A stretch of 64,000 bases of DNA from Dyadobacter luticola. Its GTDB lineage: Bacteria > Bacteroidota > Bacteroidia > Cytophagales > Spirosomataceae. Shown here in pieces: positions 1 through 64,000 of this stretch. The notes beneath the pieces are model-generated. The model was not told the origin of the DNA, searched no databases, and worked only from the letters and a program-made list of their open reading frames with translations. The translations under genes and the position numbers were made by a program. Location: assembly GCF_005860805.1 (NCBI RefSeq), contig NZ_VCEJ01000002.1, forward strand, positions 2,340,375-2,404,374, in the 5' to 3' direction. How positions within the stretch are numbered: the stretch's first letter is position 1; every line of letters starts with the position of its first letter.

Positions 1-1791
1 GACCTTCGCCCCGGACATTACATTTTGCGTCTGAACGCTTCCAATACGGAGGGAATGTGGAGTAGCCAGGTCCGGACTTTGAAAGTGGTGATCCATCCGC
101 CGTGGTGGCAGACCTGGTGGGCTTATATTTTGTACGCGATTGGCACGGCCACACTGATTTACTGGTTTTTGCGGGCTTATACCAACCGATTGAAACTGCG
201 TCAATCGTTTATTTTAAAACAAAAAGAGCTGGAATTGATTGACAAAGAATCGCGGCAGCTGCGGGAGCTGGACGAGATGAAGACGCGCTTTTTTTCCAAC
301 ATTACCCACGAGTTTCGCACCCCGCTGACATTGATTCTCACGCCGGTGGAGCAAATGCTTGAAGAAAACCGAAAAACCGAAGACCTCAACCGCCTCGGCC
401 TGATCGACCGGAATGCACATCAGCTTCTGGGACTTGTAAACCAGTTACTGGACCTATCCAAACTGGAATCCGGCACGATGAAAGTGACCGAGTCACAGAG
501 TGACCTCCATAATTTTGTGAAAGAACTTGTCGGCTCATTTCAGGATACTGCCGACGCCAGACATATCAGCCTGACCTATGCCTCTGAAACCCTCGCGACA
601 GCCTATCATTTCGACCACGAAAAATTGGAACGCATCCTGAACAACCTGCTCTCAAATGCGCTGAAATTTACCCCGGAAAGCGGGCGGGTGAATGTTCATT
701 TGGCAGGACATTCAAAAGGTATTACCCTCATCATCAGTGACTCCGGTTCAGGGATTCCTTCTGAAAAGTTAGACCATGTTTTCGAAAGGTTTTATCAGGT
801 CGATTCTGAAACAGGCTATCGCCAGGGCACGGGCATCGGGCTGGCGATTGTGAAGGAGCTGGTTGAAATCCAGCACGGGAATGTGCGGGTGGAAAGTTTG
901 GGTAAAGATTTGGGGACAACATTTACAGTGGAGCTACCTTACCGGGCGGCGGTACTGGCGCGGCAGGATGCGCCGGTTTTTGACGATAACCATTTGTCCG
1001 ACAAAACATTAGATATACGTGCGTCAAACTCGGATTTGAAGATCCTACTTGTCGAAGACCATTTGGAACTGGGGGATTTTATTGCGGATAATCTGGGCAA
1101 ACATTACCAGTGTTACCGGGCCGGGAATGGTGAGGAAGCTTTGAAAATCATGTCCGGGCTGATGCCAGACCTGGTGGTCAGCGACGTGATGATGCCGGTC
1201 ATGGATGGTTACACGCTTTGCGGAAAGATCAAATCCGACCTGCAAACCAGCCACATTCCGGTGATCTTGCTTACGGCAAAAAGTACCGCTGAGAGCAAAC
1301 TGGAAGGCCTGTCGCTCGGCGCCGACGACTACATTACCAAGCCTTTTCACCTGCACGAGCTGGAACTGCGAATTAGAAATACGCTTGAAAGACAGCGCAG
1401 GCTGCGGGAAATGCTGCACGCAAGTTTCACCGATGACAAACCTGCCGTAATCCAGCCCGAAAAAGCCACCGACCCTTTCCTGACCAAATTATACAACATC
1501 CTTGATGCCCAGCTGGAAAACACGGATTTTGGTGTGAATGAGTTGATTGCCGAAATCGGGATGAGCAGCAGCAGCCTCAATCGCAAGCTCAAAGCCCTCA
1601 CGGATCTTTCCGCCGTAGAACTCATCCGCAACTATCGTCTGAAAAAAGCCGCCGAATACCTGGCAGCTGGCACCGGCATTTCCGAAACCGCCTACCTCGT
1701 GGGTTTTGACAACCTATCCTACTTCGCGAAGTGCTTCCGCGACTTGTTTAAAATGTCCCCGCGGGATTTTGCTGGGAAGGTAAGTAGTTGA
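1..1791 (+). CDS. Hybrid two-component system regulator (HTCS), 5'-truncated by window edge
   Basis: The frame is open from base 1, so only the C-terminal 596 codons are present. Order: end of a Y_Y_Y domain (PGHYILRLNASN), one transmembrane helix at about residues 35-57 after the WWQTWW motif, HisKA with phospho-acceptor His at about residue 103 (FSNITHEFRTP), HATPase_c with the G box GTGIGLAIVK, a receiver domain with phospho-acceptor Asp at about residue 395 (VVSDVMMPVMDGY), and a C-terminal AraC-type helix-turn-helix ending in the usual FAKCFRDLFKMSPRDF. HTCS proteins are inner-membrane sensors that bind a glycan breakdown product in a periplasmic propeller and activate adjacent polysaccharide-utilization genes. 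The SusC/SusD pair facing it is the obvious candidate target (inference). The sensor half lies outside the window, so the ligand cannot be judged. Confidence 0.95.
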   Translation, partial: DLRPGHYILRLNASNTEGMWSSQVRTLKVVIHPPWWQTWWAYILYAIGTATLIYWFLRAYTNRLKLRQSFILKQKELELIDKESRQLRELDEMKTRFFSNITHEFRTPLTLILTPVEQMLEENRKTEDLNRLGLIDRNAHQLLGLVNQLLDLSKLESGTMKVTESQSDLHNFVKELVGSFQDTADARHISLTYASETLATAYHFDHEKLERILNNLLSNALKFTPESGRVNVHLAGHSKGITLIISDSGSGIPSEKLDHVFERFYQVDSETGYRQGTGIGLAIVKELVEIQHGNVRVESLGKDLGTTFTVELPYRAAVLARQDAPVFDDNHLSDKTLDIRASNSDLKILLVEDHLELGDFIADNLGKHYQCYRAGNGEEALKIMSGLMPDLVVSDVMMPVMDGYTLCGKIKSDLQTSHIPVILLTAKSTAESKLEGLSLGADDYITKPFHLHELELRIRNTLERQRRLREMLHASFTDDKPAVIQPEKATDPFLTKLYNILDAQLENTDFGVNELIAEIGMSSSSLNRKLKALTDLSAVELIRNYRLKKAAEYLAAGTGISETAYLVGFDNLSYFAKCFRDLFKMSPRDFAGKVSS

Positions 1792-1794
1792 TTT

Positions 1795-2043
1795 TTAGAC
1801 GGTATTTCTCCCAAAAGCCACACTCAAAGCATCCACAATCATATCACACTCGTCTTTTCCAATCACCAGTGAAGGCCGCATCGAAATCGTCTTCCACTTG
1901 CCGGTCACCTGCTTCGCCAGCGACACCGCCATTTCAATCGCTTCGGAGCCGCCGGGACAAAATAACACCCTCCTGAGCTCAGGAGGGGTTATTTGAATCA
2001 ACTTCTTGGCAAGTTCAACCGCAGGAATGTTGGAAATCTTCAA
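1795..2043 (-). pseudogene. Remnant of a class III PLP-dependent aminotransferase
   Basis: An 82-codon open frame directly behind SusD. Its first part (NIPAVELAKKLIQITP, then LFCPGGSEAIEMAVSLAKQ and TGKWKTIS) is the segment of class III aminotransferases around the PLP-phosphate-binding GSEA motif. Its last part (RPSLVIGKDECDMIVDAL) is the extreme C-terminus of the same family. Family members run about 430 residues. The N-terminal third, the whole PLP-lysine domain and most of the C-terminal domain are missing, so it cannot be an active enzyme. The frame stays open across the junction near the TIS/MRPS boundary, consistent with one large in-frame deletion plus loss of the 5' end. The only start is TTG immediately after the SusD stop. 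An intact copy was probably once co-transcribed with this SusCD pair. Confidence 0.8.
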
Positions 2044-2049
2044 TGTATC

Positions 2050-3594
2050 TTATTCTTTATCCCACCAAACATGTGTTTTCAAATCGTCAGCACCCAGCCA
2101 GCTTACCGCCACTTTGTAGTTGGCTTCATTGATCCGCAATTCATCCGCGGGATACAATATCCGCCGCGGAATGTAACCCGGCCCCACCGGCCCTACCGGA
2201 ATTTTCGGGAAGCCAGTCCGTCTCCACTCCGACCACGCTTCGTAACCCACTAGATACAGGGAAATCCACTTTTGCAGCGCGATTTTTTCCAGCTTCTGTG
2301 CCTGGGTTCCAGCATAAGCCACGGTCGGCTGCGTGTAATAGCTCGCCGGAGGAAGAATGCTGGCAGGCGTCAGTTTCAGGTAAGAAGTCGCATAGTTGCC
2401 TGGAATGCGGCTGCTGTAATATTTGAACTGGTCTTTGATCCCATTCAAATAATAGGTTTCCGCCGCAGCTGAACCGCCTGAGATATAGCCTTTTTCAGCA
2501 GCTTCCGCCAGGGTAAACTGCACTTCGGAATAACTGATGATGATACCCTGCCCTGCCGTCGGCGAAGCCAGGTCCGGCGAGTACTGGATCGACATCCACA
2601 ACATGCCTGAGGGCGAAGTCGCATTGTTGTCCGGGAAGTTTCCGATACCATTTAAATCACCTGCGTACACAAACTTCGAAGGATCCGGACGGTTTCCATT
2701 TCCATCAATCGCGCTGCTGGCCGGAGTTGGTAAAGCGTAGACGTACAGGCGGTTATCATTCATGGATTTCAAATAATCCACCAACTGTTTCGAAACTTTC
2801 GTGCTCGTCCCGCCATTTCCTGAGCGGTAAAAGGGCGATTCGTTGGAAGGTCTGTCAGCCAGATATTGCAGTGCGGCCTGGTCTTCATAGGAAGTAAAAA
2901 GCGGATATTTTGTCGGATTTTCAACAATCGCTTTCATCGCTGCGGTCGGGTCAACTCTTTTGGATTGACGCAGTAACAACCTCAGCTTCAAACCATTTGC
3001 AAACTTTTTCCAGTTGGTCATATTACCGTTGTACAGAATGTCACCGGTCACAGGCTCGTTGGTACTGCCCAGCAAACTGTTCGCCTCTTCCAGATCGGCC
3101 AGCAAGCCTGCGTACACATCCTGCTGCTGCTCGAATTTCGGCGAGCTGATGCCCGTCAACTTCGCATTGGCAGCTTCCCGGAAAGGTATCGGGCCGTACA
3201 AGTCGGTCAGATTTTGAAACAACCATGAGCGCATGACCAGCGCAATGCCTTTGTAATTACTCTGGTTACGGGTTTCGGAAATGCTGATAATTTCGTTCAG
3301 ATCACGGATATAATCGTAATAATTCCAGAAAAAATAGCTGCTCGCATCCGAGCGCGCCCAGTTGGAAAAGTTACTTGCATAATCGGACGCCAGCAGGTTG
3401 GCGGCAATGCTTCCGCGGGTGTAGGAATTGTCCAGATGATTATTCACCGAGCCGCGGATCACATTTGGCAGCAGCAGGCCCACATTCGTCACCTCGTCGG
3501 GTGAGTTAGGGTTTGTATTAATTTCTTCAAAATCCTTCGTACAGCTCACGGCCGACAGCAAAATAATGAAGAGTATATAGGTTAGCTTTTTCAT
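2050..3594 (-). CDS. SusD/RagB-family nutrient-binding outer-membrane lipoprotein
   Basis: 514 aa with a lipoprotein signal peptide (ILLSAVSC, lipid Cys about residue 18) followed by a typical SusD N-terminus (KDFEEINTNPNSPDEV). It belongs to the SusD-like group with a C-terminal WSEWRRTGFP motif. SusD proteins sit on the outside of the outer membrane and hand ligand to the partner SusC channel. The start follows the SusC stop by 18 bases, so the pair is co-transcribed. Sugar or peptide specificity cannot be read from sequence. Confidence 0.93.
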   Translation of the reverse strand: MKKLTYILFIILLSAVSCTKDFEEINTNPNSPDEVTNVGLLLPNVIRGSVNNHLDNSYTRGSIAANLLASDYASNFSNWARSDASSYFFWNYYDYIRDLNEIISISETRNQSNYKGIALVMRSWLFQNLTDLYGPIPFREAANAKLTGISSPKFEQQQDVYAGLLADLEEANSLLGSTNEPVTGDILYNGNMTNWKKFANGLKLRLLLRQSKRVDPTAAMKAIVENPTKYPLFTSYEDQAALQYLADRPSNESPFYRSGNGGTSTKVSKQLVDYLKSMNDNRLYVYALPTPASSAIDGNGNRPDPSKFVYAGDLNGIGNFPDNNATSPSGMLWMSIQYSPDLASPTAGQGIIISYSEVQFTLAEAAEKGYISGGSAAAETYYLNGIKDQFKYYSSRIPGNYATSYLKLTPASILPPASYYTQPTVAYAGTQAQKLEKIALQKWISLYLVGYEAWSEWRRTGFPKIPVGPVGPGYIPRRILYPADELRINEANYKVAVSWLGADDLKTHVWWDKE

Positions 3595-3612
3595 GATTTT
3601 CAGGATTTTACA

Positions 3613-6600
3613 TTAAAAATTAAGGTTCAGGCTCACACCCATTTCGCGCGTCGAAGGCGTACTCATGTTTTCAAAACCGGGTATCAAACCATTGCCCGCC
3701 GTCGCCGTAGCCACTTCCGGATCAAAATGCCGGTTGCTTTTAGGTGTGATCAGGAACAGGTTGCGGCCTGTGACCGAAATCCGTGCTCCTTTGATGTATT
3801 TACCTGAAATCCATTTGGTTGGCAAAGCATAACCCAGTGAAAGCTCACGCAACTTGAAGTAAGTCGAGCTGAAAAGCTGCGCCTCCGAAATGTGGTCCAA
3901 AGGTTTTTTGATAAAATACCGGGCATTGGTGCCATACACACCCTGGCTGTAAGTGCCGTCGGTGCTGGTATTATTTGGCTGAAAAGATCCATCCGCCATT
4001 TGAGCCGCGCCTGGAATGTAGTATGGATTGTCGTATTCGGTGCCCGGAGCCCTTGCCGAGCGTCCCAAGGCACTTTCTTCCAACTGACCTGCACCAGCCG
4101 CTTTGTTGAAAAATCTGGAAATAAACTCTCCTCCAAATTGTCCGCCAAACATGAAGTTCAGGCTGAAACTTTTGTAAGTCAGTTGGTTATAGAAACCGGC
4201 GATCCAGTCGGGATTGTAGTTACCCAGGTACATGTCTTCGGTAGTCGGTCTTGGATAGGCATCATTAAAAATAATCACCTGCCCTTTCATCGGACCATCC
4301 GGCACGCGCTGGTAACCCGGCCCCCAGATCGCCCCCATTTTCTGACCGACCCTTGCCTGGATCGAAGCGTCTTCGCCTGGCGCGGCCTGCACAATTTTAT
4401 CTACTTCATCGCTCAGCGCCACCACTTTACCTGCATTGTGGGACCAGTTAATGTTGAAATTCCATTTGAAATTCGGCGTGCTGATCGGCGTCGCATTGAT
4501 CATCACTTCCACACCCGTATTCTTCACCTTACCCGCATTGATCTGGCGTTGAGTTGCTCCTGAACTTTGCACCAGCGGCAGGCTGATGATCTGGTTTCTG
4601 GCGCTGATATCGTAATAAGTTACATCCAAGCCGAGGCGATTATTGAAGAAACCAACCGCTGCACCGAACTCGTAAGTCGACGTAATTTCAGGTTTCAAAT
4701 TGGCATTCAGCAAGGTACTCGGCCCCACAAGCGCATAGTTATTGCCCCAGGGACTCGCATTGCCATACGTATTGTAGATCGAATACGGTCCGGTATCATT
4801 GCCGACCTGCGCCCAGCTACCCCGCAACTGCGCCGAGCTGATGCCTTTGGGGAGGTTCAGGATACTTTTCAGGTTGGTATTGAGGCCGACGGACGGATAA
4901 AAATAAGAGTTGCTGTTGATCGGCAGTGTGCTCGACCAGTCATTCCGCGCATTCACATCCAGGTATACCAGGTCCTTATAATTGAGGTTAACAACCCCGT
5001 ACAAGCTGTTGATCCGCTTTTTGTAGCTGCTCGACGAGCCGGTCAGCGGGCTGGCGGTATTTTGAATGGTATAAATGCCGGGGATCAAAAGCTGCGGCGC
5101 AGTCGTGGATTCGCTATGGCCGATGTTATCGAAACGATTACCTCCGAAAGATACCGTGTAGCCAAAATCGCCTTGCTTGATTGCATTGGTGTAAGTCAGA
5201 AGGAAGTCCGTATTTCTCTCTTCATTTTTAATAGAAGTCGTTGAAAAAGAACCACTTTCCACATCCACTGTACTCACTGCCCAGCGCATCGGACGGAAAT
5301 CATTATACAAATCCGTCGCCGAGCGAAGTTTCAGTTTCAAATGATCATTGAATGCATATTCCAGCGCAATGTTTCCGTAAATGCGGTCCTTGTTCTGGCC
5401 CTTGGTATCCTCGTATTGCAGGAAAAACGGGTTATTGTGGTTCTCGCCATAATTGTATTGAAACTGTCGAACACCTTCCAGCCCTGGCTGCCAATATTTT
5501 TTCAAACTGTTGATGTTCACATTCCGGCCCATCCAGGTAAAAAAGTACATGAATGTGTTGCGGCCGTAACCATTATCCGGGCGGTTATTGCTGTTTTGTT
5601 TTACGTAATTGATGTTGATAGAGGAAGTTAGCCTTTTCGTCAACTTGTAGCTACTGTTCAGACTTACCTGGTAGCGTTTCAGATCATTATTCGGAATAAC
5701 ACCTTTTTCATTCAGGTTTGTGAGGGAAAGCCGGTAGTCCCCGTTCTCATTTCCGCCGGTGAATGCCAGGTTGTTATAGTATTTTTTCCCTTGTGTAAAA
5801 AAGTCCTTAATGTTGTTAGGCTGTGAAACCCAGGGGGTTCTGAGCACATCGCCGCGGTTGCTAATCGCCACGTCGCCGCCGCGGAAGCCGTTGGTAGTAG
5901 GTGAATCAAACTGCGCCTCGGTGGTGCCAATGTTCATCCGCGGCCCCCAGCTTTCGTCATAATCGTCATTGTCCCCGTTCGGGTACGCCGACCAGCTCGC
6001 ACCGAAGTTCGAACCTTCATATTTACCATTGTTTCCCTGCCCAAAATCATTCTGAAACTTCGGCAACCGGCCCACTTCTTCCACAAAAAGGTAAGAGTTG
6101 AAGCTCACGCCCAACCCTTTGCGGTTGCTGCCTTTTTTGGTGGTGATCACAATCGCACCCCGCGCCGCCCTCGAACCGTACAACGCCGCCGCAGCTGGTC
6201 CTTTCAAAACGTTAATCGTCTCAATGTCAGCCGGGTTGATTTCCGATGCACTATTTCCATAATCCGCACTGCCCGAGTTACTCGTGCCATCATTACCCAC
6301 GGGTACGCCATCAATGATAAACAAAGGCTGGTTGCTCATAATCGAAAGCGACGATTCCCCGCGGATCGTGATCCGTGAAGAAGAGCCTACCCCACCCGCG
6401 CTGCTAATGTTCACCCCGGCAATTTTTCCCGAAAGGTTATTCACAAAATTCGTAGCCGGCGACTGGTTCACCACATCACCCGTGATCTGCTGAGTAGCAT
6501 AGCCTAACGATTTTTTCTCCCGCGTAATCCCGAGCGCAGTTACCACCACTTCGTCGAGCACATTGGTATCTTCCATGAGTGTGACGGTCACCGTTTTCTG

Positions 6601-7005
6601 GTTTCCCACCGTCAGTTGCTGCGATATATAACCGATAAAAGAAAAAACCAGCACATCCGTCTCCGCATCTACGCTAATGCTGAACGTACCTTCTCCATTT
6701 GTAGCGGTACCTTTCTGACTGTCTTTCACCACAATATTTACCCCCGGCAAGACCTGTCCTTTGCTGTCCACTACCTTACCCTTTATTTCAATAACTGCCG
6801 ACGGGCGCGAGACAACATCTAATAACGGTTCACGCTTATACGCAGCAGTTTTCTCACTTGAATTGGTCAGCATTCCGCTTTTTCCGGCGGGTAACTTTCC
6901 GTTACCCGGGCCAGCCAGCAGCGGTTCGGACGTGGCGGCCAGGATGCCCAGGGCAACAAGACCGTACCTCATCATCAAAATCGGTTTGGCAAACGTTGGT
7001 TTCAT
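3613..7005 (-). CDS. SusC/RagA-family TonB-linked outer-membrane transporter
   Basis: About 1130 aa. A signal peptide (ending near EPLLA) is followed by a carboxypeptidase-regulatory-like domain at about residues 75-150 (VVDSKGQVLPGVNIVV), the plug with the SusC signature region (LDEVVVTALGI, then SRITIRGESSL, NVLKGPAAAALYGSRAARG) and a beta-barrel ending in a terminal aromatic strand (GVSLNLNF). SusC proteins import oligomers too large for porins, powered by TonB-ExbBD. I chose the ATG at 7005 (MKPTFAKP) rather than the upstream TTG at 7029 because it gives a normal signal peptide. It is first in the operon with SusD and the aminotransferase remnant. The opposing HTCS gene is its probable regulator. 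Confidence 0.95.
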   Translation of the reverse strand: MKPTFAKPILMMRYGLVALGILAATSEPLLAGPGNGKLPAGKSGMLTNSSEKTAAYKREPLLDVVSRPSAVIEIKGKVVDSKGQVLPGVNIVVKDSQKGTATNGEGTFSISVDAETDVLVFSFIGYISQQLTVGNQKTVTVTLMEDTNVLDEVVVTALGITREKKSLGYATQQITGDVVNQSPATNFVNNLSGKIAGVNISSAGGVGSSSRITIRGESSLSIMSNQPLFIIDGVPVGNDGTSNSGSADYGNSASEINPADIETINVLKGPAAAALYGSRAARGAIVITTKKGSNRKGLGVSFNSYLFVEEVGRLPKFQNDFGQGNNGKYEGSNFGASWSAYPNGDNDDYDESWGPRMNIGTTEAQFDSPTTNGFRGGDVAISNRGDVLRTPWVSQPNNIKDFFTQGKKYYNNLAFTGGNENGDYRLSLTNLNEKGVIPNNDLKRYQVSLNSSYKLTKRLTSSININYVKQNSNNRPDNGYGRNTFMYFFTWMGRNVNINSLKKYWQPGLEGVRQFQYNYGENHNNPFFLQYEDTKGQNKDRIYGNIALEYAFNDHLKLKLRSATDLYNDFRPMRWAVSTVDVESGSFSTTSIKNEERNTDFLLTYTNAIKQGDFGYTVSFGGNRFDNIGHSESTTAPQLLIPGIYTIQNTASPLTGSSSSYKKRINSLYGVVNLNYKDLVYLDVNARNDWSSTLPINSNSYFYPSVGLNTNLKSILNLPKGISSAQLRGSWAQVGNDTGPYSIYNTYGNASPWGNNYALVGPSTLLNANLKPEITSTYEFGAAVGFFNNRLGLDVTYYDISARNQIISLPLVQSSGATQRQINAGKVKNTGVEVMINATPISTPNFKWNFNINWSHNAGKVVALSDEVDKIVQAAPGEDASIQARVGQKMGAIWGPGYQRVPDGPMKGQVIIFNDAYPRPTTEDMYLGNYNPDWIAGFYNQLTYKSFSLNFMFGGQFGGEFISRFFNKAAGAGQLEESALGRSARAPGTEYDNPYYIPGAAQMADGSFQPNNTSTDGTYSQGVYGTNARYFIKKPLDHISEAQLFSSTYFKLRELSLGYALPTKWISGKYIKGARISVTGRNLFLITPKSNRHFDPEVATATAGNGLIPGFENMSTPSTREMGVSLNLNF

Positions 7006-7138
7006 AATATATGGGTTTATTGTGTTCAATGCTCCTGCTGGCCCCGTTTTGGACAGGGAGTACGCGCAAATGTTTGGGCGATGAAAACCGCTCGTGAACC
7101 GCTGACTCTATGTTATATCTTGATACCGCTCTGCAACT

Positions 7139-7171
7139 GAAAGATACTATTGTTCAGTAATATTTAACCAA
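7139..7171 (-). promoter_or_regulatory. Candidate SusC promoter
   Basis: On the minus strand, TTG (7171-7169) is followed after 22 nt by TATCTTTC (7146-7139), one mismatch from the Bacteroidota -7 element TAnnTTTG. It would start transcription about 125 nt upstream of the SusC ATG. The match is imperfect. Confidence 0.3.
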
Positions 7172-7313
7172 TAGTTTCTCAATTATTTACAAATGCGAAG
7201 TTATGGGATTGAGATGTGTTGGAGGTTATGGGAATGTTAATTAATACTTAACTGTTCGTAAGGCGAAGAAATCGTTTTCTGAACTTATGTTCGTGATGAG
7301 CATTTCATAAAGC

Positions 7314-7331
7314 AAAAAGGCTCACCTTTTT
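7314..7331. terminator. Weak terminator-like hairpin after the usher-like operon
   Basis: AAAAAGG and CCTTTTT form a 7-bp stem around the loop CTCA, symmetrical in A and T tracts. It lies just past the last small gene of the operon (stop at 7355). The stem is short, so this is tentative. Confidence 0.3.
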
Positions 7332-7354
7332 TAAGAGCAGCAAGCACCGTTCAC

Positions 7355-7840
7355 TCACAACCCCGTAATCGTATACAAAACCGTCGTCGTGTAAGTCTTC
7401 ACAGGCAACGTAACCGACAAGCCCTCAATCTTATACTGTACCGGAACATTGTCGCGGCCGAAGCCCAGGCCGAGGAGACCGTTGAAGAAGAACTGGGGGG
7501 TGGAGGACAGCAGGATGTAGTTGGTGCCGCCGGAAATGGTGACCAGGCCAGTGCCGTCGCCGGTGCGCCTGACGGATAGTTTGAGTGCGGAGTTCCAGTT
7601 GGAGGTGGTGCTCATTGAAACGCTTACTGTCCAGACTACCAGCGAATTAATTTTGATTAATGTGTGTGAGGCGCCGGTGGTTTCGGTGTGTTCGTAATTT
7701 TTTCCCGCGCTGGTGATGGTGGATGATAAGGTGGGCACCGACCAGGTCCCGCCGGTAGAACTGTTGGATATGGTGATGCTCTGGCTAAAAACGCCCAGAC
7801 TGCACAGCCACAAAAAACCGGTCAAAATGGCCTTTTTCAT
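7355..7840 (-). CDS. Small secreted beta-rich protein, pilin-like subunit C of the usher-like operon
   Basis: 161 aa with a clear signal peptide (cleavage near VFSQ-S) and a Ser/Thr-rich body of alternating short strands, ending in YKIEGLSVTLPVKTYTTTVL. That final block resembles the last strands of DUF4402 or spore-coat-U-like secreted subunits (inference from pattern). There are no cysteines in the mature part and no membrane helix. Its ATG overlaps the stop of the preceding frameshifted subunit (TGATG), so translation is coupled. It is the last gene of a four-gene unit with the 902-aa outer-membrane protein. It may be a surface-fibre subunit or an accessory lid. I do not recognise a named family with confidence. 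Confidence 0.75.
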   Translation of the reverse strand: MKKAILTGFLWLCSLGVFSQSITISNSSTGGTWSVPTLSSTITSAGKNYEHTETTGASHTLIKINSLVVWTVSVSMSTTSNWNSALKLSVRRTGDGTGLVTISGGTNYILLSSTPQFFFNGLLGLGFGRDNVPVQYKIEGLSVTLPVKTYTTTVLYTITGL

Positions 7841-8180
7841 CAGTTATCGACCATCGTATAACGCACCGTCACACTGCTCGTACCACTTTTTACGCTGCTG
7901 TAATTCTGGATTTCGAGCGAGTATTTCAGTTTATAACCACTTGATCCGTAAGTATTTCCGGTATATGCACCTTTGCGGAATTGGAACTGCCTACGCCAAT
8001 TGCGTTTCCGGCTTCCGTCGGGGCGGTCATGTTTAATGTTACATTGGTCGAGCTGCTATTTAGAATGTCGATCAGCGCTACAGAAGGCATTGAAATGCTG
8101 ACATTTACATTGGCCGTACTCTGCCCCGCAGCCTTAAAAGGCGCACAAAACAACTGCAATATGTACAGCCCACACCTCAT
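7840..8180 (-). pseudogene. Pilin-like subunit B, one frameshift near the middle
   Basis: The initial frame (ATG at 8180) encodes a signal peptide and a subunit N-terminus (VNVSISMPSVALIDI, then MTAPTEAGNAIGVG) but stops after 84 codons at 7926-7928. If one G is restored at about 7957 (AAGGTGCAT read as AAG-GGT-GCA), the frame continues as AYTGNTYGSSGYKLKYSLEI and ends VTVRYTMVDN at 7840, exactly overlapping the next ATG. The repaired protein is about 113 aa. Its core motif PSVALIDI...APTEAG matches PTVALLDLE...APTEAG of subunit A, so the two are paralogues. The start overlaps the barrel-gene stop (ATGA). The lesion may be real decay or a single-base sequencing error in a short G run. Confidence 0.75.
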
Positions 8181-10885
8181 TTTTTGACCGATACTTCAAA
8201 ACTTTTATCCGAGAAATGTATCCGCTTTTCATTCGGCTTCACCCGGAAAACCACATTCATATTTTTATCCATTTCCACATCTAGCGGCCGACTGGCATCT
8301 TCAATCACAAAGCGGTCCTGGTTGCCAGGCACAAATGCCGAGATTGTCCAGTTTCCGGGTTTCATTTCCTTGAAAGAAAAATAACCGTCCTCATTTGGCT
8401 CGGTCAGGAAGCTGGTATTTTCACTCGAAAGCTTAATTAAAACAGTCGGCTTATCATTAAAAACGGCTGATAGACCATTCTGGCCCGGTTTTACAAAATC
8501 CACTTTTCCCACGATCGAGCCGGTGCGGGTAAACGGAATGTCCACTTCTTTGGTACTATCGGCCTTCACATCGAGGTACATCGGAATGGTAATGTTAGGA
8601 ATGACGCCTTCTTCGCGGGATTTGTTCTGGACGACGGCAAGATAGTAGCGGTCGGGCGCGATGCCTTTGAAAGAAAATTGTCCGGTACTGTCTGTCAGGA
8701 ACTTATGGCTGCCCAGCTGCACCAGGTTGCCTGCTTTTGAAAATCCGGTCCCGGTCAGCCTGCCTCTCACAGCGCCCACATTGCGTCGGCGTGACAAAGG
8801 TACATTCAGTTTTAAAGCATATTTAATGGTAAAAAAAAGTGTGTTCTGGTCCCGGTTGCGGACATTCGGAATGTATGAACGTCCGCCTGTAAACGTCATC
8901 CGGTGATGTTTTAAATCCAGCACGACCGACGCATCGACATAACTTCTTCTGACAAAAAGCTCGTCGGGCGCGTAGTTGTTGCGGTACATAAAATTGGCGT
9001 ACAAATTCTGTTTCACATTCACACGCGCATTTCCGCCATAAAAAAACAGGTTTTCGATCACGTCGGAAGTCGAAAACTTGCTGGTATGCTGGTGCTCAAA
9101 ATAACCGCCGAGCCACACCGAACGAAAGAAACGGAATGCGGGCTGGACCAGGTTTGAAGATGATTCTTTCCTCGCTGTATTATCTGAAACCAAGTGATTA
9201 CGGGAGTAGCCGTAGCGTCCCTGATAATACATCGTAAACTTCTCTGAATCAAAGTTATAGGAGACATTTCCAAAATTTTCGGTGTAGTGAAATGATGCGG
9301 GTGTCTGCCTGTCTTGTCTTTCCTGAGTGGAATAAAATACAAAAAACCGGTTCCGCCGGTTGTGCTGGTAGGAGGCAAAAGCCATGTAGCTGCGGTCTTT
9401 CGGCGAGATGCTGTAAAATGTGGCGTCAAGGCTTGGGTTAATGTCGGAGAAGTTGCCGGTTATGCCCAGCGTCAGTTTTTTGGTTATGTTAAACCCAATG
9501 TTGTTGTTGATTAAAAGACTGTTATGATAAAAACCATAGAAATTTTTTCCTGCATAAACCAGGTTGCTGGACACATTGATCCACTTGCGGTTGAGCTGAA
9601 ATCTTGCGAAAGCGCCGTAATCGGTTTTTTGTTTGGCATTACCTACTACAAATTCCGTTTCCAATCTGAATGACGGCTTTCTAATCTCGCCTGAAATGCC
9701 TGCCAGATTGGACCAAAAATGTTCATTGCGCAAAACCACATTTTTGGACATATAGCTGAGTGCCAGCCCGGATGTTTGCCCGATCCTGAAATTCATCCGG
9801 CCGCCGTACGATTGTTTTTGGGTTTGGGTAAATCTGGCGTTTTGAAAAAACAAGGTATAACCCAGCTTTTTAAATTGCTGCTCCACTTTCGCGCCACGCC
9901 CAAAACGCCCGAATTCCATCAGATTATTGAGTTGCAAAACATAATCCCCGACCGAAACGACCGTCTTCTTTTTGTACCGATATTCCAGCGAATACTGGTC
10001 GTAGCCGCCGGCAGCCGGGAAAACGATCTGGTTCGGGCCGCGTACAACAAAGTCAATGTGGTGTTTTTCATTCTGGTCGAGATACCCGCGGCCGTTTGCA
10101 AAATACTGGTAAGCAATGCGGCTTTTCCCACCATAATCATAGTTTAGATAACCTCCACCTACTTCAATTGGCAAACGAAACCACGGGTCGATCTTTTTTA
10201 TCCTGGAAGAAAAAACCGGCACCGCAACTACTTCATAAACATTCATTTGCAGGTCAGCAGCTTGCACTTGCAGGTCGGAGGAACTTTCCCAGGCATTTTT
10301 ATCGGTAAATGGGATTACCTGCGTAACCTCGACATTGACCTGGGTATCCGGTTCCAGGAGCAGGCTGTCCTTTGCATTCCGGATTTGCCCGCGGTTGGTT
10401 TGGAGGTGGAATTTTTCAGCTTTGTTGCCTGAATTCCGGACCAAGTACTGCACCCGCAAAGTATCGCCTTCCCTGACAAACTCCGGGTGGTTCACAACAA
10501 ATATCTCGAGTTTTCTGACTTCGCGGACGGTAATGGTCACCTTGGTTTCCACTACGTCGGCGCCGGACTGGATCTTGAATCGGATCACAAAATTCCCGGC
10601 AGTCACTTTCTCGGGTGCGGCAATCACAAAAAAATACCTGAGGTGATCCTGGGCGGTCACCCTCTCCGGTCTGCGCTGGGAAAGTAATTTCCAGTTTTCC
10701 GGAAGGGTAACCGACTCCTGAACCGAGTCTAACAGAGGATTATTGGATTGTACGTCAAAAAACAAGGTAAAATGCCCACCCGGATCAACCATCCCCGGCG
10801 TATTTGATAACCTGACCTGTATGGGCGCCTGGCCGAACAATTTCAGATTGATCAGAAAAACAAATATGAAAACGAGGCGGGCCAA
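8177..10885 (-). CDS. Large outer-membrane barrel protein with usher-like architecture
   Basis: 902 aa with a TTG start. Signal peptide at residues 1-18. Two Ig-like domains span about residues 20-120 and 120-225 (NPLLDSVQESVTLPENW; LRVQYLVRNSGNKAEKF). A long region at about 235-715 consists of alternating aromatic amphipathic strands typical of an outer-membrane barrel. Two carboxypeptidase-regulatory or CNA-B-like domains follow at about 725-800 (TDSTGQFSFKGIAPDRYYL) and 800-890 (EDGYFSFKEMKPGNWTI). There is no TonB box or plug, so it is not a TonB receptor. A two-domain N-terminus, a barrel of about 480 residues and two C-terminal Ig-like domains resemble the layout of fimbrial ushers, though I see no sequence match to FimD/PapC and no PapD-type chaperone nearby. 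Neighbours are small secreted subunits with overlapping starts and stops. Role (inference): secretion or assembly of those subunits. Confidence 0.8.
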   Translation of the reverse strand: MARLVFIFVFLINLKLFGQAPIQVRLSNTPGMVDPGGHFTLFFDVQSNNPLLDSVQESVTLPENWKLLSQRRPERVTAQDHLRYFFVIAAPEKVTAGNFVIRFKIQSGADVVETKVTITVREVRKLEIFVVNHPEFVREGDTLRVQYLVRNSGNKAEKFHLQTNRGQIRNAKDSLLLEPDTQVNVEVTQVIPFTDKNAWESSSDLQVQAADLQMNVYEVVAVPVFSSRIKKIDPWFRLPIEVGGGYLNYDYGGKSRIAYQYFANGRGYLDQNEKHHIDFVVRGPNQIVFPAAGGYDQYSLEYRYKKKTVVSVGDYVLQLNNLMEFGRFGRGAKVEQQFKKLGYTLFFQNARFTQTQKQSYGGRMNFRIGQTSGLALSYMSKNVVLRNEHFWSNLAGISGEIRKPSFRLETEFVVGNAKQKTDYGAFARFQLNRKWINVSSNLVYAGKNFYGFYHNSLLINNNIGFNITKKLTLGITGNFSDINPSLDATFYSISPKDRSYMAFASYQHNRRNRFFVFYSTQERQDRQTPASFHYTENFGNVSYNFDSEKFTMYYQGRYGYSRNHLVSDNTARKESSSNLVQPAFRFFRSVWLGGYFEHQHTSKFSTSDVIENLFFYGGNARVNVKQNLYANFMYRNNYAPDELFVRRSYVDASVVLDLKHHRMTFTGGRSYIPNVRNRDQNTLFFTIKYALKLNVPLSRRRNVGAVRGRLTGTGFSKAGNLVQLGSHKFLTDSTGQFSFKGIAPDRYYLAVVQNKSREEGVIPNITIPMYLDVKADSTKEVDIPFTRTGSIVGKVDFVKPGQNGLSAVFNDKPTVLIKLSSENTSFLTEPNEDGYFSFKEMKPGNWTISAFVPGNQDRFVIEDASRPLDVEMDKNMNVVFRVKPNEKRIHFSDKSFEVSVKK

Positions 10886-10897
10886 TGTGTGTTACTG

Positions 10898-11296
10898 TTA
10901 TTCAATCTGTAACGAAATGTTCGAACCGAATAAATCCTGCTTGGTATCTGCGATAATGACGCAGTCGTATTTTCCTTTTGGTTGCGGAAGAACCCGCTAC
11001 TACATTAATGTCGACGCCGTCCACGAGCGCGCTTGTTTCAACTTCCACTCTTTTCGTTTTTACGCCAGCCTGGATGGATGAATAGTTCAGCCAAAGTGTG
11101 TTGTTGTCGGCAGGTACCGCGATTTTTTCCCCGGCCTCGGTAGGGGCAATAAAGGAGGCGCTGATGTTTTTTGTTCCACTCGTTTCAAGGTCCAGAAGTG
11201 CCACGGTCGGGATCACTACAGTGAATGATGCTGGTCAATGTTCGTGTCGGTTTGCGCATAGCCGGATAGTGAAAAACCAAGACTAAGAACCAACAT
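10898..11296 (-). pseudogene. Pilin-like subunit A, two frameshifts
   Basis: Reading three frames in order gives one coherent secreted protein. A hydrophobic signal segment ends SGYAQ and is followed by TDTNIDQ (frame 1). The core SFTVVIPTVALLDLETSG...APTEAGEKIAVP...INVVAGSSATK follows (frame 2, from about 11235). The end KGKYDCVIIADTKQDLFG and then SNISLQIE (frame 3, from about 10985) stops with TAA at 10898. The second shift lies in an AAAA run that would be AAA in an intact gene; the first lies at CAGCATCATTC, where one base seems lost. No normal ATG with a charged n-region exists, and the nearest in-frame ATG is at 11296. Twelve bases separate its stop from the barrel-gene start. It is paralogous to subunit B. 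Confidence 0.7.
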
Positions 11297-11340
11297 GATG
11301 ACGGTAACGGAGGTAGATTTTACTAACTGCCCGAAAAAAA

Positions 11341-11679
11341 TTATTTCCCCATGATTTCCCGGCGATGCGCAGTACCCCAGTGATGCAATTCTTCCAAAAC
11401 CTTTTCTATTGATTTTCCGTGATCGGTGATGGCATATTCAACCGTCGGCGGGAAGGTATCGAACACCTGCCGCGTAATGAGTTTATTGGATTCTAACAAT
11501 TTCAGTTCCTTCGACAAAGTTTTGTCCGTGATGCCCGGAACCTCCTTCGAAATCTGCTTGAACCGCCTGCTCCCCGACGAAAGGGCGAAAAGGATCAGCA
11601 TTTTCCACCGTCCTTCCAGGGTGTCCAGCGCATCTTTGATCGCGAGTGCATTCATGGGGCATTTTCCGTCGCTCAGCAT
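11341..11679 (-). CDS. HxlR-family winged-helix transcriptional regulator
   Basis: 112 aa. The N-terminal CPMNALAIKDALDTLEGRWKM is the HxlR opening, with the conserved Cys that can act in redox or electrophile sensing in some family members (family knowledge). The winged helix follows (RFKQISKEVPGITDKTLSKE), then the wing PPTVEYAITDHG. It is transcribed away from a DoxX-family gene, the usual pairing of a sensor-repressor with the membrane or redox gene it controls. A near-perfect palindrome lies between the two genes. Ligand unknown. Confidence 0.92.
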   Translation of the reverse strand: MLSDGKCPMNALAIKDALDTLEGRWKMLILFALSSGSRRFKQISKEVPGITDKTLSKELKLLESNKLITRQVFDTFPPTVEYAITDHGKSIEKVLEELHHWGTAHRREIMGK

Positions 11680-11715
11680 TCTTTTCCGGTTGTTGGTTAA
11701 TCACATTACTATCCA

Positions 11716-11735
11716 TTTGGAAAGCGCTATCCAAA
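11716..11735. promoter_or_regulatory. Palindromic operator candidate between hxlR and doxX
   Basis: TTTGGA-A-AGCGCT-A-TCCAAA is a 20-bp inverted repeat with only the pair at positions 7 and 14 unmatched. It lies in the 122-bp divergent intergenic region. A half-site-like AGTGCTATC follows at 11741. The DoxX-side -7 element TAGTTTTG (11770-11777) fits TAnnTTTG. The symmetry and position suit a dimeric HxlR repressor controlling both genes (inference). Confidence 0.6.
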
Positions 11736-11801
11736 GTGGAAGTGCTATCTCACGGAAAGTAAAGGTAGCTAGTTTTGCGGCATACCTCAAACGCATTTCA
11801 A

Positions 11802-12155
11802 ATGTCAGCAAAAACAACACGTATCATCGCTACCGTACTTCTGGTTATCCCAATCATCGTTCTTAGCATCGGCGGCGTCATGAAAATCCTTGGCGCCGAA
11901 CCCGAGATGGTGATGCAATTCCTAACCAAAGCAGGCTTCGGCCCCTACATCACCCTCCTCGGCCTCACCGAGCTCACCATCGCCGGCCTCCTCATTTACC
12001 CCAAAACCAACAAAACCGGCTTCCTCCTCGCCACCAGCTACTTCGCCGGCGCACTCTGCCTGGAAATCTCTGGCGGTCAGCCTACGGCTTCGGTGGTGTT
12101 TTTGGTGATGTTATGGGTTTCTATGTTTTTGAGGAAGCGGGAGGTGTTTGTTTGA
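11802..12155 (+). CDS. DoxX-like four-helix membrane protein
   Basis: 117 aa from the ATG at 11802; the frame is open upstream only through a TTG at 11775. Four hydrophobic helices: TRIIATVLLVIPIIVLSIGG, the segment around PYITLLGLTELTIAGLL, GFLLATSYFAGALCLEI and ASVVFLVMLWVSMFL. The pattern and the GGVMKILG motif after helix 1 are typical of the small DoxX_2 group, whose roles are poorly defined but often linked to thiol or quinone redox stress. The divergent HxlR gene and shared palindrome suggest it is the regulated target. Confidence 0.85.
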   Translation: MSAKTTRIIATVLLVIPIIVLSIGGVMKILGAEPEMVMQFLTKAGFGPYITLLGLTELTIAGLLIYPKTNKTGFLLATSYFAGALCLEISGGQPTASVVFLVMLWVSMFLRKREVFV

Positions 12156-12169
12156 GGGGGAATGTCCAC

Positions 12170-12234
12170 TTTTCCTGCGGTCGGTTTCAGTTTTCCTGCG
12201 GTTCACATGCAGCGGAAAGGTCATTTTATCTTTG
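12170..12234 (+). promoter_or_regulatory. Promoter region of dinD with a 12-bp direct repeat
   Basis: TTTTCCTGCGGT occurs at 12170-12181 and again at 12191-12202, centre to centre 21 bp, so two full helical turns apart. A perfect -7 element TATCTTTG lies at 12227-12234. No good -33 element is visible, which would fit activator dependence. The implied start near 12241 supports the downstream GTG at 12268 as the dinD start. Confidence 0.4.
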
Positions 12235-12267
12235 GAAAATCATTTTCAAACTAAAACGACTGCATTC

Positions 12268-13122
12268 GTGGAAACAACTCTTATCACCCAACTTAGCAAA
12301 ACATTCGAAGAAGCAGCTCATGAGCAGGACGGCGTTGAATACTGGCTAGCCAGAGAATTGCAGGAATTGCTCGGTTATTCAGAGTGGCGCAACTTTTTAA
12401 AATCCGTTGAAAAAGCAAAAGAAAGTTGCAAAAACGCCTCTGAGAGCATCCAGGACCATTTTGTTGACGTCAACAAAATGGTCTCCATCGGTTCAGGTGC
12501 GGAGCGAAAACAAGAGGACATCATGCTCACACGCTACGCCTGCTACCTCATCGCGCAGAATGGTGACCCTAAGAAAGAGCAGATCGCTTTTGCGCAGAGT
12601 TACTTCGCAATCCAGACACGCAAGCATGAATTACTGGCAGAGCGCATTCAAATGATGGAACGTTTGCAGGCCAGGGAAAAGCTGGCGGCCACAGAAACGA
12701 TCTTTTCTAAAACGATCTTCGAACGAGGTGTAGACCACAAGGGTTTTGCGAATATCAGGAGCAAAGGCGACAGCGCATTATTTGGAGGTTACAATACCAG
12801 TGAAATGAAACGTAAGTTAGGCATAACAGAAAGCCGTCCGCTAGCCGATTTTCTGCCGACAATCACCATTTCTGCCAAACAACTCGCTACCGACATTACA
12901 AATTTCAATGTTAATAAAAGTGATCTGCGCGGTGAAACACATATTTCGGAAGAGCATGAAAAGAATAATACGGATATCAGGGACTTGCTAGGCAAGAGCG
13001 GTATTAAACCCGAGGAACTGCCAGCAGAAGAGGACATTAAGAAACTGGAAAGAAAAGTAAAATCAAATGATAACAAACTGCTGAAAGACAAATTGAACGT
13101 GCCGAATAAAACCAATAAATAA
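12268..13122 (+). CDS. dinD: DinD-like DNA-damage-inducible protein
   Basis: 284 aa from a GTG start chosen because the upstream open frame has no homologous residues and the -7 element lies at 12227-12234. The N-terminal region (WLARELQELLGYSEWRNF, then AKESCKNASESIQDHF) is the BRO/DinD-type domain. It continues with YFAIQTRKHEL, KGFANIRSKGDSALFGG and LADFLPTITISAKQLAT, all characteristic of DinD. Length is close to E. coli DinD (about 274 aa). E. coli DinD is SOS-induced and inhibits RecA filament activity. The Lys/Asn-rich tail is unstructured. It is an isolated gene here with no restriction or phage neighbours. Confidence 0.9.
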   Translation: METTLITQLSKTFEEAAHEQDGVEYWLARELQELLGYSEWRNFLKSVEKAKESCKNASESIQDHFVDVNKMVSIGSGAERKQEDIMLTRYACYLIAQNGDPKKEQIAFAQSYFAIQTRKHELLAERIQMMERLQAREKLAATETIFSKTIFERGVDHKGFANIRSKGDSALFGGYNTSEMKRKLGITESRPLADFLPTITISAKQLATDITNFNVNKSDLRGETHISEEHEKNNTDIRDLLGKSGIKPEELPAEEDIKKLERKVKSNDNKLLKDKLNVPNKTNK

Positions 13123-13182
13123 AGTTTTCGACTTCCCTCAAATCAATATCTTTACAAAACTCAAACGCCTAAACCGACACCC

Positions 13183-14073
13183 ATGAGCGAGATTAAGAAA
13201 GAGGATATCAAGCAGGAAGTATTTGATCTTTATGACGATTATGCGCATAACAGGCTGGAAAGGCGTGATTTTGTGCAAAAGCTTTCGGCTTATGCGGTCG
13301 GCGGCATTACGGTGGCATCCCTGATGAGTTTTTTGATGCCTGACTACCATGGTGCAGTCAAAATCCGTGCGAATGATCCCAGGCTGCAATCCGATTATAT
13401 CACTTACGATTCGCCCAAAGGCGGCGGGAAGATTAAAGCATTGCTTTCCAAACCGGCCGATGCGAAAGGTAAGCTGGGCGGCATTATTGTTGTCCATGAA
13501 AACCGCGGCCTAAACCCGCACATCGAAGATGTGGCTAGGCGGGCTGCATTGGCGGGATTTGTTTCGATTGCGCCGGATGCCTTAACACCGCTCGGTGGTT
13601 ACCCTGGTAATGATGACGACGGCCGGACCATGCAGGCCAAACGTGATCGCAATGAAATGAATGAAGATTTTATCGCCGCTTTGGACTACCTGAAAAACCA
13701 TAAAGACTGCAATGGAAAGATTGGCGTGGTCGGTTTTTGCTTTGGGGGCGGCGTGGCCAATATGATGGCAGTGCGCGTGCCTGAACTGGCGGCTGCGGTA
13801 CCATTTTACGGCGGACAGCCAGCAACCGAAGATGTCCCAAAAATCAAAGCCCCGCTGCTGATACATTATGCCGGCCTCGACACCCGCATTAATGAAGGCT
13901 GGCCTGCATACGAAGCTGCTTTGAAAGCTAACCACAAAGAATACACCGAATATATGTACCCCGACGTGAACCACGGCTTTCACAATGATACCACGCCTCG
14001 CTACGATAAAGCGGCTGCTGAACTGGCCTGGAAACGCACCATTGACTTTTTTACAGAAAAATTGAAAGCCTGA
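13183..14073 (+). CDS. Dienelactone hydrolase family protein
   Basis: 296 aa alpha/beta hydrolase. The triad is visible: nucleophile Cys186 in GFCFGG, Asp233 in GLDTRIN and His264 in NHGFH. The Cys nucleophile with downstream Asp and His is the dienelactone hydrolase (carboxymethylenebutenolidase) arrangement. The N-terminus carries [22 protein letters not shown], a twin-arginine-like signal or anchor, so export to the periplasm is possible. Many secreted members of this family have unknown ester substrates. It is preceded by dinD in the same direction but separated by 60 bases and probably transcribed independently. Confidence 0.9.
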
Positions 14074-14090
14074 TAAGCTGACGCTGGTAA

Positions 14091-14168
14091 CAGGTTTTCA
14101 GCCGGATCACCGACATGTCGCCGCTGGAATACCGCAGCAGGTATAATTGGGAGGCGATCTTGATTTGA
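14091..14168 (+). pseudogene. C-terminal remnant of an AraC-family regulator
   Basis: A 25-codon stop-to-stop frame reads VFSRITDMSPLEYRSRYN and ends at TGA 14166-14168. This matches the last helix of AraC/XylS regulators (consensus FkritGmsPleYR). In-frame stops lie immediately upstream (TGA and TAA at 14078-14090), and the two helix-turn-helix motifs that should precede it are absent. It is a leftover of a deleted regulator, probably once paired with the VOC gene that follows. Confidence 0.6.
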
Positions 14169-14225
14169 ATCAGGTGCCTGATTGGAGGCAGTTTTCTATT
14201 TTCGTTTTTCCAAACAAACAAAATC

Positions 14226-14594
14226 ATGGAACACAAAGCGTTATCGATCCGGCCATTTATTGGCGCGAAAAACTTTGACATTTCAAGAAGCTTTTATCGC
14301 GACCTGGGTTTTGAAGAAGTAGAGCTCGGGCATGATATGTCACTTTTTAAGGTTAGTCAGCTGGGATTTTATTTGCAGTCCGCCTACGTCAAAGACTGGA
14401 TCGACAACACAATGCTTTTCCTGGAAGTGGACGATGTAAACCGGTACTGGAACGAACTGGTGGCACTTAACCTGCCTGAAAGATACGAGGGCGTGCGCCT
14501 TACCCCAATTAAAACGGACTATTGGGGCAAAGAATGTTTCTTGCACGATCCCTCAGGTATCCTCTGGCATTTCGGCGAGTTTTTAAAAAAATAA
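14226..14594 (+). CDS. VOC-superfamily (glyoxalase/bleomycin-resistance fold) protein
   Basis: 122 aa, one VOC module with the beta-alpha-beta-beta-beta repeat: IRPFIGAKNFDISRSFYRDLGF, then LFLEVDDVNRYWNELVALNL and a closing strand with WGKECFLHDPSGILWHFGEF. The final H-D-P-x-G-x-x-W segment is the standard end of glyoxalase-like proteins. A single module implies a homodimer. Metal ligands and substrate cannot be assigned, so resistance or isomerase activity is not claimed. Confidence 0.85.
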   Translation: MEHKALSIRPFIGAKNFDISRSFYRDLGFEEVELGHDMSLFKVSQLGFYLQSAYVKDWIDNTMLFLEVDDVNRYWNELVALNLPERYEGVRLTPIKTDYWGKECFLHDPSGILWHFGEFLKK

Positions 14595-14619
14595 CAGACC
14601 AGATTATTTCAACAAAAAA

Positions 14620-16341
14620 CTACTGCGCACGCAGATAGCGGACCGGATTTGCGATGGCCGCTTTTAAAGCATGGCCTAAAACCGTTAGTGCAGTAATGAT
14701 AGCCATCAAACCCAGCGCGCCAAAAACCAGCCAGCCGCTCATTTCAATGCGGTGCGCATATTGCCGCAACCACATGTTGGTAATCCACCAACCGAGCGGC
14801 GCGGCGACCACGAAACCGATGAGCATCAACCTGCTGAATTCTCTTCCAAAAACCCACAATAATTGCCCGGTCCGTGCGCCAAGTATCCTGCGCATCCCGA
14901 TTTCTTTCGCACGGTTTTCGGCCATGAATGTGACCAAACCGTAAAGCCCCAGGCAACTCATGGCCACCGCGATGAAAGCAAAAATCTGTACAAAACCAGC
15001 CAGTAACCGCTCCATTTTTGTAAATGAATTTAACAGATCGTCGACGTTGTCCACTTTGTAAAGCTGGTCGGGTAAGGTGGTATCCCATACTTTCCGGACG
15101 GCTTTTTGGGTTTGGCTGGTAACATTCGGTGTGAATGTCAGTATTGCCATGGTGGTATGTTTCGGATCGTGAATGAGGGTGGCGGGGAGGATAGGCTGGT
15201 GCAGGTCGACGACACGAAAATCTTTTACCACGCCGACAATGATCCGGTCGGCATCTTGTATGCGCAGGCGTTTACCCACTACACTGCCGGCGGGCGCGAC
15301 GCCGAGCTGCCGCACCAATGTTTCGTTCACCACTACCTCGCTGCCGGTGGTGTCGGCCACATTGAAATTGCGTCCTGCGACCAGTGATAAACCGAATGTC
15401 GAGAGGTAATTTTCATCCACGGCCCTGACGCGCGTCTCGAAAGGTTCGGGCTGGGTGGCGGTGTTGTAGCTGAAAGAACTTGGGCCACTGTACGGCGAGG
15501 CCGGCGGATCACTGGCGAAGCTGACAGACTCGACACCAGGCAGTTGCAGCCAGCTTTCGCGGAGCAAATCACGGGGCACATCCTGCTGGGGAAGCCACAC
15601 GACCTGTTTATTTTTATGCGAAAATCCCCAATCCACCCTCTGCATGTGGCGAAGCTGCGCGGTGATGACGAGCACGACGATCAGGAAAAGCTGCGCGAGC
15701 AAAAATTGCCCGACGATCAAGGTCCTGCGCATTGTGAAACCTCTTACTGCACGCGTCAACTGACCTGCAATCGCCTTTTTTGGATCAAAACCGGACATCA
15801 CCCAGGACGGGTAAAGCCCAGCAAGCAAAATGACTGCCGCGATGAGCGAAGCAAACCAGAGCAGCGCATTGGGCCTCAATAATTGCAGGACGGAAATGTC
15901 GGTATGCAATGTGGGATCCTGGTTGTTCAATGTTTGGTTCACGACCGGCATTGCCAGCTGCGTCAGTAACAATGCGACAAAAACCGCCGCAATCGTGAGC
16001 AGCGCGGTTTCAAACAGGAAATGTTTTAATAATTGAAAGCGGCTGCCGCCCACTACTTTACGGACACCCACTTCCAGCGCCCGACGCATGGCCTGTGCGG
16101 TGGCGAGATTGATATAATTAATGCAGGAAGCGAACACAAGCAGAATCCCGACGGCCATCAAAGCATATAACACTGGCCGTGGCGCCATGCCGCTCCGCTC
16201 GTGGTTGAGATCTGCGAGCGGGAAGAATTGAAATGCAAAATGCGACGCGTCTTCCTTAGACAAATGCTTTTTTAGGACATTGTCCAAAGCGCCTCGAAGC
16301 TGCTGCGGATTTGCTCCTTTTTTGAGCAAAACAAAACACAT
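14620..16341 (-). CDS. FtsX/MacB-type ABC permease, C-terminal fragment after amber codon
   Basis: 573 aa. It holds the rest of the first periplasmic MacB-PCD domain, TM helices around YALMAVGILLVFASCINYIN, two further helices, a second periplasmic domain (SVSFASDPPASPYSG; VVVNETLVRQLGV) and the final three-helix FtsX domain with the ENRAKEIGMRRILGAR motif. The fragment starts at an ATG two codons after, and in the same frame as, the TAG that ends the upstream fragment. Together they make one standard permease of about 798 aa. No cognate LolD/MacB ATPase is adjacent, which is common for these Bacteroidota permeases. Alone it lacks TM1 and much of the first periplasmic domain. Confidence 0.85.
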   Translation of the reverse strand: MCFVLLKKGANPQQLRGALDNVLKKHLSKEDASHFAFQFFPLADLNHERSGMAPRPVLYALMAVGILLVFASCINYINLATAQAMRRALEVGVRKVVGGSRFQLLKHFLFETALLTIAAVFVALLLTQLAMPVVNQTLNNQDPTLHTDISVLQLLRPNALLWFASLIAAVILLAGLYPSWVMSGFDPKKAIAGQLTRAVRGFTMRRTLIVGQFLLAQLFLIVVLVITAQLRHMQRVDWGFSHKNKQVVWLPQQDVPRDLLRESWLQLPGVESVSFASDPPASPYSGPSSFSYNTATQPEPFETRVRAVDENYLSTFGLSLVAGRNFNVADTTGSEVVVNETLVRQLGVAPAGSVVGKRLRIQDADRIIVGVVKDFRVVDLHQPILPATLIHDPKHTTMAILTFTPNVTSQTQKAVRKVWDTTLPDQLYKVDNVDDLLNSFTKMERLLAGFVQIFAFIAVAMSCLGLYGLVTFMAENRAKEIGMRRILGARTGQLLWVFGREFSRLMLIGFVVAAPLGWWITNMWLRQYAHRIEMSGWLVFGALGLMAIITALTVLGHALKAAIANPVRYLRAQ

Positions 16342-16344
16342 ACT

Positions 16345-17016
16345 CTACAATCCCTGCCAGCCAGACAATGCAGCGGGCGACTCTAAGACGGGAATCGTGG
16401 CGTAGGAAACCAGGCCATCGTAGCGCAGCTGGGTGTTACCTGGTGGATTTTTCATAATGCCGGTCACGGTAAGGTCCACGCGGTTATCGAGCCTTAAAGT
16501 GCGTCCGATGGGAAGTTTTGTGTTAAAATATTTTTGGGCATACCGCTCGCTGAGCACGATGGAGTTCGGTGCAGATAATGCTGTCTTCGGATCACCGCTG
16601 ACCCATTCCACACCGAAAAGATCGAAATATTGGGGCTCGGCATATGCCATGTTGCGGGCCTCATTGAATTTTTTCGCCCAGCCGCCTTTGCCATTTGGAA
16701 TGCTGATGGTGCGGCCGAAGAACGTTTCCAGCCTGACAGCACTTTCCACAAAAGGATATTCCTGCCGCAGTACTTCGGCCAGCGGCCGTGGCGCGGCGTC
16801 GGTTTGCATGACCTGCTCGCGCTTTACGTCGGTCACCACCCAGTACGACCGGTCCATGTGCGGATGGTAGCGGTCGAAGCTGAACATATAATTGACGACC
16901 ATGAAAATCACCAGGCCACTCGCCAGTCCAAGGCTCAGGCTGCCGACGCGGATAAAATTTGTCTGCCGCTCGCGCCAGACGCGCCGCCAGAAAAGGGTCA
17001 GATAATGTGATAGCAT
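16345..17016 (-). CDS. FtsX/MacB-type ABC permease, N-terminal fragment ending in an amber codon
   Basis: 223 aa. It opens with the usual N-terminus of Cytophagales FtsX permeases (LTLFWRRVWRERQTNFIRV), TM1 (SLGLASGLVIFMVVNYMFSF) and the first half of the MacB periplasmic core domain (FDRYHPHMDRSYWVV; APNSIVLSERYAQKYF; GIMKNPPGNTQL). It ends at TAG 16347-16345, immediately before codons AGT and ATG of the downstream fragment in the same reading frame. A single sense-to-TAG substitution (for example from CAG) explains the split. Without readthrough the permease is inactive. Confidence 0.85.
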   Translation of the reverse strand: MLSHYLTLFWRRVWRERQTNFIRVGSLSLGLASGLVIFMVVNYMFSFDRYHPHMDRSYWVVTDVKREQVMQTDAAPRPLAEVLRQEYPFVESAVRLETFFGRTISIPNGKGGWAKKFNEARNMAYAEPQYFDLFGVEWVSGDPKTALSAPNSIVLSERYAQKYFNTKLPIGRTLRLDNRVDLTVTGIMKNPPGNTQLRYDGLVSYATIPVLESPAALSGWQGL

Positions 17017-17130
17017 AGGTTCGGTTTAAGGATATAAATTACATTACAAATACAATTATATATAAATAAACTACATATAAAAATAAACCTAACTAATTTA
17101 TCGCTGGCGTAACTTTTTTGGAACCCAGGT

Positions 17131-18873
17131 ATGGCCCTACTTTGGAAATACCTGCGTCCGCATTCTACATTGGTTTTTTTCGCCTTGCTCCTTGCGGGAG
17201 CGGCCCAGTTGCTGACATTGATTGATCCGGTGATTTTCGGAAAAATCATTGATCAGTATAGCACCAATAAAAATCATCTTTCTGAAAATGAGCTGATCAG
17301 CGGCGTTACCCGCTGGCTTTTGCTGGCGCTGGGCATCGCGGTTTTGGCGCGGCTATCCAAGGCCGGGCAGGACTACATTACCCGAAAAGCCGTGGCACGC
17401 TTCGGGATGTATATCTTCAATGACGGGCTGAAACAGACATTGCGCCTGTCTTTCCAGGAATTTGAAGAGAGCCGCAGCGGGACTACCTTGTCAGTTTTGC
17501 AGAAAGTCAAAACCGACGCCGAGCGGTTTATCAACTCTTTTATCAATGTGCTTTTTTCGTCGCTGGTCGGTGTCGGTTTTCTGGTTTGGTACAGCATTAA
17601 CCGAAACTGGCTGCTTGTACCGGTGTTCTTTGTCGGCGTGCTGCTGCTGGGATCACTTACCGGGCTGGTTTCCAAGCGGATCAAAGGAATTCAAAGGTCG
17701 ATCAACCGGCAAACCGACCGGCAGGCGGGCGTGATTACCGAAAGTTTGCGCAACATTGAATTGGTGAAAAGTCTCGGACTGACATTCGCGGAGATCCGGC
17801 GGCTGAATGCTTTAACGCTGGGCATTTTCGAGCTGGAAATGCAGAAGGCGAAGAAGGTCAGTTTCCTCTCTTTTTTGCAGGGAAATATGCTGAATCTGCT
17901 GAAACAGTCGATTTTATTCATTTTGCTCTGGCTCATTTTTCGCAAAGTGCTGAGCACCGGCGAGCTGATCGCCATGCAGTTTATATCTACCGCCATTTTT
18001 ACGCCTTTGCAGGAGCTGGGCAATATGATCATCCTGTACCGCGAAGCCGATGCGTCTTTGAAAACATTTGATTTACTGATGCAGAAGCCCGTCGAGAAGC
18101 GTCCGGAAAATTCTATTGAACTAGGCAAACTGGAAAGTCTGCGTTTCAGTCACATTGTTTTCCGGCACAAAACCGCGGGTTACAACGCAATTGACGACAT
18201 TTCTTTCGCGGTATCGCTTGGGCAGACAATTGCTTTTGTGGGGCCATCGGGCTCGGGAAAATCGACATTGGTGAAATTGCTCGTCGGACTCTATACGCCG
18301 GTGAGTGGCGAAATATTTTTCAACGAAACACCCGCGACTCAGATTCGCTACAACCCGCTACGGCGGCAAATCGGCTTTGTGACGCAGGATACGCAATTGT
18401 ATGCCGGTACCATTCGTGATAATCTATTACTTGTAAAACCCGCTGCAACCGATGAGGAAATCGAGGAAGCCCTGCGAAAAGCTTCCGCAACAGCATTGGT
18501 CGCCAAAGCTTCCGACGGGATTAATACAGTTTTGGGAGAAAACGGGATGAAGCTTTCGGGTGGCGAGAAGCAGCGGCTTTCCATCGCGAGGGCATTACTT
18601 CGCAACCCTCAGCTGCTTATTTTCGATGAAGCTACCTCCGCGCTGGACTCCCTCACCGAAGAAGAAATCACCCACACGATCCGCGAAATCTCCACCAGCC
18701 GCCAGCAAATGACCATCCTCATCGCCCACCGACTTTCGACGGTCATGCATGCGGATACGATTTTTGTTTTAGAAAAAGGAAAAATTTCGGAGTCCGGCTC
18801 GCACGACGAGTTACTGGAACAGAAGGGATTGTATTACTCGATGTGGCGGCAGCAGGTTGGGGAGCGGCGATGA
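17131..18873 (+). CDS. ABC exporter, fused permease-ATPase half-transporter
   Basis: 580 aa. A six-helix ABC transmembrane domain (about residues 10-300; TLIDPVIFGKIIDQY opens it) is fused to a C-terminal ATPase. The ATPase has Walker A GPSGSGKST at 371-379, signature LSGGEKQR at about 475, Walker B LLIFDEATSALD at about 494 and the switch His in AHRLST at about 533. All catalytic residues are intact, so it should work as a homodimeric inner-membrane exporter of the MsbA/lipid-multidrug type. The substrate is not predictable. It is divergent from the FtsX permease gene and not linked to other transporter subunits. Confidence 0.95.
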   Translation: MALLWKYLRPHSTLVFFALLLAGAAQLLTLIDPVIFGKIIDQYSTNKNHLSENELISGVTRWLLLALGIAVLARLSKAGQDYITRKAVARFGMYIFNDGLKQTLRLSFQEFEESRSGTTLSVLQKVKTDAERFINSFINVLFSSLVGVGFLVWYSINRNWLLVPVFFVGVLLLGSLTGLVSKRIKGIQRSINRQTDRQAGVITESLRNIELVKSLGLTFAEIRRLNALTLGIFELEMQKAKKVSFLSFLQGNMLNLLKQSILFILLWLIFRKVLSTGELIAMQFISTAIFTPLQELGNMIILYREADASLKTFDLLMQKPVEKRPENSIELGKLESLRFSHIVFRHKTAGYNAIDDISFAVSLGQTIAFVGPSGSGKSTLVKLLVGLYTPVSGEIFFNETPATQIRYNPLRRQIGFVTQDTQLYAGTIRDNLLLVKPAATDEEIEEALRKASATALVAKASDGINTVLGENGMKLSGGEKQRLSIARALLRNPQLLIFDEATSALDSLTEEEITHTIREISTSRQQMTILIAHRLSTVMHADTIFVLEKGKISESGSHDELLEQKGLYYSMWRQQVGERR

Positions 18874-18882
18874 TGCTATCAC

Positions 18883-19218
18883 TTAGTCTACAAGCATTTT
18901 TTTCAATGTTTCTTTAAGAGAATCGATTTCCTTCTTTGATAAAACACCAATTCTCCCGCTAATTCGTGTTTTATCCACCACTTTCATTTGATCCACGGCT
19001 ATCGAACCGGCTCTTTCTGCCACAAAACAGAAAACCCGCCACGGATAAGATTTGATGGTCGAGGTTATGGGAATAATGATTACGGTGCGTAGAAACTGAT
19101 TCAATTCATTAGGACTTACCACCACACAAGGCCGGGTCTTCGCTATTTCACTTCCGATCGTAGGATCCAGCAAAATCCAGTAAATTTCGTACTGGCGTAC
19201 TTCACTTACCACGTCCAC
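18883..19218 (-). CDS. mazF: MazF/PemK-type mRNA interferase toxin
   Basis: 111 aa. YEIYWILLDPTIGSEIAKTRP is the MazF/PemK opening; SEIAKTRPCVVVSPNELN and IIIPITSTIKSYPWRV are the conserved beta-strands, and VDQMKVVDKTRI carries the family DQ...K/R motif. MazF cleaves mRNA at short sequences and is neutralised by MazE. The GTG at 19218 overlaps the antitoxin end by 13 bases; a second GTG at 19212 is equally possible. The overlap couples translation with the antitoxin. No lesion is visible. Confidence 0.93.
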   Translation of the reverse strand: MDVVSEVRQYEIYWILLDPTIGSEIAKTRPCVVVSPNELNQFLRTVIIIPITSTIKSYPWRVFCFVAERAGSIAVDQMKVVDKTRISGRIGVLSKKEIDSLKETLKKMLVD

Positions 19219-19454
19219 TCATCTTTTTCGAACTCCGTAGGCAGCTCGTCCATCAATAGTTTGTCATCACCTGCTGCATGCATTTGCTGCGCCGCTTCTG
19301 CCCAGCCAAGTCTTGGTTCTGGTTTGATGACAATTTTCCCATCTTCTACCTCTACATCCACACTGGATTTGAAAGACAAATTGAGTTTTCGCAAAAGATT
19401 TGCAGGAAGAATGATCCCCTGACTATTACCGATACTGATGATGTTCGCTTTCAT
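19206..19454 (-). CDS. mazE: MazE/AbrB-type antitoxin
   Basis: 82 aa. The N-terminal SpoVT/AbrB swapped-hairpin DNA-binding domain (ISIGNSQGIILPANLLRKLN, then VEVEDGKIVIKPEPRLGW) is followed by an acidic C-terminal tail (LLMDELPTEFEKDEWTW) that would wrap the toxin. It is first in the operon. AbrB-fold antitoxins repress their own promoter, and two copies of a palindromic octamer lie directly upstream. Confidence 0.93.
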   Translation of the reverse strand: MKANIISIGNSQGIILPANLLRKLNLSFKSSVDVEVEDGKIVIKPEPRLGWAEAAQQMHAAGDDKLLMDELPTEFEKDEWTW

Positions 19455-19511
19455 AATGTTATAACGTCATTTAAGCTCTTAAACAAATATCGAAATAAAT
19501 GTTATAACAAA
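19455..19511 (-). promoter_or_regulatory. mazEF promoter with two palindromic operator copies
   Basis: AATGTTATAAC occurs at 19455-19465 and 19498-19508, 43 bp apart; its core GTTATAAC is a perfect 8-bp palindrome. On the minus strand TTTG (19511-19508) and GATATTTG (19491-19484, one mismatch to TAnnTTTG) form a promoter with 16-nt spacing. One operator lies just inside the spacer and the other between the start site and the ATG. This is the arrangement expected for autorepression by MazE (inference). Confidence 0.6.
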
Positions 19512-19549
19512 CGAATTCTTAAAGAACTCGAATTTATACGACGACATCA

Positions 19550-20131
19550 CTACCGATACCTCCTCTTCCAAATCTTAAACCAATTCTTATTTGCCGGATA
19601 ATTTCGGTGTGCGGCGAATTTATTGACCAAGATGGCGACGAGAAGTAAGATGAGGGCGCCGGTGAGGACGGGGCTGAGGACATACATATAGCCAAGGCTT
19701 TTGATTTTTTCGGAGCCGATGTTGGCGATGAGGGCGGTGGCGCCGCCGGGTGGATGCAGGGTTTTGGTCATTTGCATGGCCACGATGGATAGGGAAACGG
19801 CGAAGGCAGAGGACAGCCAGATTTCATTGGGAATAATATAATGTACTGTGACGCCAATGAATGCACAGATCACATGCCCGCCGATCAGGTTGCGGGGCTG
19901 GGCCAGCGGACTGTTTGTAATGCCGTAAATCAGGACCGACGAAGCCCCGAAAGAGCCGATCAGAAAAATGTTATCGCTGTCGGTAAACTGCGGATTGTTG
20001 ATCAGCCCGATCAATCCGATACCTGCGAAGGAACCGATGAATGTCCAGAAATGGTCTTTAAAATCGACCAACGTTTCCTTGTACACCACATACCTAGCCA
20101 GGCGAATGTGCTTTCTAAAACGTCTTCTCAA
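19550..20131 (-). CDS. HPP-family integral membrane protein
   Basis: 193 aa with a basic N-terminus followed by four to five hydrophobic helices (FWTFIGSFAGIGLIGLI; IFLIGSFGASSVLIYG; LSSAFAVSLSIVAMQM; VLSPVLTGALILLLVAILVN). The signature HPPGGATAL is present at about residue 126, with PRNLIGGH before it. HPP proteins are membrane proteins of mostly unknown function; a cyanobacterial or plant member has been linked to nitrite transport (family knowledge). It stands alone downstream of the toxin-antitoxin promoter, on the same strand as mazEF. Confidence 0.9.
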   Translation of the reverse strand: MRRRFRKHIRLARYVVYKETLVDFKDHFWTFIGSFAGIGLIGLINNPQFTDSDNIFLIGSFGASSVLIYGITNSPLAQPRNLIGGHVICAFIGVTVHYIIPNEIWLSSAFAVSLSIVAMQMTKTLHPPGGATALIANIGSEKIKSLGYMYVLSPVLTGALILLLVAILVNKFAAHRNYPANKNWFKIWKRRYR

Positions 20132-20248
20132 ACCTTTTAATTAAGATATAACCTATCAACCGTCAAATTTACCCAATAATCTGACACCCCTGTTGCCTGG
20201 CATACACCTTAAAGTTTTCTGATTTATTTTATTTAGAATGATTATGGT

Positions 20249-20256
20249 TAACTTTG
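20249..20256 (+). promoter_or_regulatory. -7 element for the ankyrin/flavin operon
   Basis: TAACTTTG is a perfect TAnnTTTG match 58 bases upstream of the ankyrin-gene ATG. A matching -33 TTG at the right distance is not seen, so only half of the promoter is supported. Confidence 0.35.
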
Positions 20257-20314
20257 CCCGCCTTCCGTAAAGCCCGAACATGCGAGGCGGTTGCATTTCA
20301 ACATTTCTGTTTTT

Positions 20315-21787
20315 ATGAAAAAATTATTCATTGCCTTTTTTGCCGCATTTTCGCTGGCTGCGCATGCCCAGCAGAATGTTCTTTTGGACCAGGGATTCTG
20401 GAAAAATTCGCCCGACGTAGCTGCTGTGAAAGCGGAGATTGAGAAAGGGGCCAGCCCGTCTCAGTTCAACAACAATATGTTTGACCCGACCGTACTTGCG
20501 ATCAATGCTGGTGCACCAAATGAAACGGTGAAATTTTTGATCGAACAACCTGGCAATGCGGTAAGCAAACTGACGCACGACGGGCGCATTTACATGCACT
20601 GGGCTGCCAGCAAAGGCAATGTAGAGTTGATGGAGTACCTGATTTCCAAGGGATCAAGCGCCAATTTGATCGATGCCCACGGTGCTACGCCGATCAATTT
20701 TGCAGCCGGAAATGCCCAGCAGAACCTGAAAGTATACGACCTCTGCCTCGCCCACGGCGCGAATTTGAAAAAAGACCTGAACCACGACGGCGCAAATGCT
20801 TTGCTGATTGCTATTCCCAATGATAAGGATTTGGTCCTGACCAATTATTTCGTCTCAAAAGGCCTTGATATAAAGAGTGTTGACGCGGCTGGCAATAATG
20901 CATTCAGCTACGCAGCGCGCGGCGGTAATATTGAAATTTTGAAAACACTTTTGCAAAAAGGTGTACCGGCAAATCCTTCTGCGATGCTCATGGCGGCCCA
21001 GGGATCACGCCGCGGACCGAATTCCCTTGAAGTGTACCAATACCTCGAAAGCCTGAAACTGAACCCGAATGTGATCGGCAAAAGCGGTGAAAATGCGCTG
21101 CATTACATTGCCCGCAGGGCGAAACAGGACGATGTTATTACCTATTTTCTCTCAAAAGGCGTGGATATAAACAAAGCGGACGAGGACGGAAATACGCCAT
21201 TTATGAATGCGGCTGCATCCAATTCCGACACGGCTTCCATCGCGCTGTTGCTTCCGAAATTGAAAAATATCAATCAGGCAAATGCAAAAGGCGTCACGGC
21301 GCTGGCGATGGCGGTACGCAGTAATTCACCGGCGGCAGTAAGTTACCTGCTTGGAAAAGGCGCAGACGTACATACGACTGACTCAAATGGTGACAATCTT
21401 GCTTTTTACCTGGTTCAATATTACAATGCGCAGCGCGCGGCCGATTTTGATGCCAAAGTAAAACTGCTCGCTGACAAAGGTTTCAAAGTGACTGAGCCTG
21501 AGAAGAATGGAAATACCTTATATCACCTGGCGGTAGCGAAAAACGATCTGTCCCTGGTTAAAAAACTGGAAGGGTACCAAATCGACGTGAATGCTACAAA
21601 TAAGGAAGGCATTACGGCTTTGCACAAGGCGGCGATGATTGCGAAAGATGATGTGATGCTGAAATACCTTATCTCAATCGGTGCAAAAAAGGATTCAAAA
21701 ACGAACTTCGACGAGACGGCATTTGACCTGGCTGGCGAGAACGAGTCGCTGACAAAAAACAATATTGCTGTTAACTTTCTTAAATAG
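20315..21787 (+). CDS. Secreted ankyrin-repeat protein
   Basis: 490 aa from the ATG at 20315 (MKKLFIAFFAAFSLAAHAQ signal peptide), rather than the TTG at 20291. Nearly the whole mature part is ankyrin repeats: recognisable G-x-T-P/A-L/F-x-x-A cores include DGRIYMHWAASKGNVELMEYL, HGATPINFAAGN, GNNAFSYAARGGNIEILKTLL, DGNTPFMNAAAS, KGVTALAMAVRSNSPAAVSYL and KEGITALHKAAMI. That is roughly 11-12 repeats. Ankyrins bind other proteins; in the periplasm this could scaffold the redox proteins encoded next. The stop is 5 bases before the DUF2271 gene, so it is the first gene of that operon. Confidence 0.9.
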   Translation: MKKLFIAFFAAFSLAAHAQQNVLLDQGFWKNSPDVAAVKAEIEKGASPSQFNNNMFDPTVLAINAGAPNETVKFLIEQPGNAVSKLTHDGRIYMHWAASKGNVELMEYLISKGSSANLIDAHGATPINFAAGNAQQNLKVYDLCLAHGANLKKDLNHDGANALLIAIPNDKDLVLTNYFVSKGLDIKSVDAAGNNAFSYAARGGNIEILKTLLQKGVPANPSAMLMAAQGSRRGPNSLEVYQYLESLKLNPNVIGKSGENALHYIARRAKQDDVITYFLSKGVDINKADEDGNTPFMNAAASNSDTASIALLLPKLKNINQANAKGVTALAMAVRSNSPAAVSYLLGKGADVHTTDSNGDNLAFYLVQYYNAQRAADFDAKVKLLADKGFKVTEPEKNGNTLYHLAVAKNDLSLVKKLEGYQIDVNATNKEGITALHKAAMIAKDDVMLKYLISIGAKKDSKTNFDETAFDLAGENESLTKNNIAVNFLK

Positions 21788-21792
21788 ATTTC

Positions 21793-22278
21793 ATGTCTGC
21801 TTTTATAAAAACGGTGCTGATAATCGCAGTACTGACATTTGCCCGCCCGGCGGCCACTTTTGCCCAAACCAGCAAGTACAAATGCATGATCCAGATGACG
21901 AACTACCAGGGCGAAGGCGCCTACATTGTGGTGTCACTGATCAATAGTAAGGATGTGTATGAGAAGACATTATATGTGATGGGGCCGGATAAAAAATGGT
22001 ACAAGGACTTGAAAGAGTGGCATAAATTTCAATCTAAAAAACCGGTGAACATCAGCGCGATTACCGGCGCGTCGGTCACTGGCGGAGACCGCTCGGTGAA
22101 TGTTTTTGAAATTGAAACTGCCAAAATCAATGCGGGCTACAAGCTGCGGTTTGAAACTGCCGTGGAAGACCAGAAATACAATGTGAAAGATGTGGAAGTG
22201 CCGCTGACGACCGAGGCGCTTTCTGCAAAAACGGACGGCACGGGCTACATTCGCTACGTTCGGTTCAGCCCCAATTAA
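21793..22278 (+). CDS. DUF2271 periplasmic protein with flavinylation motif
   Basis: 161 aa with a signal peptide (ATFAQ). DUF2271 features: KCMIQMTNYQGEGAYIVVSL near the N-terminus, VMGPDKKWYKDLKEW in the middle, then ITGASVTGG at residues 90-98. TGAS matches the S/T-G-A-S/T motif on whose Thr/Ser ApbE attaches FMN through a phosphoester (established for NqrC/RnfG-type proteins and proposed for DUF2271). ApbE is encoded three genes away, which strengthens this. Predicted role: a covalently flavinylated periplasmic electron carrier taking electrons from the PepSY reductase (inference). It is tightly coupled to the ankyrin gene (5 bases) and PepSY gene (15 bases). Confidence 0.88.
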   Translation: MSAFIKTVLIIAVLTFARPAATFAQTSKYKCMIQMTNYQGEGAYIVVSLINSKDVYEKTLYVMGPDKKWYKDLKEWHKFQSKKPVNISAITGASVTGGDRSVNVFEIETAKINAGYKLRFETAVEDQKYNVKDVEVPLTTEALSAKTDGTGYIRYVRFSPN

Positions 22279-22293
22279 CGCTCCGCGCATTTT

Positions 22294-24489
22294 ATGACTA
22301 TTTCGATATGGAGATACAGCCACCTTGCTTTGGCTGTATCTTCTTTTCTTTTATTGACACTGGCATCGGTCACCGGCGTGATCCTGGCATTCAAGCCTTT
22401 GATAGAAAAAAACCGGTCGTATCGTCCGGACGATTTCAACGAGATCTGGCTTTCGGAAACATTGCCGGTGCTGAGAAAAAAATATCCCGGTATCAGCGAG
22501 CTCAGTGTAGATGCGAACCAATTTATCCTCGTCAAGGGCAGCGATGCAAAAGGTGAAAAGTTGCTGGCTTATGTGTACCCCAGAACCGGGAGAATCCTCG
22601 GATCTCCGGAAAACCCGTCGGAATTTTTTGATTGGGTAACTGCATTACACCGCTCTCTTTTCTTGCATGAAGCGGGACGGTTTTTTGTTGGATTAACTGC
22701 TTTTCTACTTCTGCTGATCACCATTTCCGGCACGATCCTCATTTTGCAGCGGCAGCGCGGGCTGAAAAGGTTTTTTAACACCATTGTCCGCGAAAACTTT
22801 GCCCAATACTATCACGTCGTGCTCGGCCGGCTGTCGCTGGTGCCGATATTTATCCTTGCGCTTTCTGGCACCTACCTTTCGCTGGTGCGTTTCGAATTGG
22901 TAGACACGAAACATACCTCCGTCAATGTTGATTTTGATGCGATAAAATCGAAGCCTGCCGCCCGGGACAAAGATTTTGCGGTTTTTCAAAACATTAAACT
23001 TTCAGATGTGCAGTCGATCGAATTCCCTTTTTCGGAAGATGTGGAAGATTACTATACATTGAAATTGAATGATCGGGAGATAACCGTCAACCAGATTACC
23101 GGGGAAATTTTGGGAGAGGTGAAATATCCGGCGGCTTTGCGCCTGACGGAACTCAGCCTCGACCTGCATACGGGACGGACCAATGGTTATTGGGCGATAC
23201 TTCTCGCGATTGCTTCGGGCAACATTCTGTTTTTCATTTATTCCGGGTTTACGATCACATTCAAACGCAGGCAGGGCCGGGTTAAAAACAGGTTTACAGC
23301 TGCGGAAAGTGAGTTTATTATTTTAGTCGGATCCGAAAACGGCAGCACATTCACGTATGCAAATGCGATTCATCAGCAGCTGATTTCCTCCGGAAAGTCT
23401 GCTTATGTAACTGAATTAGATAACTATGCTGTTTTTCCAAAAGCCTCACATCTCATCGTGATGACAGCAACTTACGGACTGGGCAACCCGCCGACGAATG
23501 CGCTGAAATTTGAAAAAAATCTGAAAAAATATCCGCAGCAGCAGCCTGTCCAATTTTCCGTTCTGGGCTTTGGGTCACACAGTTATCCTGATTTCTGCAA
23601 ATTCGCTTATGAGATAGATAACCTGCTCGGCCAGCAATCCTGGGCGGTTCCGGTGCTGGAAATCCATACGGTGAATGATAAGTCACCAGCGGAATTTAGT
23701 CATTGGGCAGATAACTGGTCGCAATATGCGGGTGTCGGGCTTTCAGTTTCATCGGAGCTCATCACAGCACGGCAGGAACGTCCGCACACCTTGACGGTTG
23801 CCAGCAAAACCAGCATTTCCGGACCCGGGGAAGCATTTTTGATTAAGCTGCACCCTACCACCAGGATACCTTTCACCTCTGGCGATTTGCTGGCTATTTA
23901 CCCAGCCGACGATCATCGCGAGCGGCTTTATTCCATCGGCAAGATCGGTAACTATGTACAGCTCAGCGTAAAACTGCACGAGCACGGGCTTGGGTCAACC
24001 TATCTTTACGGACTGAAAACCGGCGATGAGTTCCAGGCCCGCATTGACTCCAATCCGCATTTTCATTTTCCAGAAAAGCCGAAAACCGTCATCCTCATTT
24101 CAAATGGTACCGGCATTGCGCCGTTTCTGGGTATGATCGATCAGCAGGTAGCTGACTCAGATTGTCATCTGTACTGCGGTTTCAGGGACGCAAGATCTTT
24201 TGGTTTGTACAAAAGTGTTCTCGAAAGAGATTTGGAAAACCGAAAACTGAAAAGTCTGCACATTGCCTATTCCCGGCAGGGTGAGAAGCAATATGTGAAA
24301 GATCTGCTTGCGCGTGACTCCGAATTTTTGGCGCAAACATTATCCGATGGAGGTACTTTGATGCTTTGCGGCTCGCTTTCCATGCAAAACAATGTGGTTA
24401 GTTTGCTCGAAGAAATTTGTTCTAAACAACTGAAAAAGAACGTGAGCTACTACCAGTCGCGCGGCCAGGTACTGATGGATTGTTATTGA
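22294..24489 (+). CDS. PepSY membrane protein fused to flavodoxin and FAD/NAD(P)H reductase
   Basis: 731 aa. The N-terminal PepSY-TM unit has helices near residues 10-32, 129-150, 175-195 and 298-322 with periplasmic PepSY segments between. A cytoplasmic flavodoxin domain follows at about 338-470 (ILVGSENGSTFTYANAIHQQL; VMTATYGLGNPPTNALKF). Next comes a sulfite-reductase/CPR-like FAD and NAD(P)H module (RLYSIGKIGNYVQLSV; VILISNGTGIAPFLGM; ending SYYQSRGQVLMDCY). It should move electrons from NADPH through FAD and FMN across the inner membrane, as in PepSY-type ferric or flavin reductases. Placement between a DUF2271 carrier and ApbE suggests output to a flavinylated periplasmic acceptor. The last 7 bases overlap the convergent apbE gene. 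Confidence 0.9.
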   Translation: MTISIWRYSHLALAVSSFLLLTLASVTGVILAFKPLIEKNRSYRPDDFNEIWLSETLPVLRKKYPGISELSVDANQFILVKGSDAKGEKLLAYVYPRTGRILGSPENPSEFFDWVTALHRSLFLHEAGRFFVGLTAFLLLLITISGTILILQRQRGLKRFFNTIVRENFAQYYHVVLGRLSLVPIFILALSGTYLSLVRFELVDTKHTSVNVDFDAIKSKPAARDKDFAVFQNIKLSDVQSIEFPFSEDVEDYYTLKLNDREITVNQITGEILGEVKYPAALRLTELSLDLHTGRTNGYWAILLAIASGNILFFIYSGFTITFKRRQGRVKNRFTAAESEFIILVGSENGSTFTYANAIHQQLISSGKSAYVTELDNYAVFPKASHLIVMTATYGLGNPPTNALKFEKNLKKYPQQQPVQFSVLGFGSHSYPDFCKFAYEIDNLLGQQSWAVPVLEIHTVNDKSPAEFSHWADNWSQYAGVGLSVSSELITARQERPHTLTVASKTSISGPGEAFLIKLHPTTRIPFTSGDLLAIYPADDHRERLYSIGKIGNYVQLSVKLHEHGLGSTYLYGLKTGDEFQARIDSNPHFHFPEKPKTVILISNGTGIAPFLGMIDQQVADSDCHLYCGFRDARSFGLYKSVLERDLENRKLKSLHIAYSRQGEKQYVKDLLARDSEFLAQTLSDGGTLMLCGSLSMQNNVVSLLEEICSKQLKKNVSYYQSRGQVLMDCY

Positions 24490-25466
24490 AATTTGCTGAT
24501 ATCCAGATTTTTAGAAGTGAAAACTTTCCCATCGTCGGTAATCATCAGGCAGCTGTAATCCGGGAAACGCCGGATCAGTTTTAATCCTGCCTCTTTTCCC
24601 AGAACCATTATTGACGTACTGAAACCGTTTGCACGCTCGGCACTCGGTCCGAAGACGGTGACGCTCGTCAGCCCGGTTGCCGGGTAGCCTGTGGCCGGAT
24701 TAATAATGTGCGAGTAACGTTTACCCTTGAAGGTGACGAATTTTTCGTAGTTCCCCGACGTGACGACGGCACCCTGTTTAATGGGCAGCACGGCAAAAAG
24801 TTCTCCGGAATGTTTCGGATCATTGATTCCGATCACCCAATCGCTTCCGTCGGGCTGCTTTCCCCACACACTCATATCCCCCGAACCGTTCACGATTCCC
24901 GCATTGATCCCTCTTTTCAGCATCATTTCCCGGCATCGATCCGATGCATAACCCTCGCCCAGCGCGCCGAAACCGATTTTCATGCCTTTCATTTTCAAGA
25001 AAATAGTAGAATGTGCTTTGTCAAGTACAATGTTCCGGTAACCCACTTTGGCCACCGACTTTTTGATTTCTTCGGCAGAAGGCATTTTGGTCATCGAGCC
25101 ATCGAATTTCCAGATCCGGTCCATCGCCGCGAAGCTGATATCAAATGCGCCGTTTGTCAGTTTTGAAAGATTCAATGCCCTTTCCGTCAACTCAAAAACC
25201 TCAGCATCAACCTTGACGGGCTTAATCCCTGCATTGGCATTTACTTCCGAAACCTCTGACGTAGGCTTCCAATCCGATATCAGGTTTTCTATTCGGGTTA
25301 CTTCGTGAATCATCGTATCAATGTTCATCTCCGCGGTAAGGGAGTCTTTCGCTACGATGGTTATGTCAAACCGGCCACCCATGAGCAGAATGGTACGTTT
25401 CCGCAAAACCTGCGCCTGCGACGTTGAAATATAGAAAATAAGGATGCAGGTAAGAAATCTTTTCAT
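24483..25466 (-). CDS. apbE: FAD:protein FMN transferase (ApbE)
   Basis: 327 aa from the ATG at 25466 (MKRFLTCILIFYISTSQAQ signal peptide); the longer frame to 25535 has no signal features. ApbE motifs are present: ILLMGGRFDITIVA, SKLTNGAFDISFAAM, MKIGFGALGEGYASDRCRE, NGSGDMSVWGKQPDG and YSHIINPATGYPA. ApbE uses FAD and Mg2+ to attach FMN to Thr/Ser of periplasmic proteins. Its likely client is the DUF2271 protein with TGAS encoded on the opposite strand. It converges on and overlaps the PepSY gene by 7 bases. Confidence 0.93.
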   Translation of the reverse strand: MKRFLTCILIFYISTSQAQVLRKRTILLMGGRFDITIVAKDSLTAEMNIDTMIHEVTRIENLISDWKPTSEVSEVNANAGIKPVKVDAEVFELTERALNLSKLTNGAFDISFAAMDRIWKFDGSMTKMPSAEEIKKSVAKVGYRNIVLDKAHSTIFLKMKGMKIGFGALGEGYASDRCREMMLKRGINAGIVNGSGDMSVWGKQPDGSDWVIGINDPKHSGELFAVLPIKQGAVVTSGNYEKFVTFKGKRYSHIINPATGYPATGLTSVTVFGPSAERANGFSTSIMVLGKEAGLKLIRRFPDYSCLMITDDGKVFTSKNLDISKFQ

Positions 25467-25686
25467 TAAAACTGGTCGCGTGGATAGTATATGTGAAAAC
25501 CGCTCAGGGCGCATTTTTTGTTCTTTGCTATTCAATTCTTCGCAGTCATTTTACAGTAGCCTTTTAAAGTACATAAGGAAAACGATTTTCAAAATTAGGA
25601 TCGTAAATAAACTTTGACACTACGTGTCGAATGTTAAAATTCATTTCCCGATAATTAATTGATTTGTACCGGTGAATAATCGGATT

Positions 25687-25809
25687 ATGCAAATTAAATC
25701 AGGAAGCAGCACATTTGTTCATATTCTCAGCCGCAATGGAAAAGAGAGTTGGGCGCCCGCCCGACATGTAATCCAAAGGTTAAGTAATAGAGGAACGTTG
25801 AGTAGATAG
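25687..25809 (+). CDS. Possible small protein of 40 aa
   Basis: ATG to TAG. The peptide is basic and polar, with no signal peptide or membrane helix (core FVHILSRNGKESWAPARHV, then IQRLSNRG). The only support beyond an open frame is the inverted repeat that begins 3 bases after its stop. No family recognised; it could be chance. Confidence 0.25.
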   Translation: MQIKSGSSTFVHILSRNGKESWAPARHVIQRLSNRGTLSR

Positions 25810-25812
25810 TGC

Positions 25813-25845
25813 AAATAACTTCTCTTATTTTAAGGGAAGTTATTT
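25813..25845 (+). terminator. Hairpin after the 40-codon ORF
   Basis: AAATAACTTC (25813-25822) pairs with GAAGTTATTT (25836-25845) across a 13-nt loop; a T-rich but interrupted stretch follows. Terminator-like, but with a weak AT stem. Confidence 0.4.
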
Positions 25846-25984
25846 TAATTTTAAGGATGACCACCACTTTCCGAAGTATTTCGTAACCGTTAAATTATTA
25901 GATCGTACCGATGGTTAAACGGATTCGTGAAATGTAACTGGCAATTTCCATATTTGGTTTTAACACAAACCTAACATATAGAAA

Positions 25985-26260
25985 ATGTCGATCGAGGAAC
26001 TGGGATTATCCATTAATTGCGTCGCTTTCGTGGCGGTCGTCTCGAAGGATACCGTGGACGGAATGTTCAGAAGTACAACCTTCAAACTAAGTAGTCTCAG
26101 CAAAATCGGGCTGATATTAATTTTGAACCTGCTTATAGCGCAAGTTTTTGAGTTTAGCAATCTGATAACAGTTAGTAAAGTCATGATTGCCACACAAGCA
26201 TTTGCATCTATTCTGTCTTTCGGATTTCTTCTTTTTATATTAGTTCTGAGGCGGGAATAA
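25985..26260 (+). CDS. Small hypothetical membrane protein
   Basis: 91 aa, ATG start. Two hydrophobic helices are visible (IGLILILNLLIAQVFEF and AFASILSFGFLLFILVL), separated by a short loop with a basic C-terminus (RRE). No family recognised. The stop lies 12 bases before a strong bidirectional terminator, which supports a real gene ending there. A competing 77-codon frame on the other strand across the same bases is less convincing because transcription from that side would have to pass the terminator. Confidence 0.5.
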   Translation: MSIEELGLSINCVAFVAVVSKDTVDGMFRSTTFKLSSLSKIGLILILNLLIAQVFEFSNLITVSKVMIATQAFASILSFGFLLFILVLRRE

Positions 26261-26271
26261 ATTTATCTTTA

Positions 26272-26332
26272 AATCAAAAAGGCCAGCTTTATAATTGAAT
26301 CAGTTTCAATTATAAAGCTGGCCTTTTTGATT
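26272..26332. terminator. Strong bidirectional terminator
   Basis: Perfect 28-bp arms (26272-26299 and 26305-26332) around a 5-nt loop, with A-tract and T-tract at the ends so that it works on both strands. It separates two convergent small membrane genes. Confidence 0.9.
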
Positions 26333-26343
26333 ATCAATTCTAT

Positions 26344-26616
26344 TTAATTGATTTTATCTTTTCTATTATAGGCTATAAAAATTAAATAAATAAAAATAAG
26401 GATCGGAAATGACCCGATCAGCAAAGCCTGGTAAATGTGTAAATTCACGAAAAACAAATAAGAAGCCAAACCGCACGAGATGGTCAGAATTGTTGGCAGG
26501 ATTAATTCATTTTGATCACGATCCGTTTTTCGGCTCGCTAATAATTTAAAAATCAAATAGCACCCACCCAGGACATCGATTACCGAGAATAATGTTATTA
26601 AAATTTTCATTTTCAA
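26344..26616 (-). CDS. Small hypothetical membrane protein downstream of the propeller kinase
   Basis: 90 aa, three hydrophobic segments (LITLFSVIDVLGGCYLIFKL; ILTISCGLASYLFFVNL; ALLIGSFPILIFIYLIFIAY) with a basic C-terminus. No family recognised. Its ATG follows the stop of the 1189-aa kinase by 8 bases, so the two are probably co-transcribed and the transcript ends at the strong terminator beyond. The context suggests an accessory membrane protein of that sensor, but nothing in the sequence proves it. Confidence 0.65.
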   Translation of the reverse strand: MKMKILITLFSVIDVLGGCYLIFKLLASRKTDRDQNELILPTILTISCGLASYLFFVNLHIYQALLIGSFPILIFIYLIFIAYNRKDKIN

Positions 26617-26624
26617 ATTGTTTA

Positions 26625-29600
26625 CTAATCGTCCAGGGAAGTAGACAGCTCTATCTGCACCAATGTGCCCAATGCTTCGCCGGCGTCATCATATTTATCA
26701 ATAATTTTAACTTCCGCATGTTCGCCCTGCCTTCTGATCAGTTCCAACCTTTGCTGTGAGATCATCAGACCTTTGGAGACGTGCTTTTTGATACTGTTCG
26801 CACTTTTCTTTAACTCCATCGATTTTTTCCTGCCTATACCATTGTCCTCGATCGCACATTGCATTCGGCTATCATCCAGAATAGTGAATGAAATAGTCAA
26901 ATGACGGTTGTCGGATTTGTGCATCAGGCCATGCCACAACGCATTTTCGACGTACGGCTGAAACAGCATGGAAGGAACCAGGATTTCATTGTCGAGAAGC
27001 TGGTCATCGCATTCTATCTTGAAAGTGAAACCGTTGCCAAACCGCATCAGCTCCAATTCGAGGTACAACCGCAGCACCGATATTTCTTCCTCAATCGCGA
27101 TGAGGTTTTCGCCGGAATTATTCAAAATCAACCGGAACAGCTTGGCAAACTTGTTAAGATAATCCGCTCCTTCGCTGATCTTTCCAGTGACGATACATTC
27201 AAGAATACTATTGAGGCAATTGAAGACAAAATGCGGGTTCATCTGCGCGCGCAAGGCAATCAGCTGACTTTCGGCAAGCATTTTATTAAGCTGCAAAACC
27301 TGAATCTGGTTTTCCCGCGCCATTTGTAGCGCCAGCGCCTCTGCAATTTTTGTAGCGCTGATCGCGGCGATGGTCACCATGGTATTGAGATGCCGCTCCC
27401 GGAAAAAATCCTTCTTGCTATGTTCGGAGTCGATGACGCCCAACACTTTCCCCTCATACATAATCGGAACCGCCAATTCAGAAAACCGCTGCTCATCATC
27501 CATAATGTATCTCGGATCTTTCGAAGTATCCGCAATGATAAGTGGCTTGCCAGTTTGCGCCACCGTCCCGACTATCCCCTCGCCTACCGAAATTTCGATC
27601 GGATTATGTATTTCATGCCCTGTCAGATTTTTAGAACCGTACGCCGCTTTCTGCACCAGTTTGTCGGAATTTCGGTCCAGCAGATACACAACACAGTCTT
27701 CGAAATTCAGCTGCCCCATGCAATTTCTGGCAATATCCCAGCAAATTTCACTCACCGAATTCTCACCATAAGCCGAGTTCATGAAATAGCTGATCGTCTT
27801 GTCAATCTTCGCTTTCCTGACCCTTCTCAGATATGCGTTATAGATAATGCTCGAAAAAATAGTCGTTTGAATTGCGATAAGCAGGTAAAACCACCAGGTT
27901 TGCCACCAGTGCGGAAGTATTACAATGCCCAGTTTAGTAAAACTCCGCATCCAGCGACCTTTTCCGTCGGTGCTGCGAACCTTAAAAGTGTATCTCCCGG
28001 GCAGCAGGTTACTATAAGAAATCGAGAGCGAGCGGCCCGCATAGATCCAGTCTTTGTCTATATTTTCAAGCTGGTAACTGTATTGAAGCGAGGGAATATC
28101 CCGATGCCGCCGGGATGCGTACTGAAATGTCAGAAATGCATTATCGGGTTCAAGCTCTATTTCTTGCTGATTTCTGTAATTGCCCAATTCTCTGCCAAAC
28201 GAACTGATCCCCGACAAAACCGGCGGATCAGAAACCCGGATATCCCCAAAACGGGACGGCGCGAGAATCACCAGGTGGTCGAGCATCACGGCATACAGCA
28301 GGCCTTTATGGAAAACAACGAAGTTCCAGTAATCCTGCAATGTTTTCCCCATATCCAGCTTGATCTTATTAGCCGTTTTCAAAACTGGATTTACCATCTG
28401 CAACCCCTCACCGTCTACCGTCCAGATGTTCCCGTTTGCATCTATATCGATGTTGTTGATCTGGTCGGAAATCAATCCATTTCCCGTATTGATGCTGTCC
28501 AGTAATGTACCTTTCGGGCTAAATTTGATCAATCCGCGGCCGAAAACTGTCGCCCAAATATTCCCTTTCGGATCTTCAATAGGTTTGTTAACGTAAAAGG
28601 AATTTGGATTGGTTACCGTAATCTTGGTGAACTTCTCGGTGCGGATATCAAAGCGGACAAATCCTTCACCTTCCATCGCAAACAGAATATCACCGTTGCG
28701 AAGCTGTAAATAGCTCTGAGCATACTGATATCTAAATTTACCCAATGATTCATCTTTTCCGTCAAAACGGTCAACTCTTTGAGAGTCAGGATTGTATCGG
28801 TAAATCGCGTCATCGTCAATCTGAAACCAGATTTTTCCGGTTTGATCCTGAAAAACGAAGCTCGCATAGGTGGCAGTTCCTCTCGGCGTATAACCGGTGA
28901 ATTTCTTAATGTCCTTGTCGGGGCTGGTCAGGTGATAAATGCCATCGTGGCCCGCAAACCACCAGGTCCCGTCTTTTACTTTTACAGACATCACAAACCT
29001 GTTTCTGATCAGGTCTTCGTTTTGCGTCACAAAAAACCGCTTGTAAGTCCGTGCACTAAGATCATAATACACAATCCCGTCCTCCTTGCAGGCCATCACG
29101 TGCTGGCCGTCCACCTGAATGTGATTAATATGCGCAAAACCAGTATGATGAATAAACTTGAAGCTGGGCAATTTGTGGATGGCCACAAAAAGCGAATTGT
29201 TCAAATTTTTGCTGACACCATTGATCGTTCCCAGCCAAACATCACCATTTTCGTCTTCAAGCGCACTATTGAAGTGTCCGTAACCGATCGAGTAGGTCTC
29301 TTCCTGGCTGTAAGGAATTTTTTTAATCGGTTTTCCGGGTTCTTTGATGAAGGCGGCAAAAAGCCAGGTGGAAATCCAGAGCCGCTCTTTGCTGTCGACA
29401 AACAGAAAATTGCAACCGTCGGTGAGTTTGATACCGTCAAAATCGTTGTACTGCTCGACCTTATTGGTTTTCCTATTCCAGAAATACAGCGTTTTGGTAG
29501 CATTGGAGCCGTACCAGACATTACCCTGCTTGTCCAGCGTGATCGCATAAACTTTGGTCAGTTCCAGCAGCGGCAGTTTTTTCGGGTTTTTATATTGATC

Positions 29601-30194
29601 GTAAACGGCGCGATTTCGACAATCGAGGAAGTAAGTTTTGGTACCGCCGATCCAGAAGCCGCCGTCCGCTTCATCCCAGATGAATGCTGACACAATAAAT
29701 CGCTGGTCCTCAATCATTTTCAATTCGGGGATGTACCGCAGTCCCCTCATCAGCTCTCCGCCGTGGAGCACATAAATTTCATTGGTGGTGATGACCCAAA
29801 TCTTGCCCAAACCATCTTTGCGGATAGAAAGCACACTTTGATTTTTAACCGGCGCAAATCGTTTATCGACTGAAAACTTACCTGTATCCTTATTAAAAAT
29901 ATATATCCCGATCGTTGTGGCGACCATCAGGTCAGACTCGGTAGTATCTGCATAAATATCATTGACAACCAGCTCTTTCCTAGCGAGATTATTGACATAC
30001 TTTTTAACAACCGCACCATCGTACCGGTTGAGACCATTGACTGTTCCAATCCATAAAAAGCCGTCCGGATCTTTGTGGAGGCATCTTACCTGCTTTGCAC
30101 TAAGCCCATCCTCCCCCTGCAAGTTCTGAAATATATACTGACCCTTTCCCAGTAGCGGGATCAGAAAAATCAGTATACAAAGCAGTTTTCTCAT
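26625..30194 (-). CDS. Two-component propeller sensor with GAF domain and LytS-type histidine kinase
   Basis: 1189 aa. Signal peptide 1-18. Reg_prop repeats form periplasmic propellers at about 20-690 (GLSAKQVRCLHKDPDGFLWIG; DENGDVWLGTINGVSKNL). A Y_Y_Y domain lies at about 690-755 and a TM helix at about 765-790 after HWWQTWWFY. A cytoplasmic GAF domain spans about 800-955 (SVGEGIVGTVAQTGKPLIIAD; LAVPIMYEGKVLGVID). The His_kinase domain has its His at residue 988 in QMNPHFVFNCLNS, followed by HATPase_c (PSMLFQPYVENALWHG; ARE-type N box). LytS/YehU kinases signal to LytTR response regulators, but none is adjacent. A GAF between the membrane and the kinase adds a second, cytoplasmic input and is less usual for this class. 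Confidence 0.93.
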   Translation of the reverse strand: MRKLLCILIFLIPLLGKGQYIFQNLQGEDGLSAKQVRCLHKDPDGFLWIGTVNGLNRYDGAVVKKYVNNLARKELVVNDIYADTTESDLMVATTIGIYIFNKDTGKFSVDKRFAPVKNQSVLSIRKDGLGKIWVITTNEIYVLHGGELMRGLRYIPELKMIEDQRFIVSAFIWDEADGGFWIGGTKTYFLDCRNRAVYDQYKNPKKLPLLELTKVYAITLDKQGNVWYGSNATKTLYFWNRKTNKVEQYNDFDGIKLTDGCNFLFVDSKERLWISTWLFAAFIKEPGKPIKKIPYSQEETYSIGYGHFNSALEDENGDVWLGTINGVSKNLNNSLFVAIHKLPSFKFIHHTGFAHINHIQVDGQHVMACKEDGIVYYDLSARTYKRFFVTQNEDLIRNRFVMSVKVKDGTWWFAGHDGIYHLTSPDKDIKKFTGYTPRGTATYASFVFQDQTGKIWFQIDDDAIYRYNPDSQRVDRFDGKDESLGKFRYQYAQSYLQLRNGDILFAMEGEGFVRFDIRTEKFTKITVTNPNSFYVNKPIEDPKGNIWATVFGRGLIKFSPKGTLLDSINTGNGLISDQINNIDIDANGNIWTVDGEGLQMVNPVLKTANKIKLDMGKTLQDYWNFVVFHKGLLYAVMLDHLVILAPSRFGDIRVSDPPVLSGISSFGRELGNYRNQQEIELEPDNAFLTFQYASRRHRDIPSLQYSYQLENIDKDWIYAGRSLSISYSNLLPGRYTFKVRSTDGKGRWMRSFTKLGIVILPHWWQTWWFYLLIAIQTTIFSSIIYNAYLRRVRKAKIDKTISYFMNSAYGENSVSEICWDIARNCMGQLNFEDCVVYLLDRNSDKLVQKAAYGSKNLTGHEIHNPIEISVGEGIVGTVAQTGKPLIIADTSKDPRYIMDDEQRFSELAVPIMYEGKVLGVIDSEHSKKDFFRERHLNTMVTIAAISATKIAEALALQMARENQIQVLQLNKMLAESQLIALRAQMNPHFVFNCLNSILECIVTGKISEGADYLNKFAKLFRLILNNSGENLIAIEEEISVLRLYLELELMRFGNGFTFKIECDDQLLDNEILVPSMLFQPYVENALWHGLMHKSDNRHLTISFTILDDSRMQCAIEDNGIGRKKSMELKKSANSIKKHVSKGLMISQQRLELIRRQGEHAEVKIIDKYDDAGEALGTLVQIELSTSLDD

Positions 30195-30393
30195 GAGGTC
30201 GGGTTAGGTCTGAATTTCTTTCTTATCGGTTAATGATCACTTTTATCTGATTTGCTATTAAAAATCCGGCGGTGATGGATCACTTGGTTGAGCTTGTCTA
30301 AATATATTCTTTAACCGCTTTTTTCATGTATTGTAATTTTCCACCGGTCGCTCAAACTTATTTAACGGAAAAAGGCTTGCGTCAAAAAAAGAA

Positions 30394-30433
30394 GCGGCCC
30401 CTCCTGAAACTGAAAAGGTTCAAGAGGGGCCGC
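30394..30433 (-). terminator. Rho-independent terminator of the T9SS-cargo gene
   Basis: GCGGCCCCTC (30394-30403) pairs with GAGGGGCCGC (30424-30433). On the minus strand the stem is followed by TTCTTTTTTTG. It lies 21 bases past the stop of the gene at 30454-31149. Confidence 0.85.
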
Positions 30434-30453
30434 CTTGTGTGTTGTGATGTTGG

Positions 30454-31149
30454 TTAACGTCTGATAATCTTGATCGTCTTTTGCTCCGTCGCCGTTTTTA
30501 CTGTCAGCAAATACAAACCTGAAACCGGAAGTTTGAAGGTATTTTCTTTTGAAGGATTTGCCTGCTGCATGACATTGATACCTTTTGAATCAACCAAACT
30601 CACCATCGAAGTCCGCTCCGGTAGCTTAATCTGCACATTTCCATCCGGTGACGGGTTTGGATATACGGAAAACTGAGTGATACTTTCAAACGCCGGAACA
30701 ACAGAGATAATTCTGCTCATTGAAAATGACCCTATCCAGTCAAATTGTTTCAGTCGGTAATAACTGGTGGTACGCAATTCCCGGTCTGTGAAGTGATAAT
30801 CTTTTTCTGTGTTGCTATCGCCGGCGCCGTCTATCCAGGCAATTTTTTCGAATATTTTTCCGTCGGTCGACTTTTGAAGTTCAAAACCCTTATTGCCGCT
30901 TTCCCCGGCAGTTTTCCAATGGATTTCAGCGTCGCCGGTGCTTGTAAGTTGGCCTTCAAAACTGATCAGCTTTACGGGTAGTACCGATAATTCGGGCTGT
31001 GTATTGATACTGCCCAGCACCCAATCGAGACTGACACCGCCCGCAGAAGCAGAATTAGAGGCTGCATAAATAGCGCCGGGGGAAATTTGTTGGGCTTGGA
31101 GCCGAAAGGCCACCAGGACGATCCCGAAAGTTAGATACAATTTTTTCAT
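30454..31149 (-). CDS. Secreted protein with type IX secretion C-terminal sorting domain
   Basis: 231 aa. Signal peptide (VAFRLQAQ), a short unique region, a fibronectin-like stretch common in Bacteroidota T9SS cargo (LPVKLISFEGQLTSTGDAEI; WKTAGESGNKGFELQKSTDG; SYYRLKQFDWIGSFSMS), then the type A sorting domain at about 155-231 (FSVYPNPSPDGNVQIKLP; PVSGLYLLTVKT; KIIRR end). The protein should be exported by Sec and then the Por (type IX) machinery and left on the cell surface or released. The region between signal and sorting domains is too short to hold an enzyme, so it may be an adhesin-like or structural protein. Confidence 0.9.
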   Translation of the reverse strand: MKKLYLTFGIVLVAFRLQAQQISPGAIYAASNSASAGGVSLDWVLGSINTQPELSVLPVKLISFEGQLTSTGDAEIHWKTAGESGNKGFELQKSTDGKIFEKIAWIDGAGDSNTEKDYHFTDRELRTTSYYRLKQFDWIGSFSMSRIISVVPAFESITQFSVYPNPSPDGNVQIKLPERTSMVSLVDSKGINVMQQANPSKENTFKLPVSGLYLLTVKTATEQKTIKIIRR

Positions 31150-31240
31150 ACTATTTTAAGTATATGGTCGGCATCCAAAGTAAGTGAATGTGATTAACAC
31201 AGGAAAGCGGAAATGGCCGGTAATGAACCAACGGCAGATA

Positions 31241-32200
31241 TCATTTAACTAACGGACAATTCGAGAGCCCTATGAAGGCAATTTCACGGAAAGGATTGCC
31301 TGTCAACAGCAACATTCGCTGGCCGGGATGACAAATCATCCGGTCGATGGCGAAGGGTATTTGAAGCGAAGAAACCTTTTCCAGCCGCTCGCCGATGTGG
31401 TAAAGTTCGAGGCCATGCATCCCTTTGTTCAGCACCAGCCAGTCGTCCATGATTGCAAAAGACCGAGTAGCGATGTCGATGGCGGAAACGAGATTAAAAG
31501 CCGTTTCGCCCACTTCAAACATTTGCAGATAACCTGTTCCGCAAATGATCAGGTAGCGTCCGTCCGAAGTGAATCCGGCCTGATAGCCAGGTTTTTGCAG
31601 ATCTGTAACCTTGAAACATTTTTTAAAGCCCTTCTGGTTGAAATGCTGTACGTGCACTTCGCTGTAATTGGTGATATATACAATCAGGCTCATTTTCGGG
31701 TGGAGCTGCACATCTACCGGCACCTTTCCTTTCATTCTGATAGTAGCGAGAATATCCAGCGATTCCACAGCCATTTCGGCCATGGACATGGCCTTCCCTT
31801 CAAATGTAAAAATCTTATCATGGTGTCCCAGAACCGGTAAATGTCCCCGTACCAACCCGAAGCGATTGGCCATTTCCAGCGCAGAAGTAGACCCCGCCGG
31901 AACATCCAGCTCGTCATATAACTGCTTCGATAACAGCTTGAAACCGGAAATTCCCTGCGTGCGGATTTCTTCAAAAAGCGGATCGGGAAGTCGTTTATCA
32001 TACATTCCCTTCATCTGGTAGGCCTCCACGTGATCATTTGTTTCCCAAATCGTTTTACGGTCAAAATTGCCGCCTGCTTCCAGCCAGACCACTTTCCAGG
32101 TGTCGGTCATGTAAAAGCCTTTTTCCTGATCCGAGACCCAAATGGCCTGGTTCTGGTCAATTTTCGGCGAGTCGGCTACCTTCAATAGTTCAAGTTTCAT
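31241..32200 (-). CDS. Hypothetical cytoplasmic protein with propeller-like C-terminal half
   Basis: 319 aa without signal peptide or TM helices. I recognise no family. The C-terminal 180 residues alternate strand-turn units such as LHPKMSLIVYITNYSEVHVQH, GFTSDGRYLIICGTGYLQMF and IMDDWLVLNKGMHGLELYH, the pattern of WD40/quinoprotein-like blades. The N-terminal third is charged (ETNDHVEAYQMKGMYDKRLP). It has its own intergenic spaces on both sides and no clear partner. It could be a protein-interaction propeller. Confidence 0.7.
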   Translation of the reverse strand: MKLELLKVADSPKIDQNQAIWVSDQEKGFYMTDTWKVVWLEAGGNFDRKTIWETNDHVEAYQMKGMYDKRLPDPLFEEIRTQGISGFKLLSKQLYDELDVPAGSTSALEMANRFGLVRGHLPVLGHHDKIFTFEGKAMSMAEMAVESLDILATIRMKGKVPVDVQLHPKMSLIVYITNYSEVHVQHFNQKGFKKCFKVTDLQKPGYQAGFTSDGRYLIICGTGYLQMFEVGETAFNLVSAIDIATRSFAIMDDWLVLNKGMHGLELYHIGERLEKVSSLQIPFAIDRMICHPGQRMLLLTGNPFREIAFIGLSNCPLVK

Positions 32201-32461
32201 ATCGATGATCCACTGGAATCCGTCCAGCCCGTTTACTGTTCTTTCAGATTTTTACAAACCTAATCGAAGCGATACGGTAGCTACTTTCCATTTATCCAGC
32301 GGATGATATGATTTATGCAAAGGCTTTTTGATCAGTATAATTCCGACTTTTCTGCTTCGTTTACGGAACCATTTATATGTAAACAGATTTTGATAGTTAC
32401 GGTTTGAGGATGAAGACCTTTGACCCAAACCGCACCTTAAAACACTTTAACTTTGGAGAAA

Positions 32462-33697
32462 ATGACTAGAAATGTTTTGCTAGTACTCGCAGGGGCCGCT
32501 TTTGCTTTCGCATCTTGCCAGAATAAATCGTCGGAAAGCACCGATACAGCCAGCGCCGACAGTACTTCCTCGGCACCTGTGGAAACCCAAAAGGCAAATT
32601 CTGATTACAAACCGGCATTTGAAGGCCAGACCCGGATCGCCGGCGTAAAATCCAAGACCGCTTACGAAGGCAAAGTACTTAGCAGCGACCTGAAAAACCC
32701 CTGGGGCATCACTTCGCTCCCAGATGGCAGGCTGATCATCACCGAAAAAGCAGGCGACATGCGCATTGCGACCACGGACGGCAAGCTGAGCGAGCCGATC
32801 ACGGGTATCCCGGCGGTGAATGCAGAAGGACAAGGCGGTTTGCTCGGCATCCGCGTTGACCCTGATTTTGCGACTAACAGAATGATTTATTGGGTGTTTG
32901 CAGAAGCCCGGCCTGATGGTAACCTCACTGCGGTAGCAAAAGGAAAACTTTCGGCCGATGAGAAGAAAATTGAAGGCGCAACAGTGATTTACCGCGCTAC
33001 GCCTGCATTCGCAAGCAATCTGCACTACGGTGGTCGAATTCTTTTTGACAAAAATAACAACCTGGTAATCAGCACCGGCGAGCGTTCGGATACAATCACA
33101 CGCCCGCAAGCGCAACATTTAAATTCGAGCCTTGGAAAGGTGATCCGGATTACCAAAGATGGCAAGCCGGTGGCTGGAAATCCGTTTGAAGGTAAATCTG
33201 GTGCTAAGCCGGAGCTGTATTCCTACGGTCACCGCAATGTGCAGGGACTGGCATTTCATCCGGTTACCGGCGATTTGTGGGAAGTGGAATTTGGTCCAAG
33301 AGGCGGCGACGAGTTGAACCGTATTGAGCCAGGCAAAAATTACGGCTGGCCGACCATTACTTATGGTATCGAATACAGCGGCAAGAAGATCGGAGACTCT
33401 ATCCAGGTGAAAGAGGGTATGGAGCAACCGGTTTATTACTGGGATCCCGTGGTTTCTCCGAGCGGCATCACCTTTTACAGTGGAAATGCGATTCCTGAGT
33501 GGAAAAACAATCTGTTTATCAGCGGTTTAAGCAGTATGCAGGTAACCCGGTTGGTAATAGAAAACAACAAAGTAGTGGGAGAAGAAAGGCTGCTGAGCGG
33601 CGAAGGGCAGCGTTTCAGGGACATTACCGAGGGCAAAGACGGCGCGCTTTACACGGTGACCGATCAGGGTAGGCTTTACCGGATCTCCAAGAAATAA
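32462..33697 (+). CDS. PQQ-dependent aldose/sorbosone-dehydrogenase-like lipoprotein
   Basis: 411 aa from the ATG at 32462. Lipoprotein signal (GAAFAFASC, lipid Cys about 17), a Ser/Thr/Ala-rich linker, then the six-bladed glucose/sorbosone dehydrogenase domain: LKNPWGITSLPDGRLIITEKA, GQGGLLGIRVDPDF, SNLHYGGRILFDKNNNLVIS, YSYGHRNVQGLAFHPVTGDLWEVEFGPRGGDELN and SPSGITFYSG. These match the family motifs including the catalytic-His and PQQ-binding loops. It would oxidise a sugar at the outer or inner membrane with PQQ if the cell takes up or makes PQQ. A -7-like TAACTTTG at 32448-32455 ends only 7 bases before the ATG, implying a very short leader if real. Confidence 0.9.
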   Translation: MTRNVLLVLAGAAFAFASCQNKSSESTDTASADSTSSAPVETQKANSDYKPAFEGQTRIAGVKSKTAYEGKVLSSDLKNPWGITSLPDGRLIITEKAGDMRIATTDGKLSEPITGIPAVNAEGQGGLLGIRVDPDFATNRMIYWVFAEARPDGNLTAVAKGKLSADEKKIEGATVIYRATPAFASNLHYGGRILFDKNNNLVISTGERSDTITRPQAQHLNSSLGKVIRITKDGKPVAGNPFEGKSGAKPELYSYGHRNVQGLAFHPVTGDLWEVEFGPRGGDELNRIEPGKNYGWPTITYGIEYSGKKIGDSIQVKEGMEQPVYYWDPVVSPSGITFYSGNAIPEWKNNLFISGLSSMQVTRLVIENNKVVGEERLLSGEGQRFRDITEGKDGALYTVTDQGRLYRISKK

Positions 33698-33716
33698 TTA
33701 TTCTTAACTTTAAAAA

Positions 33717-33746
33717 AATGCCGCCTGGAATGATCCGGGCGGCATT
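33717..33746 (-). terminator. GC-rich hairpin with a T tract on the minus strand only
   Basis: AATGCCGCC (33717-33725) pairs with GGCGGCATT (33738-33746). The T run that completes a terminator lies on the minus strand (TTTTTTT after 33717), although both flanking genes are on the plus strand. It may still stop the dehydrogenase transcript weakly or block antisense transcription. Confidence 0.4.
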
Positions 33747-33788
33747 ACCGGATTTCCAACGCTCCTCTTTTACATTCAGAAAAGGTTT

Positions 33789-36700
33789 ATGGTCGGGTTC
33801 GGAAGACTGCTCTTGCTGTGTTTCTGCTGCATCCTCTGGCAGGATGCGCTTGGTGCGCCGGGTAAGCAGCGCACTTATGCCGTCGTGATCGGTATCAGTC
33901 AATACCAAAATCCCGCCCTCTCCACGCTCCGGTTTTCCGACCGTGACGCCACTTTGTTTGCGGCCTATTTACAGTCCAAAGCAGGCGGCAATGTGCCCGC
34001 AGGAAATATCCGACTGCTACTCAATGAAAATGCCGGGATCGCTGCGATTTATGATGCCCTAAACTGGCTGCAGGAACATTGCGGCAAGGATGATAAGGCA
34101 TATATTTATTTCTCGGGCCATGGCGATGTTGAGACCGAAAACAAGTTCAGTCTTGGTTATTTACTGGCCTACAACTCCCCGCCGAACAATTACCGAAACA
34201 ATGCAATTGCCCTGGAAGACCTCAACAAAGTAGCCAACCAGCTTTCTACTGAAAACAACGTCACCGTCGTGCTCGTCACCGACGCCTGCCATACCGGCAA
34301 GCTGGCGGGTGATTATTATAAAGGCAAACAACTGGTTGCCCGACAGTTACAGCAGATTTTAAACAATGAAACAAGGCTCGCCGCCTGCGAGGTGAACGAA
34401 GAAGCGGCAGAAAGTGAAGACTGGGGTGGCGGTCGCGGGGTGTTTTCTTACTATTTATTACAAGGTTTGAATGGCCTGGCTGATCTCGACCAGAACGATA
34501 CCATTCAACTCAAAGAACTCAATCGCTACCTGGATTCGGCTTTTATTACGGATAAAATTCTGGTCAGGAATGCACATAAGCAGCATCCGGTTTCCGATGG
34601 TAACCCCTACCAGACGATAGCGATGCGGGATATTTCTACCTTAAATAGCTTGACGGCAAATGTCGCCCGTAAACCCGGCGGCCCGCAGTCCGCAGTCCAG
34701 ATTTTCGGATCGCTCGCGATCCAGCCGATCGACTATTTATTTACCTTAATAAAAAACCAAAATATTGCCAGTAAGCTGCATTTCAGCACTTATGGCCACA
34801 TTTCACCTGATAGCCTGCCGCTCCAAATCGTGGAGGAATGTATCCTCTACCAGCAGCAGCTGGACAAAGAAAAGGCAACGAACCCGGAGCGAGATAAAAC
34901 CTATTTTTTTGCCAGGACCGACAGCCTGCAAATGTTGAAAACCCAGTTTTCACGGAGCCGCAATTTGACCAGGAATTTCAACGAGCGCTTTGTGCAGCTG
35001 GTACACAGCCAGGCGCAGGAAATGGTCAACGCGTATTTGTCGGGTGACATTGATGAGTTGGAAAAACGGCAGTATTATTCGGATGACAAGTTTTACTCCA
35101 ATTTTCTGAGCATGCTGCGGGTGGCCTTGCAGGTGTGTCCGCAGGATAATTTTTTGTATCAGTTACTAAATGTGCAGGAAGCCTACCTGAGCGGATTGTC
35201 GCTGCGGCTACAAATGGCTACGGCGCCCAAACCGGCCCCCCTGCTCGACCAGGCCTTTTCTTACCAGGAGCAGGCCTTGAAACTGGAACCGTATGCGGCT
35301 TACATTCACAATGAGCTGGGAAATTTGTACATACTCCGCAAAAAATACGCGCTCGCCGACCGGCATTTCGACATTGCACGGGAACTATCGCCGACCTGGG
35401 CGGTGCCGTGGAGTAACAAGATCCGCATCGGGCTGGCTACCAGAAATCTAAGGAAGGCGATAGAGGCATTGCAGATCTCGGATTCGCTGCAGCCCGACCT
35501 ATCCTATTCTTTTGTCAATGCAGGTTTGGCGATGGAGCAGCACGGTAACCTGCTGGCTGCCGAAAGTTATTTCCTGAAAGCGATCCGCGAGAATGAGCGG
35601 CATTTTTTGCCTTATGAAAGACTGGGCAGCATTTATACCAGCACCGGAGACTATGGAAAAGCCGACTGGTACCTTACCGAAGCTGCGTACCGAAAACGCG
35701 GTTATTCGCTGAATATGGACTATTTCATCACCGGCCTGGCATCGACCGGCGCGCCTCCCCGCTATCCAGGTGATTGGCTATCGTGCGACATGTTCCGCGA
35801 TGTGGCAGCACCAGCATCAAAGCCCTATGTGCAGCTCGTGGACGCATTGAAAACCATGCAGGAAAATCCGGAAAAGACTTTGCAGTCCTTGAAGCGGCTT
35901 TCGGCTCAGCATCCAAAAATGCCTCTTGTGCAACATTATCGGGGCAAAATGCTTTTTGAGCGTAAAAAATGGGCCGAAGCCGAGCCGATCTTGCTCGATT
36001 CGATCAATACTTACCAGCCTGACACCAGCCTGGCCGATTTTCTGCAAAAAAGCATTGGTATGCGCAGCGAAGCGGACACCTGTTTATTGGTGCAAATGAT
36101 CGGATATCAGTACAATAGGCTCGAAGATCACTACCTGCTTGCAGCTATCAACGAACATTTAAAACAACCTGAAAAAGCATTGCAGCGATACCAGCAGATT
36201 TCTGACATTGAAAATAACCTACTGAAAGACCAGGCCACTTTTCAGGGGGATTTTGCCAAAACAGACAACCCCTGGTACGCGGAATTTTTACAGTATTCGC
36301 CTTACGCGCAGAACCCGGAATTGGCGCCATTTTTGCCGCTCCCGGAAATGGCTGGATACCTGAAAATAGCTAAAAATCAGGAAGATGCGGGTGATTATCT
36401 GTCTGCGGAAAAGACCTATCTCCGGCAGGTACAGCTGAACCTGGAAGTGGGAAACGCCAGGGTGGCTGCTTTGCAAAAAATGAACTTCGCGGTGAGTAAC
36501 GCGAGGTCGTATCGGATTCAGGTGAACAGGCTGGCGGAGGCGGCGACTTTTCAGTTTTATGAAAGAATGGACAAGCTGTTTCCGCGGGATAGTGAGTGGC
36601 AGAGAAAGGCCGGAATATTCCTGTATAACCGGCTTGCGAGGGCTTTTAGTAATGTTCCGGCTGCCAGTTACGAGCTGGCTTACAAAATCCTGAAAAGTTA

Positions 36701-37580
36701 CTCTTATCCGTTTTTGGCAAATGAAAGCTTTGGAACGGTACCGGGTCCCGGTGAAATTCAGGTGGCAATTCCGGGCACCGGAGAATTCCTGCAAGTAGCT
36801 TTTCCCGTATACGATCCGGCCCTGGTTTCCCTGGAAAAGTTGAAAATGGCGGTCCGACTGTCAGGAGATTTGGAACCTGATCCGCATTTGCTCGAAGCGA
36901 TTGCCGATTTGCTTAGCTGGACAGGGAAGCGCAAAGAGGCTTTGGAAAAGTACCGGGAATTGATCGCGCGGCATCATCCGGACGCAGCGCTCCTTACCAA
37001 GATCATCAATTACAGCATTGCAGCCCAGGAACCTGATTTGGCCGTGCAGCAGCTGGAAGTTTTGTATAATCGGGGAGAGACAACCCGGGCTCAAAACATG
37101 CAACTGGCTGACTGGTATGCATTAAGCGGCCAACCCGGGCGTGCGACGATTATTTTGGAAAAAGAAAAAACAAAAAATCCGACGCTGCAAAATGAGGCTT
37201 CTTTGATTTTGGCAAAAACAAACCTGCTGGCCGGCCGCAAATCCGACGCCCTGACTTACCTGCAAGCCGCGCCCGCTTCCCTGCACGCCGACGCTGAAAA
37301 CCGCAACCCGGCAAAAGCCGTACAAGATTATTCGCTCGCCCGGTTATATGCCCGTCAGCGACAAAAAAATAAAGCATTTGCTGCGTTATACGAATCACTA
37401 AAAAACGGGTTTACGTCGGAAAACGTCGTGGCAACCGACCCTGCCTGGGAACGTTTGCGCAAGTCTGCCCGATGGAAAGAAATGATGAAGCAGTACCCGT
37501 TCCAGCCGCGCGAAAAGTTTTATAAGCAAGACCACGATCGGGACTGGTATGGCACTTTGGATCAGTTACTTAGCGAATAA
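33789..37580 (+). CDS. Secreted caspase-family (peptidase C14) protein with long TPR region
   Basis: 1263 aa. Signal peptide 1-22, caspase-like domain at about 28-270, then roughly 900 residues of helical TPR-like repeats. The catalytic dyad is intact: His111 in YFSGHGD and Cys167 in TDACHTG. The fold cores KQRTYAVVIGISQYQNPAL and GVFSYYLLQGLNGLADLD are typical of bacterial C14 proteins (metacaspase relatives). TPR units include EPYAAYIHNELGNLYILRKKY and DLSYSFVNAGLAMEQHGNLL. Bacterial caspase-like proteases cut after Arg/Lys and appear in defence and stress pathways, but a secreted TPR-fused form is of unknown role. The neighbouring gene on the other strand is a second caspase-family protein, converging with a 3-base gap. 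Confidence 0.88.
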   Translation: MVGFGRLLLLCFCCILWQDALGAPGKQRTYAVVIGISQYQNPALSTLRFSDRDATLFAAYLQSKAGGNVPAGNIRLLLNENAGIAAIYDALNWLQEHCGKDDKAYIYFSGHGDVETENKFSLGYLLAYNSPPNNYRNNAIALEDLNKVANQLSTENNVTVVLVTDACHTGKLAGDYYKGKQLVARQLQQILNNETRLAACEVNEEAAESEDWGGGRGVFSYYLLQGLNGLADLDQNDTIQLKELNRYLDSAFITDKILVRNAHKQHPVSDGNPYQTIAMRDISTLNSLTANVARKPGGPQSAVQIFGSLAIQPIDYLFTLIKNQNIASKLHFSTYGHISPDSLPLQIVEECILYQQQLDKEKATNPERDKTYFFARTDSLQMLKTQFSRSRNLTRNFNERFVQLVHSQAQEMVNAYLSGDIDELEKRQYYSDDKFYSNFLSMLRVALQVCPQDNFLYQLLNVQEAYLSGLSLRLQMATAPKPAPLLDQAFSYQEQALKLEPYAAYIHNELGNLYILRKKYALADRHFDIARELSPTWAVPWSNKIRIGLATRNLRKAIEALQISDSLQPDLSYSFVNAGLAMEQHGNLLAAESYFLKAIRENERHFLPYERLGSIYTSTGDYGKADWYLTEAAYRKRGYSLNMDYFITGLASTGAPPRYPGDWLSCDMFRDVAAPASKPYVQLVDALKTMQENPEKTLQSLKRLSAQHPKMPLVQHYRGKMLFERKKWAEAEPILLDSINTYQPDTSLADFLQKSIGMRSEADTCLLVQMIGYQYNRLEDHYLLAAINEHLKQPEKALQRYQQISDIENNLLKDQATFQGDFAKTDNPWYAEFLQYSPYAQNPELAPFLPLPEMAGYLKIAKNQEDAGDYLSAEKTYLRQVQLNLEVGNARVAALQKMNFAVSNARSYRIQVNRLAEAATFQFYERMDKLFPRDSEWQRKAGIFLYNRLARAFSNVPAASYELAYKILKSYSYPFLANESFGTVPGPGEIQVAIPGTGEFLQVAFPVYDPALVSLEKLKMAVRLSGDLEPDPHLLEAIADLLSWTGKRKEALEKYRELIARHHPDAALLTKIINYSIAAQEPDLAVQQLEVLYNRGETTRAQNMQLADWYALSGQPGRATIILEKEKTKNPTLQNEASLILAKTNLLAGRKSDALTYLQAAPASLHADAENRNPAKAVQDYSLARLYARQRQKNKAFAALYESLKNGFTSENVVATDPAWERLRKSARWKEMMKQYPFQPREKFYKQDHDRDWYGTLDQLLSE

Positions 37581-37583
37581 CAT

Positions 37584-38990
37584 TCACTTTGAAACCTCAA
37601 ACCGCGCGGATTGCAGCCGGCGATTGTTCACGCAGGGGCCATCGCCTTTACAGGGTGCCGAGAGCGACAGTCGGGTTGCCTTGGCGCGGGTATTTGCCAG
37701 CAGGCTCAGCCAGGTAACATTACTCCCCGAGCCGTATAGGACATTGCGCATTTCGGACGTAAACGAATGTGTGAAATAGCCGCCCAAATCCGGATTTCCC
37801 ACTGCAACCTGGTACTTGTCGGCCGATCCGATAAGGATAGAAACCGGCTTTTCGGGAAAGAAAAGTTGTGCCACCAGATATGCATTGATTTGCGGCTGGT
37901 AACCGGGAGGATCTTTGACAACGAGCGGATCGGGGCCGAGGGGCGCCGTCACGCCCACGTCGCTGTTACAGCAGTCGCTGACGCAGAGCGTGACGCGGGC
38001 TTTCTTTTTGAGCAGCATTTTACTAACTGATTCCAGGCCCAGGTTATTTTTTCCCAGATCCGCATCCTTATTAAGTCGCAGCGACATCCTGGGATACAAA
38101 CTTTTATCGTCCGTATACCGAAAACCGTGGCCGCTGTAATAAAAAACGACAATGTCGATGGCAGTGGGACGTATACCGGCCAGCGCACTTTCAACCGCTT
38201 TAATACTGAGGCTGGGACCAGAAATCTTATAAACCTGGATCTCCATGTTCATATCAGCCGCCAGCTTCGTGAAAGTGCCGGTTACTTTGTCCAGATCAAT
38301 TTTCGTCGTCTCCCCGATAACCTTGTCGACGGTATTGGCGACGCTGATGAGGTAAAGCTTTTCTTTTCTCCTGGGCAGGCTGCCTCGCTGCCCGGTATTG
38401 CCGGTTTGGTAAAGGATGTCGTTGAAAATGTCATCCGATTCATTGTAAAAAACCCGCACGAGATCGGTTTCGTCCCGCAGACCCGTGGCACTTTTTTGCT
38501 GGTTTACAAGCATTTCCGAGGAAATCCAAGTACCGTCGGGTAAATGATATTCAATGTTTATTGGAAGATAATACAGGTTTTCGCCCGCTTTTTCTTTTTT
38601 AAATAAAATCCTGGGTGCGTGAAAACCATCGATGGTAGTAGCGAGAATGGGCAGTGGCTCACCGTCCGGAATAAGGTAATGATCCGGATTTTGGATGCCC
38701 TGGCTAATGTCCGTCGAATCAAGCAGGCCGACTTCCAAAAGCCTCTTTTCACCCGATGCGGGATCGACATACCGGACCCGCGCAATGCCGGAACCGTTAT
38801 TGGCTAGTGTTAAAAAGGTATAGTAAGTGAGGGGCGATTTTCCTGGGGGCGTTATTTTATTTTCAAAATAAAAATATGACTGCCCAAATGCCTTTAAACC
38901 AAACCCTAATACCAAAAAAACGAAAAATCCGGCAGCAAAATACCTGAGGCAAAACTGCCTGAAATACCTGCAACCGGATTTCTCGTTCAT
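37584..38990 (-). CDS. Caspase-family (peptidase C14) protein, second copy
   Basis: 468 aa. A cleavable signal or anchor helix (AAGFFVFLVLGFGLKAFGQ), a unique beta-rich N-terminal domain at about 38-215 (YFYFENKITPPGKSPLTYYTF), then the C14 domain. The dyad His288 (YYSGHGF) and Cys340 or Cys341 (SDCCNSD) is intact. The domain starts EKLYLISVANTVDKVIGETT. It is not a close copy of the 1263-aa neighbour, as the accessory domains differ. It is followed by a lipoprotein gene on the same strand upstream (7 bases), so the two may form an operon. Substrate unknown; paired secreted caspase-like proteins suggest a common surface or periplasmic function (inference). Confidence 0.85.
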   Translation of the reverse strand: MNEKSGCRYFRQFCLRYFAAGFFVFLVLGFGLKAFGQSYFYFENKITPPGKSPLTYYTFLTLANNGSGIARVRYVDPASGEKRLLEVGLLDSTDISQGIQNPDHYLIPDGEPLPILATTIDGFHAPRILFKKEKAGENLYYLPINIEYHLPDGTWISSEMLVNQQKSATGLRDETDLVRVFYNESDDIFNDILYQTGNTGQRGSLPRRKEKLYLISVANTVDKVIGETTKIDLDKVTGTFTKLAADMNMEIQVYKISGPSLSIKAVESALAGIRPTAIDIVVFYYSGHGFRYTDDKSLYPRMSLRLNKDADLGKNNLGLESVSKMLLKKKARVTLCVSDCCNSDVGVTAPLGPDPLVVKDPPGYQPQINAYLVAQLFFPEKPVSILIGSADKYQVAVGNPDLGGYFTHSFTSEMRNVLYGSGSNVTWLSLLANTRAKATRLSLSAPCKGDGPCVNNRRLQSARFEVSK

Positions 38991-38996
38991 AAAATT

Positions 38997-39230
38997 CTAC
39001 TTCGTTTTGCGGCCCTCAGGACGGTCAGAGGCAGAAGAATCCACAATCGGCATCGTGTCTGGCGGCATTACCATGCTGGTGTCGACCTGCGAAGTATCCA
39101 CCTGCATCGTATCCGCAGCGTCTGCTTCTTCGGCTTTCTTTTCGCTGCTGCATGACGTAAACATCCACGCGGCGACTAATCCGGTAGCGAGCAAGCCGGA
39201 AAACTTGATTTTGTTCGTAATTTGTGGCAT
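38997..39230 (-). CDS. Small acidic lipoprotein, hypothetical
   Basis: 77 aa. Lipobox WMFTSC with the lipid Cys at about residue 27, then an acidic, Asp/Thr/Met-rich disordered tail with near-repeats (DTMQVDTSQVDTSMVM; PPDTMPIVD) and a basic end. No fold expected. It lies 6 bases upstream of the caspase-family gene and is probably its operon partner. Confidence 0.75.
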   Translation of the reverse strand: MPQITNKIKFSGLLATGLVAAWMFTSCSSEKKAEEADAADTMQVDTSQVDTSMVMPPDTMPIVDSSASDRPEGRKTK

Positions 39231-39341
39231 ATCGGTCAGATTTGGTTGGTCAAACTAACAATTTATTCTTAGAATTGTCAAAAATTAAAGAGATTATTTT
39301 CAATTTTTGATTTTCAGTACGCTAATCCTCGTCAAATCAAG

Positions 39342-41510
39342 TTGTTCGCATCATTTTATCTGGGTCAAACCGTGGGACGGTTAACGATTCTGCTCTGCCT
39401 GACAGCGGTGTTATGGTGCTTCTATTTGCCCGATGCGAAAGGCCAGATCAGCAACCTTCGCGTACTCAAAGAGAAGCAAAGTAAACTCATTAAAAATCCT
39501 GATTACCAGCGAGATACCGCTTATTTGAATGTCATAAACCAGATTGCTTTTCTGTATGCCGACAGCTATCCGGACAGTGCTTTGATACTCCTGAAAACAA
39601 ATGTGATCGGCTGCCAGCAGGCTTCTTATCAAAAAGGTGAAACCGACAGTTATAAAATTACCGGTAATGCCTATATGACAAAGGGAAATTTTGAGGAAGC
39701 GCTCAGTTGGTACCAGAAAAGTTATGAGCTGGCGGAGCGCATTCATTATCAGGCTGCATTTCCCGGGATAAGAAATAACATTGGGCTGCTTTATACGAGC
39801 CAGGGAAATTATGCGGCGGCGTTGAAAGAGTTTTATTCGGCTTTGAACGCTGCCGAGGCGATCCACGACAAATTCGTCATGAGCAGCACGCTCAACAATG
39901 TAGCGATCATTCATTTTTATCAGGGAAAAATGGACTCGGCCGACAGTACCTACAAACAGACGCTGGAAATCGCCAAAGAAATCAAAGATACCATCGGTAT
40001 TATCCTGGCTTACAACAACATTGCCGAAGTGAACATTGAGCAAAAGGCTTTGCCGCTCGCATTGAAAAACCTGAATACCGCATACGCGCTCGCCCGCGGC
40101 TACAACAATCCGGAAATGCTCACGATCGTATCACATTCGCTGGGCAACACGTATTTTCAGATGGACAGCCTGACGAAAGCGGCGGGGTATTTTGAGGCTG
40201 CTTCCAAACTCGCGCAGCAGCACGATTACAGTACTTCGGCCTGTAAGGCGCTGATCGGGCTTGCGCGGATTTACCAGCGGCAGGGGCTTTTGAAAGAAGC
40301 ATTAAAAAATGGCCTGGAAGCGCTGGAAAAAGCGAAAGTGATGGGCCACACCCAGCTGCTCCGCGACGCCAGCGAAATTGTGTCGCGGATTTATGAAGAT
40401 ATGGGCGACGGCAAAAATGGCCTGACTTACTTCAAGCAATTTAAGATTTACTCCGACAGCCTGCGTAACATTGAAAGTCAGCACATTGCGGCGGCTTATG
40501 ATGCCAATCTGGAATTTTCAAAAAAAGAAAGCACCCTGCAGCAGCAGAATTTGCAGCAACAGTGGATGCTCATCGCGGGCGGCGCGGCATTGATCCTGAC
40601 CATCGTGATCCTGGTGATGGTGAACCGCAACCGGCAGCGGCTCGATAGTACCTATAAAGAATTGCAGCAGAAGAATGTGGAGATCGAGTCGCAGCGGAAC
40701 CGGGCGGAAGAAGCATTGAAAGAATTGAAAGCGGCTCAGGCACAGCTGATTCAATCCGAGAAAATGGCAAGCCTCGGAGAAATTACGGCAGGTATCGCGC
40801 ATGAGATCCAGAACCCCCTGAATTTTGTCAACAACTTTTCAGAAACCAGCATTGAGTTGCTGGACGAGATCAAGGCCGAGCTGGCCGCGGGCAATCCGGA
40901 GCTGGCGATGGAAATTATGGAAGACGTGGTGGGCAATCTGGAACGTATCCACCAGCACGGCAAACGCGCCGATTCGATTGTAAAAGGCATGCTGCAGCAC
41001 AGCCGAAACAACAGCGGGCAAAAAGAGCCGACCGACCTGAATGCGCTGATCGACGAGTTTGTGCAGCTGAGTTACCACGGCCTGCGGGCGAAGGACAAAA
41101 CATTCAATTCGGCGATTGATAAAGAACTCGACCCGGCGGTGGACAATATGCTGCTGGTGCCGCAGGATATGGGCAGGCTGATCCTGAACCTCGTCACGAA
41201 TGCATTTCACGCGGTGCAGCAGAGGCAAAACCAGGGAAGCGATGCGACTTACCGGCCAGTAGTAACAATTGTCACGCAAAAACTGCCTCACAAAGTCAGG
41301 ATCACGGTGAAAGACAATGGTACCGGCATTCCCGAAAATATCCGGAACAAGATTTTCCAGCCGTTTTTTACCACCAAACCTACCGGCCAGGGCACCGGTC
41401 TCGGCCTTTCGCTGAGTTATGACATTGTGACAAAAGGGTACGGCGGCAGCATTGACGTACAATCGACATTAGGCGAGGGCTCGGTGTTTACGATCGAGTT
41501 GCCGGGATGA
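39342..41510 (+). CDS. TPR-containing sensor histidine kinase
   Basis: 722 aa; the start is TTG at 39342 (GTG at 39372 is an alternative). Signal or anchor helix at about 10-28, periplasmic TPR array at about 85-385 ([41 protein letters not shown]), TM helix at about 405-425 ([19 protein letters not shown]), coiled coil, HisKA with His in [14 protein letters not shown], and HATPase_c ([28 protein letters not shown]). The kinase is complete but no response regulator is adjacent. Periplasmic TPR repeats probably recruit a protein ligand. It is divergent from the lipoprotein/caspase pair and followed after 63 bases by a phosphatase lipoprotein gene. Confidence 0.92.
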
Positions 41511-41573
41511 TTTTTGAATAAAGAAAACCTTACGCCGCGCTCGTGTGTTGATCTGAAAAATCATTACCCGATC

Positions 41574-42449
41574 GTGAAAAAAATACACTTCATCTTCCTC
41601 CTGCTGCTTGCCTCCTGTACTGCGAAACTTCCGCAACAATACGTTACCAAAACCCTACCCGATTCACTGCTGCCTGCCCGGCGGCACGTTGCTTTTGAAA
41701 ACGAGGTAAATTTCCGGGACCTGGGCGGCTTTAAAACAACCGAGGGACGTACATTAAAGTGGGGGAAAATTTACCGGTCGGATAATCTTTCCGAATTGAA
41801 AACCAGCGAATTTCCCAAATTTGAAGATTTGCACATTAAAACGGTTTTCGATCTTCGGACCAACCAGGAGATTGAGGGAAAAGAAGATCATTTGCCAGCA
41901 GGCGTAACGCACCTGCACACGCCGACCGTCGCCGATGAGGCCGGGCAGATTGCCGGACTGAAAAAACGCGTCATCGATGGCGGGCTCGATGAGGCGGAGG
42001 CAAGAAAAATCACGACAGACTTTTACAAAGATGCCGTGAGCGTGAATGTGGATTCGCTGCGGGGCATTATCCACCGCATTCTGGATCAGAACGAGCCGGT
42101 TTTGTATCATTGCTCTGCCGGGAAAGATCGTACCGGCATTGTTTCCGCATTGATTTTGTCGATCCTGCACGTGGACCGCGAGACGATCATGAAGGAATAT
42201 TTAATGTCCAATTATTACCGGGCGGAGAAAAACAGCAGGACTTTGGGAAAAGCCAAAGCCGGGAAGATCATCAAGCGAAAAATGGATCTGGATGCGATAA
42301 CGGTGCTCATTACGGTGGACGAAAGTTTCATGCAGGCGGTGTTCGATACCATCGACCAGCGCTATGGCGGGATGGACAATTTTATCAAAAATCAGCTGGG
42401 TTATGACGCTACTGCACGGAGCGAATTAGTTTTGAAATATACCGACTAG
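41574..42449 (+). CDS. Tyrosine/serine phosphatase lipoprotein (Y_phosphatase3 family)
   Basis: 291 aa from the GTG at 41574, which gives a clean lipoprotein signal (VKKIHFIFLLLLASC); the TTG at 41514 gives no signal. Family motifs: NFRDLGGFKTTEGRTLKWGKIYRSDNL and the P-loop HCSAGKDRTG with catalytic Cys180 and its Arg six residues later, then the general-acid region and ESFMQAVFDTIDQRYGGMDNF near the end. These are protein-tyrosine-phosphatase-like enzymes of the SidF/LipA type. Lipidation implies action in the periplasm on phosphorylated proteins or phosphoinositol-like molecules (inference). Proximity to the TPR kinase gene may be coincidental. Confidence 0.9.
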   Translation: MKKIHFIFLLLLASCTAKLPQQYVTKTLPDSLLPARRHVAFENEVNFRDLGGFKTTEGRTLKWGKIYRSDNLSELKTSEFPKFEDLHIKTVFDLRTNQEIEGKEDHLPAGVTHLHTPTVADEAGQIAGLKKRVIDGGLDEAEARKITTDFYKDAVSVNVDSLRGIIHRILDQNEPVLYHCSAGKDRTGIVSALILSILHVDRETIMKEYLMSNYYRAEKNSRTLGKAKAGKIIKRKMDLDAITVLITVDESFMQAVFDTIDQRYGGMDNFIKNQLGYDATARSELVLKYTD

Positions 42450-42517
42450 TCATTATCCTATTTTGCTCCAATTTTACCGGTGGCTTACTGGCATCTGCCG
42501 ATAGTTAAATGGAATGC

Positions 42518-42565
42518 AATGCTTAATCCGATTATGTTTTAATTCGGATTAAGCATTTGTTTTTA
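42518..42565 (+). terminator. Terminator after the phosphatase gene
   Basis: Perfect 14-bp arms, 42518-42531 and 42544-42557 (AATGCTTAATCCGA and its complement), with a 12-nt loop and a following TGTTTTTATG. It lies 68 bases past the phosphatase stop. Confidence 0.75.
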
Positions 42566-42601
42566 TGATAACCCACCTTAAACCATCATTGCAGACATTT
42601 T

Positions 42602-42976
42602 ATGAACTGGAACCTCCAACAACAGAGACAGAAAGCATTTTGCGAAGCCATGAGCAGTGAATTTTATGCAGTTGCGCCTGACCAGAAAGTCGGGATATCG
42701 CGGAACATCCTGGAAGCAGCGCTTCCGATTTACGGTCTGCGGATCGCGCCGGAGGGCGACAGTAACGGCTGGTATATCTGGGCCGGCCGGGAATTAAGCC
42801 TTTTCGAAGATTTTTTCCTGCCACTCCATGTAAAGCATCTCGACGATTGGAGCCCCGACGTCGTAAAATTCCTTGCCCTCGCCCCGGGCTGGCGCTTCAT
42901 CAAAGCCGGTGATTACGAGAATGTCTGGTTTGATGAAAATCTGCTGCCTCCGGGAAATGTGGCTGACCAAGCTTAA
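42602..42976 (+). CDS. Imm33-like immunity-type protein
   Basis: 124 aa, no signal peptide. The C-terminal two thirds (NGWYIWAGRELSLFEDFFLP, then LHVKHLDDWSPDVVKFLALA and PGWRFIKAGDYENVWFDE) look like the Imm33 (DUF2185-related) domain found in polymorphic-toxin immunity proteins and also as orphan genes. No toxin gene is adjacent, so immunity function is not supported by context. It may be an orphan immunity gene or a housekeeping member. The family assignment is by pattern only. Confidence 0.7.
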   Translation: MNWNLQQQRQKAFCEAMSSEFYAVAPDQKVGISRNILEAALPIYGLRIAPEGDSNGWYIWAGRELSLFEDFFLPLHVKHLDDWSPDVVKFLALAPGWRFIKAGDYENVWFDENLLPPGNVADQA

Positions 42977-42993
42977 CACAATTTTCTTCCGCC

Positions 42994-43034
42994 AATCGCC
43001 TGGCGGTATCTGTCAGGCGATTGATCCTTTTTTT
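42994..43034 (+). terminator. Terminator between the Imm33-like gene and the tri-cysteine leader operon
   Basis: AATCGCCTG (42994-43002) pairs with CAGGCGATT (43014-43022); GATCC and a run of seven T follow. Confidence 0.85.
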
Positions 43035-43063
43035 ACATTTTCAAAAAAATAAATCTGCCTCGC

Positions 43064-43112
43064 TTGGTAATCTCAAATCCTTAAACTTACTTTGTCTATA
43101 TAATTGATAGAC
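43064..43112 (+). promoter_or_regulatory. Promoter of the leader-peptide/desaturase/SusCD operon with inverted repeat at the start site
   Basis: TTG at 43064-43066, a 20-nt spacer and TTACTTTG at 43087-43094 (one mismatch to TAnnTTTG) make a good Bacteroidota promoter. GTCTAT (43094-43099) and ATAGAC (43107-43112) form an inverted repeat that covers the expected start site, a plausible operator. The leader then runs about 60 nt to the tri-cysteine ORF and contains a 9-codon ATG-to-TAA mini-ORF at 43113-43142. Confidence 0.55.
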
Positions 43113-43164
43113 TATGGCTTCGAACCACCCGCAGCTGTATTAAAACACAAAATCTTTCGCAGAT

Positions 43165-43299
43165 ATGAAAGCGATTATTTTACGTGACGCAAGCCTGGCT
43201 GCCCGCCCAGGCCAGGTGGTGAATCTTATGCTGCAGCACGCGGCTTCCCACATTACATTTCCGGCGACATTCCGCACCATGCAACATTGTTGTTGCTGA
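43165..43299 (+). CDS. 44-aa ORF ending Cys-Cys-Cys-stop, candidate cysteine-sensing leader peptide
   Basis: ATG to TGA, too short for most ORF callers. It begins MKAIILRDASLAARPG and ends ATFRTMQHCCC with codons TGT-TGT-TGC-TGA (43288-43299). The Cys codons lie inside a small hairpin: GCAAC (43281-43285) pairs with GTTGC (43292-43296). It has a promoter upstream and four genes downstream in the same direction. Poly-Cys ORFs at operon starts are known in mycobacteria, where ribosome pausing at Cys codons under cysteine limitation regulates downstream genes. The design here is comparable (inference). It is not a signal peptide and has no other family that I recognise. It could instead be a short metal-binding or modified peptide. 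Confidence 0.55.
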   Translation: MKAIILRDASLAARPGQVVNLMLQHAASHITFPATFRTMQHCCC

Positions 43300-43352
43300 C
43301 CCCGCATTCCTGCGCATCTTTTATTTTTCAGTAATTCAATTTCCAATTTATC

Positions 43353-43472
43353 ATGACACAGGCCGACGTAGTCCTGCTGGCTAAAAAAATAGCCGTGGGA
43401 ATATTCCTGACCATTGTGCCCTTTCTGCTGATTGTCGGCGGAATCTGGCTCGCGTATACACTGATCAGTTAG
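43353..43472 (+). CDS. 39-aa single-helix membrane peptide
   Basis: ATG to TAG. A short polar start with two lysines (MTQADVVLLAKKIAVG) leads into one long hydrophobic helix (IFLTIVPFLLIVGGIWLAYT). It lies 53 bases after the tri-cysteine ORF and 30 bases before the desaturase-family gene, all on the same strand. Size and position suggest a small partner subunit of the membrane enzyme encoded next, as seen for other membrane-enzyme microproteins (inference). No family recognised. Confidence 0.55.
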   Translation: MTQADVVLLAKKIAVGIFLTIVPFLLIVGGIWLAYTLIS

Positions 43473-43502
43473 CGTATCATTTCACTTTTTACCATTATCA
43501 CA

Positions 43503-44576
43503 ATGAAAATCGAAAAAGAAATCCCGCAGCAAATCAAACGGGATGCCGTCATCAGTGTGCTTCTGTATGTCGCACCGATCGTATTGATGTTTGCCTTCTT
43601 TTATTTTACGGGCCAAAAGCCCTGGCAGGGAAGCAGTGGGCTGCCTTTCAAAGTGCCGCAATTTTTGGAAGCGATTTTTAAAAACCTCAGCTCGTGGGGC
43701 TTGCCAGTCATCGTACTGGTAATCGGCGTCGTCGAATTTATCCTCGGTCTGTACGAAAACAAATGGACCAAAAATGAAAGCGTGCTCGACATTGTTTGCT
43801 TTGTGATTCCCAAAATCGTTGTGAAGCCCGTGGTAACCTATTATAGCTTGCAGCTGCTCCCACAAATTTTGCCTGCTGCCAAAGATGTATTTTCCTGGGT
43901 CCCTTTCTGGTGGGCTTTCGCGATTATCGCCGTCGCCGACGACCTGACGCAGTACTGGTACCACCGCCTGCACCACCAGCTCCCCTGGTTATGGCGTTTT
44001 CACCGCACCCACCACAGCGCGCCGTACATGGGAATGGCGATGGCGAGCCGCCAGAATATCATTTATACCATCTTTTTCTCGCAAACTTACCTTACCGCGG
44101 CATTGACGTATGTTGGCCTGGGTTATGCGGCACTTTTTGTTAAAGTGATCAAATCGCTCATTACCACAGGCGCACATTCGAGCATTCCCTGGGACAAGCC
44201 TTTTTACGAAATCAAGTGGCTCAACCCGATCGGCTGGGTACTGGAACGGCTGATCTCGACCCCTGCCACGCACCATGCGCACCATGCCGATTCGAATGAT
44301 GACGGCATCGGACATTACAAAGGAAATTTTGGTAACATGTTCTTTATCTGGGACATTATCTTCGGCACCGGCATCATTACAAGGAAATATCCTTCGGCGT
44401 ACGGTATCAAACATTATCAGGAAGAAGAATGGTACGCGCAGTTTTTGTGGCCGATTCTTAAATCCAAAAAAGAAGGCAGCGAGCTCTCCGCAGGCGGCCC
44501 CATGGTAGGCGACGAAGTAGCCCCAAAAGAAATTGTTATCGAGCCGATCGGGCTGGAAGCACGCGTCGCGAGTTAG
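43503..44576 (+). CDS. Sterol desaturase / fatty acid hydroxylase family membrane di-iron enzyme
   Basis: 357 aa, four to five TM helices (AVISVLLYVAPIVLMFAFFYF; WGLPVIVLVIGVVEFILGLY; WVPFWWAFAIIAVADDL). The three His clusters that bind the di-iron centre are intact: WYHRLHH, RFHRTHHS and THHAHHAD (HX3HH, HX2HH and HX2HH). Members hydroxylate or desaturate sterols, carotenoids, sphingolipid-type bases or alkylglycerols. In Cytophagales, which contain sphingo- and sulfonolipids, a lipid substrate is likely but not shown. It sits 30 bases after the 39-aa membrane peptide and 27 bases before SusC, in one apparent operon, an unusual combination for a SusCD locus. Confidence 0.92.
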   Translation: MKIEKEIPQQIKRDAVISVLLYVAPIVLMFAFFYFTGQKPWQGSSGLPFKVPQFLEAIFKNLSSWGLPVIVLVIGVVEFILGLYENKWTKNESVLDIVCFVIPKIVVKPVVTYYSLQLLPQILPAAKDVFSWVPFWWAFAIIAVADDLTQYWYHRLHHQLPWLWRFHRTHHSAPYMGMAMASRQNIIYTIFFSQTYLTAALTYVGLGYAALFVKVIKSLITTGAHSSIPWDKPFYEIKWLNPIGWVLERLISTPATHHAHHADSNDDGIGHYKGNFGNMFFIWDIIFGTGIITRKYPSAYGIKHYQEEEWYAQFLWPILKSKKEGSELSAGGPMVGDEVAPKEIVIEPIGLEARVAS

Positions 44577-44603
44577 TTTATTTTACCAATTTTTTACAAT
44601 CTG

Positions 44604-47600
44604 ATGGACAAGAAAAAATTTTACCTCCTCCTATGGCTGGTGGTGCTGACTTCTGTTGCCAGCCATGCCCAGGACGTTATTTCGGGCATTGTCAAAGACG
44701 AATCGGGCCAGGGATTGCCGGGTGCGACAGTCGTTGAAAAAGGGACTACCAGGTATACGCTGACGGACATTGACGGAAAATTCAGCATTCCCGCTGCTAA
44801 AACATTCCCTTTTACGCTGCAAATCAACATTACCGGTTTTCAGCAGCAGGAAATTGAGATTTACGAATTGACTACCGAGGCCGTGGAGATTGCCCTCAAA
44901 ACAGCCAATGTGCTCGATGAGGTGGTGGTGATCGGTTATGGCGAACAAAAGCGGAAAGACATTACCGGCTCGGTGGCTTCGGTGCCGATCGAGATCAAAA
45001 GCCAGCCGGTAGCTTCTGTGGAGCGCCTTCTGCAAGGTTCGGTGGCCGGAGCGGTGGTGACGCAAACCTCCGGCCAGCCGGGCGGGGGCGTCAGCGTGCA
45101 GATCCGGGGTAACAATTCCATCACCGCCGGCAGTGACCCGCTTTACGTAATCGACGGTTTCCCGATCAACAACGATTATTCCCTGGCCGATGCAGGCGTA
45201 ACCGACGGTTCGAAAATCAACCCGCTGTCAACATTGAATACCGCTGACATTGAGAACATTGACGTACTGAAAGATGCGTCGGCGACGGCGATCTACGGTT
45301 CGCGCGGGGCAAATGGTGTGGTGATTATCACAACCAAAACCGGGTCGAAAAACAAATCGTCGATCAACTACGACGCTTTTTACGGAAGCCAGCAGGTGAT
45401 CCGCACAATTCCTTTGCTCAATGCCGGACAATGGTGGGCGCTCCGGAAAGATGCGGCTGCCAACTCCGGAAAAACGGCTTCCATCCCGATTGTGACCGGT
45501 TATTCGCTGGATACGACCGGCGCAGGTACCGACTGGCAGGATGCTGCATTCCGGCGGGCTTCCATGCAAAGTCACAACTTGTCGATCCTTTCCGGATCAG
45601 ACAAAACCAAGCTGGCGGTTTCGGGTAACTATTTCAAACAGAATGGTATACTTCAAAATACGGATTTCAGAAGGCTTTCGGCCCGGGTGAATGTGGATCA
45701 CCAGTACAATGATCGCTTCCGGATTATGGCCAATCTCAATGCGAGCAATATCAAAGCGAATGTGGCTCCCGCGGCGATCGTCGGTAACCTGCTGCAAACG
45801 CCGCCTGCCCTGCCGATTTATCAGGATAACGGCACATTTGTGATCAACAGCCCGTTTGAGTCGGCCCTTCAAAACCCAATCAATTCGCTTAATAATCAAC
45901 TGAATGAGACGATTACTAACCGTTTTCTTGGCAACATTTCGGGAGAATATACGATTATCGACGGTCTGAAAGCGAAAGTGCTGATCGGCGCCGACGTGGT
46001 GGGTAACAAGCAAAACCGCTACCTGCCAAGTACTACGGCAGAGGGTCAGGCGCTCAGCGGCGACGCAATCGTAGGTTCGGTTTTCACGACTAACTGGCTG
46101 AACGAAAACACATTGAGTTACGACAAAGATCTTAATGAGAAAAACCGGGTGAATGCGGTAGTGGGTTTTACAGCCCAGACTTCTAAATCCAAAAGTACGG
46201 TGGCAGAAGCCGCGGGTTTTGCGACGGATGCATTTTCTTATAACAACCTCGCGACAGGTATCACCAGCATAGCTCCCCGCTCGGCAGCCAGCGAATGGTC
46301 TCTGGCTTCCTATCTCGGCCGGATCAATTACGCTTACGATGACCGCTACCTGCTCACATTCACCTTGCGTGCCGACGGCTCATCGCGCTTCGGGAACGGA
46401 AACAAGTGGGGATACTTTCCGTCGGCGGCTTTAGGGTGGAATTTGAATGAAGAGAAATTTTTTCAGCAGTTTAAAAAAATCAGTCTTCTGAAACTGCGTG
46501 TGAGCGCCGGAACCACTGGTAACCAGAGCATTCCGCCTTACCAGTCACTTTCGCAGCTGGCTTATTTCCGGTACAATTTCTCCAACACGACTGTATCTGG
46601 TTATGCCCCGAATACAGTCCCAAACCCGAACCTTGGCTGGGAAAAAACATTCCAGGTAGATGCAGGTTTTGACCTAGGTCTTTTCAAAAATCGCCTCAAC
46701 ATTATTGTTGATTATTACCATAAAAACACCACTGATTTGCTCCTGAGCAGAACAGTGGCAGGTACTTCGGGACTTTCGGATTTTTACAACGGACAGGCTT
46801 CGACGATTTACCAGAACATCGGACAGGTGAGCAATCAGGGGATCGAGCTATACGTGAATTCTCAAAATACGACGGGTGCATTCAAATGGAACACGGTCCT
46901 GATTTTTGCTAAAAACAAAAACAAAATCCTGGATCTGGGCGAGGGCGTAAGCCAGATTATCCCCAACATTACCAACCCGTCCATCGCCAAGGTAGGTTAC
47001 CCGCTGGGATCATTTATTGTGTATAAAACCGACGGCATCATACAGCAGGGCGACGCGCCGCTGACGCCGCAGCAAAACAAAAGTCCGGGCGGCCAGAAAT
47101 ACAAAGATCTTAATGGCGACGGCGTGATTACCCAGACCGGTGACCGCTATGTGATTGCAAACCAACCCGGGTTTACAACTGGTTTGACCAACACATTCAG
47201 CTACAAGGGGTTTGATCTAACGGTTTTTTTGCAGGCGTCGATCGGCGGAAAGTTGTATAACCAAAACCGCGCAAACCTTGAACTGGGAACCGGCTATGTG
47301 AATGCCTCGACGGTCATGCTGGATCGCTGGACGCCGACGCATACGGATACCGACGTGAAAGCAGCCTTCCAGGATCCTGCCATCACGCCATCCGACCGCT
47401 TCATCGAGGATGCCACTTACGGTCGTTTGAAAAACCTGTCGCTGGGGTACAGCCTGCCGAAAAGCCTTCTTTCCCGGGTAGGCATCGAAAACCTGCGGGT
47501 GTATGTATCTGCACAAAATGCGATCACATGGACCAAATACAGCGGATATGATCCTGAGGTGAGTTTAAACGGCCAGTCCCTGATCACCAAAGGGGTTGAC

Positions 47601-47657
47601 TCCGGTGTGTACCCAAACAACAAGTCGTACCAGGTAGGTTTGTCGCTCTCTTTCTGA
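44604..47657 (+). CDS. SusC/RagA-family TonB-linked outer-membrane transporter
   Basis: 1017 aa. Signal peptide (LTSVASHAQ), carboxypeptidase-regulatory-like domain at about 24-105 (DVISGIVKDESGQGLPGATVVE), plug (DEVVVIGYGEQKRKDITGSV; GVSVQIRGNNSITAG; ENIDVLKDASATAIYGSRGANG) and a barrel ending YQVGLSLSF. It follows the desaturase-family gene by 27 bases and precedes SusD by 41. Because the unit starts with a tri-cysteine ORF rather than an HTCS or anti-sigma pair, its ligand may be a sulfur-containing molecule rather than a glycan (inference). Confidence 0.95.
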   Translation: MDKKKFYLLLWLVVLTSVASHAQDVISGIVKDESGQGLPGATVVEKGTTRYTLTDIDGKFSIPAAKTFPFTLQINITGFQQQEIEIYELTTEAVEIALKTANVLDEVVVIGYGEQKRKDITGSVASVPIEIKSQPVASVERLLQGSVAGAVVTQTSGQPGGGVSVQIRGNNSITAGSDPLYVIDGFPINNDYSLADAGVTDGSKINPLSTLNTADIENIDVLKDASATAIYGSRGANGVVIITTKTGSKNKSSINYDAFYGSQQVIRTIPLLNAGQWWALRKDAAANSGKTASIPIVTGYSLDTTGAGTDWQDAAFRRASMQSHNLSILSGSDKTKLAVSGNYFKQNGILQNTDFRRLSARVNVDHQYNDRFRIMANLNASNIKANVAPAAIVGNLLQTPPALPIYQDNGTFVINSPFESALQNPINSLNNQLNETITNRFLGNISGEYTIIDGLKAKVLIGADVVGNKQNRYLPSTTAEGQALSGDAIVGSVFTTNWLNENTLSYDKDLNEKNRVNAVVGFTAQTSKSKSTVAEAAGFATDAFSYNNLATGITSIAPRSAASEWSLASYLGRINYAYDDRYLLTFTLRADGSSRFGNGNKWGYFPSAALGWNLNEEKFFQQFKKISLLKLRVSAGTTGNQSIPPYQSLSQLAYFRYNFSNTTVSGYAPNTVPNPNLGWEKTFQVDAGFDLGLFKNRLNIIVDYYHKNTTDLLLSRTVAGTSGLSDFYNGQASTIYQNIGQVSNQGIELYVNSQNTTGAFKWNTVLIFAKNKNKILDLGEGVSQIIPNITNPSIAKVGYPLGSFIVYKTDGIIQQGDAPLTPQQNKSPGGQKYKDLNGDGVITQTGDRYVIANQPGFTTGLTNTFSYKGFDLTVFLQASIGGKLYNQNRANLELGTGYVNASTVMLDRWTPTHTDTDVKAAFQDPAITPSDRFIEDATYGRLKNLSLGYSLPKSLLSRVGIENLRVYVSAQNAITWTKYSGYDPEVSLNGQSLITKGVDSGVYPNNKSYQVGLSLSF

Positions 47658-47698
47658 GGCGCTACCAGCACATGTTTAAATGATTAATCGAGAAAAAA

Positions 47699-49267
47699 AT
47701 GAAAAAGTCTACATATATCCTGCTGGCAATGATGGCGACCGGCCTCAGTTCGTGCAGCGAATTTTTGAAAGAAGAACCTGAATCTTTTCTTTCGGAAGAC
47801 CAGTTTTACAAGACACAAACCGACGCGATAAATGCCGTGAATGCGGTGTACTTTTTCCTGAATTCGGGCGGAAGCAACATTCAGACGCCTTATAATACCC
47901 TTTTCAACACCGGCATGAACATGGCCGGCGACGATGAAGATCCGGGACCGGGCGCTACCAATGCGGATGTGCGCTCACTTTCGGTGCTGGCACATTCGTC
48001 GGGCAACCTGCGGATCTATGAAATCTGGCAGCAGCATTATGCGGCGATCAAGAAAGCCAATGTCGCGCTGGAAAAAATCCCGGAGATCCAGTTCGACGAA
48101 GCGCTTAAAGCACGCCTGATCGGCGAAGCGAAGTTTTTGCGCGCGCTTTATTACTTCAACCTGGTGCGTTTATACGGCGATGTTCCGCTGGTGACCGGGT
48201 ACCAGAAAGATGTGAATGCAGCCAGTTATGAAATCGCCAAATCGCCTTCGACCGAGGTGTATGCACAGATCGAGAAGGATTTGAAGGAAGCGGCGGCAGC
48301 ATTGCCGGCAAGTTACGCCTCTCCCAACGTCGGCCGGGCAACTGCCGGGGCGGCCAAGTCGCTGCTGGCAAAAGTGTACTTGACGAAAGCTTCCCAGCCT
48401 TTGAATATCACCGCACATTACAAAGATGCAATTTCTACTGCCGAGGAGGCGCTTTCACCTGCTGACGGTGGTACCGGAACCTACAATTATGACCTGGTGA
48501 CCAACTATGCGGAAGTCTTTTTACCTGCATTTAAAAACAATAAGGAGCATATTTTTTCTGCGCAGTTCAAGTCCAATTCCCTCAACCAGGGGAATGCGGA
48601 ATATCCGCGCGCAATCCTTTCCGGAATTCCGGGTCTGACAGGAAACTATGCGCACATGGTGCGGTTCTACACCGTTGGAAATGATAAGTTTTTCAGCATT
48701 TACAAACTTTTCAAACCGGGAGACAAGCGGCGTGACGTGACTTTTGTACGCAGCTTTACAAGTCCTTCAAACGGAAAAAAATACGCGCTGCCGATTACAA
48801 ATACGTCGATCGCCGGCGACTCGACACCCTTTTGGAATAAGTGGCTCGACCCGGCCTCTGCAGCGGTAACCAACCAGTCGGCGGCCAATGTTCCAATCCT
48901 GCGGTATGCCGATTTATTGCTGATCCACGCGGAGGCTGAGAATGAAGCAAACGGTCCGACCGTGAAAGCGTACAAATCTTTAAACCGTGTGCGCAACCGG
49001 GCCGGGCTCCCGAACCTGACTGCCGGTTTGACCAAAGATCAGTTTCGTGACTCGGTGTACCTCGACCGTCGCCTGGAACTTACCTACGAGTACCAGCGCT
49101 GGTTTGACCTGATCCGCCAGAAGGATGCGGCGGGAAAATCGACTTTTGTGGCGAACCTGCAAAAGGTGGGAAAAACGAATGCAGCCGAGAAGCACAGGCT
49201 GTACCCAATCCCCCAATCGGAAATCGATAACAACAAGCTGTTGAAACAAAATCCCGGTTTTGAGTGA
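47699..49267 (+). CDS. SusD/RagB-family outer-membrane lipoprotein
   Basis: 522 aa. Lipoprotein signal (MATGLSSC, lipid Cys about 19), then the classical RagB N-terminus (SEFLKEEPESFLSEDQFYKT) and TPR-like helices with the strong motif EAKFLRALYYFNLVRLYGDVP. The C-terminal SusD domain has RYADLLLIHAEAENEANG, LNRVRNRAGLP, RRLELTYEYQRWFDLIR and the closing RLYPIPQSEIDNN. It is the partner of the SusC before it and the last gene of the unit; the terminator at 49416 follows. Confidence 0.95.
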   Translation: MKKSTYILLAMMATGLSSCSEFLKEEPESFLSEDQFYKTQTDAINAVNAVYFFLNSGGSNIQTPYNTLFNTGMNMAGDDEDPGPGATNADVRSLSVLAHSSGNLRIYEIWQQHYAAIKKANVALEKIPEIQFDEALKARLIGEAKFLRALYYFNLVRLYGDVPLVTGYQKDVNAASYEIAKSPSTEVYAQIEKDLKEAAAALPASYASPNVGRATAGAAKSLLAKVYLTKASQPLNITAHYKDAISTAEEALSPADGGTGTYNYDLVTNYAEVFLPAFKNNKEHIFSAQFKSNSLNQGNAEYPRAILSGIPGLTGNYAHMVRFYTVGNDKFFSIYKLFKPGDKRRDVTFVRSFTSPSNGKKYALPITNTSIAGDSTPFWNKWLDPASAAVTNQSAANVPILRYADLLLIHAEAENEANGPTVKAYKSLNRVRNRAGLPNLTAGLTKDQFRDSVYLDRRLELTYEYQRWFDLIRQKDAAGKSTFVANLQKVGKTNAAEKHRLYPIPQSEIDNNKLLKQNPGFE

Positions 49268-49415
49268 GCTGAGTCGGTATTTTGCTACAAATTGTGACCG
49301 TTAAATAATTCCAATATTCAGATACCGGGAAATGATAGTAAGGTTTAAATTCAGCCCATGCGGATTGGTAAACATCTTTTAAATTGATGCCTGGTTCTAC
49401 TCAACGTTTATTACT

Positions 49416-49446
49416 AGGTCAGCTCTTCGGGGCTGGCCTTTTTTGT
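49416..49446 (+). terminator. Terminator downstream of SusD
   Basis: AGGTCAGC and GCTGGCCT form an 8-bp stem with one G-T pair around TCTTCGGG, followed by a T tract. Confidence 0.75.
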
Positions 49447-49517
49447 TGCGTAAGTAACCGGTGCGCGTGGAACGGTTTTTAATGTATGTTTCAGACAGAA
49501 CATCATCAATTACTACT

Positions 49518-49994
49518 ATGAAACCTGAAATCAAAAATATGGCAGGTGGGTTGGCCGGGGCGCTCATCCTGAACCTGGTCCACGAAACCGCCAAGAGAGT
49601 GTCTCAAAAAGCACCGAGGATTGACCTGATCGGGGAAGAAGCGCTGACGAAATCCCTGAATGCAGTAGGGGTATCTGCTCCTACCGGTAACAAATTATTT
49701 GGTACGACATTAGCGGCGGACCTGATTGCAAATGCTACATATTATGCCATGATCGGGAAAGGCCCGAGGAAACATTTGCTACTACGCGGCGCAGGATACG
49801 GACTTTTTGCCGGACTGGGCGCAATAGGATTTACACAAAAACTGGGACTGAGCGATAAGCCCGTCACCAAAACCACCGAAACAAAAGTGATGACCGTAGC
49901 CTGGTATTTGCTGGGCGGACTGGCCGCAGCGCTGGTGATCAAGAAGGTGGGAGAAATCGACGACGAGCGGAGCGGTATTTTGGAGCTTGCCTGA
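49518..49994 (+). CDS. Hypothetical membrane protein with glycine-rich helices
   Basis: 158 aa from the ATG at 49518; the longer frame starts from a GTG at 49461 without homology-like residues. Hydrophobic, Gly/Ala-rich segments (MAGGLAGALILNLVHETA; GAGYGLFAGLGAIGFTQKLG; TVAWYLLGGLAAALVIKKVG) alternate with charged stretches. I do not recognise the family; small Bacteroidota membrane proteins of this type are often annotated as hypothetical. It ends directly before a strong bidirectional terminator shared with the convergent gene. Confidence 0.75.
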   Translation: MKPEIKNMAGGLAGALILNLVHETAKRVSQKAPRIDLIGEEALTKSLNAVGVSAPTGNKLFGTTLAADLIANATYYAMIGKGPRKHLLLRGAGYGLFAGLGAIGFTQKLGLSDKPVTKTTETKVMTVAWYLLGGLAAALVIKKVGEIDDERSGILELA

Positions 49995-50007
49995 TATTTA
50001 AGTTAAT

Positions 50008-50046
50008 AAAAAATGGGCAGCCGGAATATCCGGCTGCCCATTTTTT
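50008..50046. terminator. Bidirectional terminator
   Basis: 18-bp perfect arms (50008-50025 and 50029-50046) with loop ATA and A/T tracts on both sides. It serves the convergent genes at 49518 and 50050. Confidence 0.92.
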
Positions 50047-50049
50047 ATG

Positions 50050-50613
50050 TCAGGGCTTGGCCGGCGTTTTCTGATCAACTTTGATCTGCTCGTTTTTATA
50101 ATTACCTGTTTTGCCCGTATTATTTTTCATGTTTTTAGCAGCTGAGCCGCTACCCGATTTCAGGGTGGTGTCTGATTCAGTCATATTTTTTCTGCGGCGA
50201 TCACGTGCTTCTTTAGAATTCAGCATGGATTTGGAATCATTGTCTCCGGAGTATTTACCTACGTCATTCGCATTTTTGTGCTCCTCTCCGCCAGGCCTGT
50301 TACTTTCGTCGTTTTCACTGGTTTTCTGTGCCTGCTGCCCACCCGGGCCGGTCGCGCCTGTTGCAGCCGCTCCTGCTTTGCCCGAAGGATCGGCATTCGC
50401 TGCGCCCGGACTGGCAGACTTTCCTCCGTTTTTGTTTGTATTTTCAGCCGTGCTGCCTTGCTTGCTTTGAGCGGCAGTTCCCGTATTCTGGCCATGACCT
50501 CCTGCATTCGCATTTGGCTTTGCCGGGGTGCTGGACTGCGTACCCTGTTGTGCAAAAGATGCCGTGGCTGCACATATCGTGAATGCTGCGGCGAATATGA
50601 ATGACTTCTTCAT
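50050..50613 (-). CDS. Secreted low-complexity hypothetical protein
   Basis: 187 aa. Signal peptide (TASFAQ) followed by a hydrophilic region rich in Gly, Ala, Ser, Asn, Lys and Gln with no predicted fold (GGHGQNTGTAAQSKQGSTAE; AAATGATGPGGQQAQKTSEN). The basic second half contains KEARDRRRKNMTESDTTL. A -7-like TAATTTTG lies at 50669-50662 on the minus strand. Function unknown; an intrinsically disordered periplasmic or surface protein, perhaps stress-related, is all that can be said. Confidence 0.7.
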   Translation of the reverse strand: MKKSFIFAAAFTICAATASFAQQGTQSSTPAKPNANAGGHGQNTGTAAQSKQGSTAENTNKNGGKSASPGAANADPSGKAGAAATGATGPGGQQAQKTSENDESNRPGGEEHKNANDVGKYSGDNDSKSMLNSKEARDRRRKNMTESDTTLKSGSGSAAKNMKNNTGKTGNYKNEQIKVDQKTPAKP

Positions 50614-50763
50614 GATGCAATGTTTTTTAGTTTGATGAATTTAAACTCCCGGCGTATCGACCAAAATTATGCCAGCAAGCTAAATGTTATTTTTCGATTC
50701 GAGGAAGGCACAATAATTGCTTGCCCGTGATCAAAATTCATTTCATCAACATTCAACAGAAAC

Positions 50764-52074
50764 ATGCAGCTGATTCCTAATTACAAAAGCTTCGATCCAT
50801 CGGTACTTTCGAGAAAAAACTTCTTGTCGATGACCTCCAAATATGTGGCCGCGGGCGCTATCGCCAGTGCCTTGTCGGGCAAACCGGAAAATGCCAGCGC
50901 GCAGGAATCGCCCGCCAGCATTCCCGAAGGTGTGGAAGATCCGATCGTGCTCGAACAGTGGAAATCGAAATACGACCAGGATACCGGCCCGGTACCGACG
51001 CCTCTCCCACCCGACCGGCGAATTGGTTATGCCGTGGTTGGTTTGGGCCATTTGTCCCTGGAGCAGATACTTCCTGCATTGAGCAGCTGCAAAAAGTCAA
51101 AACTGACGGCGCTCGTGAGCGGTAGTCCTGATAAAATGAAAAAGGTAGCGGCGCAGTACGGTGTAAAACCGGCTAATTGCTATTCCTATCAAACGTATGA
51201 TCAGCTGAAAAATAACAAGGAAGTGGACGTGATCTACATTGTGCTGCCCAACTCGATGCACAAGGAATTTACCGTCCGTGGCGCGGCTGCCGGGAAACAT
51301 ATTCTCTGCGAAAAACCGATGGCGGTGAGCCAGCAGGAATGTCGCGAGATGATCGCCGCCTGTAAAAAAGCAAATGTGAAGCTGATGGTCGCTTACCGGA
51401 TCCAGTACCAGCCGCACAACCGCACGCTCCGTGATATTCTGAAAAAAGGCGAGTTCGGCAATGCCAAATTTGTGGATGCTTCCAACTGCCAGAGCAGCGC
51501 CAACCCGGAACACTGGCGGCATAAAAAAGCGTTGGCTGGTGGTGGCGCATTACCCGATATCGGACTGTACTGCCTCAACACCACCCGATTTGTGCTCGGC
51601 GAAGAACCGACGGAAGTGTTTGCATACCAGTACAGTACACCGGGAGATCCTTTGTTTAAAGAAGTGGAAGAGCTGATGTCGTGGCAAATGAAATTTCCTT
51701 CCGGCATCATTGCCAGCTGCTCCACACATTATCACGTCCACGAAAGCCGGTATTACAGGGTTTTATGTGAAAAAGGCTGGCTGCACATGGACAAGGCCTA
51801 TGCCTACAAAGGTCAGCAACTTTCCACCGCCCGCGCCGAGGGCATGCAGGAGCTGCACCAGCAAATCGGACTGGCAGAAAAAGATCAGTTCGCCCTGGAA
51901 ATGGATCATTTTTCAGGGTGTATCATTGAAAATAAGCCGCCTTACACGCCGGGCGAAGAAGGTTTGCAGGACCAGATCCTGATGGAAGCGATTTATCAGT
52001 CGGCGAAAGAAGGAAAGCCGGTAAAAATAGCGGCCAGCACAGAAATCCCGCGCGGCCCGGAGCCGAAATCATAG
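50764..52074 (+). CDS. Gfo/Idh/MocA-family NAD(P)-dependent oxidoreductase
   Basis: 436 aa. An N-terminal extension with a hydrophobic signal-like segment (SMTSKYVAAGAIASALSG), as in periplasmic glucose-fructose-oxidoreductase-like enzymes, precedes the Rossmann domain (IGYAVVGLGHLSLEQILPAL). It continues with DVIYIVLPNSMHKEF and the conserved EKPM (HILCEKPMAVSQQE), whose Lys is catalytic. The C-terminal domain has GGALPDIGLYCLNTTRFVLG with the family D-x-G-x-Y. Such enzymes oxidise or reduce sugars or inositols with tightly bound NADP. It is transcribed alone. The extra N-terminus suggests export, possibly by Tat given the bound cofactor, although a twin Arg is not obvious. Confidence 0.9.
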   Translation: MQLIPNYKSFDPSVLSRKNFLSMTSKYVAAGAIASALSGKPENASAQESPASIPEGVEDPIVLEQWKSKYDQDTGPVPTPLPPDRRIGYAVVGLGHLSLEQILPALSSCKKSKLTALVSGSPDKMKKVAAQYGVKPANCYSYQTYDQLKNNKEVDVIYIVLPNSMHKEFTVRGAAAGKHILCEKPMAVSQQECREMIAACKKANVKLMVAYRIQYQPHNRTLRDILKKGEFGNAKFVDASNCQSSANPEHWRHKKALAGGGALPDIGLYCLNTTRFVLGEEPTEVFAYQYSTPGDPLFKEVEELMSWQMKFPSGIIASCSTHYHVHESRYYRVLCEKGWLHMDKAYAYKGQQLSTARAEGMQELHQQIGLAEKDQFALEMDHFSGCIIENKPPYTPGEEGLQDQILMEAIYQSAKEGKPVKIAASTEIPRGPEPKS

Positions 52075-52082
52075 GGAACCCG

Positions 52083-52129
52083 ATGCCAATGCCAATGCCA
52101 ATGCCAATGCCAATGCCAATGCCAATGCC
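52083..52129. repeat. ATGCCA hexanucleotide tandem repeat, about 7.8 copies
   Basis: Seven exact ATGCCA units followed by ATGCC, starting 8 bases after the oxidoreductase stop. It is a candidate variable-number repeat. On the minus strand it encodes Gly-Ile dipeptides only because 6 is a multiple of 3. It runs directly into the REP-like palindrome. Confidence 0.9.
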
Positions 52130-52199
52130 CGTCAGCTTAAGCTGACGGAAAATAAACATCTCTCACATACATTCCCTTGCCGCCAGCTTTAGCTGGCGG
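52129..52199. repeat. REP-like paired palindromes (BIME-type element)
   Basis: CCGTCAGCTTAAGCTGACGG (52129-52148) is a perfect 20-bp palindrome, and CCGCCAGCTTTAGCTGGCGG (52180-52199) is a near-perfect one sharing the CCGnCAGCTT core. They are separated by 31 bases. Paired, related palindromes in an intergenic gap are typical of REP/BIME elements mobilised by RAYT (REP-associated tyrosine) transposases; no such gene is in the window. Confidence 0.65.
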
Positions 52200-52220
52200 A
52201 TAAAGGAGATTTTATAAAGA

Positions 52221-52250
52221 AAAACCAGCAGGATGAGTGCTGGTTTTTTT
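52221..52250 (+). terminator. Terminator downstream of the oxidoreductase gene
   Basis: AAAACCAGCA (52221-52230) pairs with TGCTGGTTTT (52238-52247); the T run continues to 52250. The A and T tracts make it usable on both strands, and it also lies past the end of the convergent TonB receptor gene. Confidence 0.85.
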
Positions 52251-52292
52251 GTATAAACAGATTTGGATATTTATCCTGCCGGAAGTTTTTAG

Positions 52293-54857
52293 TTAAAAAG
52301 AATACCGCAATGTCACGCCATAAGTACGCTGGTCGCCAACGATACCGGCGTATTGTCCGTAGCTGCCCGGCGCTGCCAGCAGCAGTTCGTAGTAGTTTTT
52401 GTTAAACAGGTTTCTCGACCAGATGAAGAACGACATACCATTTGAAGCCCGAAAACCCAGTCTTCCGTTTGTCAGACCGTATCCGTCAATGTTCAGGTAT
52501 TTCGACGGCGACGGGCTGGAAGAGAATTTAGAGCGGTAAAATTCGTCGATACCCAGGAAGTAATTTCCTTTTAGGCCCAGGAAATTACCTTTCACGGTAG
52601 CTTCGCCACCAACAGATCCCGACCATTTGGAGATACCCGGCAGCTCGCCGCCTGAAATATCCTTAAATGCCTGTGGACCACCCACTTCTTCCAAAGGCAC
52701 CGGCGCATTGGCAAATTTCACATACTTACCATCGGTATAAGCCACCGCCGCATTCAGCGACAAATGTGTCCACCGGATGTTTCCGTCCAGTTCAATTCCC
52801 TGCACACGCACTTTTTCCGCATTCGCCAGGTAACCGCGGTTTACTCCCGGCTCAGGCGTCTGCACCTGCGTCTGGAAGTTTTTAATATCTGAGCGGTAAA
52901 TGGTCAGGTTCAATATTGAATTAGCGCTTGGCTTGGTTTTGAGGCCCAGTTCTTTGTGCTCCACGTGTTCTGGTTTTACATTCGCCAGATCCAGCAAGAT
53001 CGCTCCGTTTGCAGTTGGCAAACCGCCTACGTTTACACCAATCGGCTTATAACCAATCGAGTAAGTCGCAAAAGCATTCACTTTATTTGTGGCCTTATAT
53101 TGCAGCGACAGCTGTCCCGAGAAATTTCCCTGATCGTAATTGGTATTAAATGCCTGGTCGGAATAAACACCTTTTTTCAGCGCAAGTAGTGCAGCATCAG
53201 TGGTCTGCAAACCGCCGTAAGCTACGCGGTTATAGTCCACCACCTTCTTGTCGTAGTTGTAACGCACGCCCGGCAGGATGTGGAAGTTGTTTGTGATCGC
53301 CCAGTCAACGTTCGCGAAAACGGCCAAGCTGGTGCTCTTAATGCGGTTGGTAGTGCGGATACCGAAGTTGTCGAACAAGCCCGGGGTCTTCCAAAGCTCA
53401 CTGGTGGTGCTTTGTGCAAAACGCCACTGTGCCGAGCCAGCTTCCTCTGTCTGCACAGGATCGGATTTCAAATCCTGCCACAAACCGAACAAACCTACCA
53501 CGCCACTCACTTTCGGAGAGATTTTGCCAGAATAACGCAATTCCTGCGACCACTGATCGTGTGCCGAGTTACCCGAAGAAATCGTAAATACCGGCAAACC
53601 AATGTAATCGCGGTCATTCAGCGGCGTCCATTTCCAGTAGCGCCAAGCCGAAGTGGAAGTCAATGTTCCGTTTCCGATCTTAATATCTGCATTCACAGAC
53701 ACCCCGCCGAGCTGGTTATCCGCTTTGGAAGGCGTGTCGAGATCCAATTTTCTTTCAAATGCGCTGGAATAAGGCAGTTTGTAATTCAAATCGGCGATGA
53801 TCGCGTTGAACTGGCGATAAGCTGGCCGCAATGTGGGTACCACGCCCGCCACTGGCCAGCCGTAGCCATTTGGTTTCTGGTCCGAGACGTCACCGATCAC
53901 GGTAATGGCGACCTTGGAACTTGGTGTGTAAAGGATCTGGCCACGCACCCCAATGTTGTTGATATCATTGATCGGCTGCTGGGTATGTACATTGTAAAAC
54001 AGACCATTACGCTGCGTTCCGGTGAAAGAAACCCGCGCCGCCAGCTTTTTGCTGATCGGACCAGTGATCGATCCTTTGGCTTGTACATAACCGAAATTTC
54101 CATAACTCAATTCAAAGCTACCGCTCGGATCGAAGCTTGCTGCGCGGGTCGTAATGTTGAATGCGCCGGAAGTCGTGTTTTTTCCAAACAATGTTCCCTG
54201 CGGTCCGCGAAGGACTTCAATACGTTCAATATCAATAAAATCCAGCGCAGTAGCTGCCGGGCGGGCGTAGTAAACGCCGTCCACATAAAAGCCCACACCC
54301 GGATCGATACCATCATTGGTCAACCCGTAAGTAGAACCCAAACCGCGGATATTCAATGTCGTATTCCGCGCATTGGAAACGTAAAGCTGCACGGTCGGCA
54401 CCAATTCTTTTAGTCTGTTAACATTAAAAGCACCCGCATCCTCCGCCGTCGAACCCCTGATGACGGTGATGGGGATAGGCACTTCCTGCGCCGATTCCTG
54501 GCGACGGCGTGACGAAATAATGACATCGTCCAGCTTGTCAGCAGCCGGATCGAGTTTAATAGTTACCTCACTTTCGTTAACAACCACCTCTTTTTTGGCA
54601 TAACCTAGAAAAGAAACTACCAGCGTAAAAGGTAACTTCTGGCCGGTTTTGAGATTAAATTGTCCGTTTGCGTCAGTTGCGCCGCCATTTGTGGTTCCTT
54701 TGATGGTGACGGTGGCGCCTACAAGTGGGGTGTCGGTGGTGGCGTCGAGGACGGTACCGGTCAATGTGGCATTAATGATAGGCTGGTCTTGCGCCTGGGA
54801 TAAATAAGTGGTAAAAATGAAGCTGAGAAGCAGGATGGTTCGCAATGTAATTTTCAT
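52293..54857 (-). CDS. TonB-dependent receptor (not SusC type)
   Basis: 854 aa. Signal peptide (TTYLSQAQ), carboxypeptidase-regulatory-like domain at about 30-108 (TGTVLDATTDTPLVGATVTI), TonB-box-like DDVIISSRRRQESAQEVPIP, plug (LKELVPTVQLYVSNARNTTL; IERIEVLRGPQGTLFGKNTTSG) and a 22-strand barrel ending QRTYGVTLRYSF. The plug motifs are those of siderophore, cobalamin or small-molecule receptors in Proteobacteria and lack the SusC signature; no SusD follows. The ligand could be a siderophore, vitamin or xenobiotic. The upstream 305-bp gap holds a perfect -7 element TAGTTTTG (55007-55000, minus strand) but no clear -33. Confidence 0.93.
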   Translation of the reverse strand: MKITLRTILLLSFIFTTYLSQAQDQPIINATLTGTVLDATTDTPLVGATVTIKGTTNGGATDANGQFNLKTGQKLPFTLVVSFLGYAKKEVVVNESEVTIKLDPAADKLDDVIISSRRRQESAQEVPIPITVIRGSTAEDAGAFNVNRLKELVPTVQLYVSNARNTTLNIRGLGSTYGLTNDGIDPGVGFYVDGVYYARPAATALDFIDIERIEVLRGPQGTLFGKNTTSGAFNITTRAASFDPSGSFELSYGNFGYVQAKGSITGPISKKLAARVSFTGTQRNGLFYNVHTQQPINDINNIGVRGQILYTPSSKVAITVIGDVSDQKPNGYGWPVAGVVPTLRPAYRQFNAIIADLNYKLPYSSAFERKLDLDTPSKADNQLGGVSVNADIKIGNGTLTSTSAWRYWKWTPLNDRDYIGLPVFTISSGNSAHDQWSQELRYSGKISPKVSGVVGLFGLWQDLKSDPVQTEEAGSAQWRFAQSTTSELWKTPGLFDNFGIRTTNRIKSTSLAVFANVDWAITNNFHILPGVRYNYDKKVVDYNRVAYGGLQTTDAALLALKKGVYSDQAFNTNYDQGNFSGQLSLQYKATNKVNAFATYSIGYKPIGVNVGGLPTANGAILLDLANVKPEHVEHKELGLKTKPSANSILNLTIYRSDIKNFQTQVQTPEPGVNRGYLANAEKVRVQGIELDGNIRWTHLSLNAAVAYTDGKYVKFANAPVPLEEVGGPQAFKDISGGELPGISKWSGSVGGEATVKGNFLGLKGNYFLGIDEFYRSKFSSSPSPSKYLNIDGYGLTNGRLGFRASNGMSFFIWSRNLFNKNYYELLLAAPGSYGQYAGIVGDQRTYGVTLRYSF

Positions 54858-55113
54858 GATCGGCTATTTTCTTGAAATGCTTTGTTGGTGTTAATTAAAA
54901 TTCTGGTTGGCGGGAATTCCCATTCATTTCAAAAGCGGCAACATCGCGGATCGACTATTTGTAGAATGTTCTTCAAGGCTTTTGTTTTAAAGATTTGCGC
55001 AAAACTAATGAAAGCGATTTAATATATAGAATTGGTAGAGTATATATTTTTTTCATCATCGTAAAAAACCAGATCTCCAACCACCGTGGTTGCTCGCGAA
55101 AGTTTAAGATTTA

Positions 55114-55154
55114 TTTGTTTCGTTTATTTCGTTTGGTAAATTTGAAGAAATTTA
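55114..55154 (+). promoter_or_regulatory. Consensus promoter and operator of the antitoxin-toxin pair
   Basis: TTTG at 55114-55117, a 19-nt spacer and TAAATTTG at 55137-55144 match the Bacteroidota consensus perfectly. TAAATTT (55137-55143) and AAATTTA (55148-55154) form an inverted repeat over the -7 element and start site, the position expected for autorepression by the antitoxin. The leader to the ATG at 55163 is only about 12 nt. Confidence 0.65.
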
Positions 55155-55162
55155 CTCACGGC

Positions 55163-55612
55163 ATGGAAACAGTATTCGAAAGACCCACAAAACGCGAACA
55201 AAAAATGGCCAGCGAATCAGTAATAAAATTTACTTCAGCCATATCACGACGTAAGTCAGATAGCGTTAATGTTCGCATTCAGGAAAGCGAGGAATTGTTT
55301 GCGATTCCTCGTAAAGCACTTGAATTTCTGTCACTTATCCTTTCCTTAATGGCAGAAGGAAAAGCTATTTCCCTTATACCTTCCGCATCAGAACTCAGTA
55401 CGCAACAGGCCGCCGACCTACTTAATGTTTCCCGTCCACATATCGTGAAGTTGCTCGAACAGGGTGTAATTCCGTTTAAAAAAGCAGGCAGTCACCGCAG
55501 AATTTTATTAGAAGATCTTATGAAGTATGCAGGTCAGCTAAAAGAGACACGTGAACAAAGTTTCAAATTCCTTGCCGAACAAGCGCAGGATCTAAACCTG
55601 GGTTACGAATGA
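55163..55612 (+). CDS. Excisionase-like helix-turn-helix antitoxin of a PIN toxin pair
   Basis: 149 aa from the ATG at 55163 (METVFERPTKREQKM); the open frame upstream is AT-rich non-coding sequence. The C-terminal half contains a MerR/excisionase-type winged helix: LSTQQAADLLNVSRPHIVKLLEQG, then FKKAGSHRRILLEDLMKY. The N-terminal half (NVRIQESEELFAIPRKALEF) is typical of antitoxins paired with PIN_3 toxins. Its stop overlaps the toxin ATG (ATGA), so translation is coupled. It looks intact although its toxin is not. Confidence 0.88.
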   Translation: METVFERPTKREQKMASESVIKFTSAISRRKSDSVNVRIQESEELFAIPRKALEFLSLILSLMAEGKAISLIPSASELSTQQAADLLNVSRPHIVKLLEQGVIPFKKAGSHRRILLEDLMKYAGQLKETREQSFKFLAEQAQDLNLGYE

Positions 55613-55937
55613 TTCATTCTGCGAGGTTTACAGCAATTCTCGATGCCTGTGTTTTATATCCTGCACCGATTCGAGACTTGCTTTTACATCTTGCAGATGC
55701 AGAGCTATATACGCCAAAATGGACCGACCAAATCCATGAAGAATGAAAGCACAACATCCGGACTTCTTCATCACCAACCTCATCGAATTAAATCCACTAG
55801 ACGCGCTAGCTGCTTTCAAGAACCAGGTTGCAAACCTTAAAAATCCGCCTGTAACATTGGAGAAAGTATTGGAAATTTTGATAAAGTCGGGTCTTAAAAC
55901 TGCGGCCGAAAATTTTGCGCGACTGCTCCAAGCGTAA
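55609..55937 (+). pseudogene. PIN-domain ribonuclease toxin, internally deleted
   Basis: The first 45 codons (FTAILDACVLYPAPIRDLLL, then ELYTPKWTDQIHEE) are the N-terminus of a PIN_3-type toxin with the first catalytic Asp (Asp11). They stop at TGA 55744-55746. From an overlapping ATG at 55743 a 64-codon frame (HPDFFITNLIELNPLDALAAF, then QVANLKNPPVTLEKVLEI) gives the C-terminus of the same family. Family members are about 190 aa, so roughly 80 central residues, including the other catalytic acids (the DRHVLAAAI region), are gone and the two ends are out of frame. The toxin must be inactive, leaving an orphan antitoxin. Confidence 0.85.
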
Positions 55938-55955
55938 TGATATATCAACCAGAAT

Positions 55956-56005
55956 TTTGGTAGTGCTACGCTCCTTCCGTAAATTTGATTTTTACAAAAA
56001 TCAAA
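55956..56005 (+). promoter_or_regulatory. Promoter and perfect inverted repeat upstream of the AraC gene
   Basis: TTTG at 55956-55959, a 20-nt spacer and TAAATTTG at 55980-55987 give a full consensus promoter. TTTGATTTTT (55984-55993) and AAAAATCAAA (55996-56005) form a perfect 10-bp inverted repeat with loop AC that overlaps the -7 element and abuts the ATG at 56006. It is a strong autoregulatory operator candidate. The leader would be only about 12 nt. Confidence 0.65.
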
Positions 56006-56956
56006 ATGACCAATACAACCTCTTTCGAAGAAGTATGTCTCCGGCTTTCGAGTGGGCTGTCTTCTGATTTGAGTGCTTTGCTGCCTGGGGATATTCAGCA
56101 GGAAGTGGGGCATTTTAATGTATTTAATCTGACAGGTTTGCCGCAGCCCAGGGAAAAACCTACGGTACCTTTTGCCTGTCGTGCGTTTTATAAAATCAGC
56201 TTTTTGACCGGACATTCCATTGCCGAATTTCCTGATCGTACCATTGAGATCGTGAAGCCGACCTTGATTTTTTCGACGCCGAGATTCCCTTTCAGCTGGC
56301 TACCGGTTGGGACGCAGACGGGACAGTTCTGTGTTTTTTCGGCGGAATTTTTGCACCCTACCAAAAGTGGTGTGATCCTAGATGAGCTGCCTATTTTTAA
56401 ATCGCCGGAGCCGCCAGTTTTTGCAGTGTCGGAAAGTGAAGCATCAAGGGTTCAGGGCATTTTTGACAATATGGTGGCCGAAATTGGCTCCAACTATGCC
56501 TATAAATACGATCTGATGCGGGCATACACATTGGAATTGATCCACCTCGGCCAGAAGTTGCAATCGACCACACTTTTGCATCCCAATCACAGTGCTTTCG
56601 CCAGAACGACGTCCCTTTTTATCGAGCTGCTCGAACAACAGTTCCCGCTCGAAAACCCACAGCAAAAAATAGCGCTCCGCACCGCCAAACAGTACGCCGA
56701 CCACCTCGCCGTGCACGTCAATCATTTAAACAAAGTACTCAAAGAAACCACCGGCCTCACCACCACCGAGCTCATCGCCGGACGCATCGTCCAGGAGGCC
56801 AAAACTTTGCTGCGACACACCGACTGGACCATCGCCGAAATAGCCGATAGCCTCGGATTTTCTGACTTTGCGCACTTCGCCAAATTCTTTAAAACCGAGA
56901 CTTCTCTCTCCCCGGGTGCCTTCCGCCGACAAACAGAAAGTTCGAATTATACATAA
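56006..56956 (+). CDS. AraC-family transcriptional regulator
   Basis: 316 aa from the ATG at 56006. The N-terminal cupin-like ligand domain (ACRAFYKISFLTGHSIAEFP; PRFPFSWLPVGTQTGQFCVF) is followed by a C-terminal double helix-turn-helix (KQYADHLAVHVNHLNKVLKE; WTIAEIADSLGFSDFAHFAK; FFKTETSLSPGAFR). This is a common Bacteroidota subtype that sits next to SDR dehydrogenase genes and probably activates them in response to an aromatic or aldehyde effector (inference). The SDR gene starts 79 bases downstream, beyond a second inverted repeat. Confidence 0.92.
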   Translation: MTNTTSFEEVCLRLSSGLSSDLSALLPGDIQQEVGHFNVFNLTGLPQPREKPTVPFACRAFYKISFLTGHSIAEFPDRTIEIVKPTLIFSTPRFPFSWLPVGTQTGQFCVFSAEFLHPTKSGVILDELPIFKSPEPPVFAVSESEASRVQGIFDNMVAEIGSNYAYKYDLMRAYTLELIHLGQKLQSTTLLHPNHSAFARTTSLFIELLEQQFPLENPQQKIALRTAKQYADHLAVHVNHLNKVLKETTGLTTTELIAGRIVQEAKTLLRHTDWTIAEIADSLGFSDFAHFAKFFKTETSLSPGAFRRQTESSNYT

Positions 56957-57000
56957 AATTGATTGACGGCGACAAACCACCGCAGCATTGTTTGACGGAC

Positions 57001-57029
57001 TTTTGTATTGTTTTTAAACCAATACAAAA
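57001..57029. promoter_or_regulatory. Inverted repeat directly before the SDR start
   Basis: TTTTGTATTG (57001-57010) and CAATACAAAA (57020-57029) are perfect 10-bp arms with a 9-nt loop, ending 6 bases before the SDR ATG. It may be a regulator-binding site or a structure in the leader that hides the start codon. It differs in sequence from the repeat upstream of the AraC gene. Confidence 0.5.
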
Positions 57030-57035
57030 AGTAAA

Positions 57036-57788
57036 ATGACAACGCAAAAAATAGCACTCATTACCGGCGGCAGCCGCGGCATCGGCAAAGATATCGCCTT
57101 GAATCTGGCGCAAAAGGGCGTCGATATACTGTTCACTTACCACAGGAACAAAACCGAAGCAGACGCTACTGTGGCAAGTATTCAATCGCTTGGTCGCAAG
57201 GCAGTTGCATTGCAGCTGAACAGTGCAGATACCAGCAGTTTCGAAGCCTTCTTCCAGCAAGTAAGCACTGCATTAACAGAAACCTTCGGCGCTGATCGCT
57301 TCGATTTCCTGATCAATAATGCAGGTACCAGCCTCACCGGCTCCGTGGCGGCAACCAGCGAAGCGCAGTTTGATGAAATGATGAACATTCACCTCAAAGG
57401 CGTTTACTTCCTGACACAGAAAGCATTAAACCACATGCATGACGGCGGCCGGATCGTCAACATTTCGTCGGCCGTTTCGCGTCAGACCTTTCCCGGCGTG
57501 TCGGCCTACGCGGTCATGAAAGGGGCGGTCGATGTGTATACACGCTATCTGGCGCTCGAACTAGGCTCCCGACGCATTTCTGCAAACGTGGTAGCCCCCG
57601 GCGCGATTTTCGGCGGCGGCGCGATGACGGATTCTCCCGAAACGCGCGAATTTGTAAAAGGCATCACTGCCCTCGGCCGCGTTGGGTTACCCGATGACAT
57701 TGGCGGAGTAGTCGCATTTTTGTGCAGCGAGGACGCCAAATGGGTCAATGGTCAGCGCATTGAAGTGACCGGCGGCGTCGGGTTGTAA
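57036..57788 (+). CDS. Short-chain dehydrogenase/reductase, first copy
   Basis: 250 aa classical SDR. Cofactor loop TGGSRGIGK (Arg suggests NADP preference), NNAG at about residue 97, catalytic Ser in NISSAVS, Tyr158 and Lys162 in YAVMK, C-terminal QRIEVTGGVGL. Complete. It lies downstream of the AraC regulator and is closely similar in layout to the SDR at 59860, with which it shares the run KAVAL and the same C-terminal block, so the two are paralogues. Substrate unknown (aldehyde, ketone or quinone). Confidence 0.95.
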   Translation: MTTQKIALITGGSRGIGKDIALNLAQKGVDILFTYHRNKTEADATVASIQSLGRKAVALQLNSADTSSFEAFFQQVSTALTETFGADRFDFLINNAGTSLTGSVAATSEAQFDEMMNIHLKGVYFLTQKALNHMHDGGRIVNISSAVSRQTFPGVSAYAVMKGAVDVYTRYLALELGSRRISANVVAPGAIFGGGAMTDSPETREFVKGITALGRVGLPDDIGGVVAFLCSEDAKWVNGQRIEVTGGVGL

Positions 57789-57905
57789 TACTCGCCGTTA
57801 ATTTTTCGAATATTAATTGAATGCTGTTTAAATCAATTTCCCTAAATTTCTTTTATAATGTCAGATCGCGGTTGAAGTTTGCCGGATCAACAGGAAATTT
57901 TTCGA

Positions 57906-58487
57906 ATGTTAGCGGAATTTGAACATTACCTTAAAGCACAAACCGGCCTGCCGGAAGAAACGATACGACAAGTAAGTTCCCTGGCGACGAAGCACACGTT
58001 GCGTCGCCAGGAACCTATTTTAAGTCCGGGTCAGGTTTGCCAGCATAAGGCATTTATTGTCAAAGGCCTGGTCCGAACATTTAACCTTACAGCGGATGGC
58101 AACGAACATATCTTACAATTTTCGCCAGAAAATACCTGGACGTTGGATGTAGAAAGTTACGACAAGCAGGTGCCTTCGCTGGTCAACATTTCGGCGATCG
58201 AACAGAGCCAGGTTTTATTATGGCACAAAACCGATTTCGACGCTTTGCTGACTGCTATCCCGGCTTTTAAACAATTTTCCGAAAGATTAATCTCGCGGAA
58301 CATTTACTACAACCGCCAACGGATCCTCACGATCCTGGGCGGCACCCCCGAAGAAAAATACGAAGATTTCATCCGGACTTTCCCCACGCTCCTCTCCCGC
58401 CTCCCGCTCCACATGATCGCCGGCTACCTCGGCATGTCCGTCAAAACCCTTACCCGCATCCGCCACGCGCAGTTGCAGCGGAGCTGA
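57906..58487 (+). CDS. Crp/Fnr-family transcriptional regulator
   Basis: 193 aa from the ATG at 57906; the TTG at 57879 adds nine residues. A cNMP-binding-like beta-roll (LRRQEPILSPGQVCQHKAFI; GLVRTFNLTADGNEHILQFS; SYDKQVPSLVNISAIEQSQV) and a degenerate C-terminal helix-turn-helix (RLPLHMIAGYLGMSVKTLTR). This is the short Bacteroidota Crp type that does not bind cAMP in an obvious way. The next gene is a predicted NAD-dependent epimerase in the same orientation, 71 bases away, a frequent pairing of such regulators with their target. Confidence 0.92.
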   Translation: MLAEFEHYLKAQTGLPEETIRQVSSLATKHTLRRQEPILSPGQVCQHKAFIVKGLVRTFNLTADGNEHILQFSPENTWTLDVESYDKQVPSLVNISAIEQSQVLLWHKTDFDALLTAIPAFKQFSERLISRNIYYNRQRILTILGGTPEEKYEDFIRTFPTLLSRLPLHMIAGYLGMSVKTLTRIRHAQLQRS

Positions 58488-58558
58488 AATTATGGACAAA
58501 TGACCTTGTTTAACCCTCGCCCCGCGCCCAATTTTGCATAAAATTAAAATGTAATCTT

Positions 58559-59455
58559 ATGCGGGTATTTGTTACGGGGGCCTCGGGATTTGTGGGCTCC
58601 GCAGTTGTGGAAGAACTTTTGAAAAATGGGCACGAGGTACTGGGCCTGGTACGCTCTGCACAAGGGGCTGAAAAAGTGGCGGCGACCGGCGCCACGGCTT
58701 TGGAAGGCGATGTGAATGATCCGGAAATTCTGCGCCAGGGTGCTACTGAGACCGACGCGGTCATCCACACGGCATTTAATCACGATTTTACGCAGTACAA
58801 GGCTGGCTGCGAAGCGGATCGGAAAGTCATCGAAACATTCGGGGATATATTGGCGGGTACCGGAAAGCCGCTGGTAATCACTTCTGCGCTCGGATTGCTG
58901 CATTACGGCCGGCTTACTACGGAAGATGATGTGTTACCGGCTGGTTCGGATGTAGTTCCGCGAGCCGCCTCGGAGGAAGCAGGGCAGGTTGCGACTGCGA
59001 AAGGGGCCGATGTGTATGTGGTTCGTCTGCCGCCGAGCGTGCACGATGCCGGTGATTATGGTTTCGTACCGATGGTGGTGAGGGCGGCGCGTGAAAACGG
59101 GGTATCTGCCTACGTGGGCGACGGCAGCAACCGCTGGCCAGCCGTGAAGCGCCAGGATGCAGCTGCATTGTATCGGCTGATCGTTGAAAAACGCCCCGAA
59201 TTGAAAACATTTCATGCCGTGGGCGAAGAAGGGGTGCCCTTCAAAAATATTGCGGAAGTAATCGGCGAGGGTTTAAATCTGCCGGTTATCAGTAAAACCG
59301 GCGACGAAGTAGCGGCACATTTTGGCTGGTTTGCGCATTTTGCAGGACTGGAATGTTCGGCTTCAAGCGAAAAAACCCGCGCTACATTAGGCTGGGATCC
59401 AAAGGGAACCGACCTGCTCACCGATATTGCGGAAGCAGGTTACCTGGCCGGTTAA
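58559..59455 (+). CDS. NAD-dependent epimerase/dehydratase-like (extended SDR) protein
   Basis: 298 aa. Rossmann motif VFVTGASGFVGSAVVEELL, the DV turn at GDVNDPE, and VIHTAFNHDFTQY. Position 111 shows LLHYGRLTTEDD instead of the canonical YxxxK context, and the conserved substrate-loop WPAVKRQDAAALYRLIVEK is present. These are features of the atypical SDR group (NmrA/YwnB-like or isoflavone-reductase-like) that often lack the catalytic Tyr and act as NAD(P)-binding regulators or reductases. Start ATG at 58559. Probably under control of the Crp-type gene before it. Confidence 0.88.
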   Translation: MRVFVTGASGFVGSAVVEELLKNGHEVLGLVRSAQGAEKVAATGATALEGDVNDPEILRQGATETDAVIHTAFNHDFTQYKAGCEADRKVIETFGDILAGTGKPLVITSALGLLHYGRLTTEDDVLPAGSDVVPRAASEEAGQVATAKGADVYVVRLPPSVHDAGDYGFVPMVVRAARENGVSAYVGDGSNRWPAVKRQDAAALYRLIVEKRPELKTFHAVGEEGVPFKNIAEVIGEGLNLPVISKTGDEVAAHFGWFAHFAGLECSASSEKTRATLGWDPKGTDLLTDIAEAGYLAG

Positions 59456-59464
59456 GACAGATTT

Positions 59465-59773
59465 CTAAATATCCAGGGGAACCGTCGGCACGCCGACCCG
59501 ATTTTCCAGCAGCGAAACAGCCTTCCCGATCACCATGCTTTGAAAATGTTCCGAAGCGCGGTGGGCGGCGAGGGCTGCTTCGTCTTTGTAGCCTTCATAC
59601 AAAATGATCGTGTTTTTGTCCGCCATACCCTGGTGGATTTTGTAAAAAAGATTACCCTCCTCCTCCCTGCTTTTTACCGCAAGTTCTCTGAGAATGTCCA
59701 GCACAGCATCAATCTGGCCATCTTTGGCCTGCCAGGTCGCGAAAAGGTAGATAGGTTCGTCGTTCATTTTCAT
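59465..59773 (-). CDS. Antibiotic-biosynthesis-monooxygenase (ABM) domain protein
   Basis: 102 aa, a single ferredoxin-like ABM domain (IYLFATWQAKDGQIDAVLDI; EEEGNLFYKIHQGMADKNTI; ILYEGYKDEAALAAHRAS; HFQSMV). Members are cofactor-free dimeric monooxygenases or aldehyde/quinone-handling enzymes, for example YgiN-like. It is converging with the epimerase gene (stop to stop 9 bases). The stretch of redox and aldehyde-type genes around it suggests a common detoxification theme (inference). Confidence 0.9.
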   Translation of the reverse strand: MKMNDEPIYLFATWQAKDGQIDAVLDILRELAVKSREEEGNLFYKIHQGMADKNTIILYEGYKDEAALAAHRASEHFQSMVIGKAVSLLENRVGVPTVPLDI

Positions 59774-59859
59774 TCGGGAAATGTATAAGTAATGCCGTCA
59801 AATGTTTAAGCCGGTGCGTGCTTGTTACCTGAAATTTGTATATCAAAAAACGAGAAAAA

Positions 59860-60627
59860 ATGAACACGAAAAATCAAAATTCAAAAATAGTGCTGGTGAC
59901 TGGCGGGAGCCGGGGGATTGGTAGAAGTATTGCTTTGAATGCTGCAAAGCGCGGACTAGGGGTTATTTTGACTTATCATTCCAACGCAGGGGCCGGAGAA
60001 GCTGTGGCGGCGGAAATTAATGCGGCGGGTGGGAAGGCGGTTGCTTTGAAGCTGGATTCTTCGCAGGTTGGGTCGTTTGCCGGTTTTAGCGAGCGGGTTT
60101 TGGAAGTATTGAAGCAAAACTGGAACCGCGAAAACCTGGATTATCTTGTCAATAATGCCGGCATCGCACAGCGGAGTTTGATCGCCGATACCACCGAAGA
60201 AATTTTCGACGAGCTTGTGAATGTGAACTTTAAGGGCGTATTTTTTCTTACCCAGAAGCTGGTACCGCTCATCGCCGACGGCGGGCAGATTATCAACATT
60301 TCGTCCGGTCTGGCGCGGTTTGCATTTCCTGGTGTGGCAGTTTACGGCGCCTTGAAAGCCGGAATTGAAGGCTTGACACGCTATTTTGCCAAAGAATTTG
60401 CCAGCCGGAAAATCCGCGTCAATACCGTAGCTCCCGGCGCAATCGATACCGAATTTGGCGGGGGGAAAGGAGACGAAGCGCATCGCCAGCAGATCGCCGG
60501 CATGACGGCACTGGGACGGTTGGGAGAGGCGGAAGATGTAGGCGTTTTAGTCGCTTCGCTGCTTTCGGACGACAGCCGGTTTGTCAATGCACAGCGTATT
60601 GAAGTGGGTGGCGGGATTTACATCTAA
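59860..60627 (+). CDS. Short-chain dehydrogenase/reductase, second copy
   Basis: 255 aa from the ATG at 59860 (MNTKNQNSKIVLVTGG). Complete classical SDR: TGGSRGIGR, NNAG at about residue 97, Ser in NISSGLA, Tyr162 and Lys166 in YGALK, ending QRIEVGGGIYI. It is a paralogue of the SDR at 57036 and also stands next to an AraC regulator, here downstream with a 22-base gap, so regulator and target may be co-transcribed. The likely NADP preference comes from the Arg in the glycine loop. Confidence 0.95.
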   Translation: MNTKNQNSKIVLVTGGSRGIGRSIALNAAKRGLGVILTYHSNAGAGEAVAAEINAAGGKAVALKLDSSQVGSFAGFSERVLEVLKQNWNRENLDYLVNNAGIAQRSLIADTTEEIFDELVNVNFKGVFFLTQKLVPLIADGGQIINISSGLARFAFPGVAVYGALKAGIEGLTRYFAKEFASRKIRVNTVAPGAIDTEFGGGKGDEAHRQQIAGMTALGRLGEAEDVGVLVASLLSDDSRFVNAQRIEVGGGIYI

Positions 60628-60649
60628 TGTTGGAAAAAAATCTGAGAAG

Positions 60650-61543
60650 ATGGAATATGTAGATATCAAATCCATTTCGGAGCTGCACCGGTTTTTCAAC
60701 TACGAAAAGCCGCTGCACCCGCTGATTTCGGTGGTGGACCTGGCGAAGGTTGATCGTTCCCAGCGCAAGCCGGACATGTTATACCGACTTAATATGTACT
60801 CGGTTGCTTGTAAGCAGATCGAAGGTTCGTTCAAATACGGACGCACGAATTATGACTTTTCGGAAGGCACATTAATGTTCACTGCGCCTTACCAGGTGTT
60901 AAATCCTGGTCTTGAAAACAAGGTGCAAGGCTGGGGAATCTACATTCACCCCGATTTTCTGAATGCCAGCAGCAAAGGCACCAAACTCACGGAATATTCT
61001 TTTTTCGGCTATGATGTACATGAGGCGCTGCATATTTCGGAAGCTGAGAGAAATGTGCTCCAAGATTGTGTCCGCAACATTGAGCGGGAAATTTCTATGA
61101 ACCTCGACACACATTCGCACAATCTGATCCTTACCAATCTGGAACTGCTACTCTCCTACTGTTCAAGATTTTACGACCGCCAGTTCCTGACCAGACAACA
61201 TGCCAGTAACGACATTGTCGAGAAATTTGACAGGTTGCTGCATGATTATTTTGCCAAGGATTCCCTTATTGATTCAGGCGTTCCGGATGTCGGTTATTTT
61301 GCTTCAAACCTCAGTTTATCAGCAAACTATCTGACCGATCTTTTGAAAAAATACACCGGAAAATCCACCCTGGAACACATTCATTTAAAGCTGGTGGACA
61401 AGGCGAAATCGATGTTGTGGAGCACCGAAAAATCAGTCAGCGAGATTGCTTATGATTTGGGTTTTGAGCACCCTTCCCATTTTACCAAACTTTTTAAAAA
61501 CAAAACCGGGACGTCGCCAAAGGAATTTAGAAACCTAAACTAA
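60650..61543 (+). CDS. AraC-family transcriptional regulator
   Basis: 297 aa from the ATG at 60650; the upstream frame belongs to the SDR end. N-terminal ligand-binding cupin (ELHRFFNYEKPLHPLISVVD; KVQGWGIYIHPDFLNASSKG) and the C-terminal AraC DNA-binding domain (YFASNLSLSANYLTDLLKKY; KSVSEIAYDLGFEHPSHFTK; LFKNKTGTSPKEFRN). This subtype is typical of Bacteroidota SDR-linked regulators. It is probably in one transcript with the SDR before it. Its stop abuts the stop of the convergent GH92 gene with no intervening bases. Confidence 0.93.
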   Translation: MEYVDIKSISELHRFFNYEKPLHPLISVVDLAKVDRSQRKPDMLYRLNMYSVACKQIEGSFKYGRTNYDFSEGTLMFTAPYQVLNPGLENKVQGWGIYIHPDFLNASSKGTKLTEYSFFGYDVHEALHISEAERNVLQDCVRNIEREISMNLDTHSHNLILTNLELLLSYCSRFYDRQFLTRQHASNDIVEKFDRLLHDYFAKDSLIDSGVPDVGYFASNLSLSANYLTDLLKKYTGKSTLEHIHLKLVDKAKSMLWSTEKSVSEIAYDLGFEHPSHFTKLFKNKTGTSPKEFRNLN

Positions 61544-64000
61544 TCATTCGGCCGGCATGGCACTAATACCCCAGGCCATATTCGGCTGCGGCCCCATTTC
61601 CAGCACCAGCGAGCCGCCTTTCAATAACTCGGAAGCCTGGAACCAAAAGTTTTTCAGCGGCTGACCATTCAATGTTGCACTTTGGACGTAAACATTTTTG
61701 CGCGAAGTATTTTTCGCTTCGATGGTAAAAGTTTTGCCTCTGCCAAATTGCTGCCCCAGATCAATTACCGCTTTTTCAAACATCGGGCTGCCGATTTCGT
61801 AGATCGGGTCGACGCGGGTGCCGCCATCGGTTTGGAAAAGTCCGAGTGTCGCCATTACAAACCAGGCGCTCATTTGCCCCTGGTCTTCATCACCGAGATA
61901 CGCATTCGAAACTTCGTGGCCATAATACCTGTCTACCACCGAGCGGCTCCATTTTTGTGTCAGCCATGGCTTTTTAACCCAATTAAAAAGAAACGCAAAG
62001 TGCATCGACTGCTGGTTGCCCTGCACCACCGGAAAGTCCCAATATTGGTCATTCGGACCATTATAGCGCCATTTTACACTTTCTCCAAACCCCCAGTCGA
62101 GCCTTTTTACAAATTCATTTTCACCGATGGTTTTGGCCAGACCAGGCACATCCTGCGGCACAAAAAAAGTGAGCTGCCAGGCATTTCCCTCTACGTAATG
62201 ATGGTTGGCACCTGATTTAAAGGGATCAAAATCAGCCAGCCAGTTACCTTTTGCGTCTTTCATCCGGGCGAATCCGGTTTTCGGGTCGATCACATTCTTC
62301 CACCAATTCGCGCGGTCGCCGAAGGTCTTGAAATCCTCTGTTTTATTTAAAGCTTTGGCAAATTGGGATACCGAATAATCGTCGAAAGCGTATTCCAAAG
62401 TGTTTGAAAAACGCCCCTCATCGTACGGTACATACTTGTGTTTCAGATAGGTAACCAGGTCATCATTCCCGGCGCGGCCGCCGCCCACATTCTCTGCCGG
62501 CGTCGTTTGCATTTTGCGCACCGCCTCATACGCTTTGTTCACATCATAACCGCGGATGCCCATCTGGTAAGCGCTCACAATCAGCGGACTTTCATGCTCG
62601 GCCACCATCACCGGAATGTACTCCATCCCCGCCGGACCCTTCGCCAGCCAGCCACCACGTTCATACATAGCTAATTGCGACTTCACCCAGCGGTTCGACC
62701 ACTCCGGCGTAACGAGGTTCCAGAACTGGTTCAAATTCCAGAAAGTGTTCCAAAACGCATCACAGCCGAGCGCGACATCATCTTTATCTTTAAATTTATT
62801 GACATGTTCGTCCGCATCCCGCCAGCTTCCGTCCACATCGCTGAATGCATTCCGGCTCAGCGAGCGGTACATATTGCTGTAAAAACGCTCTTTTTCGCGC
62901 TTATCATTACTCGTAATTGCCACCCGGCCCAGCAGATCATTCCAGACTTTTTCCTGGTTATCCCTTACCTTTTGAAAATCCCAGCCGAAAGGATCCGAAA
63001 TTTCGGTTTTCAAATTCAGCCCCGCATTTTCGACGCTTACATAAGAAATCCCCGTGCGCACCTGCACGGCCTTGTTTGTTTTTGTATCAAATTCCAGAAA
63101 CAAACCTGCACTTTTCGCACTGTCCGCTGCGAGGTTGGTTTGTTGTTTTACTACACCATTTAACCAAATCCCATAATTCTTGATCGGCTGGTCAAACTCC
63201 ATCACGAAATGTACAATGTACTGCTGGTCAATCCCGCCCGACCAAACATCCCGGGAAAGCTGCTCGCTGTAACCTTCAATTCTTCTGTCACTTACCTTGT
63301 CAACTTTTACCTTTTTTAAGCCATAACCATACTCGGTAGGCAGCTGCAGGTCAACCATGATGCGACCGGTTTCGCTGCTATTATAGGTGTATTTTTGAAA
63401 TGATGCGCGGGATGTGGCGGTCAGTTCGGCGGTAATGTTGTTATCGGTTAAATGCACTTTGTAGTAACCCAGCGGCGCCTGCTCGGTGCTTTTATCAAAC
63501 CTTGAACGGTAGCCGCTATCCGGGTCGGCTTGGTCGCCGATTTTCGTCTCCACTGGTCCGGCGGTCGGAAAGATTCCGAGACCGGTCATCGTCCACTCGT
63601 GAATGTGGCTGAATGTGCCAATCGACTCAAACGTAGGATCATAGCCCGCTTGCCAGCCGCCATTTTGGTTATCCGGACTCAGCTTCACCATACTAAAAGG
63701 CATCCATGGCCCCGGCGCAATCATCCAGCGCGAATGTCCCGCGCCAAGCATCGTATTCACATATCCGGCGGGCGTTTTCAGCTTTTGCTTGGCACGCACT
63801 ACTTTTCCGGATTTAATCAATTGTTTATCTACAAAAACGTGATAATCCGCTGATCCTTTCTGACTAACCGCTGGCATCGGCGCTTCCAGAATGTAGCGTT
63901 CCTGTTCCAGTTTTTGGGTCAAAATCGACTTGCCTTCCAGCTTCACCTCAATCACCGGCTCACCTTGCAGCTGACTCACATCGACCAAAAGCGGCTGGAC
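61544..64000 (-). CDS. GH92-family alpha-mannosidase-like glycosidase, 5' end outside the window
   Basis: The frame is open through base 64000 (818 codons seen), so the start and signal peptide are missing. A GH92 N-terminal beta-sandwich (VNTMLGAGHSRWMIAPGPWM; WQAGYDPTFESIGTFSHIHE) precedes the catalytic (alpha/alpha)6 barrel (FYSNMYRSLSRNAF; LGCDAFWNTFWNLNQFWNLV; MPFSMVKLSPDN near the start). It continues with EGNAWQLTFFVPQDVPGLA and AYLGDEDQGQMSAWFVMATL, which are conserved in the family. GH92 enzymes are Ca2+-dependent exo-alpha-mannosidases acting on alpha-1,2/1,3/1,4 linkages. The motif GDEDQGQMSAW carries catalytic-region acids. It could supply substrate for one of the SusCD systems, but no PUL genes are adjacent here. 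Confidence 0.93.
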   Translation of the reverse strand, partial: VQPLLVDVSQLQGEPVIEVKLEGKSILTQKLEQERYILEAPMPAVSQKGSADYHVFVDKQLIKSGKVVRAKQKLKTPAGYVNTMLGAGHSRWMIAPGPWMPFSMVKLSPDNQNGGWQAGYDPTFESIGTFSHIHEWTMTGLGIFPTAGPVETKIGDQADPDSGYRSRFDKSTEQAPLGYYKVHLTDNNITAELTATSRASFQKYTYNSSETGRIMVDLQLPTEYGYGLKKVKVDKVSDRRIEGYSEQLSRDVWSGGIDQQYIVHFVMEFDQPIKNYGIWLNGVVKQQTNLAADSAKSAGLFLEFDTKTNKAVQVRTGISYVSVENAGLNLKTEISDPFGWDFQKVRDNQEKVWNDLLGRVAITSNDKREKERFYSNMYRSLSRNAFSDVDGSWRDADEHVNKFKDKDDVALGCDAFWNTFWNLNQFWNLVTPEWSNRWVKSQLAMYERGGWLAKGPAGMEYIPVMVAEHESPLIVSAYQMGIRGYDVNKAYEAVRKMQTTPAENVGGGRAGNDDLVTYLKHKYVPYDEGRFSNTLEYAFDDYSVSQFAKALNKTEDFKTFGDRANWWKNVIDPKTGFARMKDAKGNWLADFDPFKSGANHHYVEGNAWQLTFFVPQDVPGLAKTIGENEFVKRLDWGFGESVKWRYNGPNDQYWDFPVVQGNQQSMHFAFLFNWVKKPWLTQKWSRSVVDRYYGHEVSNAYLGDEDQGQMSAWFVMATLGLFQTDGGTRVDPIYEIGSPMFEKAVIDLGQQFGRGKTFTIEAKNTSRKNVYVQSATLNGQPLKNFWFQASELLKGGSLVLEMGPQPNMAWGISAMPAE

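Follow-up and report, generated by a model that had tools for sequence, protein, structure and literature searches.

A short ORF ending in three cysteine codons precedes a putative operon for a membrane hydroxylase and a SusCD pair in Dyadobacter luticola (GCF_005860805.1). The window that we analyzed is 64,000 nucleotides of the forward strand, NZ_VCEJ01000002.1 2,340,375-2,404,374. Features are listed by their position in the window, with the basis for each.

43064-43095, + strand: promoter, with TTG (43064-43066) and a -7 type element, TTACTTTG/TACTTTGT (43087-43095); aligned family copies
43094-43112, no strand: palindrome GTCTA-TATAATTGA-TAGAC (GTCTA-N9-TAGAC), a probable operator; family-wide and repeated in this genome
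43113-43139, + strand: hairpin P1, arms 43113-43119 and 43133-43139; stem score across copies
43123-43129, + strand: L1, AACCACC, in the loop of P1; sequence
43165-43299, + strand: leader ORF of 44 codons, with C-terminal His-Cys-Cys-Cys and then the stop; family conservation
43193-43212, + strand: hairpin P3, contained in the leader ORF, with arms 43193-43198 and 43207-43212; shuffles and covariation
43215-43220, + strand: B, GGTGGT, the complement of L1; within-copy complementarity
43281-43296, + strand: 6-bp hairpin GCAACA-TTGT-TGTTGC enclosing the Cys codons; window sequence and MFE fold
43288-43296, + strand: Cys codons TGT TGT TGC, directly 5' of the TGA stop; sequence
43353-43472, + strand: 39-amino-acid hydrophobic membrane peptide, a conserved partner of the hydroxylase; KKI/RKI motif
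43503-44576, + strand: membrane di-iron hydroxylase; PF04116, E = 1.3e-24
44604-47657, + strand: SusC-type TonB-dependent outer membrane protein; TIGR04056, 869.6 bits
47699-49267, + strand: SusD-type outer membrane lipoprotein; PF07980, E = 3.1e-39
49416-49439, + strand: terminator-like hairpin closing the unit, 10-pair stem; terminator scan

An earlier note, made from this DNA alone, had described a membrane peptide, a di-iron enzyme, and a SusCD pair in one direction, and we found all of them on the + strand (the enzyme being the PF04116 hydroxylase). At 76 of 80 named loci, a comparable peptide, recognized by its KKI/RKI motif, immediately precedes the hydroxylase. The hydroxylase scores 39.5 bits against the NCBIfam OlsE model, far below the cut-off of 475. 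There is no sulfatase gene in the window's own unit of hydroxylase and SusCD. Another terminator-like hairpin, with a 14-pair stem, lies 5' of the unit at 42993-43023; the terminator scan overall was at chance (9 sites versus 9.2 in shuffles), and this hairpin and the closing one have its longest stems.

The leader ORF that the note had read, ending in TGT-TGT-TGC-TGA, is present, and in the window's copy the Cys codons do lie within a hairpin, as judged by the MFE fold. The sequence and the ORF list place the leader in line with the operon genes, upstream of them and on the same strand, with its Cys run adjoining the stop. The D. luticola genome has 22 sites with CAYTGYTGYTGY, versus 7 for a control that estimates chance. 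A stop directly follows in 3 of the 22, and only the window's site has an ATG frame. ATGCARCAYTGYTGYTGY was too narrow to serve as a search pattern for the family, as it was present in just 3 of 390 genomes of the order; metY is downstream in one of the two cases outside the window. When the 44-amino-acid protein was the sole query, its single strong match was itself, with weak matches at loci L004 and L011. (These weak homologues and the metY case, L006, were picked out by inspecting the protein-search matches.)

The note also reported a consensus promoter. A sigma-70 scan listed no promoter at 43064-43110; instead, there is a Bacteroidota-type promoter formed by TTG and TTACTTTG (43087-43094). 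This element is common to the leader family and overlaps the palindrome, and TACTTTGT matches the SM5 box, TAnnTTGY, as given in the part of PMC9723704 on which we draw. TAC-TTTG is found in 100 of 109 aligned promoter copies, and most have TTG at -27; the letters TTTGTCT count as given in this alignment because the copies were selected by them. From the promoter box, transcription would start at about 43100, roughly 65 nt 5' of the leader's ATG, and the palindrome overlaps this predicted start. Allowing up to one mismatch, the palindrome occurs at 8 places in the genome, versus 1 for the control. It lies upstream of three PF00884 sulfatases and one SAM riboswitch, and a second leader with a CCC-stop ending is upstream of one of these three sulfatases. 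The palindrome is probably the operator of a sulfur regulator.

The leader family occurs in Dyadobacter, in some other genera of its family, and in Chitinophagaceae. Our model of it, R1, runs from the promoter to the middle of the ORF and leaves out the Cys codons. R1 copies were found in 38 of 200 genomes of the family and 7 of 36 genera, with Dyadobacter accounting for 32 of the 38. Of the held-out loci, 74 in all, 3 lacked a match to the promoter and 4 lacked an ORF, which left 67 with an ORF. Cys-Cys is found within the last eight codons in 52 of these 67 leaders, versus 0 and 1 of 67 in the other two frames; the held-out copies are mutually related, so these counts are not independent events. 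For the 59 leaders no longer than 80 amino acids, residue shuffling put CC in the last eight codons at a rate of 7.7%. In the same 59 leaders, the last codon is Cys in 40 and the penultimate in 45, and from the sixth-from-end codon onward Cys occurs in at most 6 (first 24 positions). Comparison across the family thus shows selection on the leader's Cys codons.

The earlier note expected the terminal Cys codons to persist while the rest drifts, and this is mostly so. Homologues that lack them, which it would count against its idea, are a minority (15 of 67 have no Cys-Cys in the last eight codons), and 8 of these 15 have no short leader at all, because the first ATG frame is at least 120 codons long. 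The closest leader, L011 from a sister species, has one Cys only; it precedes the same peptide-hydroxylase pair, with SusCD absent. No Cys pair is present in L202, which lies upstream of a hydroxylase-SusC unit. Between subfamilies and families, the remaining peptide sequence varies; the Cys tail and the RNA motifs are kept. In Chitinophagaceae, leaders that are unrelated in sequence likewise end in Cys runs. A loose filter for Cys runs upstream of 62 non-Dyadobacter hydroxylase loci was dropped, as it did no better on the forward strand (18 loci) than on the reverse strand (21). Our evidence at these loci is therefore restricted to leaders that have the promoter and motif context or that were read individually. 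A stricter filter, applied to 1200 bases at all 80 loci, found 24 forward versus 11 reverse.

In relatives, the operons include sulfatases, SusCD, a rhodanese-thioredoxin, and a binding-like protein. At the family level, then, the controlled genes are for sulfur supply, and the window's unit is assigned to this role by kinship only. Elsewhere in Bacteroidota, independent poly-Cys leaders are upstream of cysS and of sulfite-reductase genes (a uroporphyrinogen-III methyltransferase with a cysJ-like gene), and in L006 a SAM riboswitch is followed by a Cys leader and then metY. A scan of the phylum for CCCCC-stop found it in 128 of 395 genomes, versus about 25 for a reversed-pattern control that is unmatched for codon content. 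Among the 29 loci listed of 30 kept, 17 were shorter than 10 codons or lay antisense to a long frame, 5 were ambiguous, and 7 were leader-like (L295, L305, L307, L310, L312, L314, and, less clearly, L302).

A cysteine-responsive leader best explains why the Cys codons mostly persist and why the family heads sulfur-acquisition genes. On this comparative evidence, the leader ORF is most likely a sensor of cysteine shortage for sulfur scavenging. We propose, with good confidence, that the operon is an organosulfur-scavenging unit under two levels of control, a palindrome promoter and a cysteine-responsive leader. At the first level, the putative operator of a sulfur regulator would act at the Bacteroidota-type promoter that it overlaps. 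At the second level is the 5' leader peptide, whose terminal cysteines are its most conserved residues across subfamilies. We infer the leader's cysteine response and its direction as follows. When charged tRNA-Cys is scarce, ribosomes would slow at the terminal Cys codons; the leader RNA would shift its state (the AACCACC loop of P1 can pair with the GGUGGU within the ORF); and the hydroxylase and SusCD would be expressed. With sufficient cysteine, they would be kept low.

The output could be control of translation, termination of the Rho type, or, in the copies with a long hairpin, termination at that hairpin. A compact intrinsic terminator (stem of at least 6, loop of 3-8, and 6 of 8 T, within 200 nt) was found after 0 of 84 leaders, and three positive controls were recovered. 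This search is blind to long hairpins, so longer loops were also allowed. With loops of up to 100 nt and stems of at least 7, there were hits for 11 of 84 leaders at 6 of 8 T (3.67 in shuffles) and for 34 of 84 at 5 of 8 T (9.33 in shuffles). The 11 do not include the window's copy.

P1 stems vary in sequence among 108 copies, and their mean stem score is 12.35, versus 6.59 (sd 0.375) with shuffled flanks. For P3, 12% of shuffles of the window's copy were equally good, and the covariation score in 18 relatives was reached by 0 of 500 shuffles. L1 and B are more complementary within copies than between them (0 of 1000 permutations), with a match to B in 88 of 108 copies. Many copies have a second, long, terminator-like hairpin, P2, with GGUGGUU in its loop; P2 is absent from the window's copy. 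The RNA part also exists without the Cys codons, since the copies upstream of a rhodanese gene have P1 and B and lack a clear Cys ORF. Comparison of relatives and of loci within this genome shows the leader, these hairpins, and the sulfur gene context.

We also considered that the RNA element might itself be the switch, with the ORF secondary and the Cys codons only modulating it. The AACCACC loop and GGUGGU would form a pseudoknot near a start codon, perhaps gated by a ligand or a protein. Of the 67 held-out copies with an ORF, 65 have the motif CC[AG]CC, including copies where the short leader is absent; because the motif forms part of R1, this count is not independent evidence. In D. luticola's own L095, the start of the leader is fused in frame to the gene for a binding-like protein, and P1 and B are kept without the Cys run. 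L181 and L204 carry the loop-complementary GTGGTTAAC immediately 5' of a sulfatase's ATG, and in L269, the loop and the P2 motif have changed together (AGCCACC with GGTGGCT). However, this leaves the Cys codons of 52 of 67 leaders unexplained, and the conserved nucleotides are few for a ligand pocket. Rfam covariance models gave no family match in the window's leader at the gathering score, and none to the leader element in a set of nine loci (E up to 0.1) or in a set of eight (gathering score); the sole cis-regulatory matches among those loci were to SAM riboswitches, at L096 and at L006. We consider an RNA switch of this kind possible but unlikely. Slightly less doubtful, as a tentative elaboration of the cysteine-responsive leader, is a Bacteroidota RNA switch with two inputs: AACCACC would pair with either the GGUGGU in the ORF or the GGUGGUU in the P2 loop, and the ribosome's position on the Cys codons would pick the fold. 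It would coordinate a sulfur-scavenging regulon in at least two families, comprising SusCD, sulfatases, and the hydroxylase with its 39-amino-acid partner.

Might a repressor or activator at GTCTA...TAGAC be the sole control, with no regulatory role for the leader peptide? In this genome, two sulfatases, a SusC gene, and a SAM riboswitch do have the palindrome upstream but no Cys leader. But this seems inconsistent with the selection on the Cys codons, and other Bacteroidota have Cys-run leaders at cysteine genes without such a promoter context, so we think it improbable.

The earlier note had a cysteine-responsive leader controlling lipid modification and uptake, and it guessed at a role in sulfonolipids, which derive from cysteate. 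Its leader is strongly supported by the comparison above, and the sulfonolipid guess is unsupported. The hydroxylase does belong to a lipid-modifying superfamily and is weakly similar to OlsE. However, induction upon cysteine shortage, as we propose, favors scavenging, and we set aside the making or modifying of sulfonolipids as quite improbable because the relatives' operons carry sulfatases along with uptake genes. Together with the rhodanese-thioredoxin, these sulfatases suggest scavenging of sulfur bound in sulfate esters or in another organosulfur form; in a variant of this, the hydroxylase may free sulfur from lipids. The leader peptide might itself function as a Cys-tailed small protein (for instance, one that binds metals or thiols), and the conserved part is indeed a Cys-rich tail. 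We think this very unlikely, since the remaining peptide diverges from one subfamily or family to another and the tail and the RNA motifs stay.

SusCD systems are usually read as devices for sugar uptake, and a cysteine-sensing leader would mark a set for sulfur supply. The combination of the palindrome, the AACCACC hairpin, and a leader with a Cys run could separate SusCD and sulfatase operons that scavenge sulfur from those that scavenge carbon.

SAM riboswitches (RF00162) also control sulfur genes. In this genome, one lies behind the same palindrome, and another precedes the Cys leader and metY in L006, but the window's leader does not match this family. Tandem Cys codons and proposed sensing of charged tRNA-Cys are shared with uORFC-8-2, a uORF upstream of cysS in Rhodobacterales; as described in the section of PMC8632094 used here, it ends in an intrinsic terminator stem and U run, which the window's leader lacks. 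In the phylum of Dyadobacter, leader-peptide attenuation, the same general class of mechanism, has been described at amino acid biosynthesis operons of Flavobacterium psychrophilum (PMC9723704), although the part of that account on which we draw does not mention cysteine leaders or sulfur scavenging. A further likeness is to the poly-cysteine leader ORFs of cys and cbs operons in Mycobacterium, Propionibacterium, and Bifidobacterium (in the portion of PMC1262725 cited here; see also Canestrari et al. 2020, as cited in PMC13236596). Like those leaders, ours is a short ORF with a Cys run near the stop, sulfur genes downstream, and no conserved compact terminator. Unlike them, the Dyadobacter leader is from another phylum and is unrelated in sequence. 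The mycobacterial poly-Cys ORF is leaderless, whereas the Dyadobacter ORF would begin well within its transcript (about 65 nt 3' of the start predicted from the promoter box) and contains hairpins and the loop complement. It also lies behind a shared palindrome, with SusCD, sulfatase, and hydroxylase operons downstream. Our proposal adds Bacteroidota to the groups with poly-Cys leaders and provides a case in which leader control can be tested.

A 44-codon leader ORF ending in His-Cys-Cys-Cys heads a unit that lies between two terminator-like hairpins:

42993-43023: terminator-like hairpin, 5' boundary of the unit
43165-43299, + strand: leader ORF, with three terminal Cys codons and then the stop codon
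49416-49439: terminator-like hairpin, 3' boundary of the unit

Downstream of the leader, in order, are genes for a hydrophobic peptide of 39 amino acids, for a hydroxylase (PF04116), and for SusC and SusD. An earlier note had described a tri-Cys leader ORF followed by a membrane peptide, a di-iron desaturase-family enzyme, and a SusCD pair, and ORF calls and domain matches bear this out. A stop codon immediately follows His-Cys-Cys-Cys at 3 of 22 such sites in the D. luticola genome, and just one of these three, the window's leader, has an ATG frame. (Upstream of the unit, at 41514-42976, are a tyrosine-phosphatase-like gene and an Imm33-like gene, with a terminator-like hairpin in between. 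Also, in a mechanically called ORF at 51923-52159 on the - strand, (Gly-Ile)n reflects a short-unit tandem repeat that adjoins the end of a Gfo/Idh gene.)

The window element is real and conserved. Searching with the DNA of 43060-43240 gave matches in 37 of 48 genomes from the genus, frequently with more than one copy in a genome. Two weak protein matches to the leader, from sister species, share the promoter, the 5' region, and roughly the first 20 codons, and their tails differ. In an alignment of 40 copies, TTTGTCTAT-N-TAGA comes first; most copies then have the loop AACCACC, with the ATG near +74 and GGTGG near +121. The peptides of different leader types are unrelated (for instance, MKAIIL...PEPCCCC, MKSMDRYSSR...ASCCCC, and MKTNSLL...CCQPCC). 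R1, a sequence-only model that runs from the promoter to mid-ORF and leaves out the Cys codons, matched 38 of 200 genomes of the family (7 of 36 genera), of which 32 were Dyadobacter; across the order, 11 of 291 genomes had a match at E ≤ 1e-4, and 10 of these were Dyadobacter. One copy (L004, the same region as L079) has NCSCC near its end and no hydroxylase-SusCD operon in the 13 kb shown downstream, as if it were an orphan whose operon has been lost.

The earlier note asked whether the Cys codons persist while the rest of the leader drifts. We used 74 loci from outside the R1 model, chosen from the listed matches with a preference for extensive model coverage, and took the reading frame from the first ATG, blind to Cys. 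Three loci lacked a promoter match and four lacked an ORF, which left 67. The codons did persist in 52 of these 67 leaders, which have Cys-Cys within the last eight codons, but not in the other 15. In the remaining two frames of the same loci, Cys-Cys occurred in 0/67 and 1/67. For the 59 leaders of at most 80 amino acids, shuffling the residues gave an expectation of 7.7%; Cys is the final codon in 40 of them and the penultimate codon in 45. The test copies share ancestry, and their counts cannot be treated as independent events. Among the 15 leaders without the Cys-Cys tail, eight have no short leader, since the frame from the first ATG extends over at least 120 codons, one (L187) has a Cys pair farther from the stop, one (L150) ends with Cys-Arg-Ser-Cys, and five have no Cys pair. 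Leaders of differing sequence have retained the same Cys tail.

The hydroxylase was the first large gene 3' of the promoter in 16 of 20 regions of 13-20 kb each. In 9 of these 20 regions a motif picked out sulfatase-like genes, and visual inspection added one further region (L087). Pfam confirmed PF00884 in four L075 proteins, and likewise SusD and a rhodanese-thioredoxin fusion. For a recurrent secreted protein of 310 amino acids, two of three tested examples matched periplasmic binding proteins, with scores below the cut-off. A likely operator, the palindrome GTCTA-N9-TAGAC, lies across the predicted transcription start. In the D. luticola genome, it occurs at 8 places with at most one mismatch, versus 1 for the control:

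Window: the unit described here
L100, L101, L102: three PF00884 sulfatases downstream
L099: SusC gene downstream
L098: downstream gene slightly below the PF13372 cut-off
L096: SAM riboswitch downstream
L095:1574-2557: leader start fused in frame to the signal peptide of a binding-like protein

The L102 sulfatase is preceded by a leader that ends with Arg-Cys-Cys-Cys. In the L095 fusion, the Cys run and the stop are gone, and the P1 hairpin and GGTGG are retained.

A genome scan with the hydroxylase alignment, from which we took the best 80 named loci, reached Dyadobacter, Chitinophaga, Niastella, Terrimonas, Segetibacter, Larkinella, Spirosoma, and others. By a simple motif, a peptide like the 39-amino-acid one lies 5' of the hydroxylase in 76 of these 80. 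In Dyadobacter, 15 of 18 hydroxylase loci have an upstream leader that carries Cys-Cys among its final eight codons and ends 250-333 bases short of the hydroxylase. Six loci from Chitinophagaceae/Chitinophagales (L229, L240, L249, L252, L255, and L269) combine the palindrome, a CC[AG]CC motif, and a Cys-rich leader tail; L241, L280, and L281 have Cys-run leaders and lack the full promoter motif. A looser Cys-run filter on all 62 non-Dyadobacter hydroxylase loci gave no excess (18 on the forward strand versus 21 on the reverse), so we count only the non-Dyadobacter cases that are backed by motifs or were read individually.

The AACCACC loop belongs to a hairpin, P1 (43113-43139 in the window). 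Its stems vary in sequence yet remain paired, with a mean stem score of 12.35 across 108 copies versus 6.59 (sd 0.375) for shuffled flanks. The P1 loop and GGTGG of the same copy are more complementary to each other than those taken from different copies (88 copies; 0 of 1000 permutations). P3, a hairpin inside the ORF (43193-43212), ends 2-6 nt upstream of GGTGG in 34 of 38 copies, but just 14 of the 38 outscore 95% of their shuffles. In 18 type-1 copies, P3 has 16 cells with both sides changed; the covariation score and the share of paired cells were each reached by 0 of 500 shuffles, and double-change pairs (379/500) and further pair types (499/500) were not above shuffles. Some copies also have P2, a long hairpin 3' of the stop with GGTGGTT in its loop. 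This motif is present in 34 of the 99 copies examined and is invariant in nearly all; in L269, the P1 loop and the P2 motif have changed in a compensatory way (AGCCACC with GGTGGCT). The window copy lacks P2. No Rfam family matched the leader.

How would the leader act? On the most economical reading, scarcity of charged tRNA-Cys would slow ribosomes at the leader's Cys codons. A compact intrinsic terminator was found 3' of 0/84 leaders by a script that recovered three positive controls. With loops of up to 100 nt allowed, a long hairpin is followed by 6 of 8 T in 11/84 leaders (3.67 when shuffled) and by 5 of 8 T in 34/84 (9.33 when shuffled). Because these hairpins exceed the shuffles, and because all four Chitinophagaceae-type P2 copies are among the 11, P2 may be a terminator where present. 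In the leaderless loci L181 and L204, the complement of the P1 loop (GTGGTTAAC) is immediately 5' of a sulfatase's start codon, which favours a role for this complement in translation initiation. In the window, candidates for the output step are Rho-type termination or translational control via P1 and GGUGGU.

Independent poly-Cys leaders also occur elsewhere in Bacteroidota. In another family of the order (L006, 1309-1572), a SAM riboswitch (RF00162) is directly followed by a leader ending with MQHCCCCCC and then by metY; these are possibly two sulfur sensors in series. A scan of the phylum for five Cys codons and a stop matched 128 of 395 genomes, and most of the 29 loci that we inspected are not leaders. 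In L295, a poly-Cys leader lies 5' of cysS. In L314 (1400-1622), a Cys-run leader precedes genes for uroporphyrinogen-III methyltransferase and a cysJ-like protein, and the script used for the leader family found an intrinsic terminator 3' of it. The cysS, siroheme/sulfite reductase, and metY cases directly fit cysteine sensing. Four loci (L305, L307, L310, and L312, at about 1430-1520 in sense orientation) share a leader, ...MQANMRMCCCCCCC and its kin, ahead of similar genes (assigned to the PhyH family in L312, the one locus run against Pfam), with a CDP-alcohol phosphatidyltransferase-like gene also behind it; this may be a Cys-run leader on a lipid operon.

Judging from sequence, the best explanation for the window element is a cysteine-responsive leader heading an operon for scavenging organosulfur compounds, and this leader RNA is worth separate study. 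In the open-licence PMC literature, we found no such leader for cysteine or sulfur scavenging in Bacteroidota. Related reports describe poly-Cys leaders in Actinobacteria (PMC1262725), a Cys uORF before cysS in Rhodobacterales (PMC8632094), and leader attenuation of amino acid operons in Flavobacterium (PMC9723704); sORFs resembling leaders are reported from Bacteroides thetaiotaomicron (PMC7366714).
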